Source: Bacteroidales bacterium (GTDB lineage: Bacteria; Bacteroidota; Bacteroidia; Bacteroidales; JAOZQN01). From it: a stretch of 44,140 nucleotides of DNA. Made by a program: the position numbers and the translations under genes. Under the pieces are notes generated by a model that made no database searches, was not told the DNA's origin, and saw only the letters and a program-made list of their open reading frames with translations. Where the stretch lies: assembly GCA_029932195.1 (NCBI GenBank), contig JAOZQN010000001.1, positions 10,595 through 54,734 of the forward strand, read 5' to 3'. Below, in pieces: positions 1 to 44,140 of this stretch (within the stretch, counting starts at the first letter, position 1; the number at the start of each line of letters is the position of its first letter).

Positions 1-46
1 GGAAATTCATGCTGGTTCAACAGCAGGAAGCACAGCAGAAGCCAAA

Positions 47-800
47 ATGGTAATTAAAAATAATGGCAATATAGGTATAGGCACTACAACCCCAGAAACA
101 AAACTTGTAATAAAAGACGGTAGCAGTATGTATGTTCATATAGGAGCAGATGTTCCGGGAATAGCAGGCGATGCACCAACTGTCGCGTTCTCTCGTTATA
201 CAGGGGTAAGCGGATACAACTCTCATTATTACTACCAGACATGATGCTTATACAGGTGGATACGGATTGGCTTTTAATCGAACCGTAGGAGAACACGATA
301 TTTTAGATTGGGACGGAACAGGAACACCAACAACAAGCATGTTTGTTGGGTATAACGGAAATGTGGGTATAAACACAACAACTCCAATATACACACTAGC
401 AGTAAACGGCTCAGCAGGAAAACCAGGTGGAGGTTACTGGACAAACTGGTCTGATAAACAATTAAAAGACATAAATGGAGACTACGAAAAAGGTTTAGAT
501 GAGATAGTTAAATTACACACAGTAAAATATAAATACAAAAAAGACAATACACTTGATTTGCCAAGCAACGAAGAATATGTAGGTTTTATAGCCCAAGAAG
601 TTCAAGCAATATTTCCCGAAGCTGTAAGTAAAAGCGAAAACGGGTATTTAGATTTGAATGTAAATTCAATTAATATTGCAATGGTAAACGCAATAAAAGA
701 GCTAAAAGAAGAAAATGATAATCTAAAAGAAGAGAACGAAACCTTAAAAACAGAGTTTGAAGACTTGAAAATAAGAATAGAAAATTTAGAAAATAAATAA
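47..800 (+). pseudogene. Phage tail-fibre/S74 peptidase (intramolecular chaperone)-like protein, 5' end outside window, split by an apparent frameshift near 230-244
   Basis: ORFs 47-244 and 267-800 continue each other in different frames (..YNSHYYYQT* versus ..TRHDAYTGGYGLAFNRTVG..). C-terminal 'WSDKQLKDINGDYEKGLDEIVKLHTVKYKYKKD...EEYVGFIAQEVQAIFPEAV' is typical of S74 chaperone domains, followed by a coiled coil. Confidence 0.7.
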
Positions 801-805
801 TACCA

Positions 806-836
806 AACCAGACAGGTCTTAAAGACCTGTCTGGTT
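806..836. terminator. Perfect hairpin with T-tract
   Basis: AACCAGACAGGTCTT-A-AAGACCTGTCTGGTT then TTTA; lies between convergent genes. Confidence 0.85.
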
Positions 837-861
837 TTTATAAAGGGGGGGCTCTAAAAAC

Positions 862-1632
862 TCAATATTTATAAAAACAAGCAGTTATATTATCTTTGCT
901 TCCATTTGCATAAGCCGAATTTACAAGAACTTCTGCTAAATTGCTATTTTTATAATTTGCTTCAATAAGTTCTGTAAGTTCTTTTTTAGAAAGATAGTCA
1001 TGCACTCCGTCAGAAAAAGCGAATAAAATATCACCATGTTCAAGCATATAATGCCCTTCAACATCAATTTTTATTTGGCTAATTTTCTGCCCAATTGCCG
1101 AAGTCATAATATTTCTTTTCGGGTGATTCACAGCTTCTTGTTCCGTAATTTCACCTCGTTCAACCATTCGTTGAACAAGCGAATGGTCTTTTGTAAGCTG
1201 AGTTAATTTTCTTTTGGAGTAAATATAAACTCTACTGTCTCCCACATTCAAAGTATAAAATTTATTTTCTTTGATAAAGAAGCCAGTTATAGTAGTCCCA
1301 CAATTCTTATATTCAGGCTGTTTCGTTACCTTCTCCAAGACAAGAGAAGCTGATTCTCTTGTGTTTTTATGCAAAAAATCAGGAATATCTTTAAATCTAT
1401 TTGTTTCAGAAAATTTATTTTCAAAAAGTTCTGTTATTGTTTTGCTTGCAAAATCGCCATGCCCATGCCCCCCTACTCCATCGGCAACCAAAATCAAACG
1501 GTTTCCATTTTTATCTTCCGAAATATAAAAATCGTCCTCCTGATTTTTTTTACGTCCTTTTATAGAATATGAACCTGTTAAAGATACAGTTTCGATATTA
1601 CTATTTGCTTTTTTTATGATTTTTTTGAGCAT
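862..1632 (-). CDS. PP2C-family serine/threonine protein phosphatase
   Basis: Motifs 'RKKNQEDDFY', 'LVADGVGGHGHGDFAS', 'CGTTITGFF', 'NVGDSRVYIY', 'LTKDHSLV', 'FAFSDGVHDYL', 'GSKDNITACF'. The ORF track start at 1776 lies inside a hairpin; the internal ATG at 1632 (MLKKIIKK) is more likely. Confidence 0.92.
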   Translation of the reverse strand: MLKKIIKKANSNIETVSLTGSYSIKGRKKNQEDDFYISEDKNGNRLILVADGVGGHGHGDFASKTITELFENKFSETNRFKDIPDFLHKNTRESASLVLEKVTKQPEYKNCGTTITGFFIKENKFYTLNVGDSRVYIYSKRKLTQLTKDHSLVQRMVERGEITEQEAVNHPKRNIMTSAIGQKISQIKIDVEGHYMLEHGDILFAFSDGVHDYLSKKELTELIEANYKNSNLAEVLVNSAYANGSKDNITACFYKY

Positions 1633-1770
1633 AATTTTCTTATTTGTAAAAAATTTAAACAAAAATAAAATAAAAAAATCATTTATACTATTTTTATTAT
1701 TAAAAATAAATTTTTTATGTTTAGAAATGATGATTTTAAATATTTGCAAAAACTCAGGAATTTGAGTTTT

Positions 1771-1842
1771 TAGCATTTTTCTGAAATTAAAGAACCCTCA
1801 TTAATTAATCAATGAGGGTTCTTTAATTTCAAAAAAATGCTA
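1771..1842. terminator. Long near-perfect inverted repeat (32-bp arms, 8-nt loop)
   Basis: Core arms GAAATTAAAGAACCCTCATT (1783-1802) and AATGAGGGTTCTTTAATTTC (1811-1830) are perfect; extended arms 1771-1802/1811-1842 have one mismatch. Confidence 0.8.
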
Positions 1843-1845
1843 TAA

Positions 1846-1966
1846 GAGCACTCCTAAAAACTCAAAAATCAAGGCTTTCAAAATTCTTAAAGTTTGAGTT
1901 TACTCCTGTAAATGAGTATTTTACTAATTTTGTATAACGCAGAGTTTTGGTTTTTTAGGAATGCCC
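1846..1966. repeat. Diverged relic related to the 142-bp palindromic element
   Basis: Shares AAAATCAAGGC, GAGTTTACT..TGTAAATGAGTATTTTA and TTTGTATxxAACGCAGAGTTT, in order, with the three full copies; its own ends form an imperfect TIR (ACTCCTAAAAACxC / GxTTTTTTAGGAAT). Confidence 0.65.
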
Positions 1967-2005
1967 ATAAGATAATTGGTTTTCGTAACCATTGATGCTT
2001 AGAAT

Positions 2006-2461
2006 CTATTCAACATCAACTGCTTCTACTGTATTTTTTTCTTCATCTGCTTTTTTGTCTTCTTCTGTTACTTCTTCTTTAAGTTCGTCGTCTGTTGGAA
2101 ACTTTGTTATCATTCTTTTTTCGTGTTTTGTTAATCTCCATACCTGTGGAACTGGCTTTTTTGAATTTGCATTAAAAGCAATAAAAGCGTATCTACGAGC
2201 AATATAGGATTTATTTACCGCCCTACGATATTCTCCTTTTTGATAGTGAGAACGTGCTTCTTTCTGAATAATATTGGCTTTATGCAAGCAACCAGTATAT
2301 ATTTCATTCTTCTTCACCTTAACTCCTGTTTCCAACATCACAATATTTGTTTTGTTGATAAACGCTTTTGTTTCTATTTTTGTTGGTTTATTATTTTGTG
2401 CAAATAATGTTGCAGAAAATAAAAATACAAAACTTAGTGTAAATACGAGTGTTTTTTTCAT
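2006..2461 (-). CDS. Hypothetical secreted protein
   Basis: 151 aa, signal peptide MKKTLVFTLSFVFLFSATLFAQ, acidic C-terminus. Confidence 0.8.
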   Translation of the reverse strand: MKKTLVFTLSFVFLFSATLFAQNNKPTKIETKAFINKTNIVMLETGVKVKKNEIYTGCLHKANIIQKEARSHYQKGEYRRAVNKSYIARRYAFIAFNANSKKPVPQVWRLTKHEKRMITKFPTDDELKEEVTEEDKKADEEKNTVEAVDVE

Positions 2462-2492
2462 TGTTTCTAAATATTAATTTGTTAATAATAAA

Positions 2493-2903
2493 TTACTTAT
2501 TTCCTTTTTGTTTACCCTTTCTTTTAGGAATTAATCTATTTTCATTATACCATTTTCGTTGGTCATCATCAAGTAGTGCTTTTACGTCTTGGTGCATTTT
2601 GGCTGTTTTTGTTACTAAATTTAACTTCTTATCTGCACCTTTTTTCAGATTATCATTAATTGCTGTCATATCAGCAGGATAGGTTTTCATTAACTCATTA
2701 TGCTTTTTATTTAGCTCTTTAATTTCTTCTCTTAGTGGTTTAGCTTCTTTTTTGTGAGACTCTCTAATTTTCTGAATATCAGCTTTTTGTGTTTCTGTTA
2801 GGTTAGGAATTGGCTCTAATTTTTTACCGTTTTGAGCATCTACACTAATTGTTAAAAACATAAAACTTGCAATTAAAATACTTAAAATTCCAATTTTTTT
2901 CAT
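2493..2903 (-). CDS. Spy/CpxP-like (LTxxQ-type) periplasmic protein
   Basis: Start at internal ATG 2903 (MKKIGILSILIASFMFLTISVDAQ signal peptide); 'LTETQKADIQKIRESHKKEAKPLREEIKELNKKHNELM...LDDDQRKWYNE' helical pattern. Confidence 0.75.
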   Translation of the reverse strand: MKKIGILSILIASFMFLTISVDAQNGKKLEPIPNLTETQKADIQKIRESHKKEAKPLREEIKELNKKHNELMKTYPADMTAINDNLKKGADKKLNLVTKTAKMHQDVKALLDDDQRKWYNENRLIPKRKGKQKGNK

Positions 2904-3101
2904 AATTTTGTGGTTTTTTGACAGGTAAAACTGTCGATGAATAATTAAAAAAATATTTTTGTAAATATACAAATTCTAACAAAATAAACGTAATAAAAAA
3001 ACATTTATTTTTTTCAATAGGTATAAACTGTGAGAATAATACATATTGATTAGATTTTGTGAAAAATATTTCACAAAAAAAATAAATCTTAATTAAAAAC
3101 A

Positions 3102-4217
3102 ATGAAATACTACATAGTTGCAGGTGAGGCATCTGGCGATTTGCATGGAGCAAGTTTGATGCATAGCATAAAAAAACATGATAAAAATGCTGATTTTCGT
3201 TTTTTTGGAGGCAATTTGATGCAAAAAGAAGGTGGAACGCTTGTAAAACATTTTAAATCAATGGCATTTATGGGTGTTTTTATAGTGATTGCAAATATTC
3301 GCACCATCAAAAAAAATATGAATTTTTGTAAAAATGATATTTTAAATTTTCAGCCAGATATGCTAATTCTCATAGATTTTCCTGGATTTAATTTGAGAAT
3401 AGCTGAATTTGCACACAATAATAATTTGAAGGTATATTATTATATTTCGCCAAAAATTTGGGCATGGAATAAAAAACGAGCTAAAAAAATCAAACTTTAT
3501 ATTGATAAATTATTTGTAATTTTTCCTTTCGAAATAGATTTTTATAAGAATCTTGATTATAAAGTTGAATATTTTGGCAATCCAACCGTTGATGTTGTAG
3601 AAAATGAATTGAAAAATAAAATTACTTTTAATGAATTTATAAAAAAACATGAATTAAATAACAAACCAATTATAGCACTTTTACCCGGAAGTAGAAAACA
3701 AGAAATAAAAAAACTGTTGCCAGTAATGCTTCCTTTAATAGATAAATATAAAGATTATCAATTTGTTATAGGAGGAGTATCTTCGCTAGACAAGGAACTT
3801 TACCAGAGTGTTTACAAAGATATGGACATTAAAATAATTTTTGACCAAACTTATAAATTATTACAACATTCTACTGCTGCCATTGTTACTTCTGGAACAG
3901 CAACTTTGGAAACTGCACTTTTTGATGTTCCACAAGTAGTTTGTTATAAAGCAGGAGCTGTAAGCTATTTTATTGCTATAAATTTTGTAGTAAACATAGA
4001 GTTTTTTTCATTAGTAAACATTATTATGAAAAAAGAAATTATAAAAGAACTTTTACAAAAAAAATTACCAGAACGTATTGATAATGAACTAAATAAAATT
4101 TTAAATAATAATGAATATCGTTCTAAAATGTTAGAAAATTATCAAAAATTAAAGAATACACTTGGCAAAAGTGGTTCGCCAGAAAGAACCGCTAAATTTA
4201 TTGTTTTTAGTCTTTAG
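3102..4217 (+). CDS. lpxB: Lipid-A-disaccharide synthase
   Basis: 'MKYYIVAGEASGDLHGASLM', 'PDMLILIDFPGFNLRIA', 'YYISPKIWAWNKKR', 'VEYFGNPTVD', 'ALLPGSRKQEI', 'TSGTATLETALFDVPQVVCYKA'. Confidence 0.96.
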   Translation: MKYYIVAGEASGDLHGASLMHSIKKHDKNADFRFFGGNLMQKEGGTLVKHFKSMAFMGVFIVIANIRTIKKNMNFCKNDILNFQPDMLILIDFPGFNLRIAEFAHNNNLKVYYYISPKIWAWNKKRAKKIKLYIDKLFVIFPFEIDFYKNLDYKVEYFGNPTVDVVENELKNKITFNEFIKKHELNNKPIIALLPGSRKQEIKKLLPVMLPLIDKYKDYQFVIGGVSSLDKELYQSVYKDMDIKIIFDQTYKLLQHSTAAIVTSGTATLETALFDVPQVVCYKAGAVSYFIAINFVVNIEFFSLVNIIMKKEIIKELLQKKLPERIDNELNKILNNNEYRSKMLENYQKLKNTLGKSGSPERTAKFIVFSL

Positions 4218-4260
4218 CTTTTGGCTTTACGCAAAGCGTTGCAAATAAGTATAAAAAAAA

Positions 4261-4324
4261 CACGATAACACGACAACACGACAACACGATAACTCAAAAA
4301 CACAATAACACGATAACTCAAAAA
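4261..4324. repeat. Degenerate 8-nt tandem repeat, 8 units, ending 2 nt before the metF ATG
   Basis: cacgataa|cacgacaa|cacgacaa|cacgataa|ctcaaaaa|cacaataa|cacgataa|ctcaaaaa|cc-ATG. Confidence 0.9.
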
Positions 4325-4326
4325 CC

Positions 4327-5280
4327 ATGAAAATACCAGAAATATTAAATAATTCAAAAAAAACGCTCTTTTCTTTTGAACTTCTACCACCACTTAAAGG
4401 TGGAAGTATCAAAGATATATACGATGTAATTGATCCTTTAATGGAATTTAAGCCACCCTATATAAATGTAACTTATCATCAGCAAGAAATTGTTTTGAAA
4501 AAGCTAAAAAATGGGCTTTTGCAACAAAAAACTGTCAGAAAACGTCCTGGAACTGTGGCAATGGCAGCGGCTATAAAAAATAAATATAAGGTAGAACTTG
4601 TGCCGCATTTAATTTGTGGAGGATTTTCAAAAGAAGAAACCGAAAATGCTCTGATAGACCTTAATTTTCTGGGTATAAATAATATACTTGCTTTGCGGGG
4701 AGATATTCAAGCAGGGCAAAAAAGTTTTATGAAAGACGACGAAGGGCATAACCATGCTTTGGGACTTGTAAATCAGATTTCGGAACTTAATAAAGGTAAA
4801 TATTTGGACGACGAATTACACAACAAACAAGCAACAGATTTTAGTGTAGGAATAGCTGGTTACCCCGAAAAACACCCAGAAGCTCCAAACATGGAAATGG
4901 ATATTATTTACTTAAAGAAAAAAATTGAAGCAGGTGCAGAATTTATTGTAACACAGATGTTTTTTAACAATAAAAAATATTTTGATTTTGTAAAACTCTG
5001 CAGAGAAAATGATATAAATGTTCCAATTATTCCAGGTCTAAAACCAATTTCTACTGAAAGTCAGCTCAGTATTTTGCCACGAATTTTTAGTATAGATATT
5101 CCCAAAGAATTAACTCGTGAAATAATTAATTGCACAGACAAAAAACACATCAAAGAAGTTGGTATTGAATGGGCTATAAAACAATCCAAAGAACTAAAAA
5201 ACGCAGGAGTTCCTGTAATACATTACTACACAATGGGAAAATCTACTAATATTCAAAAAATCGCAGAACAGGTTTTTTAA
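4327..5280 (+). CDS. metF: Methylenetetrahydrofolate reductase
   Basis: 'FSFELLPPLKGGS', 'NVTYHQQE', 'LVPHLICGGFSKEETE', 'NILALRGD', 'AGYPEKHPEAPN', 'GAEFIVTQMFFNN', 'GLKPI'. Confidence 0.95.
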   Translation: MKIPEILNNSKKTLFSFELLPPLKGGSIKDIYDVIDPLMEFKPPYINVTYHQQEIVLKKLKNGLLQQKTVRKRPGTVAMAAAIKNKYKVELVPHLICGGFSKEETENALIDLNFLGINNILALRGDIQAGQKSFMKDDEGHNHALGLVNQISELNKGKYLDDELHNKQATDFSVGIAGYPEKHPEAPNMEMDIIYLKKKIEAGAEFIVTQMFFNNKKYFDFVKLCRENDINVPIIPGLKPISTESQLSILPRIFSIDIPKELTREIINCTDKKHIKEVGIEWAIKQSKELKNAGVPVIHYYTMGKSTNIQKIAEQVF

Positions 5281-5365
5281 TAGTTTTTAGTGAGTTAGGA
5301 AAGAGGTTTTTAGGAGTTAGGAAAATTATTTTAAATATAATTATCATATAATAAAATTTAAAGCA

Positions 5366-5929
5366 ATGAAAATTAATAAATTAGTGGTTTTTCTATTATT
5401 TGTCATGTCGCTTTCTTTTTTTAATTGCAGTAACGAAAAAACAGTTGAATATGATAATGGTATTTATATTGGAGAAATGAAGGGTGATTTGAAAGAAGGA
5501 ATGGGATATTTCATATGGAATGATGGGGAGTATTATAAAGGTGAATGGGAAAATGATAACATAGAAGGGCAAGGAACTTATTCGTATGCAAATGGAGATA
5601 AATATATAGGTAAATTTAAAAATGACAAATTAAATGGATATGGAATTTACAGTTATAAAGATGGAGATAAATATGAAGGTGAATTTATAAATAATTTAAA
5701 AGAAGGTTATGGAAATTATTATTATTCAAATTGGGATATATATGAAGGTGAATGGGAAAAAGGTTTAAAAGAAGGAGATGGTATTTTCTTTTTTGCAAAT
5801 GGAGATAGGTATAATGGAAAATGGGGTAATGATAAACCTAATGGAAAGGGAACTTTCACTTATTCTGATGGAACAATAGAAAAAGGTACTTGGAAAAACG
5901 ATGAGTTAATAAAAGAAATGGATTATTAG
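5366..5929 (+). CDS. MORN-repeat lipoprotein
   Basis: Lipobox-like LSFFNC; repeated 'YxGEWxNDxxxGxGxYxYxNGDKYxGxF' units. Confidence 0.9.
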   Translation: MKINKLVVFLLFVMSLSFFNCSNEKTVEYDNGIYIGEMKGDLKEGMGYFIWNDGEYYKGEWENDNIEGQGTYSYANGDKYIGKFKNDKLNGYGIYSYKDGDKYEGEFINNLKEGYGNYYYSNWDIYEGEWEKGLKEGDGIFFFANGDRYNGKWGNDKPNGKGTFTYSDGTIEKGTWKNDELIKEMDY

Positions 5930-5945
5930 AAATACAGCATTAAAA

Positions 5946-6554
5946 ATGAAAATAAAATCATCATTTTCAAAAAGCAGAGAGGAAATTGACGATGAGTATA
6001 AAATTATACTTTTGGCAAAACTGAATCCTGACAAATTTGAGATACTTTATAATAGGTATTACAAAGATATTTTTGCCTTTATATATACCCGAACCAGCAA
6101 CGAAAATTTAACCGCAGATATTTGTTCACAAGTTTTTTTGAAAGCAATGCTAAATATAAAAGCATATCAAAATAAAGGTGTTCCTTTTTCTGCGTGGCTG
6201 TATAGAATAGCTATAAATGAGGTTAATACATTTTTCAGAAAGACTAAAAGAATAAGAACCATTAATATTGACGATGCAGCAATTGGCTCTTTGGCAGATG
6301 ATATTGATTTGGAAAATAGGGAGGAAAAATATGATTATATCTTAAAGCAAATCAGTTCTTTGCCTGCAAAATCTATGCAATTGATAGAACTTCGCTTTTT
6401 TGAAAAACGCTCTTACGAAGAGATTGCCAAAATACTTAATATATCAGTTTCAAATGCAAAAGTAAAAGTGCATCGTATTATTAGTAAGTTAAAGAAAAAA
6501 GCACAAAATACAGCCGAAAATTTTGCATTTTTGGTAATATCATTTTTTGCATAA
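5946..6554 (+). CDS. ECF-type RNA polymerase sigma factor
   Basis: Sigma-70 region 2 ('FEILYNRYYKDIFAFIYTRTSNENLTADICSQVFLKAMLNI') and region 4 ('LPAKSMQLIELRFFEKRSYEEIAKILNISVSNAKVKVHRIISKLKKK'). Confidence 0.93.
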   Translation: MKIKSSFSKSREEIDDEYKIILLAKLNPDKFEILYNRYYKDIFAFIYTRTSNENLTADICSQVFLKAMLNIKAYQNKGVPFSAWLYRIAINEVNTFFRKTKRIRTINIDDAAIGSLADDIDLENREEKYDYILKQISSLPAKSMQLIELRFFEKRSYEEIAKILNISVSNAKVKVHRIISKLKKKAQNTAENFAFLVISFFA

Positions 6555-6704
6555 ATAATACATGAAAACAGGTTGCATGTTGCATGTTCCGCAAAGCGAT
6601 TATTAATTGCGTTTCATAATTTTATTCTTTGCAAAAAGAAATTCTTTTTTCGCTTTGCGTAACTTGCAACCTGTAATCTGCAACCTGTAACACACTCAAA
6701 TAAA

Positions 6705-6983
6705 ATGGATAAATACAAATTCAATAGAAAAAGGAAAAAACTTTCTGATAAAGAAATTGAAAAACACAAAAACTTTAAAAAATTAAGGGCAAATTACGAC
6801 ATAGCCACAAAATTATATAAAATTAGATTAACAGATCGTAAAAACAAGCGTATCTTTCTGTGGGTTTTGATATTAGCACTAATTATTTACCTTATTTTTT
6901 CGTCTAGAGAAGCCACAAAAAACAAAGCACCAGAACAAGATAGTGTGAAAATTGAAAAGAGAATACAAGAAAATCCAAATTAA
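6705..6983 (+). CDS. Small single-TM hypothetical protein
   Basis: 92 aa, charged N-terminus plus 'IFLWVLILALIIYLIFSS'; follows the sigma factor. Confidence 0.65.
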   Translation: MDKYKFNRKRKKLSDKEIEKHKNFKKLRANYDIATKLYKIRLTDRKNKRIFLWVLILALIIYLIFSSREATKNKAPEQDSVKIEKRIQENPN

Positions 6984-6990
6984 TACGATT

Positions 6991-7025
6991 TAGTCAAGGC
7001 TTCACATAAAGTTAAGCCTTGACTA
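6991..7025. terminator. Bidirectional hairpin terminator
   Basis: TAGTCAAGGCTT (6991-7002) / AAGCCTTGACTA (7014-7025) between convergent genes. Confidence 0.8.
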
Positions 7026-7059
7026 TTTAATTTCAAATAACAAAAAAAAATAATATTTT

Positions 7060-7464
7060 TTATTCTCCAAGTTGCATCTTAAGTGCTTCGTCCATAAAGT
7101 CTTTTTTATCCGAAAAAACTACCCATACTCCGTCTGTGTTTTCAAATACTCCATTGCCATTTTTGGAGGTAAATTCCATTGTTTCTGCATTTAATTTAAA
7201 TTTTTCCATATTTTTGAATTCAAATACTTCATCAAACATTTCTGGTGGGGGCAACATTCCTTCTATTTCTGAAAATTTTGCCGTATATACTCCTTCTTCT
7301 GATACTTCTACAAACATAGAATATGATTCATCATGTCCTCCCATTGTGTAATAACCAGCTATTTCAAATTTAGGACTTTTATTTTTAACATTACTGGAAG
7401 TGTTGCATGAATAAATTGTAATAACTGCAAATAGTAATAATAATACGATTGATTTCTTTTTCAT
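7060..7464 (-). CDS. Hypothetical lipoprotein
   Basis: MKKKSIVLLLLFAVITIYSC lipobox-type signal; 134 aa. Confidence 0.8.
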   Translation of the reverse strand: MKKKSIVLLLLFAVITIYSCNTSSNVKNKSPKFEIAGYYTMGGHDESYSMFVEVSEEGVYTAKFSEIEGMLPPPEMFDEVFEFKNMEKFKLNAETMEFTSKNGNGVFENTDGVWVVFSDKKDFMDEALKMQLGE

Positions 7465-7666
7465 TTTATCTTTTATTGGTTAATAATTAAGTGTTTTTTT
7501 CTGCAAAGGTTTACATAAATATGAATCAATGCAGTTGTTAAACAAAGATATAAAAAAAAAAGAAATAATCTAAATTTTATGCAAAGGAAAATAAATATGT
7601 TTTTTTTGTAACCTTTTTTATTTTTTGAGTTATGGTTTTAATTACTAACCCATAAATTTATTTAAG

Positions 7667-8344
7667 ATGAAAAATTTAAGCATTGTTTTAGTATTATTGG
7701 TATTTATTTTAACAAATACAGAGGCACAAAATTCGGAAGTTACTTCTACCGTAAATATCACAGTAACAGACATGCAGAACGTGCCAAGCGAAGGAGATAA
7801 ATTGTATTTTGTGAGCCAAACCACAAACGAAATTTTCACTTGCGTAACAGGAGAAGGTGGAAAATGTGTAATTGAATTGGCAAATGGACAAATTTTTAAC
7901 ATAAAAATAAAAACCTTTGACCAGGCACAAAATTACACCTCCGTAGAAATTGCAAATACCGATTATCACATGAATTTAGAGCTAACAATAAAGTATGAGT
8001 TGCCAAAAACTTACACATTAAACGATGTGAAATTTGCGATGGGTAGTTCTAATTTGGTAGCCAGTTCTTTTGCTTCATTAAATGAGCTTGCAGAGTTGAT
8101 GCTACTAAAAAAAGAACTCAAAATTGAACTCGCTGGGCATACGGATAATGTTGGAAATGATCAATCTAACTTACAACTTTCGCAAGCAAGAGCAAATTCG
8201 GTTAAAAATTACTTGGTGAAAAAAGGCGTGCCTTCTTCACAACTTATTGCAAAAGGCTATGGCGAAACATCTCCAATAGCCAGCAACGACACTCCCGAAG
8301 GTAAACAAAAAAATAGAAGAACAGAAGTGCATATTCTGGAATAA
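7667..8344 (+). CDS. OmpA-family outer-membrane protein
   Basis: Signal peptide; C-terminal 'IELAGHTDNVGNDQSNLQLSQARANSVKNYLVKKGVPSSQLIAKGYGETSPIASNDTPEGKQKNRRTEVHI'. Confidence 0.93.
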   Translation: MKNLSIVLVLLVFILTNTEAQNSEVTSTVNITVTDMQNVPSEGDKLYFVSQTTNEIFTCVTGEGGKCVIELANGQIFNIKIKTFDQAQNYTSVEIANTDYHMNLELTIKYELPKTYTLNDVKFAMGSSNLVASSFASLNELAELMLLKKELKIELAGHTDNVGNDQSNLQLSQARANSVKNYLVKKGVPSSQLIAKGYGETSPIASNDTPEGKQKNRRTEVHILE

Positions 8345-8351
8345 AAATAAA

Positions 8352-8518
8352 ATGAGTGTGTAACATATTAGTGGTGTTACATGTTACATATAATCCGTAG
8401 AGACGTGATTTATCACGTCTTCATGTAGAGGTTTACGTATTTGCAGGGTAAGACGTGATTTATCAAGTCTCTACGAGATTTTTGATATGAACTCCCTCCA
8501 ATATGTTACATACTCAAA
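8352..8518. repeat. Nested palindromic intergenic element
   Basis: Outer arms TGAGTGTGTAACATATT / (rc) TGAGTATGTAACATATT enclose GTAGAGACGTGATTTATCACGTCT ... AAGACGTGATTTATCAAGTCTCTAC. Confidence 0.75.
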
Positions 8519-8637
8519 TAAGATGTTTGCAGATTGTAAGTTCCGCAAAGTAAAATAGTAAGAACTTTTTCTGAAAAACAAGTTATGTTTTTTTATATTA
8601 TTCTTCGTCTATTAATATTCTTTATATTTTTATCATT

Positions 8638-8779
8638 GAGTCCACTCCGAGAAGTGTATTTTTGCCAAAATCAAGGCGAATACGGATTTTATAAACGAAG
8701 TTTACTTCTTGTAAATGAGTATTTTAAAATTTGTATCCAACGCCGAGTTTGGCAAAAATATGCTTTTTGGAGTGGACTC
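8638..8779 (+). mobile_element. 142-bp MITE-like palindromic element, copy A
   Basis: GAGTCCACTCCGAGAAGTGTATTTTTGCC ... GGCAAAAATATGCTTTTTGGAGTGGACTC; same length and orientation as copies at 12019 and 29147; flanks ATCATT/ATTATT. Confidence 0.88.
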
Positions 8780-8853
8780 ATTATTGAAAAAAAACAAAAT
8801 TAATAATAATATTTGAAAAAATATACTTACCTTGCGGAATTAAATAATCTAAA

Positions 8854-11800
8854 TTGAAAAAAGTAATTATATATATAATATTAAGTGTTTTTATCACAGG
8901 AATTTATGCTCAAAAATATAACTTGAGTCAATTTTCTTTAGATAAAGGGCTTTCTCAATCTCAGGTATTTGCAAGCACGCAAGCTCCTGATGGTAGTATG
9001 TGGATTGGAACTCTTGGTGGTGCAATTACAATTTATAATGGAATGGAAACCAACTACATAACAACCGAAGAAGCATTGCCAGATTATAGTATTTGGAAAT
9101 TATTTACTGCAAATGATGGCAAAATTTGGATTGGAACTGCAAGTGGTATAGCATATTACGATGGTTATAAAATTATAAATTTTGACAATAAAGTTGAAAA
9201 CGTCAGAGATATTACAGAAGATGCTTATAATAATATTTGGTTTTCGTCCGACACTGCTATTTTTATTATAAAAAATGATAAGATAGAATTGGTAGAAACA
9301 TTTGCCTATTCAACGCCCGCTGTTTTTTGTGATTCTAAAAATAATATCTGGTATTTCTCTTCAGAAGGAGTAGATAAAATTACTGATAATAAGATAAATA
9401 CAGTTATAAAAAAAGAATATTTGCAAGGAACAATTATTTTTGAGGATAATTCTAATAATATGTGGTTTGGAACAGACGCTGGTTTATATTTTTATGATAA
9501 TAAAAATATAAAATGTTATACCGAAGAAGATGGACTGGCAAGCAATAGGATAGTTGATATAATACAAGACAACAAGTCAAATATTTGGGTTGCCACAGAA
9601 GAGAATGGATTAAGTATTTTTGATGGGCAAAACTTTTTAAATATATCTACAAGTGAAGGTCTTGGAATAGGTTATACCCCTGATTTATACCGAGATAAAC
9701 ATAATAATATTTGGATTGGAACAGATGGAGACGGTGCTTATATGTTTAAAAATTTTAGGTTTAAGCAATTGGATTTTGATACTATTGCAGCTAATAATTT
9801 TATAATGAGCATTTTGATTGAAGAGAATGGAGTAAAATGGTTTGGGACAGACGGTGCAGGAATTGTTGTAGAAAAAAATGGAAATTATGAGAGTTTATCT
9901 ACTGACAATGGGCTTGTTAGTAACTTTATTTATGATATTATTAAAGATAAAAAAGGAAATTATTGGTTTGCTTCTTACGAGGGATTAAGTAAATATGATG
10001 GTGCTAAATTCACAAACTATACAAATGCTACAAACAATTCATTTACAACAGATTATACCATGTCGTTGTTAGATGATGATATGTCTAATATTTGGGTGGG
10101 AACAAACGGCGGTGGGCTTTATAAAATCACTGATAATAAGGTAATTAACTACGATTATTCTAACTCTTTTGAGGCAAATACTGTTTGGGATATTTATCAA
10201 TCTAAAAAAGGTGATATTTATTTTGGAACGGATAATGGCTTAATCGTTTTTTCGGGAAAAGATACTATTCATTACACCGAAAAAGATGGTTTGAATGAGC
10301 TTGGAATTGGAACTATAATTGAAGACAATCAGGGAGTTATATGGCTTGGAACAGACAAAGGAATTAGTAGATTTGATGGCAAAAACTTTATAAATTACAC
10401 TAAAAAAGATGGCTTATCTTCGGATATTTGTTACTTTATACATTTTGATAAGAATAATTATATAATTTCAGGAACAGAAAAAGGAATTGATAAGATAAAA
10501 TTTGATAAGAAAGGACAATTAATATCATTAAAACATTACGGAAAAAATGATGGTTTTTTTGGAATAGAATGTAATTTGAATGCTGTTTCAGAAGATAAAA
10601 ATGGGATTTTATATATAGGAACAATAGATGGAGTAACTATTTATAATCCTATTTTAGAACAAGATACAATATTTGAAGCAATAACAAACATCACAAAAAT
10701 AAAACTATTTTACGAAGACATAGATTGGTTACAATATACAGATTCTATTTTGAGCTGGTCTCACTTGCCTTATAATTTAATATTACCATACAACAAAAAC
10801 AATCTAACTTTTGAATTTATTGGTATAGATTATAAAAATCCCGAAAAAGTGAGCTATAAATTTATGCTTCAGGGTTTTGACGATAATTGGATGCCTATAA
10901 CTGATGCCAGATATGCTACTTACTCAAATATTCCTCCAGGAAAATATACTTTTAAAGTTAAAGCTCTAACGAGTGAGGGTATTTGGAATGAAGAGAGTAG
11001 CAAATTCTATTTTGAGATAAGAAAACCGTTTTGGAAAACAATACTTTTTTATATTATAGTTGGAATTTCATTAATTCTTTCAATAGTTTCCATTATATAT
11101 TTTAGAACAAGGCGACTGCAAAAAGCAAAAATAGAACTTCAAAATAAAGTAATGGAACGCACAGCAGAAATTATGCAACAAAAAGAAGAGATTGAGGCTC
11201 AAAGAGATGAAATAGAAGCCCAGCGAGATGTTGTTACTGCTCATAGAAATGAAATAGAAGAGAAACGAAGAAAAACAACCGACAGTATTATTTATGCTAA
11301 AAGAATCCAAAAAGCATTATTTCCTCAAAATAAGTTATTTGAAGAAAATTTTTCTGAATATTTTATCTTTTTTAAACCCCGAGATATTGTTAGTGGCGAT
11401 TTTTATTGGATAAAAAAAGTAAACAATCATATACTTTTTGCTGTTGCAGATTGCACTGGACATGGAGTTCCAGGAGCTTTTATGAGCTTACTTGGTATTT
11501 CTTTTTTAAACGAAATTGTTATGCGTTCCGAAATAACACAAACAAGTGAAGTGCTTGAAGAACTGAGACGTAGAATTAAAAATACTCTCAAACAAGGCGA
11601 TAGTAGTAATTCAAAAGACGGAATTGATATGGCTTTGTGTTGTATTGATAAAGACACCAATATATTACAATATTCTGGTGCTAATAATCCTTTGTATGTT
11701 ATCAGTGCTGATAAAAAACTATCAGTTTATAAAGCAGATAGACAGCCCGTTGGGATTTATGTAAAAGAAAGGAACTTTAAACAAACTGATATTCAGCTAC

Positions 11801-12099
11801 AAAAAAATGACCTGATATATCTTTTTTCTGATGGAATAACAGACCAATTTGGTGGTGAACGAGATATGAAATTTATGACTAAAAGATTGAAAAAATTGCT
11901 TTTAGATAATTCGCATAAAAATATGAGTGAACAAAATAAAGTAATTGAAACAACTTTTGAAAACTGGAAAAAAGAGAACAACCAGCTTGATGATGTGCTT
12001 CTTATAGGAGCTAAAATTGAGTCCACTCCGAGAAGTGTATTTTTGCCAAAATCAAGGCGGATACAGATTTTAGAAACGGAATTTACTTGTTGTAAATGA
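8854..12099 (+). CDS. Two-component-regulator-propeller / Y_Y_Y / TM / coiled-coil / SpoIIE (PP2C) phosphatase sensor
   Basis: TTG start. Repeated 'NIWIGTxGxGLxxYDG' propeller units, 'YKFMLQGFDDNWMP..ARYATYSNIPPGKYTFKVKA' (Y_Y_Y), TM, coiled coil, 'PRDIVSGDFYWIKK...FAVADCTGHGVPGAFMSLLGISFLNEI...LIYLFSDGITDQFGGE...LDDVLLIGAKI'. The final 26 aa come from element copy B. Confidence 0.93.
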   Translation: MKKVIIYIILSVFITGIYAQKYNLSQFSLDKGLSQSQVFASTQAPDGSMWIGTLGGAITIYNGMETNYITTEEALPDYSIWKLFTANDGKIWIGTASGIAYYDGYKIINFDNKVENVRDITEDAYNNIWFSSDTAIFIIKNDKIELVETFAYSTPAVFCDSKNNIWYFSSEGVDKITDNKINTVIKKEYLQGTIIFEDNSNNMWFGTDAGLYFYDNKNIKCYTEEDGLASNRIVDIIQDNKSNIWVATEENGLSIFDGQNFLNISTSEGLGIGYTPDLYRDKHNNIWIGTDGDGAYMFKNFRFKQLDFDTIAANNFIMSILIEENGVKWFGTDGAGIVVEKNGNYESLSTDNGLVSNFIYDIIKDKKGNYWFASYEGLSKYDGAKFTNYTNATNNSFTTDYTMSLLDDDMSNIWVGTNGGGLYKITDNKVINYDYSNSFEANTVWDIYQSKKGDIYFGTDNGLIVFSGKDTIHYTEKDGLNELGIGTIIEDNQGVIWLGTDKGISRFDGKNFINYTKKDGLSSDICYFIHFDKNNYIISGTEKGIDKIKFDKKGQLISLKHYGKNDGFFGIECNLNAVSEDKNGILYIGTIDGVTIYNPILEQDTIFEAITNITKIKLFYEDIDWLQYTDSILSWSHLPYNLILPYNKNNLTFEFIGIDYKNPEKVSYKFMLQGFDDNWMPITDARYATYSNIPPGKYTFKVKALTSEGIWNEESSKFYFEIRKPFWKTILFYIIVGISLILSIVSIIYFRTRRLQKAKIELQNKVMERTAEIMQQKEEIEAQRDEIEAQRDVVTAHRNEIEEKRRKTTDSIIYAKRIQKALFPQNKLFEENFSEYFIFFKPRDIVSGDFYWIKKVNNHILFAVADCTGHGVPGAFMSLLGISFLNEIVMRSEITQTSEVLEELRRRIKNTLKQGDSSNSKDGIDMALCCIDKDTNILQYSGANNPLYVISADKKLSVYKADRQPVGIYVKERNFKQTDIQLQKNDLIYLFSDGITDQFGGERDMKFMTKRLKKLLLDNSHKNMSEQNKVIETTFENWKKENNQLDDVLLIGAKIESTPRSVFLPKSRRIQILETEFTCCK

Positions 12100-12160
12100 G
12101 TATTTTAAAATTTGTATCCAACGCCGAATTTGGCAAAAAGATGCTTTTCGGAGTGGACTC
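12019..12160 (+). mobile_element. 142-bp MITE-like palindromic element, copy B
   Basis: Same 142-bp sequence family; exact flanking direct repeat AAAATT on both sides. Confidence 0.92.
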
Positions 12161-13586
12161 AAAATTGAAAATAAATAAACTCTGTAAGATTCCAATTTCC
12201 AAGTCCAATAATTAATAAAATAATAATATAATATACCGAAAATCTTACAATAACATGTTTTTCAGAAATGTATTTTACAATATCAACCTTCCTCTCAATA
12301 AAATGAACAATCATTACTATTAAAATTAGCAAAGAATTGATTAATAATGTTTTATTGTCAAAATTAAGTTTTATATCAAAAGTAAACATGTTTTTTATAA
12401 GAGCCATTGCATAGCTAAAATTTTCTGCCCTAAAAAATATAAATGCAAATACCACAACCGAAAATGTTGTTAAAATTCGTAATCCTAAAATAGCTTTATT
12501 TTTTCTTGTAATTTTATATAAACTAGTCTGTTTTTTTACAATTTTTTTTAATACTTTTTCAAGTAAATAAATAAAACCATGTATTGTCCCCCAAATAATA
12601 AAAGTCCATTCGGCACCATGCCAAAAGCCACTGACAATAAAGGTAATAAAGATAATAATAACCCATTTAAAAAGTGAGACACGATTTCCGCCAAGCGAAA
12701 TATACACATAATCTCTAAACCAAGACGAAAGTGAAATATGCCAACGTTTCCAAAAATCATTGATTGAAGTAGCAAGATACGGCTGTTTAAAGTTTTTCAT
12801 TAACTTAATACCCAGCACATTTGCCGCTCCAATAGCAATATTAGTATAGCCCGCAAAATCGCAATATATTTGAAATGCAAAAAATACAGATGCAACTACA
12901 ATGCTTAACCCCTTGTAAGAGTTTGGGTTAGCAAAAACAATATTTACAATTCCCATCAAATTGTCTGCAATAACTACTTTCTGAAAAAAGCCCCAAAGCA
13001 TCAGTTTTAAGCCATAACTAATACGTTCAAAATCCAAAGATTGTTTCTTTTCTAACTGAGGTAAAAGCCTTTCAGCACGTTCAATTGGTCCGGCAACAAG
13101 TTGTGGAAAGAAGGAAACATACAAAGCAAATTTTGCAATATTTCTCTCTGGTTTTATTTTTCTTCGGAAAACATCAATCGTGTAACTCATTGTCTGAAAG
13201 GTATAAAACGAAATTCCAACAGGTAAAATTAATTTCAGATACGGAATCTTTTGATGAGTTCCCCAAATATTTAGTCCCCAGTTAATGTTTTTTATGAAAA
13301 AATCGGCATATTTAAAACTAAATAAAATTAATAAATTCACTAATATACTACTGATTAACAAAATATTACGAATATTTTTTTTCTTGCTTATATAAATATT
13401 TTTTGCAATAAAATAGTCGGTAAGGGTAGATATAATTATTAGAATAATAAATAAAGGATTCCACCACATATAGAATAAGTAGCTGGCAGTCAGCAGTAAA
13501 TATATTCTAAATTTGTGGGGCAAACAGAAATATAGTATTACTACAGTTGGGAAAAATATAAAAAAATCTAATGAATTAAAAATCAT
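12159..13586 (-). CDS. MBOAT-family O-acyltransferase (AlgI/DltB-like)
   Basis: 'LILPVGISFYTFQTMSYTIDVFRRKIKPERNIAKFALYVSFFPQLVAGPIERA', 'FWKRWHISLSSWFRDYVYISLGGNR', 'FIVSGFWHGAEWTFIIWGTIHG'. Confidence 0.95.
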   Translation of the reverse strand: MIFNSLDFFIFFPTVVILYFCLPHKFRIYLLLTASYLFYMWWNPLFIILIIISTLTDYFIAKNIYISKKKNIRNILLISSILVNLLILFSFKYADFFIKNINWGLNIWGTHQKIPYLKLILPVGISFYTFQTMSYTIDVFRRKIKPERNIAKFALYVSFFPQLVAGPIERAERLLPQLEKKQSLDFERISYGLKLMLWGFFQKVVIADNLMGIVNIVFANPNSYKGLSIVVASVFFAFQIYCDFAGYTNIAIGAANVLGIKLMKNFKQPYLATSINDFWKRWHISLSSWFRDYVYISLGGNRVSLFKWVIIIFITFIVSGFWHGAEWTFIIWGTIHGFIYLLEKVLKKIVKKQTSLYKITRKNKAILGLRILTTFSVVVFAFIFFRAENFSYAMALIKNMFTFDIKLNFDNKTLLINSLLILIVMIVHFIERKVDIVKYISEKHVIVRFSVYYIIILLIIGLGNWNLTEFIYFQF

Positions 13587-13672
13587 AAATCAACATAAGT
13601 TATTTTTTACAATTATAGTAAAAATAAAATTTTTCACCAATTTTTATTTTAGATTTATGAGATAAAAATTTG

Positions 13673-13829
13673 GGCGTTTTTCATATTAACCAAAAATAGT
13701 TTACACTTTTTTTATTTGTTTATAAAACCAAAAACACAATAACAATATAAATATCAATTCATTAGCGTAGGGTTTAAAACCCTACGCTAATGAAAAAACA
13801 GAAAGTGTAAAGTAGATATGAAAAACGCC
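13673..13829. mobile_element. 157-bp palindromic element with TIR GGCGTTTTTCATAT and internal hairpin
   Basis: Ends GGCGTTTTTCATAT / ATATGAAAAACGCC, flanked by direct repeat AAAATTTG (13665-13672, 13830-13837); core TTCATTAGCGTAGGGTTT-A-AAACCCTACGCTAATGAA (13758-13794). Confidence 0.82.
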
Positions 13830-14111
13830 AAAATTTGTTAGCAAGTCTGGATAATAAATTTCGAACAGAGCATTCTCTTTTAATAAAATCCTGATTAATC
13901 AATTTATATTGGAGATAAATTCCTTTCTGTAAAACATATCCATTACTATAATAATCAAATGATTACAAAAACTGTATCTAAAATGTAATGCCTTAATTCC
14001 CTTTGTATCTTTATTGTAATAGATAAAAATTGTTATTGTTTTTTTATAGTTATATATTTGAAAATATTATTATTATTCCCTAAAATTATTAATCAAAAAA
14101 CAAATTAAACA

Positions 14112-16553
14112 ATGAAAAATTTTATCACATTATTCTTATCATTAGTATTAGTTGCAAGTATTTCATTTGCACAAAAAACAGACATTTTGAATGAAGGTTT
14201 TGAAGGAGGAACTATTCCTGCTGGCTGGACACAAATAATAGAAGAAGGAAGTGGAGCAGAAGATTACTGGGAAGTTCAAACAGGTGGCTGGTCGGGAGGA
14301 TATTATCCTGCAACAGCACATACAGGAACTTATAATATCTGTTTTGGTGGATTTCCAAATCCTTCAATAACTAAAATTGTAACGCCTGCGTTGGATTTAT
14401 CAAATGGAGGAACACTAAATTTCTGGTGGGCTTCGCACACAGTAAATGGTGTAGGAGATATAGATTTACTAACTGTTTATTACAAAGATGGTTTTATGGG
14501 AGACTGGGTTGAACTGGCTTCCTACCCCGATGGTGCAGACGATTGGACAGAAGCAACTTTTAGTCTTCCTTCTTCAAGCGAAATTTATATTGCCTTTGAA
14601 GGTTCTTACGATGGAGGAACTTATCCTGTTGTAGATGATGTTCATGTATTTACGTCCGATACCGATTTAGGTATTGATAATGTGCAACCAGTTCTTGCTT
14701 TCGGAACAGAAACAAATCCAACAGTAATGGTTCATAATTATGGTTTGATTGATGCAAGTTCTTACGACGTAAATCTCACAATAGCAGGAACTGCTTATGA
14801 TGAGACTGTTACAGATGGTGCAACAATTACTCCTGGCGAAGAAATGATTATTGAATTTCCCGTTTGGACACTTCCTGCCGAAGGAGATTATGAAATTACT
14901 GCTACCGTTACTATTGCAGGAGATGCTGTTACTGAAAATAATACCATGACAACAAATTGTATAGTTGATCAAACTCCAATTGGTAATCCTCTCGGATATT
15001 TTGATATAAATGATGTAGAAGGAAATGATATGAACTATATACATCCTGAAACAGATGGAGATAATATATATGTTGTAGAGTGGCCAACAAGTAATTTTGC
15101 AAAATTTACTATGTCAGGAAGCCCTTCTGGAGAATTTACAATTGGCGATTTTGATGGAGATGATTTAACCTACGATGGACAATATTTTTATACAGGTGCT
15201 TGGGATGGAGGCGATGGTTACTCCACAATACAAAAATTAGACCTTGCAAACCAAACTGTTATTAACACTTTTACCTCCACTGTTTCTGTTAATTCACTTT
15301 CATATAATAACAACGCAAACACTTTTTGGGGAGGTGCTTATAGTTCGGTCTTTCAGGAATTTGATGCCGATGGTATATACACAGGAAATCAGTTTGTAGC
15401 TGAAAATAATGTTTCAGGCACGGCTATTGATATGTTTACAGACCCTGAAAATCCAAAAATATGGTTTTTTACTATGGAAGCTGGAGCTATTGTAGAAAAA
15501 CTTATTGAATATGACTTAAATACAGGAACAGCAACAGGAACAGAAATTCTTGTAAATGAAACAAACTTTCCTGGAATTGTTCATGTAGATGGAAACTCCA
15601 CAGATTTAGCTGGAGGTTTAGCTTGTTATGTTAATGAACAAAATCAAGTAATTTTACTCGTAGGTCTCCAAAAACATGCCGAAGGTTTTTATTGTGGAAG
15701 AATAATGTCTGTTTATCTTGGAGATGCTGCTACAAGTTATCCTGTAACTCTAACAGTTGTGGACGAACAGTCTGCACCAATTCAATATGCAGATGTTCAA
15801 GTTGGCTCTGCAAAAGTTACTGGAACTACAGATGAAAACGGACAAGTAACTTTTAATCTTATTGAGAATTATTATGAATATGCTATTTCAAAAGACTGTT
15901 ATCTAAATTCTTATGGCGACTTTACTGTATCGGGAGCAACTCCTACTATTGATGATATTATTTTAAATTCGGTTGATGCTCCTTCTTTTACAAACGGAGT
16001 TGTGCAAACAAACGGGCAAACAATTGAACTCTCATTTAACAACGAAATGGATTTGAACGGAGCAACTGCTCCCGCAGGTTTTACCGTAGATGGAGAATAT
16101 TATGATTATGTTGTTACTGATATTGAACTTAAAAGTGGAAATAATAATATAGTTGTTCTTACAATTGATGAGATGATACAAGATGGAGAAATTGTAACTT
16201 TCAGCTATGTAGCAGGAAATATCCAGTCTGTTTGTGAAATTTCGCTTGATAATATTACAGATGAGACTCTTACAAACAATTCTACTATTCTTATCTCTGT
16301 AAACGAACTTAGTGGTAATGAGTTTAATATTTATCCTAATCCTTCAAATGGAATTTTTATTATTGAAAATAGTTTAAAAAATGAAACTTTGGAAATTGAA
16401 ATTACAAATTTAACAGGAAAAACAATCTATAATTCAGAAGTTAAAAACATTATAAATTCAGAAATTGATTTATCAAACCAAGCTAAAGGTGTTTATTTTA
16501 TCAATATAAAAACCGAAAATGGTATTTTTACAGATAAATTGATAGTTCAATAA
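14112..16553 (+). CDS. T9SS-sorted secreted protein (cleaved-adhesin/choice-of-anchor J-like N-terminal domain)
   Basis: Signal peptide; 'LNEGFEGGTIPAGWTQIIEEGSG...WSGGYYPATAHTGTYNICFGG'; C-terminal 'NEFNIYPNPSNGIFIIEN...ITNLTGKTIYNSE...GVYFINIKTENGIFTDKLIVQ' type A sorting tail. Confidence 0.92.
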   Translation: MKNFITLFLSLVLVASISFAQKTDILNEGFEGGTIPAGWTQIIEEGSGAEDYWEVQTGGWSGGYYPATAHTGTYNICFGGFPNPSITKIVTPALDLSNGGTLNFWWASHTVNGVGDIDLLTVYYKDGFMGDWVELASYPDGADDWTEATFSLPSSSEIYIAFEGSYDGGTYPVVDDVHVFTSDTDLGIDNVQPVLAFGTETNPTVMVHNYGLIDASSYDVNLTIAGTAYDETVTDGATITPGEEMIIEFPVWTLPAEGDYEITATVTIAGDAVTENNTMTTNCIVDQTPIGNPLGYFDINDVEGNDMNYIHPETDGDNIYVVEWPTSNFAKFTMSGSPSGEFTIGDFDGDDLTYDGQYFYTGAWDGGDGYSTIQKLDLANQTVINTFTSTVSVNSLSYNNNANTFWGGAYSSVFQEFDADGIYTGNQFVAENNVSGTAIDMFTDPENPKIWFFTMEAGAIVEKLIEYDLNTGTATGTEILVNETNFPGIVHVDGNSTDLAGGLACYVNEQNQVILLVGLQKHAEGFYCGRIMSVYLGDAATSYPVTLTVVDEQSAPIQYADVQVGSAKVTGTTDENGQVTFNLIENYYEYAISKDCYLNSYGDFTVSGATPTIDDIILNSVDAPSFTNGVVQTNGQTIELSFNNEMDLNGATAPAGFTVDGEYYDYVVTDIELKSGNNNIVVLTIDEMIQDGEIVTFSYVAGNIQSVCEISLDNITDETLTNNSTILISVNELSGNEFNIYPNPSNGIFIIENSLKNETLEIEITNLTGKTIYNSEVKNIINSEIDLSNQAKGVYFINIKTENGIFTDKLIVQ

Positions 16554-16675
16554 GATAATTTTTCAATGAATAATTAATAATGAACAATGAATAATTTTGT
16601 AGACGCTTGACAAATAATATCATACAAAATTATCATTTTACACCAAAGTGAATTAGATTATCGTTTTTTTTGCCT

Positions 16676-16700
16676 CAGTCAGGTGTTTTTCACCTGACTG
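16676..16700. repeat. Perfect hairpin CAGTCAGGTG-TTTTT-CACCTGACTG within a larger inverted structure
   Basis: 10-bp perfect stem; an additional distal CAGGTGAAAAACACC copy at about 16732-16747 could pair alternatively; outer TTTGCCTC / GAGGCAAA. Confidence 0.75.
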
Positions 16701-16813
16701 CATTTACACACATTTATTTGTGAGTCTGCGTGCAGGTGAAAAACACCTACACGAGGCAAATATGAATTTGATTAAAAAAAATCCGAAAACCTAATTCTCA
16801 GGAAAAGCAAATA

Positions 16814-16850
16814 AAAAAGGTTACGAAATAATTTATTTCGTAACCTTTTT
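16814..16850. terminator. Bidirectional terminator hairpin, 18-bp perfect stem
   Basis: AAAAAGGTTACGAAATAA-T-TTATTTCGTAACCTTTTT between convergent genes. Confidence 0.88.
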
Positions 16851-16960
16851 ATTTTTACACCATTAAAGTCAAATAAACAATAAAAATATAATATTCTGAT
16901 TATAAGGATATAATTATTAATTATTCATTGTTCATTGTTCATTATTAATTAAAATAATTA

Positions 16961-18289
16961 TTATAAGTTAGCAACAAAATCAGCTATAACACCTTCTAAA
17001 TTAGGAGTTCCAATTTCTTGAAGGTCGTAATAAACTCTTGTATTTGGTTTTTTGATGTTTACAATTCTGTTTAAGTCCATTGGAGTTCCAATAATAACAG
17101 AGTCGCAATCAACAGCATTGATAGTAGTTTCAAGGTCTTTAATTTGCTCGTCACCATATCCCATTGCTGGAAGAAGTGTTCCAATATTTGGATAAATTTT
17201 GAAAGTTTCTGCAAGTTTACCAACTGCATATTCTCTTGGGTCAACAAGTTCTGATGCACCATATTTTTGAGCGGCAATAATACCAGCACCAAGTTTCATT
17301 TCACCGTGAGTAAGTGTTGGTCCATCTTCTACAACAAGAACACGTTTTCCTTTAATTAGCTCAGGATTATCAACTTTTACAGGAGAAGCAGCATCAACAA
17401 CGATAGCTGTTGGATTAGATTCTTGGATATTTTTTCTAACAGTTAAAATATCTTCTGGATTAGCTGTTACAACTTTATTAATAACTACTACGTCAGCAAT
17501 TCTTAGCATAGTTTCGCCAGGATAATAGCTTAGTTCGTGTCCAGGTCTGTGTGGATCAACTACTGTTACTGTTAGGTCTGGTTTGTAGAATGGAAAATCG
17601 TTGTTTCCACCGTCCCAAAGGATAATATCGCAACCATCTGGGTCGTTTTCAGCAGCTCTTACGATTGCTTCATAATCAACACCAGCATAAATTACATTTC
17701 CTCTAACTACGTGAGGCTCATATTCTTCCATTTCTTCAATTGTGCATTTGTGAAGTTTAAGATCTTCTACTGTTGCAAATCGTTGAACTTTTTGTGCTAC
17801 AAGGTCGCCATAAGGCATTGGATGTCTGATAGCTACTACTTTTAAGCCCTTAGCCATAAGTAGTTCAATAATTTTACGAGAAGTTTGACTTTTACCACAA
17901 CCTGTTCTTACAGCTCCCACTGCAATTACTGGTTTTGTGCTTTTAATCATAGTGTCGTCTGTTCCCAGCATTGCAAAATTGCAACCTTCTGCGTTTACAA
18001 GTGCAGCTTTGTTCATAACTACGTTGTAAGGAACGTCGCTGTAAGAGAACGTGCAAGTATCAACTTTTAGTTCTTTGATTAATCTTGGTAAATCTTCTTC
18101 TGCGAAAATAGGTATTCCTTCTGGATAAAGGTCTCCTGCAAGTTCTGCTGGATATTTTCTCCCGTCGATGTCTGGAATTTGTGCAGCAGTAAATGCTACT
18201 ACGTTATACTCTGCATTACCTCTATAAAAGGTATTAAAATTGTGAAAATCTCTACCGGCTGCTCCGATAATAATTACATTCTTTGCCAT
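16961..18289 (-). CDS. Cyclic 2,3-diphosphoglycerate synthetase-like P-loop protein
   Basis: 'MAKNVIIIGAAGRDFHNFNTFYRGN', 'PVIAVGAVRTGCGKSQTSRKI', 'ILWDGGNNDFPFYKPDLTVTVVDPHRPGHELSYYPGETMLRIADVVVINK'. Start at internal ATG 18289. Confidence 0.85.
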   Translation of the reverse strand: MAKNVIIIGAAGRDFHNFNTFYRGNAEYNVVAFTAAQIPDIDGRKYPAELAGDLYPEGIPIFAEEDLPRLIKELKVDTCTFSYSDVPYNVVMNKAALVNAEGCNFAMLGTDDTMIKSTKPVIAVGAVRTGCGKSQTSRKIIELLMAKGLKVVAIRHPMPYGDLVAQKVQRFATVEDLKLHKCTIEEMEEYEPHVVRGNVIYAGVDYEAIVRAAENDPDGCDIILWDGGNNDFPFYKPDLTVTVVDPHRPGHELSYYPGETMLRIADVVVINKVVTANPEDILTVRKNIQESNPTAIVVDAASPVKVDNPELIKGKRVLVVEDGPTLTHGEMKLGAGIIAAQKYGASELVDPREYAVGKLAETFKIYPNIGTLLPAMGYGDEQIKDLETTINAVDCDSVIIGTPMDLNRIVNIKKPNTRVYYDLQEIGTPNLEGVIADFVANL

Positions 18290-18479
18290 AATAATTAAAA
18301 AATTGTTAAAAATTAAACATAAATAATGTTTAATGTTAGAATCAAAAAACAAGAATACCTTATTCAATCATTTTTTAATAATCATTATCCATTTAAAAAA
18401 TTTCAGTGCAAAGGTAATTTTTTTTAAAGAAATAAAAATTTTAAGCGAAATAAAAATAGAAACAATCAATAATTTAAAA

Positions 18480-20678
18480 TTACTGTATCAAATGATTCTT
18501 GCTATCAGCTTTTGCTTTCTCAATTAGTTCTTGGATTTTGTTGTTGCGAATTGTCCATTTTATTAGTTCGTAAACAACATCTTTTATGTTTTTCACATTT
18601 CCTACAATTTCTGGCAAAGTTAAATCTAATTCATAATCTAAAAAACGTTCAAGATTAGAATATTTTGGATATGCCGCAATAATTGCTTTTTCAAGTTGTT
18701 TTTTGTCTTTGCCATTCAATTTTAAAACTTTATTTTCTAATTGTGAGCTATATTTTTCTTCTTCCAGAAAATTTGTTTTTATGTCCGTAACACCATTCAA
18801 AAGTTCGGTTACAATTACGTCTTTGTAGCTTTTATCACATTGTTTTTCTCTTATGCCTTTTTCTTTTCTTCTCATTAATTCGGAATATTCAAAAAAATGA
18901 GGTTCTTTTTGGTTTTTGCATTCATTGCAAATACACGGCACAAGTTTTTCGTAATTTAGTTTTTTATAAGGGCTCAAAAGTTTGTCAAATTCGTTATTTA
19001 TTATGCCCAATAATTCTTTTTTCCTACTTCCGTATATGCGAATAAGAAATTTATTGCTTTTGTCGTAAGTTTCTTTTATTTCTGCCTGTGTGTTTTCAAA
19101 TTCTATGTTTACACCTCTGCTCCAAACAAGTTTTTGGTTTTGTATTCGGCGATGTAGGGCAACAATAATGCGTGGCATAATTCCACGAGGCATGTATTTG
19201 TCGAACTCGTAGGCAAATTGCAAAATTCCAATTTTATTTTCGTGATGCCATGCTTTGTATGGTTGCTCGGCGGGTAAATGTGCCGGAACAACATATTTTT
19301 TTGTGTTGTCAATTTCATACATCAAACCAAAGCGGTGCATTAAATGACTCAGGTTATCAATTTCTGCAAACATTTTGTCGCTATACCAAATTTCTTTAAT
19401 CTGTGTTTCGGAAAGTCTACCTTTGTTCTCTTTTACAATCTTATGATTCAGCACTTCGTAAACAGTATTAACAAGCCAATTGGAATTTAGATAAATACGA
19501 TTTTTGAGTATTTTATCGTCATAATAATGCGTAAAAACACCTATCCTGTTAAAATAATCGCTCAAATAATCAAGTTTTTTAGTGTCTGTTTTGTTTTTTT
19601 TGCAAATTTTAAAATAATGGTCGTAGCTAATAAATTTATCTTTCAGATTAAATAAATCTTTACGGATATTTACCCAAGAAGCAGGCAAAGGATTGCCAAT
19701 ACCAGGCAGTTCGGGGAGCAAATATTTTAGTTTATTTTGTAGTTTAACAATTCTATTGCTATCATTTTTTAAATCAACAGTAACAAAATCGGTGATTAAA
19801 TTTCCAAAACGACCTTTTAGACCGTTCTTATCAATTTGTGGCACATGCTCATGCTTTTTATTGATAACAATTAACAATTTACTATCCTCACCAGCAAGCT
19901 GTTCTATTGTATTTAACCAATATGCAAAATCGGTTCTCTCTTCACGAGTGTCGTCTATAAGCACATAAAAAGATTTTTTGCTAAAAAAGATTTGATGTGT
20001 TCCATGATACAATTTTTGCCCACCAAAATCCCACAAATTGGCATACATAGTTTGTTTGCCTCGCAAATGGTGCATGACTTCAAAATCCCATTTTGTAACC
20101 TCAATACCAAGAGTTGTGTCTTTGTCTTTTGGTAATTCTGCTGTTTTATCTTTTATTTTTACGGCAAAACTTGTTTTTCCAGCTCCTCCTTCTCCTATAA
20201 TAAGCAACTTAGTTTCAAATAGATACTCAACATTTCCAATTATTAGTTGTTCCAGATAATTTTTTACGGCATTACGCCCTTTTTCTAATATTTCAAAGGG
20301 TGGATTCTTCATAGGATTGTTTGTCAAAACATCGTCCCAGTTTTCTATATTTTTCAAGTTATTGAAAACATTATACGGTAATTCTGAAATATTATTATCA
20401 CTTAAATCGAGACCTCTCAGTCTTTTTAAATCTTTTAAAAATGAAATATCTGAAATTTCATTATCCCTTAAATAAAGACTTGTCAAGCTTTTTAACTCTT
20501 TTAAAAACTCAATAATCCTACCTAAGTCTTTAATTTTACAATTATATAAACTTAATTTGCTTACCTCATTTTTTTCGTTAAAAATATAATTTCTTGTATT
20601 CCATTCAATCTTGTCATTCCGTTCAAGTTCAACACCTAATTTTTGCTCTATTTGTTTTATAATTTGTAAGTTAGTCAT
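18480..20678 (-). CDS. Roco-family protein: LRR - Roc GTPase - COR - C-terminal EAD1-like domain
   Basis: LRRs 'LTSLYLRDNEISDISFLKDLKRLRGLDLSDNNISELP'; P-loop 'LLIIGEGGAGKTSF', switch 'LWDFGGQKLYHGTHQIFF', 'LLIVINKKHEH'; C-terminal 'LNGKDKKQLEKAIIAAYPKYSNLERFLDYELDLTLPEIVGNVKNIKDVVYELIKWTIRNNKIQELIEKA' resembles effector-associated domain 1. Confidence 0.88.
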   Translation of the reverse strand: MTNLQIIKQIEQKLGVELERNDKIEWNTRNYIFNEKNEVSKLSLYNCKIKDLGRIIEFLKELKSLTSLYLRDNEISDISFLKDLKRLRGLDLSDNNISELPYNVFNNLKNIENWDDVLTNNPMKNPPFEILEKGRNAVKNYLEQLIIGNVEYLFETKLLIIGEGGAGKTSFAVKIKDKTAELPKDKDTTLGIEVTKWDFEVMHHLRGKQTMYANLWDFGGQKLYHGTHQIFFSKKSFYVLIDDTREERTDFAYWLNTIEQLAGEDSKLLIVINKKHEHVPQIDKNGLKGRFGNLITDFVTVDLKNDSNRIVKLQNKLKYLLPELPGIGNPLPASWVNIRKDLFNLKDKFISYDHYFKICKKNKTDTKKLDYLSDYFNRIGVFTHYYDDKILKNRIYLNSNWLVNTVYEVLNHKIVKENKGRLSETQIKEIWYSDKMFAEIDNLSHLMHRFGLMYEIDNTKKYVVPAHLPAEQPYKAWHHENKIGILQFAYEFDKYMPRGIMPRIIVALHRRIQNQKLVWSRGVNIEFENTQAEIKETYDKSNKFLIRIYGSRKKELLGIINNEFDKLLSPYKKLNYEKLVPCICNECKNQKEPHFFEYSELMRRKEKGIREKQCDKSYKDVIVTELLNGVTDIKTNFLEEEKYSSQLENKVLKLNGKDKKQLEKAIIAAYPKYSNLERFLDYELDLTLPEIVGNVKNIKDVVYELIKWTIRNNKIQELIEKAKADSKNHLIQ

Positions 20679-20817
20679 AAGTAAGTGCTTAAATTTAAGT
20701 GTTTAGTTTTTAATTAGCTTTCGCCTGATAATAAATATGTTATAAAATTAATGAGTGTCGTTTTTGTAATTTTAATCTTCCTATTAAAAGTAACAATAAT
20801 CTTTCTCACAAAGCAAA

Positions 20818-20970
20818 AATAAGCCCAAAGAACTGAAAGGCAATAATCAGTGCATCGCACTGGGAGAATAAACAAAAATAGTAGTCAAGCATTGTGAGGC
20901 TTAATCCAAAATTTCGCTAAATCACAGAACTACGTCCTATATTATTATGTTTCAGGTCTTTGGGCTTATT
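20818..20970. mobile_element. ~153-bp palindromic MITE-like element
   Basis: AATAAGCCCAAAGAACTGAAA (20818-20838) versus TTTCAGGTCTTTGGGCTTATT (20950-20970), one mismatch; internal CAGTGCATCGCACTG hairpin. Confidence 0.65.
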
Positions 20971-21085
20971 ATGGTTTTACTTTGGGATCTAATTATAAGG
21001 TGCTTTTTTTTTCTAAGTTAAGTAGTCTCAAAAGTTTCTTTTATGTAATTTCTCGTGTAAAGCGTGGACGATTTACGCATTGTAT

Positions 21086-21118
21086 AACTTTGCCAAAGTT
21101 TAAAACTTTGGCAAAGTT
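21086..21118. repeat. Perfect palindrome (16-bp arms, 1-nt centre)
   Basis: AACTTTGCCAAAGTTT-A-AAACTTTGGCAAAGTT. Confidence 0.85.
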
Positions 21119-21167
21119 TGTTACTCGACAATATAAACTTGAAGCAACACTAGGTCGTAAAATGGAA

Positions 21168-22394
21168 TTAAATTTTATCGTAGTTATATTTTTTCAAATT
21201 GTGTCCCATTTTTACCTTTTTAGTTTTCATATAAAAAGCATTGTGTATATTGGGCTTAATCTCTATTGGTGCAATTTCTGTAACTTCCAGACCATAGCCT
21301 TGTAGTCCTATTTTTTTAACAGGATTATTTGTTAATAATTTCATTTTCTGCACACCAACACTTCTAAGTATTTGAGCACCAACCCCATAATCTCGCTCGT
21401 CATCTTCAAAACCAAGTTTATGATTTGCCTCCACAGTGTCGTATCCTTCCTCTTGAAGTTTGTATGCTTTAATTTTATTTGACAAACCAATCCCTCTACC
21501 TTCCTGATTCATATAAATAACTACGCCTTTTCCTGCTCTATCAATTTGTCGCATAGCTTCGTGAAGTTGGTCTCCGCAGTCGCAACGCTTTGAACCAAAA
21601 ATATCACCAGTAACACAAGACGAATGAACTCTCACAAGTATTGACTCATTTTCATTCCATTCACCTTTTATTAGTGCAACATGCTCTAAACCATTTGATT
21701 TCTGTAAAAAAGGTATCAAATTAAAATCACCAAAATCGGTTGGCATTTTTACTTCTACGCCTTTTTTTATTAGACTTTCGGTTTCCAGACGATATTTTAT
21801 CAAATCTTTGATAGAAATTATTTTCAAATCAAATTTTTCTGCTACTTTGTATAGGTCTGGAAGGCGAGCCATTGTGCCGTCGTCGTTCATTATTTCCACC
21901 AAAGTTCCTCCGGCTTTTAGTCCTGCCATAACAGCCAAATCCACAGCCGCCTCTGTATGACCAGCTCTACGAATAACTCCTTGTTTTTGTGCTTTTAGCG
22001 GAAAAATATGACCAGGACGTGCTAAATCGTCTGCTTTAGTTACCTCATCTACAAGAGAATTGATAGTTTTGGCACGGTCGTATGTAGAAATTCCTGTTGT
22101 GCAACCTTGCCCAATTAAATCTACCGAAACGGTAAATGGAGTTTCGTGTAAAGCAGTATTTTTACCTACCATTAGCTCTAAATCAAGCTGTTTGCATCGG
22201 TCTTCTGGAATTGCCAAACAGACTAGCCCCCTACCCTCTTTTATCATAAAATTAACAATTTCGGGAGTAACAAGCTCTGCCGCAGCAATAAAATCGCCTT
22301 CATTTTCTCTGTCTTCGTCATCAACAACAATAATTATTTTACCGTTTTTGATGTCTTCAATTGCTTCTGGTATTGTGTTTAATTTATTTTTCAT
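21168..22394 (-). CDS. ribBA: Bifunctional 3,4-dihydroxy-2-butanone-4-phosphate synthase / GTP cyclohydrolase II
   Basis: '[18 protein letters not shown]', '[15 protein letters not shown]', '[21 protein letters not shown]', '[22 protein letters not shown]'. Confidence 0.96.
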
Positions 22395-22526
22395 TCAACT
22401 CAAGGTAATAATTATTTTAAAACTGATTATCATCTGATAAACAGCATTTTAACAAAACTAAATGTGGAAATTATTTTATCAAATCCTAATTTTTATAATA
22501 AAAATGTAAAAGTAGTTTTTTTTTTG

Positions 22527-22534
22527 TATATTTG
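22527..22534 (+). promoter_or_regulatory. Candidate Bacteroidota -7 element (TAnnTTTG)
   Basis: TATATTTG about 30 nt upstream of the Uma2 ATG; no clear -33 TTG checked experimentally. Confidence 0.35.
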
Positions 22535-22564
22535 TATTTTATACGAAGTTAAATTTACAAAAAC

Positions 22565-23137
22565 ATGGCACAACCACATAAAAAGAAAGAATTACTAACA
22601 TTAAATGAATATCTTGAATTAGAAGAAACATCTGAAATAAAACACGAATTTTATTATGGCGAAATATTTTCTATGGCAGGAACTACACGTGTTCACAACG
22701 AAATTGAAGGAAATATAACTTTTAAGTTAAAAAAAGAATTGAAAAATATTAAAAAAGAACATTTTATATACTCCGAGTCAGTAAAAATAGAAATAACTAA
22801 AAATTATCATTACGCATATCCCGATGTTGTTGTTAGTTGTAGCGAAAAAGAGGACGACCCACTCTCAATAAAACATCCTATTTTAATTGTAGAAGTTTTA
22901 TCCGACAGCACTCGTGAATATGATATGAATAAAAAATTTGAATTTTATAAACAAATTCCAAGCTTGAAACATTATTTACTTATTGAACAAAATCAATATT
23001 TTATAAATTCTTATACAAAACAAAATGATTTTTGGTATCATAAATCTTATTCTAAAAAAGAAGACTTGGTAGAACTTTTGCATTTAGATATAAAAGTATC
23101 AGTAAAAGATATTTACGACAATGTTCAATTTGTTTGA
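22565..23137 (+). CDS. Uma2-family (DUF820) PD-(D/E)XK-like endonuclease
   Basis: 'LTLNEYLELEETSEIKHEFYYGEIFSMAGTTRVHNEI', 'YAYPDVVVSC', 'HPILIVEVLSDSTREYDMNKKFEFYKQIPSLKHYLLI'. Confidence 0.92.
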   Translation: MAQPHKKKELLTLNEYLELEETSEIKHEFYYGEIFSMAGTTRVHNEIEGNITFKLKKELKNIKKEHFIYSESVKIEITKNYHYAYPDVVVSCSEKEDDPLSIKHPILIVEVLSDSTREYDMNKKFEFYKQIPSLKHYLLIEQNQYFINSYTKQNDFWYHKSYSKKEDLVELLHLDIKVSVKDIYDNVQFV

Positions 23138-23232
23138 TTTGAGTGTGTAGCATAATGGAGGCTTTTGGTAGTTAGCTTTTGGCTTCGCAAAGCGATAAAA
23201 AATAAGCATATAGCCAAAAGCCAATACCCCCT

Positions 23233-24456
23233 TTACACACTCGTTTGATTTCGTTTTGTTGGTTGCCAAATTCCTGATTTTACGCCTTTTGCCCACCTGA
23301 AAAAGCCTATAAATAAAGCAATATTCATGCTATAAAAATGAGTTATAAATCGTAAAATAGAAATGTGAATATTTATTTTTTTCAATAAAATATCCAAAAA
23401 AGGTAAGCTAAAAGAAAGTATTAAGCCCACAAACGAAAGTTGATATAAAATCTTATCTAATAAAAATATATTACTAATTAAAATTGTAACAATAAAAAAT
23501 GGAATTATCCAACGTAAAACTTTATGTGATAAAAAACTAAAAGAAACACCAAATTTACTTATATATCTTTTTGATTTTTTTTCAAAAGGATTTAATCCTA
23601 TAATTCCGAGTAATAATTTTTTAAATTTACTAAGATTTTGAAAATTGCCAGTTGCAATTCTTATTTTTCGTCTAAATTCGTCTTGCAAATTATTGGAAAC
23701 ATCTTCAAAAACAAGTGATCTTAAGTTATTTATAGCTCGATAACCTTTTTGCAGAACTTTCATATTTATATAAAAATCATCTACCAGAAAATTAGCAGGA
23801 ACAGGCTTGTAAAGCTCTCTTTTTATAGAATAACAACCTCCAAAAGGTCCCATCATAGTTCCCCAAATATTACTTTCAGCGTTTTTAATTCCAACTTCTC
23901 TCGAAATATATGCACTCTCCTGAACCGAAATTCCATCTTTAACCAACCCCTTGTTAATCATGTGAGTATCAACAAGTCCTATCTTTTCGTCTTTAAAATA
24001 TTTCACCATTTCAAAAACCGTATTTTCGTGAAAAAATACATTTGCATCGCTCAAAACAATAACACTACCTTTTGATTTATCAAAAATTTGATTAATAACA
24101 CCTGGCTTGCCCTGTCGTTTAGTGAACGGATAAAATTTTATGTTCGGATATTTTTTTGCGTAGGCACTAACAATTTCATTACTTCTATCGGAAGAATTAT
24201 CAGAGCCAATCAAAATCTCAATCTTCTCGGGAGGATAGTTTGATTTTAAAATAGTATCTATTTTTTCTGCAATAACCTCTTCTTCGTTAAATATTGACAT
24301 TAAAATAGATACAACAGGAAGTTCGTCGTTTCTACTAAAAAAAACAGCATTGCTATTTTTCTTATTTAATATTTTTAATATAATTGGATAAAAAATATAG
24401 GAGTGAAAAATAACCAATACTGATATCCAGAATAAAATTTGTAAAGTTATTTCCAT
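23233..24456 (-). CDS. Family 2 glycosyltransferase, membrane-associated
   Basis: 'PVVSILMSIFNEEEVIAEKIDTILKSNYPPEKIEILIGSDNSSDRSNEIV', 'GSVIVLSDANVFF', C-terminal TM helices. Confidence 0.92.
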   Translation of the reverse strand: MEITLQILFWISVLVIFHSYIFYPIILKILNKKNSNAVFFSRNDELPVVSILMSIFNEEEVIAEKIDTILKSNYPPEKIEILIGSDNSSDRSNEIVSAYAKKYPNIKFYPFTKRQGKPGVINQIFDKSKGSVIVLSDANVFFHENTVFEMVKYFKDEKIGLVDTHMINKGLVKDGISVQESAYISREVGIKNAESNIWGTMMGPFGGCYSIKRELYKPVPANFLVDDFYINMKVLQKGYRAINNLRSLVFEDVSNNLQDEFRRKIRIATGNFQNLSKFKKLLLGIIGLNPFEKKSKRYISKFGVSFSFLSHKVLRWIIPFFIVTILISNIFLLDKILYQLSFVGLILSFSLPFLDILLKKINIHISILRFITHFYSMNIALFIGFFRWAKGVKSGIWQPTKRNQTSV

Positions 24457-24656
24457 ATATTTATATTTTTAAAGTCAATATTTTGTATTATTATCTTATT
24501 TTTTTCATTTTAAGATATTCAAAAACTTTTTTTTGTAATATATTTATATTATACTTTGGCATAATAATTCTTTTTAACTTTAGTCTGCAAATTTACTATT
24601 TTTTTTAAAATTCCTACTTATTTATTAATTTATATTTTTATTCGTTAAAATAATGA

Positions 24657-24698
24657 CAATTAAAAAAGCCAAACAGAAATATTTGACTTTTTAATTGT
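24657..24698 (-). terminator. Hairpin with AT-rich tails downstream of the DUF4465 gene
   Basis: CAATTAAAAAAGCCAAA ... TTTGACTTTTTAATTG. Confidence 0.6.
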
Positions 24699-24709
24699 AA
24701 TTTTTGTAA

Positions 24710-24737
24710 TAGAGACGTGCCACATGGCACGTCTCTA
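24710..24737. repeat. TAGAGACGTGCCA-CA-TGGCACGTCTCTA hairpin
   Basis: 13-bp perfect stem; shares stem word TAGAGACGTG with the element at 8396-8485. Confidence 0.85.
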
Positions 24738-24747
24738 CGGTAGATTT

Positions 24748-25716
24748 TTAATATTTTATTATTTTTTCAGAAACAACAACATTTTTTGAATTTATTTTTA
24801 AAATATAAATACCTGAATTAAAATTGGTTAAATCTATAATTTCGTTTTCTGAACAATTGTTTTTTTGATAAACAATTTTCCCAGAAATATCTGTTAAAGA
24901 AATTTGCCCCTCTCCCACTCTATTTATATTGATAAAATCTGTAGTTGGATTTGGATATATTTTTATCTCATTTTTAACATTTTCTGATACAGAAGTTATT
25001 GTCTCAAAAATTAAGTTATCAAAACAAAAATAAGTAGGATTTGTTATTCCAGAATCATTATATTTTGTAGAAGCAAATGTAAATGTCAAATTATCAATAG
25101 TTCCAAGAGGTGTTAAATCTACTTGTTGCCAATCATCAATAATAATTCCTTCTATTCCTGTGTAGTCTGCCAACAAAAATTCTACCTCTCCTGTTGAAAC
25201 ATCTCCATTTTTTCCTTCAATAATTAATTTAAAAAAGTCATCATTATCTGTTGTAAAAGCCTCGCTAAAAGTATCTCCATTTAAGATAGTTAGAGCTGCA
25301 TAAGTAGAATTTGTTACCCAAATTTCCGACACATTCACAGGGTTTTCAAAAGAACAGCTTGCCGTTCCTGTCGTCCAAAAACCTGATTGCAAGCCTCCTC
25401 CATAAGCAGGATAAACTATTCCAAAATTATCTCCACTAAATGCTTCTCCTGCATAAGTGCTGTATTGATTTTCGTAGCTATTGGTAGTTTGATCTGTTAA
25501 ATTTGAATAAGAGAAACCGTCCCACGAAAAATAATCTGAATTATAGTTATTCACAAAATTAACATACTCACTACCAAAACCTCCCGACTCATCAGAACCA
25601 TTCCAATAACCTTCGTCTGGCATTGTAAATTGTTCAAAATTAAATACTTGCTGCGAAAAAGCAACCATTGGCACTAACATTATAGATACCAATACAATTC
25701 TCATAAAATTTTTCAT
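24748..25716 (-). CDS. DUF4465-domain secreted protein with T9SS type A sorting tail; candidate B12-binding (BtuH-like) protein
   Basis: 'YWNGSDESGGFGSEYVNFVNNYNSDYFSWDGFSYSNLTDQTTNSYENQYSTYAGEAF' is DUF4465-like; C-terminal 'NEIKIYPNPTTDFININ...LTDISGKIVYQ...GIYILKI...SEKIIKY'; cobalamin riboswitch upstream. Confidence 0.87.
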   Translation of the reverse strand: MKNFMRIVLVSIMLVPMVAFSQQVFNFEQFTMPDEGYWNGSDESGGFGSEYVNFVNNYNSDYFSWDGFSYSNLTDQTTNSYENQYSTYAGEAFSGDNFGIVYPAYGGGLQSGFWTTGTASCSFENPVNVSEIWVTNSTYAALTILNGDTFSEAFTTDNDDFFKLIIEGKNGDVSTGEVEFLLADYTGIEGIIIDDWQQVDLTPLGTIDNLTFTFASTKYNDSGITNPTYFCFDNLIFETITSVSENVKNEIKIYPNPTTDFININRVGEGQISLTDISGKIVYQKNNCSENEIIDLTNFNSGIYILKINSKNVVVSEKIIKY

Positions 25717-25939
25717 CGTTAAAAAATTTAAAAGTTAATAAATAAAATTGTAAAGTATCAATATGATTAAATTGGTGAGATGTTGAGGGTGATTTATTAA
25801 AGAGTTGGTTATTTGCTTTATTTGATGAGTTGTTGTGTGAAACTCTAAAAAATAACTATTTTCAAATAAACCAATAAACAAATATACGAATAAACCATTC
25901 CCAAGCTATAACTCCCGACAGCTTAAAGATATTGAACCA

Positions 25940-26150
25940 CAAAACAGTAGGTTTTCTGACTTATTCCATATTTTAAAAGCCTTCCCATCTTCCAAAATGA
26001 TAAATTAAGAATGAAGTATGTTAAATTTAATTAATCATTCAACATTAAAAATCAACCATTATAAAAAGCAGTGGCACAGATATTTAAAACGTAGAAAATT
26101 ACAGCAGCGGGGACTGTCTAGGATTTTCACCCAGTTCCCTTCCTGTTTTG
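25940..26150 (-). promoter_or_regulatory. Cobalamin (B12) riboswitch aptamer
   Basis: Minus strand reads CAAAACAGGAAGGGAACTGGGTGAAAATCCTAGACAGTCCCCGCTGCTGTAA ... GCCACTG ... GGGAAGGC ... AAGTCAGAAAACCTACTGTTTTG. B12-box and conserved core are present; closing stem CAAAACAG/CTGTTTTG. Confidence 0.95.
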
Positions 26151-26343
26151 ATGTCGCAAAAGTAAAATATTTTTTAAATATTAACGCAAAACAGTTTTTT
26201 TTTTTACTTTTGTAGGAATTTTATTTAGGAAGGAGGAGTTAGGAAGGAAGAGGGAGAAAATTAGGAAGGAGGAAAAAATTAGAAGAACGAAAGTTAGTTT
26301 TTTCTAAAAAATCACCTTCTCCAACCTCCAAACCTCCTTCCTA

Positions 26344-26505
26344 ATACCAAACCGCAATCAAAATAGTGTTTTAGAAAAAGAATTGTTTTTTGTTTATTTG
26401 ATTTATCAAAATTCTTGCATAGCCGTAGCTATGAAACATTTTTTTAAAGAAAAATAAACAAAAAAGAAACGTTTTATATTCATTATTTTGATAACGGTTT
26501 GGTAT
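26344..26505. mobile_element. ~162-bp MITE-like element with TIR ATACCAAACCGxxATCAAAATAxTG
   Basis: ATACCAAACCGCAATCAAAATAGTG versus reverse complement of right end ATACCAAACCGTTATCAAAATAATG; internal hairpin CATAGC-CGTA-GCTATG (26418-26433); inserted into a purine/pyrimidine-rich spacer. Confidence 0.8.
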
Positions 26506-26566
26506 AAGAACCTCAAACCTCCCTCCTAACTCACTCACACATAAAACGAATAAACCAATATAAAAT

Positions 26567-27469
26567 ATGAAATACGAATTAAATCATTTACGAGAATTAG
26601 AATCGGAGTCAATATTTATAATGCGAGAGGTTGCGGCACAATTTGAGCGTCCTGCACTGCTTTTTTCGGGCGGAAAGGACTCAATTGTAATGTTTCATCT
26701 TGCTTTAAAAGCCTTTTATCCAGCAACTGTGCCATTTCCATTAGTGCATATTGATACAGGACACAACTTTGGCGAAGCTCTACAATTTAGAGACGACCTT
26801 GTTGCAGAACACGGTGTTCAACTGGTAGTTGGCTCGGTGCAAAAAACTATTGACGACGGTAAAGTGCAAGAAGAAACAGGTTATAATGCAAGCCGTAATA
26901 TGTTGCAGACAACCACTCTACTTGATACAATTGAAGAGGGAAAATTTGATGCAGCACTTGGCGGAGGTCGTCGAGATGAAGAGAAAGCCAGAGCAAAAGA
27001 ACGTTTTTTCTCTCACAGAGACGAGTTTGGACAATGGGACCCAAAAAATCAGCGACCAGAACTTTGGAATATTTTTAACGGTAAAAAACGTATGGGCGAA
27101 CATTTTCGTGTGTTCCCACTAAGCAACTGGACAGAGCTTGACGTTTGGCAATATATTTACATGGAACAAATCAAAATTCCTTCTATCTACTTCACACACA
27201 AGCGAGAAGTTTTTAATAGAGACGGACTTTTGCTTTCCACAGCTCCATTTATGAAACTAAAACCAAACGAAACGGCACAAGTTCTTGATGTTAGATGCCG
27301 AACTATTGGCGATATTACAAATACAGGTCTAACTATTTCAAAAGCGAATAATTTAGAAGATATTATTGAGGAAATTGCTGCAACCCGCACAACAGAACGT
27401 GGTGGCAGATTTGACGACAAACGCTCTGAAACAGCAATGGAAGATCGTAAAAAAGAAGGATATTTTTAA
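26567..27469 (+). CDS. cysD: Sulfate adenylyltransferase subunit 2
   Basis: 'LRELESESIFIMREVAAQFERPALLFSGGKDSIVMFHLALKAF', 'FPLVHIDTGHNF', 'AALGGGRRDEEKARAKERFFS', 'VFPLSNWTELDVWQYI', C-terminal 'TERGGRFDDKRSETAMEDRKKEGYF'. Confidence 0.95.
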   Translation: MKYELNHLRELESESIFIMREVAAQFERPALLFSGGKDSIVMFHLALKAFYPATVPFPLVHIDTGHNFGEALQFRDDLVAEHGVQLVVGSVQKTIDDGKVQEETGYNASRNMLQTTTLLDTIEEGKFDAALGGGRRDEEKARAKERFFSHRDEFGQWDPKNQRPELWNIFNGKKRMGEHFRVFPLSNWTELDVWQYIYMEQIKIPSIYFTHKREVFNRDGLLLSTAPFMKLKPNETAQVLDVRCRTIGDITNTGLTISKANNLEDIIEEIAATRTTERGGRFDDKRSETAMEDRKKEGYF

Positions 27470-27481
27470 TCTAAATTTTCA

Positions 27482-27512
27482 ACTTTGACAAAGTTTCGAG
27501 CTTTGTCAAAGT
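27482..27512. repeat. Hairpin ACTTTGACAAAG-N7-CTTTGTCAAAGT
   Basis: 12-bp perfect stem between cysD and the SPFH gene; similar word to the 21086 palindrome. Confidence 0.8.
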
Positions 27513-27534
27513 AAAACTTCAAAACTTAAACAAA

Positions 27535-28404
27535 ATGACAACTCAAAATTTTACAGAAAAAAAGGCTTTTGCCATTTCTGGCTGGCCAATTATTTTAATA
27601 ATGATAATTTTTATGTCGATTTCGGCATTTATTTTTTTGTTCCCTTATAATAATATAGAGACATTAACTTTGTTAGCACCAATTAATTTTTTTGTATTCA
27701 TACTGACTGTTGGAGGATTATTTATTATTAATCCTAACCAAGCAAAGTTATTTTTATTTTTTGGGCATTATGCAGGAACAGTAAGAAAACATGGTTTACA
27801 ATGGACTATTCCAATTTTTAGCAAACGAACTATTTCTCTGAAATTAAGGAACTTTGAGTCGCAAAAGCTAAAAATAAATGACAACGAAGGAAATCCCGTA
27901 GAAGTAGCAGCAATAATTGTTTGGCGAGTTTTTGATACTGCCCAAGCCTCGTTTGAAGTCCAAGATTTTAATCATTTTGTAAAAGTTCAGAGTGAGTCAG
28001 CTATCCGAAATTTGATTATGCAATATTCCTACGACGACTACAAAAATGAAGAACGGTCTTTAATCAAAAATACGCAAGAAGTTTCGGAAAAATTAAAAGA
28101 GGAAACCCAAGAACGACTTACAATTGCTGGAATAGAAATAATAGAAACAAAAATAAGTCATTTGGCATATTCGCCAGAAATTGCCGCAGCAATGCTCCGA
28201 CGACAACAAGCAAAAGCAGTAGTTGCAGCAAGAACAGAAATTGTATATGGTGCAGTAGAAATGGTTGATATTGCTCTTAAAATGATAAATGAGAAAAAAC
28301 TTGTAGAGTTAGATGAAATTACAAAATCTAAAATGGTATCTAATCTATTAGTCGTTTTGTGTAGCGAACAAAATACTCAACCTACTCTGGAAACAACTTT
28401 TTAA
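27535..28404 (+). CDS. SPFH/band 7-domain membrane protein
   Basis: Two N-terminal TMs; 'LFIINPNQAKLFLFFGHYAGTVRKHGLQWTIPIFSKRTISLKLRNFES..KINDNEGNPVEVAAIIVWRVFDTAQASFEV'. Confidence 0.92.
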   Translation: MTTQNFTEKKAFAISGWPIILIMIIFMSISAFIFLFPYNNIETLTLLAPINFFVFILTVGGLFIINPNQAKLFLFFGHYAGTVRKHGLQWTIPIFSKRTISLKLRNFESQKLKINDNEGNPVEVAAIIVWRVFDTAQASFEVQDFNHFVKVQSESAIRNLIMQYSYDDYKNEERSLIKNTQEVSEKLKEETQERLTIAGIEIIETKISHLAYSPEIAAAMLRRQQAKAVVAARTEIVYGAVEMVDIALKMINEKKLVELDEITKSKMVSNLLVVLCSEQNTQPTLETTF

Positions 28405-28405
28405 A

Positions 28406-28460
28406 TTTTGAAGTTGAGAATTTTTGAAAGATAGAACTTCAAAAATTCCTAACTTCAAAA
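28406..28460. repeat. Imperfect palindrome between SPFH and nuclease-like genes
   Basis: TTTTGAAGTTGAGAATTTTTGAA versus reverse complement of TTCAAAAATTCCTAACTTCAAAA. Confidence 0.65.
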
Positions 28461-28479
28461 ATTCAAAACTTAATTAAAT

Positions 28480-29118
28480 ATGAAAAATGAGTTTTATTTT
28501 CAAATATTGGTTTCGGAAGAGCAAAAAAAATATGCACAAGAACTTGTAGATTATTCGCTTAAAAATCATCCTATCAGCAATATTTGGGATAGCAAAAAGA
28601 AAGACCAAACAGCAAAACTGCGATTTACGGGAACACTTGGAGAAATTATTTTTGCTGATACTTATAAATTGAAACGTCCAACTCGCTCGTTTGGTGCTAT
28701 TGATGGACAAGACTTTGGTAAAGATTTTGAAATAAAATTCAAAGACCGAACAATGAATTTTGACCTCAAAACAATGCACAGAAAATCTAACAAATTTTAT
28801 CAAAATTATGTTCTAAATATTCCTGCTCGCAACATAAAAAGAGTAGATAGTATTACTGATTTTTATTTTTGTATAAGTCTGCATGAGTCTGATAATAAAA
28901 CTATTGCATCATTTTTAGGCTATATTCCAAAACATGTTATTTTAAAAAATAAAATTGGAATTTTATACAAAAAAGGAACAATAAGAACTCGTGCCGATAA
29001 AACAAATTTTGAGTTTTTTGAAGATACCTACGAAGTGTTTTTTAAAAATATTACAACTCCTTTTACAAGTCCAAGAATTAGAAAATTTGTGGATTTTAAA
29101 ATTTTGAAATTAAAATAA
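28480..29118 (+). CDS. Putative PD-(D/E)XK-fold nuclease-like protein, otherwise uncharacterised
   Basis: 'FTGTLGEIIFADTYKL ... GAIDGQDFGKDFEIKFKDRTMNFDLKTMHRK': G-x2-GE, D and DxK spacing reminiscent of restriction-endonuclease-like folds. Confidence 0.6.
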   Translation: MKNEFYFQILVSEEQKKYAQELVDYSLKNHPISNIWDSKKKDQTAKLRFTGTLGEIIFADTYKLKRPTRSFGAIDGQDFGKDFEIKFKDRTMNFDLKTMHRKSNKFYQNYVLNIPARNIKRVDSITDFYFCISLHESDNKTIASFLGYIPKHVILKNKIGILYKKGTIRTRADKTNFEFFEDTYEVFFKNITTPFTSPRIRKFVDFKILKLK

Positions 29119-29146
29119 TAGACTTATCTTTCAACAAGCAACCAAT

Positions 29147-29288
29147 GAGTCCACTCCGAGAAGTGTATTTTTGCCAAAATCAAGGCGGATATGAATTTCA
29201 CAAACGGAGTTTACTTACTGTAAATGAGTATTTTAAAATTTGTATCCAACGCAGAGTTTGGCAAAAAGATGCTTTTCGGAGTGGACTC
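29147..29288 (+). mobile_element. 142-bp MITE-like palindromic element, copy C
   Basis: Same length/orientation as copies A and B; flanks ACCAAT/ACCAAC. Confidence 0.9.
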
Positions 29289-29370
29289 ACCAACAGTTTT
29301 TTTGGTAAATCTATTTATGATAACACAAATTAAAAACGAACAACTAAACACTTAAAACTAAATACTTTCT

Positions 29371-30180
29371 ATGCTTACGAACTACGAACTTGCCGTTTCC
29401 AACATAAGAATGGAGCTTAAAAATTATATAACAAAAAGCAATTTAAAATCGCTTGTGCTTGGGATTTCTGGCGGAATAGATAGTGCCCTGTGTGCAGCTC
29501 TCGCAAAACCTGTTTGCGACGAATTAAATATTCCCATAATTGGCAGAAGCATAACCATTTCCACCAATAAGGCAGACGAAATTAGTCGTGCAAAAAATGT
29601 AGGAGAATCCTATCTTACAGATTTTAGAGATACTAACCTAACTTCAACTTACGACATGATGCAATTATCTGTTGTAGAAGATGTTGCAACGGCAAATAAA
29701 GACGAAAAGAGCTTTAAGATTCGTATGGGAAATATAAAAGCACGGATAAGAATGATTTATCTTTATGAATTGGCTTCTAAAAATAAAGGAATGGTTTTAT
29801 CCACAGATAATTACACCGAATATTTGCTCGGTTTTTGGACTCTTCATGGAGATGTTGGTGATTATGGAATGATACAAAATTTATGGAAAACAGAGGTTTA
29901 TGAAATGTCTCGTTTTCTTGCAAAAAACAATCCTGATAAAAAACAAGCAAAAGCACTTTTAGACTGCGTAACTGCTGTTCCCACAGATGGCCTGGGAATA
30001 ACAAACAGCGATTTAGACCAAATTCAAGCAGACAGCTACGAGGAAGTTGACCAAATCTTAATTGATTTTATCCTAAATAAAAGTAAAAAATTTGAAAACC
30101 ACCCAGTTATACAGAGAAATAAAGCATCTAATTTTAAAAGAATAAATCCTTATAATATGCCACGAAATAATATTGTTTAA
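29371..30180 (+). CDS. nadE: NH3-dependent NAD+ synthase
   Basis: 'LVLGISGGIDSALCAALAKPVCDEL', 'GNIKARIRMIYLYELA', 'LSTDNYTEYLLGFWTLHGDVGDYGMI', 'VPTDGLGIT'. Confidence 0.94.
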   Translation: MLTNYELAVSNIRMELKNYITKSNLKSLVLGISGGIDSALCAALAKPVCDELNIPIIGRSITISTNKADEISRAKNVGESYLTDFRDTNLTSTYDMMQLSVVEDVATANKDEKSFKIRMGNIKARIRMIYLYELASKNKGMVLSTDNYTEYLLGFWTLHGDVGDYGMIQNLWKTEVYEMSRFLAKNNPDKKQAKALLDCVTAVPTDGLGITNSDLDQIQADSYEEVDQILIDFILNKSKKFENHPVIQRNKASNFKRINPYNMPRNNIV

Positions 30181-30196
30181 AAAATACACAAATCAA

Positions 30197-30211
30197 CACT
30201 CCGAAAAGCAT
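30197..30211. repeat. 15-nt fragment matching the right TIR of the 142-bp element (solo-TIR relic)
   Basis: CACTCCGAAAAGCAT equals the reverse complement of ATGCTTTTCGGAGTG in copies B and C. Confidence 0.55.
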
Positions 30212-30248
30212 ATTTAAACAAACAGTAAATCTACTATTAACTAATTTT

Positions 30249-30869
30249 ATGAGTCAATTAATAAGAATACACCCAGAAACACCTTCGCCAAAACATATAC
30301 AAAAAATTGTAGATATTTTGCGGAACGGAGGCGTTATAATTTATCCAACCGACTCGGTTTACGGAATTGGTTGTGATATAAACAACAAAAAAGCTGTTGA
30401 ACGAGTAGCTCAAATTAAGGGCGAAAAAGTAAAAAAATCTAATTTCTCGTTTATTTTTAGCGAAATTAGTGAAACTGCCGAGTATATTAAACCAATAAAT
30501 CGGAATTTATTTAAAATAATGAATAAAAACTTGCCTGGTCCGTTCACTTTTATTTTGCCTGCAAGTAAGAAAATTCCTAAAATTTTAGAAAAATCACGGA
30601 AAAATTTAGGAGTGAGAATTCCTGATAATAATATTGTTAGAGATATAGTTAGAGAACTTGGAAATCCAATTATCACAACTTCTGTTCACGACGATGATGA
30701 AATTATAGAATATACAACCGATGCCGAACTAATCTATGAAAAATACGAAAATCAGGTAGATATTGTGATTGATGGAGGAATTGGAAACAACGAAGCCTCA
30801 ACAATAGTAGATTGTAGCGACGGTGAACCAGAAATTACAAGACAAGGAATTAGAGAACTAAGATATTAA
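30249..30869 (+). CDS. L-threonylcarbamoyladenylate synthase (Sua5/YciO/YrdC family)
   Basis: 'GGVIIYPTDSVYGIGCDINNKKAVERVAQIKG', 'KNLPGPFTFILPAS', 'RKNLGVRIPDN', 'NPIITTSVH', 'DIVIDGGIGNNEASTIVDCSDGEPEITRQG'. Confidence 0.93.
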   Translation: MSQLIRIHPETPSPKHIQKIVDILRNGGVIIYPTDSVYGIGCDINNKKAVERVAQIKGEKVKKSNFSFIFSEISETAEYIKPINRNLFKIMNKNLPGPFTFILPASKKIPKILEKSRKNLGVRIPDNNIVRDIVRELGNPIITTSVHDDDEIIEYTTDAELIYEKYENQVDIVIDGGIGNNEASTIVDCSDGEPEITRQGIRELRY

Positions 30870-30978
30870 AAAAATTAGCTGTTGGCTGTTGTCTTTTGGC
30901 ACGCAAAGCGATAAGTCTAAAAACCAATAAGCCAACATCTAAAAGCCAATAACCAACAGCAAAAAACACATAATAAAA

Positions 30979-32028
30979 ATGAAAAAAACGCTCGTAATAA
31001 TATTTCTAATAACCTTTGTTTTAAATAGTTATTCACAAATAGGAGGCACGGCAACCTATAAATTTTTAGACTTACCAACATCTGCAAGAGTTTCGGCACT
31101 TGGCGGAAATAATATTTCTATTGCCGACGACGACTTAAATCTCGTTTACAACAATCCTGCTTTATTGGATAGTTCTATGGCTAATACTCTTACAATGAGT
31201 TATGTAAATTACTTTGCAGATATAAATTGGGGATATGCTTCTTATGCTTTCAAAACAAAAAAACTTGGCACAATTGCCGCAGGAATGCACTATGTAGATT
31301 ACGGAAAATTTACAGGAGCAGATGAGTTTGGAAATAAAAACGGAGATTTTTATGCTTCCGAATATGCACTAAATATCTTTTGGGCGTATCAAATAGATTC
31401 GTTCTGGACAGCGGGAGTAAATTTTAAGCCAATACTTTCTGTATTAGAAAGTTACAACTCTTTTGGGCTTGCTTTTGATTTTGGTATAAATTATAATCGC
31501 CCAGAAAAAGGTTTTTCTGCGGCATTTGTTATTAAAAATCTTGGCTCGCAAATAAAACCCTATTATGGAAAAAACTACGAACCTCTACCTTTTGATTTAC
31601 AAGTCGGTATGACTAAAAAATTGGCTCATGCACCATTTCGCTTTTCACTTTTAGCACAGCACCTTCAAAAACCAAACTTAAATTATACAATTCCTGAAAA
31701 TGAAAACATTGTGCAGTTTGATAGCCAGACAGCCACAAAAGAAAATATTGCTCTAAAATATTCTGATATGGCAATGCGACACCTTATAATAGGATTGGAA
31801 TTTATGCCCGCAAAAGCCTTCACCGCAAATATTGGATACAATCACCAAAGAAGGCAAGAACTACGATTGACAAATAAAGCTGGTTTTTCAGGTTTTTCTT
31901 ATGGTATCGGAATTAATCTAAAAAAATTCTATATCGGATACGGAAGAGCAAATTATCATCTTGCAGGTGCTTCAAATAATTTTTCTGTGAGAATAAATTT
32001 TAACGAGTTTTATAATAAAAAAAATTAG
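30979..32028 (+). CDS. porQ: Type IX secretion system protein PorQ
   Basis: Signal peptide; 'GGTATYKFLDLPTSARVSALGGNNISIADDDLNLVYNNPALLDSSMANTLTMSYVNYFADINWGYASYAF', PorQ/PorV-type N-terminus and beta-rich body. Confidence 0.88.
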   Translation: MKKTLVIIFLITFVLNSYSQIGGTATYKFLDLPTSARVSALGGNNISIADDDLNLVYNNPALLDSSMANTLTMSYVNYFADINWGYASYAFKTKKLGTIAAGMHYVDYGKFTGADEFGNKNGDFYASEYALNIFWAYQIDSFWTAGVNFKPILSVLESYNSFGLAFDFGINYNRPEKGFSAAFVIKNLGSQIKPYYGKNYEPLPFDLQVGMTKKLAHAPFRFSLLAQHLQKPNLNYTIPENENIVQFDSQTATKENIALKYSDMAMRHLIIGLEFMPAKAFTANIGYNHQRRQELRLTNKAGFSGFSYGIGINLKKFYIGYGRANYHLAGASNNFSVRINFNEFYNKKN

Positions 32029-32081
32029 ACAGACTAACTTTTAATGAATTGAAATTTTATAATAAAAACTAATTTTAAAAC

Positions 32082-34742
32082 TTGAAAAATAAAATGACCG
32101 ACGAACAAATTTTAAAGAAATTAGAAAAACAATTAAATATTAAATTTGAAAAAGTTAATAAGATAAATCTTTTTGATAAAAAACCATGTTTTGAAATTAA
32201 TAATGGTAATATTACAGGTCTTCTTATCAGAAATGTAATTATTGAAGATTTAAGTTTGATAAGTAAATTGGTTAATTTAGAAGAACTTTATTTGTCAGAT
32301 AATCAAATAAAAAACATTTCAGATTTAAAAATTTTAAAAAATATTTCAGAACTTGATTTGTCAAATAATCAAATAAAAGATATTTCTATTTTACAAAAAT
32401 TGGAAAAAATTACATTACTTGATTTGTCAAATAATCAAATAAAAGATATTTCTTTTTTAGAAAATTTAAAAAAGATCGAAGTTCTTTTTTTATCAGATAA
32501 TCAAATAAAAGATATTTCGGTTTTGCAAAATTTGAAAAATCTTATGGTATTTTATTTGTCAGATAATCAAATAAAAAACATTTCAGATTTAAAAATTTTA
32601 AAAAATATTTCAGAACTTGATTTGTCAAATAATCAAATAAAAGATATTTCTTTTTTACAAAATTTAAAAAACATTAAACTTCTTGATTTATATAGTAATC
32701 AAATAAAAGATATATCAGTATTAAAAAATTTATTAAAAAAAGAAAATTCTTTTGATAAAGATTTTTTTGATTTTAATTTTAATTTAAAAAACAATCCCTT
32801 AAAAACGCCTCCTAAAGAACTTGCTGAACTTGGCAGAGATGCTATAAACGAATATTTTGAACATATAGAACTTGGTTACACCGTTTTGAAAGAGGCAAAA
32901 TTAATAATAATTGGCGAAGCTGGTGCTGGCAAAACTACTTTTGCCAAAAAACTTATAAACGCTAATGCCAAAATGCCAGAACAAAACGAAACTACACTCG
33001 GCATAGATGTTTATAATTGGCAATTTGAAACAAATTTGAATAATACAGAAAGTCCAAAATTCAATGCTAAATTGTGGGACTTCGGTGGGCAAGATATTTA
33101 TCATGGCACGCATCAGTTCTTTTTTAGTCAAAAATCGCTTTACATTTTAATTTCTGATGCTCGAGACCAAAGAACAGATTTTAATTATTGGCTAAATACG
33201 GTGGAACAATTAACGGGAGAGAATAGTATTCTTCTGGTTTTGTTTAACAAAAGAGAAGGACGAAATTGGAAATTAGAAGATGAATACGGATTAAATAGAC
33301 GTTTTGAAGGAATGATAAAAAAAGTTATTTCAATAGATTTATCAAATATAGATGAAATACCGCATTTGCAACAGCAAATACAAAAAGAAATAACAAATTT
33401 GCCACAAATAGATTATCGCTTACCAACAACTTGGGTAAATATTCGCAAAGAACTTAGCAAGCTGACAGACAGATATATTAGCTACGAAAAATTTAGAGAT
33501 ATTTGTAATCAAAATAATATAACAAATCCCAAAGTTATAGAAATTATTAGCAAATTATTTACAAATATAGGCGTTTTTACTCATTTTATAGAAGAAGAAA
33601 CAAATTTGCAAGATATAATATTTCTTGATTCTAATTGGCTTACAAAAACAGTTTATTCATTGTTAGACAATCAGATAGTAATAGAAAATAAAGGAAAAAT
33701 TACACGCACAGAAGTAAATCAAATATTAAAAACAGAAGAATTATATTTTGATGTAGATAAATTTATAGAACTATTAAAAAAATTTAGTTTAATATATAAA
33801 ATAAATGGTAGTCAAAATTATATTGTTCCATACCATTTGAAAGCCGGGCAGCCTTACAAAAAATGGAAATATATAGATGACAAAAATGTTTATATTTTTC
33901 GTTATTTATTTGATAATTATATGCCAAAAGGAATTATGGTAAAACTTATTGTTGCTTTGCATCAATATATTTACGACCACGAACTTGTGTGGGCAAGAGG
34001 TGTAAATATCTCTAATTCAGTGAATAAACCCGATACTTTTGCGGAAATTATAGAAACTTATGGACGAGAAAATCGTTTTGATATAAGAATTTATGGTAAA
34101 AATCAAAAAGACCTTTTGCAAATAATAATTTATCATTTCGATAAAATATTAAAACCATTCACAAAACTAACTCACGAAAAAGAAGTGCCATGCAATTGTG
34201 AGACTTGCATTACAAGTGATAATCCACATTTTTTTAAATATAAGTCTTTGTTAAAACGAAAAGAAAAAGGAAAAACTACAATTGAATGTGATAAAAGTTT
34301 TGAAGATACTAATATAAAAGAATTGCTTGAAGGAATTGATTTTTCGGAACTGCGAAGTTTATTAATAAATAAAAAATTTGAGGAATTTAAACAACAAATA
34401 TCTCAACGCTTTTCCGATATTTCGTATCAAATACATAAAAAGACTGTTTCGGAAAGTTTTTTTCATAGCAATTTTCATACTATTTTAGCAGAGAATGGTT
34501 TAAAACCAATTTCAGAAGAAAGCACAAACGACGGCAGAATAGATTTACACCTTTCTATTGATAAAACAAAATATTTGTTTGAACTAAAATTAAAAGAAAG
34601 CAAAGATGACGGTATGAAACAAATTCATGAAAAAAAATATTATAACAAATTTTTGGGACAGTTCGATAAAATAATCTTAATAGCTATTAGTTTTAGCACA
34701 AAAACACGAAATATAGATAAAATAGAATATGAAATTTTATAA
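32082..34742 (+). CDS. Roco-family protein: LRR - Roc GTPase - COR - C-terminal PD-(D/E)XK nuclease
   Basis: About 8 LRRs of 22 aa ('LxxLDLSNNQIKDISFLQNLKN'); P-loop 'LIIIGEAGAGKTTFAKKL', 'LWDFGGQDIYHGTHQFFF', 'LLVLFNKREGR'; C-terminal 'ESFFHSNFHTILAENGLKPISEESTNDGRIDLHLSIDKTKYLFELKLKESK' (D..ExK). Confidence 0.9.
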   Translation: MKNKMTDEQILKKLEKQLNIKFEKVNKINLFDKKPCFEINNGNITGLLIRNVIIEDLSLISKLVNLEELYLSDNQIKNISDLKILKNISELDLSNNQIKDISILQKLEKITLLDLSNNQIKDISFLENLKKIEVLFLSDNQIKDISVLQNLKNLMVFYLSDNQIKNISDLKILKNISELDLSNNQIKDISFLQNLKNIKLLDLYSNQIKDISVLKNLLKKENSFDKDFFDFNFNLKNNPLKTPPKELAELGRDAINEYFEHIELGYTVLKEAKLIIIGEAGAGKTTFAKKLINANAKMPEQNETTLGIDVYNWQFETNLNNTESPKFNAKLWDFGGQDIYHGTHQFFFSQKSLYILISDARDQRTDFNYWLNTVEQLTGENSILLVLFNKREGRNWKLEDEYGLNRRFEGMIKKVISIDLSNIDEIPHLQQQIQKEITNLPQIDYRLPTTWVNIRKELSKLTDRYISYEKFRDICNQNNITNPKVIEIISKLFTNIGVFTHFIEEETNLQDIIFLDSNWLTKTVYSLLDNQIVIENKGKITRTEVNQILKTEELYFDVDKFIELLKKFSLIYKINGSQNYIVPYHLKAGQPYKKWKYIDDKNVYIFRYLFDNYMPKGIMVKLIVALHQYIYDHELVWARGVNISNSVNKPDTFAEIIETYGRENRFDIRIYGKNQKDLLQIIIYHFDKILKPFTKLTHEKEVPCNCETCITSDNPHFFKYKSLLKRKEKGKTTIECDKSFEDTNIKELLEGIDFSELRSLLINKKFEEFKQQISQRFSDISYQIHKKTVSESFFHSNFHTILAENGLKPISEESTNDGRIDLHLSIDKTKYLFELKLKESKDDGMKQIHEKKYYNKFLGQFDKIILIAISFSTKTRNIDKIEYEIL
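32287..32651 (+). repeat. Pair of exact 101-bp direct repeats (32287-32387 and 32551-32651) inside the LRR region
   Basis: TTTATTTGTCAGATAATCAAATAAAAAACATTTCAG...AATAAAAGATATTTCT occurs twice, 264 nt apart (4 x 66 nt = 4 LRRs). Confidence 0.92.
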
Positions 34743-34773
34743 TATTTCAATGTTTTATTTTATGATTGACAAA

Positions 34774-34809
34774 ACACTTGCCAACGTGCTTTTCTACACT
34801 TGACAACGT
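34774..34809. promoter_or_regulatory. Two 14-nt direct repeats spaced 22 nt start-to-start; candidate operator
   Basis: ACACTTGCCAACGT (34774-34787) and ACACTTGACAACGT (34796-34809), 35 nt upstream of the ATG at 34844. Confidence 0.4.
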
Positions 34810-34843
34810 AAATCTTTTAAATATTTTATTAAAAATAAAAAAC

Positions 34844-37081
34844 ATGAAAAAATTTCTGAAAACAACATTAGTAATTGTAATCCTTGCTGCAATATCTGTA
34901 GGTGGATATTATATTTATAAAACATTTTTCCAAAGTAAAGGAAGCATGGACGCATTTGCTGCAGTGCCAGAAGATGCAATTTTTATTGTGGAAACCACCG
35001 ATTTAATGAAGGCGTGGACAGATATTAGCGAAAGTGATTTATGGAAATATTTAATGCAAACTTCTTATTTTGCAGATGTAAATACGGATATTGAAGGTAT
35101 AGATAAATATCTTAAATCCAACAAAATAGCAAGTGCTTTGATGCACAATCGTAAACTCATAATGTCGGCACACATGATTTCGGCTGTTGGCTGGGATTTT
35201 CTTTTCACAATAGACCTGAAAGATGCAGCAGGAACAGTTGGTTCTTTGGAGGCTGCAATGGGTTTTATTGATGGCTACACTGTTGATAAAAAACAATATA
35301 AGGCAAAATATGACAAAAAAGATTTTGAGATTATCCAGCTCACAAATGAGGAGGATAAAGACGATATAATATTCTTGTCATTTGTTGATAATGTGATACT
35401 TGTGAGTTTTAATGGAGTAATTATAGAACGAGCAATTAATCAACGAAATGATAATCATTGGGATAAAAATGTTAAATTTCAGGAAGTTATGTCGGAGCTT
35501 GGTCCACGAAAATTATTTAAAATTTATTTTAACTTTTCACTTTTAGATAGTTTTTCAAAAAGTTTTCTTACCGAAGAGGACGAAACCATGAAAATGATGT
35601 CAAAATCGCTATCTTTTGCAATATTTGACCTCAATTTAAAAGGCACAAAATTAAATTTTGAAGGACTTGCAAATATTGACAGTGTAGCCTCTTATGTTAA
35701 AGCACTTGGCAGTGTAGAGCCAGGAAAAATTCGTGCTTATGAAATTCTATCAGACCAAACAGCGGCTTACGTATCAATTTGTTTTTCCAGTTTTAACGTA
35801 TTCCATAATAAGCTGTTAGACCAATACAGGAGTGATAGCCCCGAAGACGTGGAGGAAATTGAAGGCTATATTTCTAAAATGAACAAATTGTTAAATATTG
35901 ATATTGATAAAGATTTATTTGGTTGGATTGGACAAGAAATTGCCTTGTTCAAAATAAGACCAATGTCGTCGGAATCTCGTGAGGAAGACGTAGTTATTGC
36001 CATAAATGCTACTGATATTGACAATGCAAAAGCTGGTTTAGACCACATCACACGTCAAGTGCGTCGCAGAACGGGAGTAAAATTTGACGAAATTGATTAT
36101 AAAAATTTCCAAATAAATCATCTTGCAGAAAAAGGACTTATCAACATTATTCTTGGCAAATTAATGAAAGATATTGACAAACCGTATTTTACTTATATTG
36201 AGGATTATGTGATTTTTAGCAATTCGCTCGGAACAATTATGCAAGTTATTGATGATTATATTGCTGGAAAAACTTTATCGCATAACAAAGAATTTCAAAG
36301 TTTTGTAGATAATTTTAATCCAAAAGCAAATATTTCTGTTTTTATACAAATGCCAAAAATGTATACGACACTATATTATTATACACCAGAAAAAAAACGT
36401 GCTGCATTTGACGAAAATAAAGAAATGATTTTGAGTTTTGCACGAATTGGTTTTCAGCTTACAAGCGATGGTAAAATGTTCAAAACCAGATTACTTGCCG
36501 AATACGACGAAAATGCTCTTGTAGATGACGAAGTAAGTAAACTTTTGAAGGATACAGATAAAGATTTATTTAACGAAGAGCTTGATTCTATGAGTTTTAA
36601 AGCAGCAATTCCAATTGGATATTTAGAAACAGACGGGAAATATAAAGAATATTTTGACGAAGACAGCACAGAAGTAAAACTTGAAGGTTCTATTGTAGAT
36701 AATCAGATAAATGGCTTATGGAGAACTTTTTATAAAAATGGAAATCTTCGTAGTTCTGTAAATTACAAAGACGGCAAAGTGGAAGGAATAGCTTATTTTT
36801 ATTACAACGATAAAGTAAATTCTAAAAAAGCAGAAGTTACTTACGAAAACGACCAAATAATTGACTTTTATTTAGAGTTTTATGATAATGGTGCTCAAAA
36901 ATCAAAAATTGAATATGAAAATGGAGAAATGCACGGAGACGCAGAATTTTATTACCGAACAGGCAGACTAAAAATCGCAGGAAAATATAAAAAAGGTAAA
37001 AAAGATGGCAAATGGAAATATCATAACGAGGCAGGTGAAGTGATAAAAAAAGAAAAATATAATAAAGGTGAGTTGAAATAA
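34844..37081 (+). CDS. DUF3352-like membrane-anchored protein with C-terminal MORN/YwqK-like repeats
   Basis: N-terminal TM; 'SMDAFAAVPEDAIFIVETTDLMKAWTDISESDLWKYL'; C-terminal 'INGLWRTFYKNGNLRSSVNYKDGKVEGIAYFYYND..YENGEMHGDAEFYYRTGRLKIAGKYKKGKKDGKWKYHNEAGEVIKKEKY'. Start at ATG 34844 preferred over 34766. Confidence 0.8.
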   Translation: MKKFLKTTLVIVILAAISVGGYYIYKTFFQSKGSMDAFAAVPEDAIFIVETTDLMKAWTDISESDLWKYLMQTSYFADVNTDIEGIDKYLKSNKIASALMHNRKLIMSAHMISAVGWDFLFTIDLKDAAGTVGSLEAAMGFIDGYTVDKKQYKAKYDKKDFEIIQLTNEEDKDDIIFLSFVDNVILVSFNGVIIERAINQRNDNHWDKNVKFQEVMSELGPRKLFKIYFNFSLLDSFSKSFLTEEDETMKMMSKSLSFAIFDLNLKGTKLNFEGLANIDSVASYVKALGSVEPGKIRAYEILSDQTAAYVSICFSSFNVFHNKLLDQYRSDSPEDVEEIEGYISKMNKLLNIDIDKDLFGWIGQEIALFKIRPMSSESREEDVVIAINATDIDNAKAGLDHITRQVRRRTGVKFDEIDYKNFQINHLAEKGLINIILGKLMKDIDKPYFTYIEDYVIFSNSLGTIMQVIDDYIAGKTLSHNKEFQSFVDNFNPKANISVFIQMPKMYTTLYYYTPEKKRAAFDENKEMILSFARIGFQLTSDGKMFKTRLLAEYDENALVDDEVSKLLKDTDKDLFNEELDSMSFKAAIPIGYLETDGKYKEYFDEDSTEVKLEGSIVDNQINGLWRTFYKNGNLRSSVNYKDGKVEGIAYFYYNDKVNSKKAEVTYENDQIIDFYLEFYDNGAQKSKIEYENGEMHGDAEFYYRTGRLKIAGKYKKGKKDGKWKYHNEAGEVIKKEKYNKGELK

Positions 37082-37141
37082 TTTACGATTTAAAATTTAC
37101 GAATTACGATTGGTTTACACCAAAGTAAAAAATAAACTAAA

Positions 37142-39709
37142 ATGGAATTTATATCAGGAGCAAAATATATTAGAGCAGATTTTCATTTACACACAAAATC
37201 AGATACTGAATTTAATTATAAAAGTGAAGAAAATGATTTTGTAAAAAACTATGTTCAAAAATTAATAGAGGAAAATATTCAACTTGCGGTTATTACAAAT
37301 CACAATAAATTTGATTTAAAACAATACGATGGCTTAAGAAAAAAAGCAAAGAAAAAAGGCATTTTTCTTTTACCTGGAATTGAATTAAATATAAACGAAG
37401 GAAAAACAGGTTTACATACACTGATTGTGTTTGACAATAAAAAGTGGTTAGTTGGCAACGAGGATTTTATAAATGATTTTATTACAAAAACAGCTCCAAC
37501 AGATAATCATGATTTTAAATATAAAAACGGACTTTCTCAACATAGTTTAATTCAAACTATTGAACTTCTAAATACATTTAAAAAAAAATATTTTATTGTA
37601 TTAGCACATGTTTCGTCTGATAATGGATTATTAAAAGAAGTGAATGGGAAAAAAATTGAACAGCTTGGAAAAGATCCTATTTTCAGGAAAAATGTTCTTG
37701 GATTTCAGGCAGTTAAAAATGGAGATTTTGATAATTTAAAACTATGGCTTAAAAAAAAGCTTCCTGCTTTTGTTGAAGGTTCTGACCCTAAAAGTATTGA
37801 ACAAATAGGAAAAGGAAAGAAATGCTACCTAAAATTAAGCGATTTGAATTTTGATGCTGTTAAATTTGCTTTGCAATATCACGAGAGTAGAGTTGTCCGA
37901 GAAATTCCAAAACAACAAAACGCTTATATTAAATCGGTTGAGTATGTTGGAGGCAAACTTGATGGTAAAATAATCCACCTAAGTCCATCAATGAATAATA
38001 TTATTGGGATACGAGGAAGTGGAAAATCATCAATTTTGGAAACTATACGGTATGCTTTGAATATTAACTTAGATAAGAAAATTACTGCAGACGAGAATTA
38101 TAAAAATTCAATTATAAATAAAACTCTTGGAGGAGGTGGCAAAATTTTACTTAAAATACAAAATAATAATAATATTTATAATATTGAAAAAGGAACAACT
38201 GGAATAGCAAGATGCATTGAAAAACCCGACTTAAATATAAAATCATTAATAAAAAGTTTTTATTTTGGACAAAAAGACTTATCAAGAATAGGTGAGACAA
38301 AACAAAGTAATAAAGAATTTATATATCGTATAATTGGGAAAATTGATAATGATCAAAAACTAAAATCTGATGAGATTTCAAATAAAATAAGAGCGTTATT
38401 ATCAAAAATTATTCAAATTGAAAAAAAGATAGAAATAATACCAGATATAAAAACTCAAATTGCTGATTTAAAACAAGATATTGAAAATATAGAAAAATTT
38501 GGACTTAAAGAAAAATTAGAAAAAGAAATAAATTTTAGTCAAGATATAAATAAAATAAAATATATAAAAAAAGAAATTAAAATAACAATTAATAATTTTG
38601 AAGAGTTCTTAGATAATCAAAATGAAGATTATAATTATTTAAAAGCCTATAAATCAAAAGAAAATAAACCTTTTTTTAACGAAATTTTCACAATACTTGA
38701 TAATATTTCTATTATTCAAAATTCATTTAAAGAAAAAAAGTTAGAAATAGAAAATAAATTTTCAAAAGTAGAAAGTATAGAAAATAAATTATTGGAATTA
38801 ATCGAAAAACTAAACGAGGTATTTGCAAAAAGTCAAAGAGAAAGTAGTATTTCTGCAGAAGATATTAAAAATTATCAAGAATTTCAGACTAAATTGTCTA
38901 ATAAAAAACTTCTCCTAACAGAATTGGAAAAACTAATTCCTAAAAAAAAGTTATTAAGAAAAGAATTAAAGACAAAACTAAACGAGGTTAAAGAAAGCTG
39001 GCAAGAAGAATTTAATATTATAAAATCAAAAATAGATACAGTAAATTCAAAACAAAAAAAACTAAAAATAATTATTAAATTTAAACAAAATAAAAGAGCA
39101 ATAGAAGATTTTATTTTTAATTTTTCACATAATATAAGGAGAGAAAATATAAAAATGTTGATAAAAAACAATAATGATTTAATTGATTTATTTGAAAAAT
39201 TTGAAAATAAATCTGATTTAAAAATCAATCAAATTGATGATATAAAAAATCAATTTTATAAAAACTTACCTAATTTCCTTACTTTCCGAGTTCCAGATAC
39301 TTTTGAAATAGAATACAATAGAAAACCTTTAAAAAATCATTCTCTTGGGCAACGAGCATCTGCATTAATTGTTTTTTTATTTTCGTTACGTAACAACGAT
39401 TTAATTTTAATTGACCAACCAGAAGATGACTTAGACAGTCAAACTGTTTATAATGAAGTAATTACATTAATTAAAAACATGAAAAGCTCAACACAATTTA
39501 TTTTTGCGACACACAACCCTAATATTCCTGTATTGGGCGATTGTGAGCAAGTTTTAGCTTGCGATTATGACAATAAAAACGAAAAAATTAATATTAATTC
39601 AGGTGGTATTGATAAAAAAATAATACAACAAAAAATTATAAATATCATGGAAGGTGGTGAACAAGCTTTTGATGAACGAAAAAATAAATACACACAATGG
39701 AATCATTAG
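37142..39709 (+). CDS. PHP-domain phosphoesterase fused to SMC/ABC-type ATPase (TrlF/Ppl-like)
   Basis: PHP: 'ADFHLHTKSD', 'AVITNHN', 'LLPGIELN', 'VLAHVS', 'FVEGSDPKS'. ATPase: Walker A 'GIRGSGKSSILETIRYAL', long coiled coil, signature 'HSLGQRASALIVFL', Walker B 'DLILIDQPEDDLD', H-loop 'FIFATHNPNIPVLGD'. Confidence 0.9.
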   Translation: MEFISGAKYIRADFHLHTKSDTEFNYKSEENDFVKNYVQKLIEENIQLAVITNHNKFDLKQYDGLRKKAKKKGIFLLPGIELNINEGKTGLHTLIVFDNKKWLVGNEDFINDFITKTAPTDNHDFKYKNGLSQHSLIQTIELLNTFKKKYFIVLAHVSSDNGLLKEVNGKKIEQLGKDPIFRKNVLGFQAVKNGDFDNLKLWLKKKLPAFVEGSDPKSIEQIGKGKKCYLKLSDLNFDAVKFALQYHESRVVREIPKQQNAYIKSVEYVGGKLDGKIIHLSPSMNNIIGIRGSGKSSILETIRYALNINLDKKITADENYKNSIINKTLGGGGKILLKIQNNNNIYNIEKGTTGIARCIEKPDLNIKSLIKSFYFGQKDLSRIGETKQSNKEFIYRIIGKIDNDQKLKSDEISNKIRALLSKIIQIEKKIEIIPDIKTQIADLKQDIENIEKFGLKEKLEKEINFSQDINKIKYIKKEIKITINNFEEFLDNQNEDYNYLKAYKSKENKPFFNEIFTILDNISIIQNSFKEKKLEIENKFSKVESIENKLLELIEKLNEVFAKSQRESSISAEDIKNYQEFQTKLSNKKLLLTELEKLIPKKKLLRKELKTKLNEVKESWQEEFNIIKSKIDTVNSKQKKLKIIIKFKQNKRAIEDFIFNFSHNIRRENIKMLIKNNNDLIDLFEKFENKSDLKINQIDDIKNQFYKNLPNFLTFRVPDTFEIEYNRKPLKNHSLGQRASALIVFLFSLRNNDLILIDQPEDDLDSQTVYNEVITLIKNMKSSTQFIFATHNPNIPVLGDCEQVLACDYDNKNEKININSGGIDKKIIQQKIINIMEGGEQAFDERKNKYTQWNH

Positions 39710-40929
39710 AATTATTAGAAATAATACAAAAAGGTGAAAATAGTTATGTTCAATTTAAAAGAAGAGTAAAAGATGCTCATTCTATTTCTCAAGAAATGTC
39801 GGCATTTGCAAATTACAAAGGAGGAACAATTATTATTGGAGTGGAGGATAAAACAGGAGAATTAAATGGTTTGACTTTTGCCGAAATAAATGAAAATAAT
39901 AAAACTCTGTCAAATGCGGCAAGTGATAATGTAAAACCAAGTTTATTTATTCATACAGAACAAGTTACAATAAATAATCATACACTTATTGTTGCAAAAA
40001 TACCAGAAGGAATAAATAAACCTTACAAAGACAAAAAAGGAGCTATTTGGTTAAAAAATGGCTCAGACAAAAGACGAGTTACTTCTAATGAGGAACTTGC
40101 AAGATTATTACAAGACAGTAAAAATATTTATGCCGATGAGCAAATAATTATAAATTCTTCTATAAATGATATAGACTATCATAATGTAAAATATTTTATT
40201 TTACAATCTAACCGAAATGATTTTGAAGATATTATAAATAAAATTGAAACTGAAATAACTCCATACAGTTTAAAAAAACACGAACTTGACAATTTTTTAG
40301 AACGAATAAAATTTAATCAACCAATTGTAAAATTGCTTAATAATTTACGAATTTTAGCAAATAATGAATTTACTTTAGCCGGTTTATTATTATTTTCGGA
40401 TAAAACACAATACTATCGTCCTATGTTTACCATAGATTGTGTTACTTTTCCTGAAAATACAACATCTGTAAATACATATTCCGATACAGAAAATCTCACT
40501 GGAAATTATTATGATATTTTTGAAGCAACAATGAATTTTGTAAAAAGAAACCTCAAAAAAATCCCTTCAAATAAAGGTTTTAATAGTAATGCAAAAACTG
40601 AAATTCCCCTTGAAGTATTTGAAGAACTTATTATTAATGCCCTTATTCATCGAAATTATTTTATCAATTCAACAATTAAAATTTTCATATTTCCAAATAG
40701 AATAGAAATAATAAGTCCAGGAGTTTTGCCAAATTCTTTAACTATAGAAAATATTTTAAGTGGCATTGCAATACAAAGAAATCCTAATTTACATTCATTA
40801 GCAAAATATATACTACCATACAAAGGATATGGAAGTGGTATTAAAAGAGCTATAAATTTATATCCCGAGATTGAATTTGAAAATAATTTATCAAAAGAAC
40901 AATTTGTTGCAACAATAAAGCGAAGATAA
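39697..40929 (+). CDS. AlbA_2/Schlafen-like DNA/RNA-binding protein with HATPase_c_4-type C-terminus
   Basis: 'GENSYVQFKRRVKDAHSISQEMSAFANYKGGTIIIGVEDKTGELNGLTF'; 'IPEGINKPYKDKKGAIWLKNGSDKRRVTSNEELARLLQ'; 'PLEVFEELIINALIHRNYFINSTIKIFIFPNRIEIISPGVLPN'. Overlaps the upstream ORF by 13 nt. Confidence 0.9.
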   Translation: MESLELLEIIQKGENSYVQFKRRVKDAHSISQEMSAFANYKGGTIIIGVEDKTGELNGLTFAEINENNKTLSNAASDNVKPSLFIHTEQVTINNHTLIVAKIPEGINKPYKDKKGAIWLKNGSDKRRVTSNEELARLLQDSKNIYADEQIIINSSINDIDYHNVKYFILQSNRNDFEDIINKIETEITPYSLKKHELDNFLERIKFNQPIVKLLNNLRILANNEFTLAGLLLFSDKTQYYRPMFTIDCVTFPENTTSVNTYSDTENLTGNYYDIFEATMNFVKRNLKKIPSNKGFNSNAKTEIPLEVFEELIINALIHRNYFINSTIKIFIFPNRIEIISPGVLPNSLTIENILSGIAIQRNPNLHSLAKYILPYKGYGSGIKRAINLYPEIEFENNLSKEQFVATIKRR

Positions 40930-41014
40930 AATAAACATCTTGTTACTTATTCAAAACTTTACTTAATATAAATATTCATTTTACTCTTAATCAAATACTT
41001 AAACCCAAATTTTT

Positions 41015-43894
41015 ATGAATTACAAATCAAATTTTATTACACTATTAATTGTATTTATTAGTGTAATTTCGTTGAATGCTCAAAAATATGTAAATTTTGA
41101 GAGCTATAAGTTAGATAACGGTCTGACTGTTATTTTGAGTGAAGACCACAGTCGCCAAAAAGTTTTTGGAGTGGTGGCAGTTAAAGCAGGAGGAAAAGAT
41201 GATCCAGCAGATGCTACTGGAATGGCTCATTATCAAGAGCATATACTTTTTAAGGGAACAGAAGAACTTGGCACAACAGACTGGGAGGCAGAAAAAGTGC
41301 ATATAGATAAAATTTTTGAACTCTACGACAAACTTGGCAAAACTACCGACGAAATAGAGCGTAAAGAAATTCAAGATGAGATAAATAAAGAATCATTGGA
41401 GGCAAATAAATATGCTATTCCAAATGAATTGAGCAATGTAATAAAGGATATGGGTGGCACAATGCTAAATGCAGGAACTGGAACAGACCAAACAGTTTTT
41501 TATAATGCCTTTCCTCCCAACGAGATAGAGCGTTGGTTGGAGCTTTATAGCCACCGATTTATAAATCCCGTTTTTAGAGGATTTCAAGCAGAATTAGAGG
41601 TTGTTTATGAAGAAAAAAATCTTTATGATGACATGTTTCAGACCAAAATGCTTGATGCTTTTAATTCTAATTTTTATAAAAATCACCCTTATGGACAACA
41701 AACCATAATTGGAACAGCCGAAGACCTTAAAAATCCGTCGCTTACAAAAATGCGTGATTTTTTTAATACTTGGTATGTGGCTAATAATATGGCACTTATA
41801 ATAGTTGGCGATTTTGATATTGAAAAAATAAAACCAATTATTGCCGAAAAATTTGGAAAACTAAAATCGGGTGAAATCCCTGAGCGTAAGGTTTATGAAG
41901 AAAAACCTTTTGAAGGACGTGAATTTTTTGAGCAAAAATTAAGCCCAATAAAACTTGCAATTCTCGGATTTAGAACCGTTCCTGCAGGGCACCCCGACGA
42001 ACTTGCATTAAACATAGCAAATGAAATTCTATCAAACGGCAATCAAACAGGTTTATTAGACGAGTTATCTCTTGATAATGAACTACTTGCTGCATTTTCT
42101 TTTTCTATGACACAAAACGACCATGGCTCTACAATATTTTTTGTTATTCCAAAACTTGTTGGGCAAAAATTGGAAACAGCCGAAAATCTGGTTATCAATA
42201 AAATTGAGATGCTAAAAAAAGGCGAATTTTCTGATGAGATTTTTGAAGCTATAAAACAAAATTCTTACAAAAATTTTCTTCTTGGTCTTGAAGATTTAGA
42301 AATAAAAGCTCTTACTTTTTCGTATATTTTTTCCAGAGGGCAAAAAATTAATGATTATTTGAGTAAACCAGAAAAAATACAACAACTTACAAAACAGGAT
42401 ATTATAGACGTAGCAAATAAATATTATGGAGATAATTATCTTGCTTTTTATTCAAAAATGGGATTTCCTAAAACCGAAAAAATTGACAAGCCTGGATATG
42501 AGCCATTAATTACAAATACGAATAAAAAATCGGCTTTTACCAAACGATTTGATAAAATGAAAGTGGAAAAAGCAAATGTTAAATATGTTGATTTTAAGAA
42601 AGATATAACAGAGACTAATCTTGCAAATGGAAATAAACTATATCTGACAAAAAACCCGATTAACGATATTTTTACTTTTGATATAAAAATAGGAATTGGC
42701 AACGCCAAAGAACCAATGCTGGAATATGCCTCACAACTAATGAATTACAGCGGAACGGAGGATAAAGATATTAAAAAACTGAAGGTAGAATTTAGTAAAC
42801 TTGGCACAAGTTATTATATTTTAAGTGGTGATAACTATCTAACAATCAGCCTTACAGGAATTGATAAGAACTTTGAAAAATCTGTTATTTTATTAAATGA
42901 ATTGCTTACAAAACCAAAATTAGACCCCGAAAAACTTGATATTATTACAGAAGGACTGAAGACCGAACGAAAAATGGAAAAATCAGAACCAGCAAGTGTT
43001 GCTGATGCACTTTTTGAATATATGAAATATAAAGAAAAATCTAAATATCTTGATAGACTTAAATTCAAAGAAATCAAAAAATTAGATACAGACGAACTTG
43101 TTAAAACTTTTCAGAATTCATTAGAATACGAAACAAAATTTCATTATGTTGGCACAAAAGATAATAAATCAATCCAAAATATTATTGATAAAAACTTGAC
43201 TTTTACAAGTAAATCAAAAAAATCTGAATCGCCAGTTATTCTTGATATTCAACAATATACAGAGAACACAATTATCTTTGTAAACAAGCCAAAAGCATTG
43301 CAATCTAAGGTTTATTTTATGATAAATGGAGTTGAATATAAAAAAGAACAACTTCCTGAAATTGAGGCTTTTAATCAGTATTTTGGAGGTGGATTTTCAG
43401 GACTTGTTTTGCAAGAAATAAGAGAATACAGGTCAATGGCTTATAGTGCAGCTGCTTGGTATGTTGCTCCTAAAAAAGAAGGTGCTTCTTCAATTTTCTA
43501 CGGATATGTTGGCACTCAGGCAGATAAAACTTTAAATGCTATTGATATTTTTCACGGATTAGTGAGAGAGATGCCAGAAAAACCCGAACGAATGGATATG
43601 ATAAGGCAATATTTAGAGCAATCTGCCCTCACATCAAGTCCTTCTTTTAGAGGATCTTCTGCAAGTATATCTCGCTGGCAAACAGCTGGTTACACACAAG
43701 ACCCAAGAATTGAAAAAGTGGAAAAATACGAAAGTATGACTTTTGAAAATATTACTAATTTCTATTCAAATAACATAAAAGAAAAACCAATGGTTATCGC
43801 AATTGTTGGCGACGAAAAACGTATTGATATGAAAGAATTAGAAAAATATGGAAAAGTTATTGTTGTAAAAGAGAAAAAATTATTTAAGGACTAA
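41015..43894 (+). CDS. M16-family zinc metallopeptidase, two fused repeats
   Basis: Signal peptide; 'LDNGLTVILSEDHSRQKVFGVVAVKAGGKDDPADATGMAHYQEHILFKGTEELG' (HxxEH), 'VVYEEKNLYDD', second M16 half. Confidence 0.94.
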   Translation: MNYKSNFITLLIVFISVISLNAQKYVNFESYKLDNGLTVILSEDHSRQKVFGVVAVKAGGKDDPADATGMAHYQEHILFKGTEELGTTDWEAEKVHIDKIFELYDKLGKTTDEIERKEIQDEINKESLEANKYAIPNELSNVIKDMGGTMLNAGTGTDQTVFYNAFPPNEIERWLELYSHRFINPVFRGFQAELEVVYEEKNLYDDMFQTKMLDAFNSNFYKNHPYGQQTIIGTAEDLKNPSLTKMRDFFNTWYVANNMALIIVGDFDIEKIKPIIAEKFGKLKSGEIPERKVYEEKPFEGREFFEQKLSPIKLAILGFRTVPAGHPDELALNIANEILSNGNQTGLLDELSLDNELLAAFSFSMTQNDHGSTIFFVIPKLVGQKLETAENLVINKIEMLKKGEFSDEIFEAIKQNSYKNFLLGLEDLEIKALTFSYIFSRGQKINDYLSKPEKIQQLTKQDIIDVANKYYGDNYLAFYSKMGFPKTEKIDKPGYEPLITNTNKKSAFTKRFDKMKVEKANVKYVDFKKDITETNLANGNKLYLTKNPINDIFTFDIKIGIGNAKEPMLEYASQLMNYSGTEDKDIKKLKVEFSKLGTSYYILSGDNYLTISLTGIDKNFEKSVILLNELLTKPKLDPEKLDIITEGLKTERKMEKSEPASVADALFEYMKYKEKSKYLDRLKFKEIKKLDTDELVKTFQNSLEYETKFHYVGTKDNKSIQNIIDKNLTFTSKSKKSESPVILDIQQYTENTIIFVNKPKALQSKVYFMINGVEYKKEQLPEIEAFNQYFGGGFSGLVLQEIREYRSMAYSAAAWYVAPKKEGASSIFYGYVGTQADKTLNAIDIFHGLVREMPEKPERMDMIRQYLEQSALTSSPSFRGSSASISRWQTAGYTQDPRIEKVEKYESMTFENITNFYSNNIKEKPMVIAIVGDEKRIDMKELEKYGKVIVVKEKKLFKD

Positions 43895-43955
43895 GAATAA
43901 GTGAAAAATTAAGAATGAAAGATGAAAAACGCTCCCGTTTTTCATCTTTCATTTT

Positions 43956-44084
43956 GGCATTTTTCATATCTACTTTACACTTTCTAAATTTCAATTCATT
44001 AGCGTAGGGTTTAAAACCCTACGCTAATGAATTGAAATTTAGGTTATTATTATATTTTTGAATTTATAAACAAATAAAAAAAGT
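43956..44084 (-). mobile_element. Second copy of the GGCGTTTTTCATAT-type palindromic element, inverted; right boundary uncertain
   Basis: TTTTGGCATTTTTCATATCTACTTTACACTTTCT is nearly the reverse complement of 13798-13834; TTTATAAACAAATAAAAAAAGTG matches the reverse complement of copy 1; central perfect palindrome CTAAATTTCAATTCATTAGCGTAGGGTTT-A-(rc) at 43984-44042 (29-bp arms). Confidence 0.8.
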
Positions 44085-44140
44085 GGGCTCATCACAATTA
44101 TTTACGCACCAAATTTAATTTCATGTTTTACAACAGCAAA

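Follow-up and report, generated by a model that had tools for sequence, protein, structure and literature searches.

The window analysed here, a 44,140-nucleotide stretch of a Bacteroidales genome (contig JAOZQN010000001.1, positions 10,595 to 54,734 of the forward strand), carries on its plus strand a single uninterrupted open reading frame of 886 codons (positions 32082–34742). The start codon is probably the ATG at 32094 rather than the TTG at 32082, because homologues begin with MTD(L/E)(Q/E)I at the former; residue numbers throughout count from the TTG. From the ATG to position 34742, the frame encodes leucine-rich repeats (LRRs), a Roc domain, the COR-A and COR-B subdomains and a C-terminal PDDEXK_9 (DUF1703) domain, in this order. 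The features of this gene, and a second Roco gene of the window, are the following.

32094–34742, plus strand: LRR-Roc-COR-PDDEXK_9 gene, 882 residues counted from the ATG
32208–32786, plus strand: leucine-rich repeats, residues 43–235, predicted sensor and fastest-evolving part (Pfam LRR_4/LRR_8; low coverage between relatives)
32898–33251, plus strand: Roc (Ras-like), residues 273–390 (Pfam 8.2e-25)
32913–32939, plus strand: P-loop (G1) GEAGAGKTT, residues 278–286, with Lys284 (GxxxxGKT invariant across aligned Rocos)
33075–33095, plus strand: switch II (G3) WDFGGQD, residues 332–338 (identical in 38 of 38 aligned sequences)
33246–33257, plus strand: degenerate G4, NKRE in place of NKxD, residues 389–392
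33423–33833, plus strand: COR-A, residues 448–584 (Pfam 6.5e-31)
33885–34334, plus strand: COR-B, residues 602–751, with conserved Cys positions (Pfam 4.5e-32; the dimerisation subdomain in CtRoco)
34335–34436, plus strand: helical linker between COR-B and nuclease, residues 752–785 (AF2 secondary structure)
34437–34733, plus strand: PD-(D/E)XK nuclease domain, PDDEXK_9/DUF1703, residues about 786–884 (Pfam; AF2 and structure searches)
34452–34454, plus strand: nuclease motif I, Glu791
34542–34544, plus strand: nuclease motif II, Asp821 (GRID)
34581–34589, plus strand: nuclease motif III, Glu834-Leu-Lys836 (ExK)
34620–34622, plus strand: nuclease motif IV, Gln847 (motif definition in PMC1913061)
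18480–20678, minus strand: second Roco gene, LRR-Roc-COR-EAD1 (Pfam EAD1 8.7e-11; Roc-COR tree)

All Pfam domain matches lie far above chance (1.9e-25 for LRR_4) and bear out the earlier note, which had read LRRs, Roc, COR and a C-terminal nuclease in one protein by eye. The full-length AlphaFold model is of high quality (pLDDT 89.7, pTM 0.79), and both the LRR-Roc-COR-nuclease architecture and the PD-(D/E)XK fold of its last domain are near certain. Chance or misassembly as the source of the fusion was rejected: the frame is open throughout, and seven genes of the same clade (clade A, below) carry the fusion in several assemblies.

The Roc-COR core matches the Roco protein of C. tepidum (CtRoco) both by sequence (1.5e-115 over residues 66–750) and by fold (Foldseek 8.9e-50). 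A P-loop and a DxGGQ switch II motif in Roc, followed by COR-A and COR-B, identify the protein as a member of the Roco family. It is not a STAND-type NTPase: the confident domains are Roc, COR-A and COR-B, and the match to a NACHT P-loop is weak (0.006, under the Pfam cut-off). G1, G2 and G3 of Roc are intact, so that the "complete Roc P-loop and switch" claimed at first holds for the P-loop, switch I and switch II but not for G4, which reads NKRE instead of NKxD. The guanine-specifying Asp is gone from all six aligned clade A proteins (variants NKRE, NKKE, NRKQ, NKKH and NKKY), whereas clade B keeps NKID. G4 also deviates in many other aligned bacterial Rocos. An NKxD G4 is typical of G proteins but is no defining feature of Roco membership. 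Because the Asp is lost in the clade of the window gene, GTP as the trigger of the switch is an assumption.

The C-terminal domain matches PDDEXK_9 (PF08011) at residues 790–879 with 58.8 bits (6e-16), above the curated cut-off of 25.5. DUF1703/PDDEXK_9 was placed in the PD-(D/E)XK superfamily in 2007, with E as motif I, D as motif II, ExK as motif III and Q as motif IV (PMC1913061). Modelled alone (nine sequences), the domain reaches a pLDDT of 85.3 and shows the α/β order of DUF1703: E791 opens the first helix, D821 lies at the second strand, the ExK motif is on the third, and Q847 belongs to the helix that follows, such that motifs I–IV sit on an α-β-β-β-α core. A sequence search of the PDB with the domain found no relative. 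The Foldseek search placed HincII and Hjc in its top rows (E about 1e-3, probability up to 1.00), and the rows of VIA-align were mostly PD-(D/E)XK-fold nucleases, with Z-scores up to 8.0, each single one being modest. The matches of the two programs are mainly HincII, EcoRV, Hjc, the Cas4-like SSO0001, Wolbachia CinB and the bunyavirus cap-snatching endonuclease. Given how consistent this list is, and with the motifs present, the fold is hardly in doubt. All four motifs (E791, D821, E834-x-K836 and Q847) are unchanged in an alignment of ten out of ten Roco-PDDEXK_9 proteins from two Roc-COR lineages (Bacteroidota and Planctomycetes), and the predicted nuclease is likely to be catalytically competent. 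The D...ExK motif that the earlier note had quoted corresponds to D821, E834 and K836, and its assignment to DUF1703/PDDEXK_9 was correct. That note would have given up its proposal had the PD-(D/E)XK fold been absent or these residues not conserved; the AF2 model and the structure searches show the fold, and the residues are invariant.

The Roco-nuclease gene is preceded by a PorV-like gene and followed by a DUF3352 gene, a gene for a TrlF-family PHP-ATPase and an AlbA_2/Schlafen gene, the latter two being its sole defence-like neighbours. At 37142–40929 of the window, the TrlF-family PHP-ATPase gene (NCBIfam, 495 bits) overlaps the AlbA_2/Schlafen gene, whose product has a RecG-C-like domain; these two might constitute a separate defence pair. 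PADLOC matched none of its families here and has no model for the Roco-nuclease protein. At related loci, a test for a defence island was negative: the closely examined neighbours are housekeeping or unassigned genes with no defence genes in common, and the PADLOC matches among 58 neighbours are single proteins only. The paralogous Roco-PDDEXK_9 gene of the source genome comes after an apparent alaS. No mobility genes were found beside the Roco-nuclease gene, which, if it acts at all, does so on its own. Its surroundings are not syntenic across the order: in 13 genomes, no Roco gene adjoins the orthologues of the DUF3352 gene that lies downstream here. In a genome of the same genus (G463), orthologues of both flanking genes (73 and 78% identical) adjoin different genes and no Roco gene, and the contigs end there. 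This indicates a variable site, on the assumption that the two contigs join. The fragments beside the flanking orthologues in G463 (L203:3-80, minus strand, and L206:2-148, plus strand) received no identification from Pfam; we take them to resemble an Rpn-type PD-(D/E)XK transposase.

The ten Roco-PDDEXK_9 proteins are those that turned up in 84,980 scanned species genomes, with the paralogue from the same genome added. They split into two clades. Clade A comprises the window gene, its paralogue on contig C96 and five genes from Bacteroidales/Bacteroidota assemblies (L068–L072), with nuclease domains 55–73% identical. Clade B, in which Roc is about 28–29% identical, comprises proteins of Candidatus Anammoxibacter (Planctomycetes; L078), Bacteroidetes GWF2_29_10 (L100) and the cultured isolate Chitinophaga barathri (L103). 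The two clades stand apart in a tree built from 99 Roc-COR regions, whose supported branches force two changes. The nuclease-only tree, made from a short alignment, is compatible with one origin of the nuclease; the split comes only from the Roc-COR tree. The fusion is patchy, occurring in 7 of 295 genomes of the order, some of which have two or three copies. In L068 (JAOZVK010000406.1, 405–5189), two tandem copies 99% identical to each other fill a 5.4-kb contig and could be a true duplication or an assembly artefact. Searched with Roc-COR plus nuclease, viral contigs yielded no more than four matches, all at the level of Roc (26–29%), and with the nuclease they yielded none; phage records contained no Roco-nuclease fusion, just short nuclease-level matches; and a fused copy was absent from the plasmid matches looked at. 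The best full-coverage plasmid match, a Nostoc Roco protein, was rejected as a fusion: it has no detectable PDDEXK_9 domain, and its C-terminus looks like a CHAT protease. Its gene (L216:1949-6556) lies on the 38-kb plasmid pNsp_j with an integrase, PIN toxins and an EAD1 protein nearby.

A survey of Roco C-termini, which the earlier note had proposed as a check, found PDDEXK_9 in 10 of 77 relatives. The other Pfam matches at this position are TIR_2 (22) and TIR (15, overlapping), EAD11 (5), SEFIR (2), ThsB-TIR (2), AlbA_2 (1) and an AbiEii-type AAA domain (1). The position after COR is thus a plug-in site for effector modules. Since in relatives it holds known immune effectors or adaptors (TIR, SEFIR, CHAT and EADs), the idea of an NLR-like layout of sensor, switch and effector, with Roc-COR in the place of STAND, stands. 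Judged by motif, about ten more relatives end in an unnamed region with GE(L/V)DI...(I/V)xEA, which looks nuclease-like but has neither the ExK lysine nor a Pfam match; it is possibly PD-(D/E)XK-like. It occurs in L001, L075, L076, L079, L082, L085, L090, L092, L095, L107 and L146, in Bacteroidales, Aminicenantes and Acidobacteriota. A further variation is a 1429-residue Roco-EAD11 protein fused with an AbiEii/SMC-type ATPase (L142:237-4523).

The source genome encodes eight Roc-COR proteins: two with PDDEXK_9, four with EAD1, one with an unnamed nuclease-like C-terminus and one with C-terminal transmembrane segments, which were assigned by eye. The EAD1-Roco of the window and another of the same genome adjoin the nuclease clade in the Roc-COR tree; the effector module has therefore been exchanged. 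The Roco chassis works with an effector in cis in the nuclease clade and presumably in trans in the neighbouring EAD1-Rocos, and the EAD1 domain of the second Roco of the window is expected to be an adaptor that recruits an EAD1 effector in trans. One EAD1-Roco gene is located directly upstream of an EAD1-CHAT protease gene (L211:1495-2778, contig C736 of the source genome). The two likely form a cis-encoded effector pair, and their adjacency agrees with the published principle by which EADs pair adaptors with effectors. The source genome also has 29 PDDEXK_9 matches, mostly in frames of about 510–615 residues, presumably AAA-ATPase_like-PDDEXK_9 expansions.

Selection on the parts of the protein was compared in one informative pair, the C96 paralogue and L068, synonymous sites being saturated in most other pairs. 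Here dN/dS is 0.07 for Roc, 0.08 for COR-A, 0.23 for COR-B, 0.16 for the nuclease and 0.43 for the LRRs, half of whose repeats are unalignable. In this pair the nuclease is under purifying selection and the LRRs change fastest. LRRs evolve fast in general. A changing sensor combined with a constrained switch and effector is the pattern that an immune-type receptor would show.

Taken together, these data favour, with a probability of roughly 0.6, an NLR-like system of one gene, in which a Roco (LRRK2-type) chassis supplies the switch that gates a nuclease and which has an immune-type role. The nuclease activity, its coupling to the switch, the defence role and the identity of nucleotide and ligand are inferences. 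The variable LRRs would sense a ligand, probably of invader origin, and Roc-COR would be the nucleotide-driven switch, held, by analogy with CtRoco, as a compact COR-B dimer. Binding of a nucleoside triphosphate would open this dimer or make it monomeric, a step taken from published work on CtRoco, which monomerises under GTP drive (PMC11052575). The opening would free or rearrange the C-terminal PD-(D/E)XK domain, which would then cut nucleic acid, with the result that the cell is killed or arrested or the invader DNA destroyed. This suggests a built-in alarm that destroys nucleic acid upon sensing an invader. A more specific version is improbable in all its particulars: a phage product would be recognised by hypervariable LRRs, and Roc-COR, having lost guanine specificity, would use ATP or another NTP to license the nuclease.

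The same domains could make a restriction-type defence protein, whose switch-released nuclease degrades invader DNA selectively while the host survives. A PD-(D/E)XK fold is characteristic of restriction enzymes and resolvases, and a nuclease fused in cis could be positioned on its target by the bound sensor. However, there is neither a DNA-modification partner nor a DNA-binding domain besides the nuclease, and the TIR, CHAT or EADs of the sister proteins suggest cell-directed killing or signalling, which makes this reading unlikely. The lack of a defence island and the housekeeping genes that adjoin these stand-alone genes, as well as the abundance of PDDEXK_9 in the source genome (29 copies), would fit a housekeeping or stress regulator, in which the Roco part is a scaffold and the nuclease acts on DNA or RNA during repair, development or the response to stress. 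Such a regulator is rather improbable given the patchy presence of the gene (7 of 295 genomes), the expansion of paralogues with differing C-termini, the fast-changing LRRs and the different genes that adjoin the flanking orthologues in the same-genus genome.

Two further readings deny the nuclease a role coupled to the switch or an activity. It might be a selfish or hitch-hiking module, similar to the AAA-ATPase-PDDEXK_9 genes, that was captured by a Roco gene without coupled function; the 29 PDDEXK_9 matches of the genome, the majority within frames of about 510–615 residues, and the multi-copy, assembly-breaking nature of these genes point that way. Yet all seven clade A Rocos keep the fusion, the constraint on the nuclease is similar to that on COR-B, a second lineage has the same architecture and no mobility genes were found adjoining, so this capture is very improbable. 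Equally hard to credit is a pseudo-nuclease that just binds nucleic acid or serves as a dimer module, as invariance of the four catalytic motif positions and the Gln in ten of ten proteins from two phyla is unexpected for a dead domain.

Kaur et al. (2021, eLife, PMC8195603) predicted that LRR-AP-GTPase-COR proteins serve prokaryotes as counter-invader systems; the class has at least 24 C-terminal domains, and a genome can encode as many as 11 paralogues. The Roco-nuclease resembles this class in its variable N-terminal LRRs, its Roc and COR domains and a C-terminal effector or EAD that is exchanged among differing paralogues of one bacterium. The general idea that Roc-COR replaces STAND in immune-type proteins has already been published in that paper. 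The C-terminal domains named there are TIR, DRHyd, caspase, trypsin, FGS, GT4 and EADs, without PDDEXK_9 or REase, and measured against that text Roco-PDDEXK_9 is a new effector variant within a predicted class. CtRoco (PDB ids: 6hlu, 8r4b) has the same core fold, but where the window protein has a defined nuclease, CtRoco has some 150 terminal residues of unknown structure, and its G4 is of the NKID type. The AAA-ATPase_like-PDDEXK_9 proteins (Knizewski et al. 2007, PMC1913061) share the C-terminal family and motifs I–IV, but the partner there is a degenerate AAA+ ATPase. NLR/STAND receptors (bacterial Avs and bNACHT, and eukaryotic ones) likewise combine a sensor, an NTPase switch and an effector in one chain; the Roco-nuclease, whose switch belongs to the Ras superfamily, is no member of that family. 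LRRK1 and the Parkinson's protein LRRK2 share the LRR-Roc-COR core, but the Roco-nuclease has no kinase and no WD40 domain, its output domain being a nuclease.

To our knowledge, no function is known for bacterial Roco proteins, and no experimental paper on their role in defence was found in the open-access journal literature searched. Structural studies describe bacterial Rocos as bare LRR-Roc-COR proteins (PMC6337361, PMC11052575). With a nuclease attached, the Roco family gains an assayable output, and a single gene suffices to put the predicted immune role to the test. The fusion also serves as a simple model of the way in which Roc-COR, which forms the core of LRRK2, gates an effector joined to it. 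How immune-type proteins swap effectors is illustrated by the exchange within one genome and by the two places that the nuclease fusion occupies in the Roc-COR tree. If true, an NTP-switched NLR of the Ras type would be a receptor of the Roco family whose catalytic output can be measured directly.

What the first reader, a model, noticed from the sequence alone, without database searches (positions are those of the whole stretch)
37142..40929. Candidate two-gene conflict/defence cassette: PHP-SMC ATPase overlapping an AlbA_2/Schlafen-like ATPase
The first ORF joins a PHP metal-phosphoesterase domain (HxH, NHN, GIE, AHV, GSD motifs) to a Rad50/SMC-like ATPase with all ABC motifs. This layout resembles the TrlF/Ppl ('polymerase/histidinol phosphatase-like') proteins reported as antiphage genes. 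The second ORF starts inside the last codons of the first (ACACAATGGAATCATTAG, 13-nt overlap), implying translational coupling. It carries an AlbA_2-type nucleic-acid-binding domain plus an HATPase_c_4-like end. I do not know of a described system with this exact pairing. Domains and overlap are seen in sequence; antiviral function is inference.
Basis: partly seen in the sequence, partly recalled or inferred. Interest (0 to 1): 0.85.

Follow-up and report, generated by a model that had tools for sequence, protein, structure and literature searches.

The report
TRL-type gene pair, probable restriction backup
Two overlapping genes here form a widespread, already described bacterial growth-arrest pair (trlF–trlG), and across many bacteria the same pair sits inside operons that cut foreign DNA, which suggests, though I know of no phage test, that it is a backup antiviral alarm.

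Summary
ORF1 (37142-39709, 855 aa) and ORF2 (39697-40929, 410 aa) overlap by 13 nt. ORF1 is a TrlF-family PHP–SMC/ABC ATPase (NCBIfam NF045780, 495 bits, cut-off 350). ORF2 is SLFN_AlbA_2 plus HATPase_c_4. The pairing is not new: it matches trlF–trlG of the Temperature Restricting Locus (TRL) of Photorhabdus (Hapeshi 2020, PMC7554251), where trlG causes growth arrest.

In a scan of 84,980 species, TrlG follows TrlF in nearly all of the 80 nearest loci, usually overlapping by 13-31 nt. TrlF and TrlG distances correlate (r=0.95). In 18 of 30 loci with enough flank, the pair sits among restriction genes: between HsdR and HsdS (often with PrrC), Mod and Res, PglXI and BrxHII, or beside type IIG enzymes. 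I found no paper describing this.

Most likely it is a portable growth-arrest module that backs up restriction: TrlF senses, TrlG acts. Phage protection is untested. TrlG has Gln where Schlafen nucleases need the second catalytic Glu, so a plain Schlafen-type RNase is doubtful. The window copy is a stand-alone, low-GC island without trlR or restriction genes.

The parts
37142..39709 (+). trlF: TrlF-family PHP-SMC/ABC ATPase, 855 aa
   Evidence: (NF045780 495 bits, cut-off 350).
37163..37876 (+). PHP metal-phosphoesterase domain (about residues 8-245), ligands H15 H17 D21 H54 E81 H92 H156 D215
   Evidence: Pfam PF02811 weak hit; residues invariant in 41 sequences.
38006..38029 (+). Walker A GIRGSGKS (residues 289-296)
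   Evidence: Sequence; G/K/S positions invariant in 41 sequences.
38348..39049 (+). coiled-coil/helical arm of the SMC-like ATPase (residues 403-636)
   Evidence: AlphaFold2 model, mean pLDDT 82.
39299..39541 (+). C-terminal ABC half: signature SLGQ, Walker B LILIDQPEDDLD, H-loop THN (residues 720-800)
   Evidence: Invariant columns; Foldseek to SMC, Rad50, JetC, AriA.
39697..39709 (+). 13-nt overlap of trlF end and trlG start
   Evidence: the same -13 overlap in 22 of 70 relatives, and some overlap in 67.
39697..40929 (+). trlG: AlbA_2/Schlafen-fold plus GHKL-type HATPase_c_4 protein, 410 aa
   Evidence: (model pLDDT 88.6).
39736..40080 (+). SLFN_AlbA_2 domain (residues 14-128)
   Evidence: PF04326 84.9 bits; Foldseek to SLFN14, SLFN13, SLFN11 and SAMD9 tRNase domain.
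39751..39753 (+). codon for Gln19, at the position of the second catalytic Glu of Schlafen nucleases (SLFN14 E211)
   Evidence: Alignment with SLFN14; Q in 39 of 39 TRL-clade TrlG.
40669..40869 (+). HATPase_c_4 (GHKL-like) domain (residues 325-391)
   Evidence: PF13749 46.8 bits; Foldseek to histidine-kinase CA domains.

Best explanation
The two genes are a TRL-type trlF-trlG pair: a mobile two-protein module that stops the growth of its own cell and in many lineages backs up a DNA-modification-based restriction system. Proposed working: TrlF, an SMC/Rad50-like ATPase with a PHP phosphoesterase domain, senses trouble (DNA ends, a stalled restriction enzyme, or a phage anti-restriction protein) and controls TrlG. 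TrlG, a Schlafen-fold nucleic-acid-binding protein with a GHKL ATPase domain, is the arm that arrests growth, so an infected cell stops before the phage multiplies. Shown here or in print: gene anatomy, recurrent coupling and correlated divergence of the two genes, embedding in type I, IIG, III and BREX loci, and TrlG-dependent growth arrest in Photorhabdus. Inferred: antiviral purpose, the trigger, the direction of control between TrlF and TrlG, and TrlG's chemistry. The window copy is a stand-alone one, probably acquired horizontally.
For: TrlF membership; both proteins are homologous to the pYR3 copies that the TRL paper names as syntenic. Pairing in nearly all of the 80 best loci, overlapping; mirror-tree r=0.95, highest of 1000 permutations 0.31. 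Restriction context in 18 of 30 loci with adequate flank; restriction/BREX genes are 83 of 407 genes within 5 kb against 13 of 376 beyond; families identified as HsdR/S/M, Mod, Res, PglXI, BrxHII, PglZ, BrxA, BrxC, MmeI-like type IIG and PrrC. The whole HsdR-TrlF-TrlG-HsdS-AAA-HsdM cassette, its AAA gene in the position of the PrrC-family gene of relatives, is Tn7-like cargo in E. coli and on IncC plasmid pNDM-KN; the trlFG part is in 38 of 5,426 E. coli genomes. In Photorhabdus, 16 distinct growth-arrest suppressor alleles fall in trlG, none in trlF; mapped columns are more conserved than average (0.84 against 0.68, p=0.007). Four TRL loci keep TrlF but have TrlG deleted or decayed, as for a costly effector. 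Foldseek places TrlF near AriA of PARIS, JetC and the retron-IA ATPase. The pair is among the lowest-GC genes of the window (0.240, 0.257) and a congener has different genes after the same flanking gene.
Against: No phage test known. The window copy has no restriction genes or trlR beside it. 12 of 30 well-flanked loci show no recognised restriction genes. The only tested phenotype was read as temperature restriction, not defence. TrlF and TrlG also occur apart: TrlF alone on V. tubiashii and Sulfitobacter plasmids, TrlG-like proteins without TrlF, some beside type I S and R genes, and an intact TrlG beside a frameshifted TrlF in P. syringae PP4, which argues against TrlF being a strict antitoxin. 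The decay asymmetry comes from a TrlF-anchored search. Gln19 argues against a classical Schlafen nuclease.
Confidence: 0.6

Rival explanations
1. The PHP domain of TrlF is the effector (a nuclease or nucleotide phosphoesterase) and TrlG is its nucleic-acid-sensing regulator.
For: Eight PHP ligands invariant in 41 TrlF; TrlG lacks the second Schlafen Glu; distant TrlF proteins occur without TrlG, and a few TRL-clade ones do too.
Against: In Photorhabdus all 16 distinct suppressor alleles hit trlG and none trlF although trlF is about 2.3 times longer; (382/1257)^16 is about 5e-9 under equal mutability (lengths). TrlG is lost while TrlF stays in several loci.
Confidence: 0.2
2. TrlG is mainly a regulator (such proteins are often annotated as transcriptional regulators) of restriction or neighbouring genes, and TrlF a DNA-repair type ATPase; the pair is not a suicide module.
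For: Plasmid records annotate TrlG as 'transcriptional regulator' or DNA/RNA-binding protein; TrlG relatives have C-terminal winged-helix-like extensions and sit beside type I S and R genes; altered nuclease triad.
Against: Recessive trlG mutations relieve growth arrest; TrlFG occurs in four unrelated kinds of restriction locus and alone, so no common regulated target is obvious; embedding next to PrrC, a known suicide nuclease.
Confidence: 0.15
3. A temperature or stress growth-arrest module, as the TRL paper proposes, with no antiviral role.
For: The only experimental phenotype: induction on shift to 36 C and growth arrest.
Against: Repeated embedding in R-M/BREX operons, Tn7-like cargo and plasmids; patchy distribution (36 of 396 phylum genomes over cut-off for the wider TrlF family; 38 of 5,426 E. 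coli).
Confidence: 0.1

Closest known systems
Temperature Restricting Locus (TRL), trlR-trlF-trlG, Photorhabdus laumondii (PMC7554251)
   Same: Same two proteins in the same order; AlbA_2 14-128 plus HATPase_c_4 in TrlG; the TrlF of its pYR3 homologue is 34.9% identical to the window TrlF over its length.
   Different: Window lacks trlR; no temperature phenotype is known for this organism; the paper does not propose defence and mentions R-M genes only once (small HsdM pieces on pYR3).
Ppl (antiphage PHP-SMC protein; PADLOC Ppl, NCBIfam NF042955)
   Same: PHP domain fused to an SMC/AAA ATPase.
   Different: Scores 161 bits against a cut-off of 1000; this family is instead paired with TrlG.
PARIS (AriA-AriB)
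   Same: Works-like: SMC/Rad50/OLD-type ATPase plus a separate effector, linked to restriction; AriA is a Foldseek match of TrlF.
   Different: No TOPRIM AriB; partner is AlbA_2-GHKL; extra PHP domain.
PrrC and RloC anticodon nucleases in type I R-M loci
   Same: PrrC is a guest gene within an hsd operon acting as second-line suicide effector (PMC3710099); a PrrC-family gene lies in the same cassettes as TrlFG.
   Different: No HEPN nuclease; different fold and two separate proteins.
Schlafen RNase-minimal histidine kinase-wHTH proteins linked to BREX (PMC12839542)
   Same: AlbA_2/Schlafen plus GHKL domain, proposed backup effectors beside BREX.
   Different: That paper's main text does not mention TrlF or PHP; the window TrlG has no wHTH extension and has E-to-Q in the triad.

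Membership tests
TrlF family (NCBIfam NF045780) | score over the curated cut-off of 350 bits along the whole length | tested here: met
   495.3 bits, residues 6-850.
TRL operon (trlRFG) | trlF followed by trlG on the same strand | tested here: met
   13-nt overlap, both families matched; 90-row clade of almost wholly paired TrlF in the tree.
TRL operon (trlRFG) | TrlG = AlbA_2 plus HATPase_c_4 | tested here: met
   matches the architecture in PMC7554251.
TRL operon (trlRFG) | small HTH regulator trlR upstream | tested here: not met
   Only 60 nt between 37081 and 37142 and a DUF3352/MORN gene before it; a small HTH gene is present in some relatives (L029, L030, L032, L059).
TRL operon (trlRFG) | TrlG-dependent growth arrest on temperature shift | not testable with these tools
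   Residues hit by suppressors are partly kept: S16, A36, A74, K80 (R in Photorhabdus), R126, P345, N362, G381; S35, L220 and A358 differ.
Ppl antiphage protein | score over the NF042955 cut-off of 1000 bits | tested here: not met
   161.5 bits.
Schlafen-type RNase | Schlafen/AlbA_2 fold | tested here: met
   PF04326, Foldseek to SLFN and SAMD9 tRNase structures.
Schlafen-type RNase | E-E-D catalytic triad (SLFN14 E206, E211, D249; from own knowledge, placed with the alignment) | tested here: not met
   E14, Q19, D51 in the window; Q in 39 of 39 (A4), and in 71 of 73 of a wider set, the two E being distant partners.
PARIS | AriB TOPRIM effector | tested here: not met
   Partner is AlbA_2-HATPase; no TOPRIM hit in the two genes.
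Antiphage defence system | protection against phage | not testable with these tools
   Only genomic association with restriction loci.

The most novel reading that the evidence does not exclude
TrlFG is a general-purpose restriction guard: one portable two-protein alarm that plugs into type I, IIG, III R-M and BREX operons and halts the cell when restriction fails. It would use a Schlafen-fold effector with a fixed E-to-Q change and hence unfamiliar chemistry, and would make the Photorhabdus temperature limit an autoimmune side effect.
Probability: 0.35. Interest if true: 0.75.

Novelty: new member of a known kind. Interest (0 to 1): 0.5.

Why it matters
A published growth-arrest locus read as temperature adaptation would become an anti-phage module shared by most kinds of modification-based restriction. 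That gives a concrete test of how restriction systems are backed up when phages block them, and of what a Schlafen-fold protein does without its canonical nuclease triad.

Tried and rejected
Literature searches for TrlF with phage, PHP with AlbA_2, and R-M embedded genes found only the TRL paper and the BREX survey as relevant; [quoted passage not shown] A strict toxin–antitoxin reading (TrlF as antitoxin) was weakened by the P. syringae PP4 plasmid with frameshifted TrlF and intact TrlG. A restriction link for the window copy itself was looked for by reading the ORFs of the 54.7-kb contig, not by a family scan of all of them; none was obvious. Linkage with the neighbouring ROCO gene was not supported by any relative seen. 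An unbiased sample of gammaproteobacterial genomes failed because only G handles are accepted as a centre. PADLOC's 'pAgo' and Argonaute-associated hits of TrlG were treated as shared-domain matches, not evidence of an Argonaute system. Promoter-like sites near the genes were no more frequent than in shuffles.
Full report
Check of the observation. Both ORFs are present at the stated coordinates, 37142-39709 and 39697-40929, same strand, overlapping by 13 nt at ACACAATGGAATCATTAG. ORF1 matches PHP weakly, SMC_N and AAA_21 in two halves, and the NCBIfam TrlF family along its whole length at 495 bits against a cut-off of 350. ORF2 matches SLFN_AlbA_2 and HATPase_c_4. In 41 TrlF relatives the PHP ligands H15, H17, D21, H54, E81, H92, H156 and D215 and all ABC motifs are invariant; the usual last His of the PHP site is a Lys in 37 of 41. 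AlphaFold2 gives confident models (TrlG mean pLDDT 88.6; TrlF 82.2). Foldseek matches TrlG to DIP2311, Schlafen and SAMD9 tRNase domains and, more weakly, histidine-kinase CA domains, and TrlF to SMC, JetC, Rad50, RecF, AriA and a retron-IA ATPase.

The pairing is already described. The name TrlF comes from the Temperature Restricting Locus of Photorhabdus laumondii, trlR–trlF–trlG (PMC7554251). TrlG there has AlbA_2 at 14-128 and HATPase_c_4 at 298-365; trlF is annotated as a histidinol phosphatase. Recessive mutations in trlG, and deletion of the operon, relieve growth arrest at 36 °C. That paper names a syntenic copy on Yersinia ruckeri pYR3; the pYR3 TrlF is 34.9% identical to the window protein over its length.

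How general is the pair? A scan of 84,980 species genomes found 498 relatives of TrlF; in the best 80 loci TrlG follows directly in nearly every one with room, mostly overlapping by 13, 19, 22, 28 or 31 nt. Pairwise distances of TrlF and TrlG correlate at r=0.95 (74 loci; 1000 permutations reach at most 0.31), which includes shared species history as well as co-inheritance. In a tree of 116 TrlF the window lies in a 90-row clade in which almost all rows are paired; many more distant members of the TrlF family are unpaired, others are paired with a different AlbA_2 subgroup. That tree is FastTree only and has long branches, so deep branching is not relied on.

Where does it sit? Among 30 loci with at least 3.5 kb upstream and 5 kb downstream, 9 are in type I, 3 in type III, 3 in type IIG and 3 in BREX loci, 12 in none of these. 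Restriction/BREX genes are 83 of 407 genes within 5 kb and 13 of 376 further out. Typical orders: HsdR–TrlF–TrlG–HsdS–PrrC–HsdM (the small ATPase scores 473 bits to PADLOC PrrC); Mod–TrlF–TrlG–Res; PglXI–TrlF–TrlG–BrxHII–PglZ–BrxA; MmeI-like enzyme–helicase–T5orf172–TrlF–TrlG; or with a small HTH gene. The same type I gene order is cargo of a Tn7-like element in E. coli and on pNDM-KN, where the AAA gene in the PrrC position is annotated only as an AAA ATPase; its trlFG part is in 38 of 5,426 complete E. coli genomes. One virus-classified contig carries HsdM–HsdS–PrrC-like–TrlF–TrlG–HsdR (L102). I found no paper that reports this pattern for TrlFG, but a 2026 survey reports Schlafen–histidine-kinase proteins as backup effectors of BREX (PMC12839542) and cites a preprint on antiphage bacterial Schlafens that I could not read.

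Which protein acts? From Table 1 of PMC7554251 and its text I count 16 distinct suppressor alleles in trlG (14 substitutions or stops and 2 insertions) and none in trlF. With the pYR3 lengths (875 and 382 aa) the chance of that under equal mutability is about (382/1257)^16, or 5e-9; it would be misleading if trlF loss is itself harmful. I mapped the substitutions through pYR3, whose residues match the paper's letters at an offset of 0 (up to residue 36) or -2 (from 75 on), except V35, R80 and R126; the Photorhabdus sequence itself was not held. The mutated columns are more conserved than average (0.84 against 0.68, p=0.007), and the window keeps most of them. TrlG is decayed beside an intact TrlF in L064, L089, L066 and L027, though those loci were fetched by TrlF; the reverse, TrlF frameshifted near codon 160 beside an intact TrlG, occurs in P. 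syringae PP4. TrlG as effector therefore looks more likely than TrlF, with TrlF as sensor or controller rather than strict antitoxin.

A caution on chemistry. The alignment with SLFN14 puts TrlG E14, Q19 and D51 at the Schlafen triad positions (triad from own knowledge). Q19 is fixed in 39 of 39 TRL-clade TrlG, and also in TrlF-less TrlG relatives that sit beside type I S- and R-like genes, whereas more distant TrlF partners have Glu. SLFN14 E211A is the mutant form in some solved structures. So a classical Schlafen RNase is not supported; nucleic-acid binding or a different catalytic arrangement is possible.

The window copy. It has no restriction genes and no trlR beside it; the neighbours are a DUF3352/MORN gene and an M16 peptidase. 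The pair and the ROCO gene upstream are among the lowest-GC genes of the window (0.240, 0.257, 0.248; most others 0.27-0.36). In a congener the DUF3352 gene (78% identical) is followed by different genes, the nucleotide similarity ending at that gene's end (window 37080), and its own TrlFG (60%/67% identical) lies on another, short contig. Horizontal acquisition is the simplest reading.

Verdict. Real, not chance, and a member of a known kind. The antiviral role is well motivated by context but untested; the mechanism proposed (TrlF senses, TrlG arrests, as a backup for restriction) is an inference by analogy with PrrC and PARIS.

Noticed in passing
window 32082-34742 +: A ROCO protein (leucine-rich repeats, Roc, COR-A, COR-B) with a C-terminal PD-(D/E)XK_9 nuclease-like domain, GC 0.248; such an NLR-like layout with a nuclease end could be a conflict or defence gene.
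   Followed up: partly
L153-L159: TrlG relatives of about 460-480 aa with a C-terminal winged-helix-like extension lie beside type I HsdS/HsdR-like genes (by eye) without TrlF, and keep the Gln19 change.
   Followed up: partly
L102 (IMGVR_UViG_3300009430_000108): A virus-classified contig carries a whole type I R-M locus with both PrrC-like and TrlF-TrlG genes.
   Followed up: no
L174 (V. tubiashii p123), L175 (Sulfitobacter p2SUD7): TrlF without TrlG, next to a RecB-like nuclease operon and next to DUF4433 and macro-domain genes respectively; possible alternative partners.
   Followed up: no
PADLOC models PDLC02394 and PDLC02402: 38 of 39 TrlG proteins match a PADLOC 'pAgo' model and 19 an Argonaute-associated one; automatic annotation may mislabel TrlG as Argonaute-linked.
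   Followed up: no
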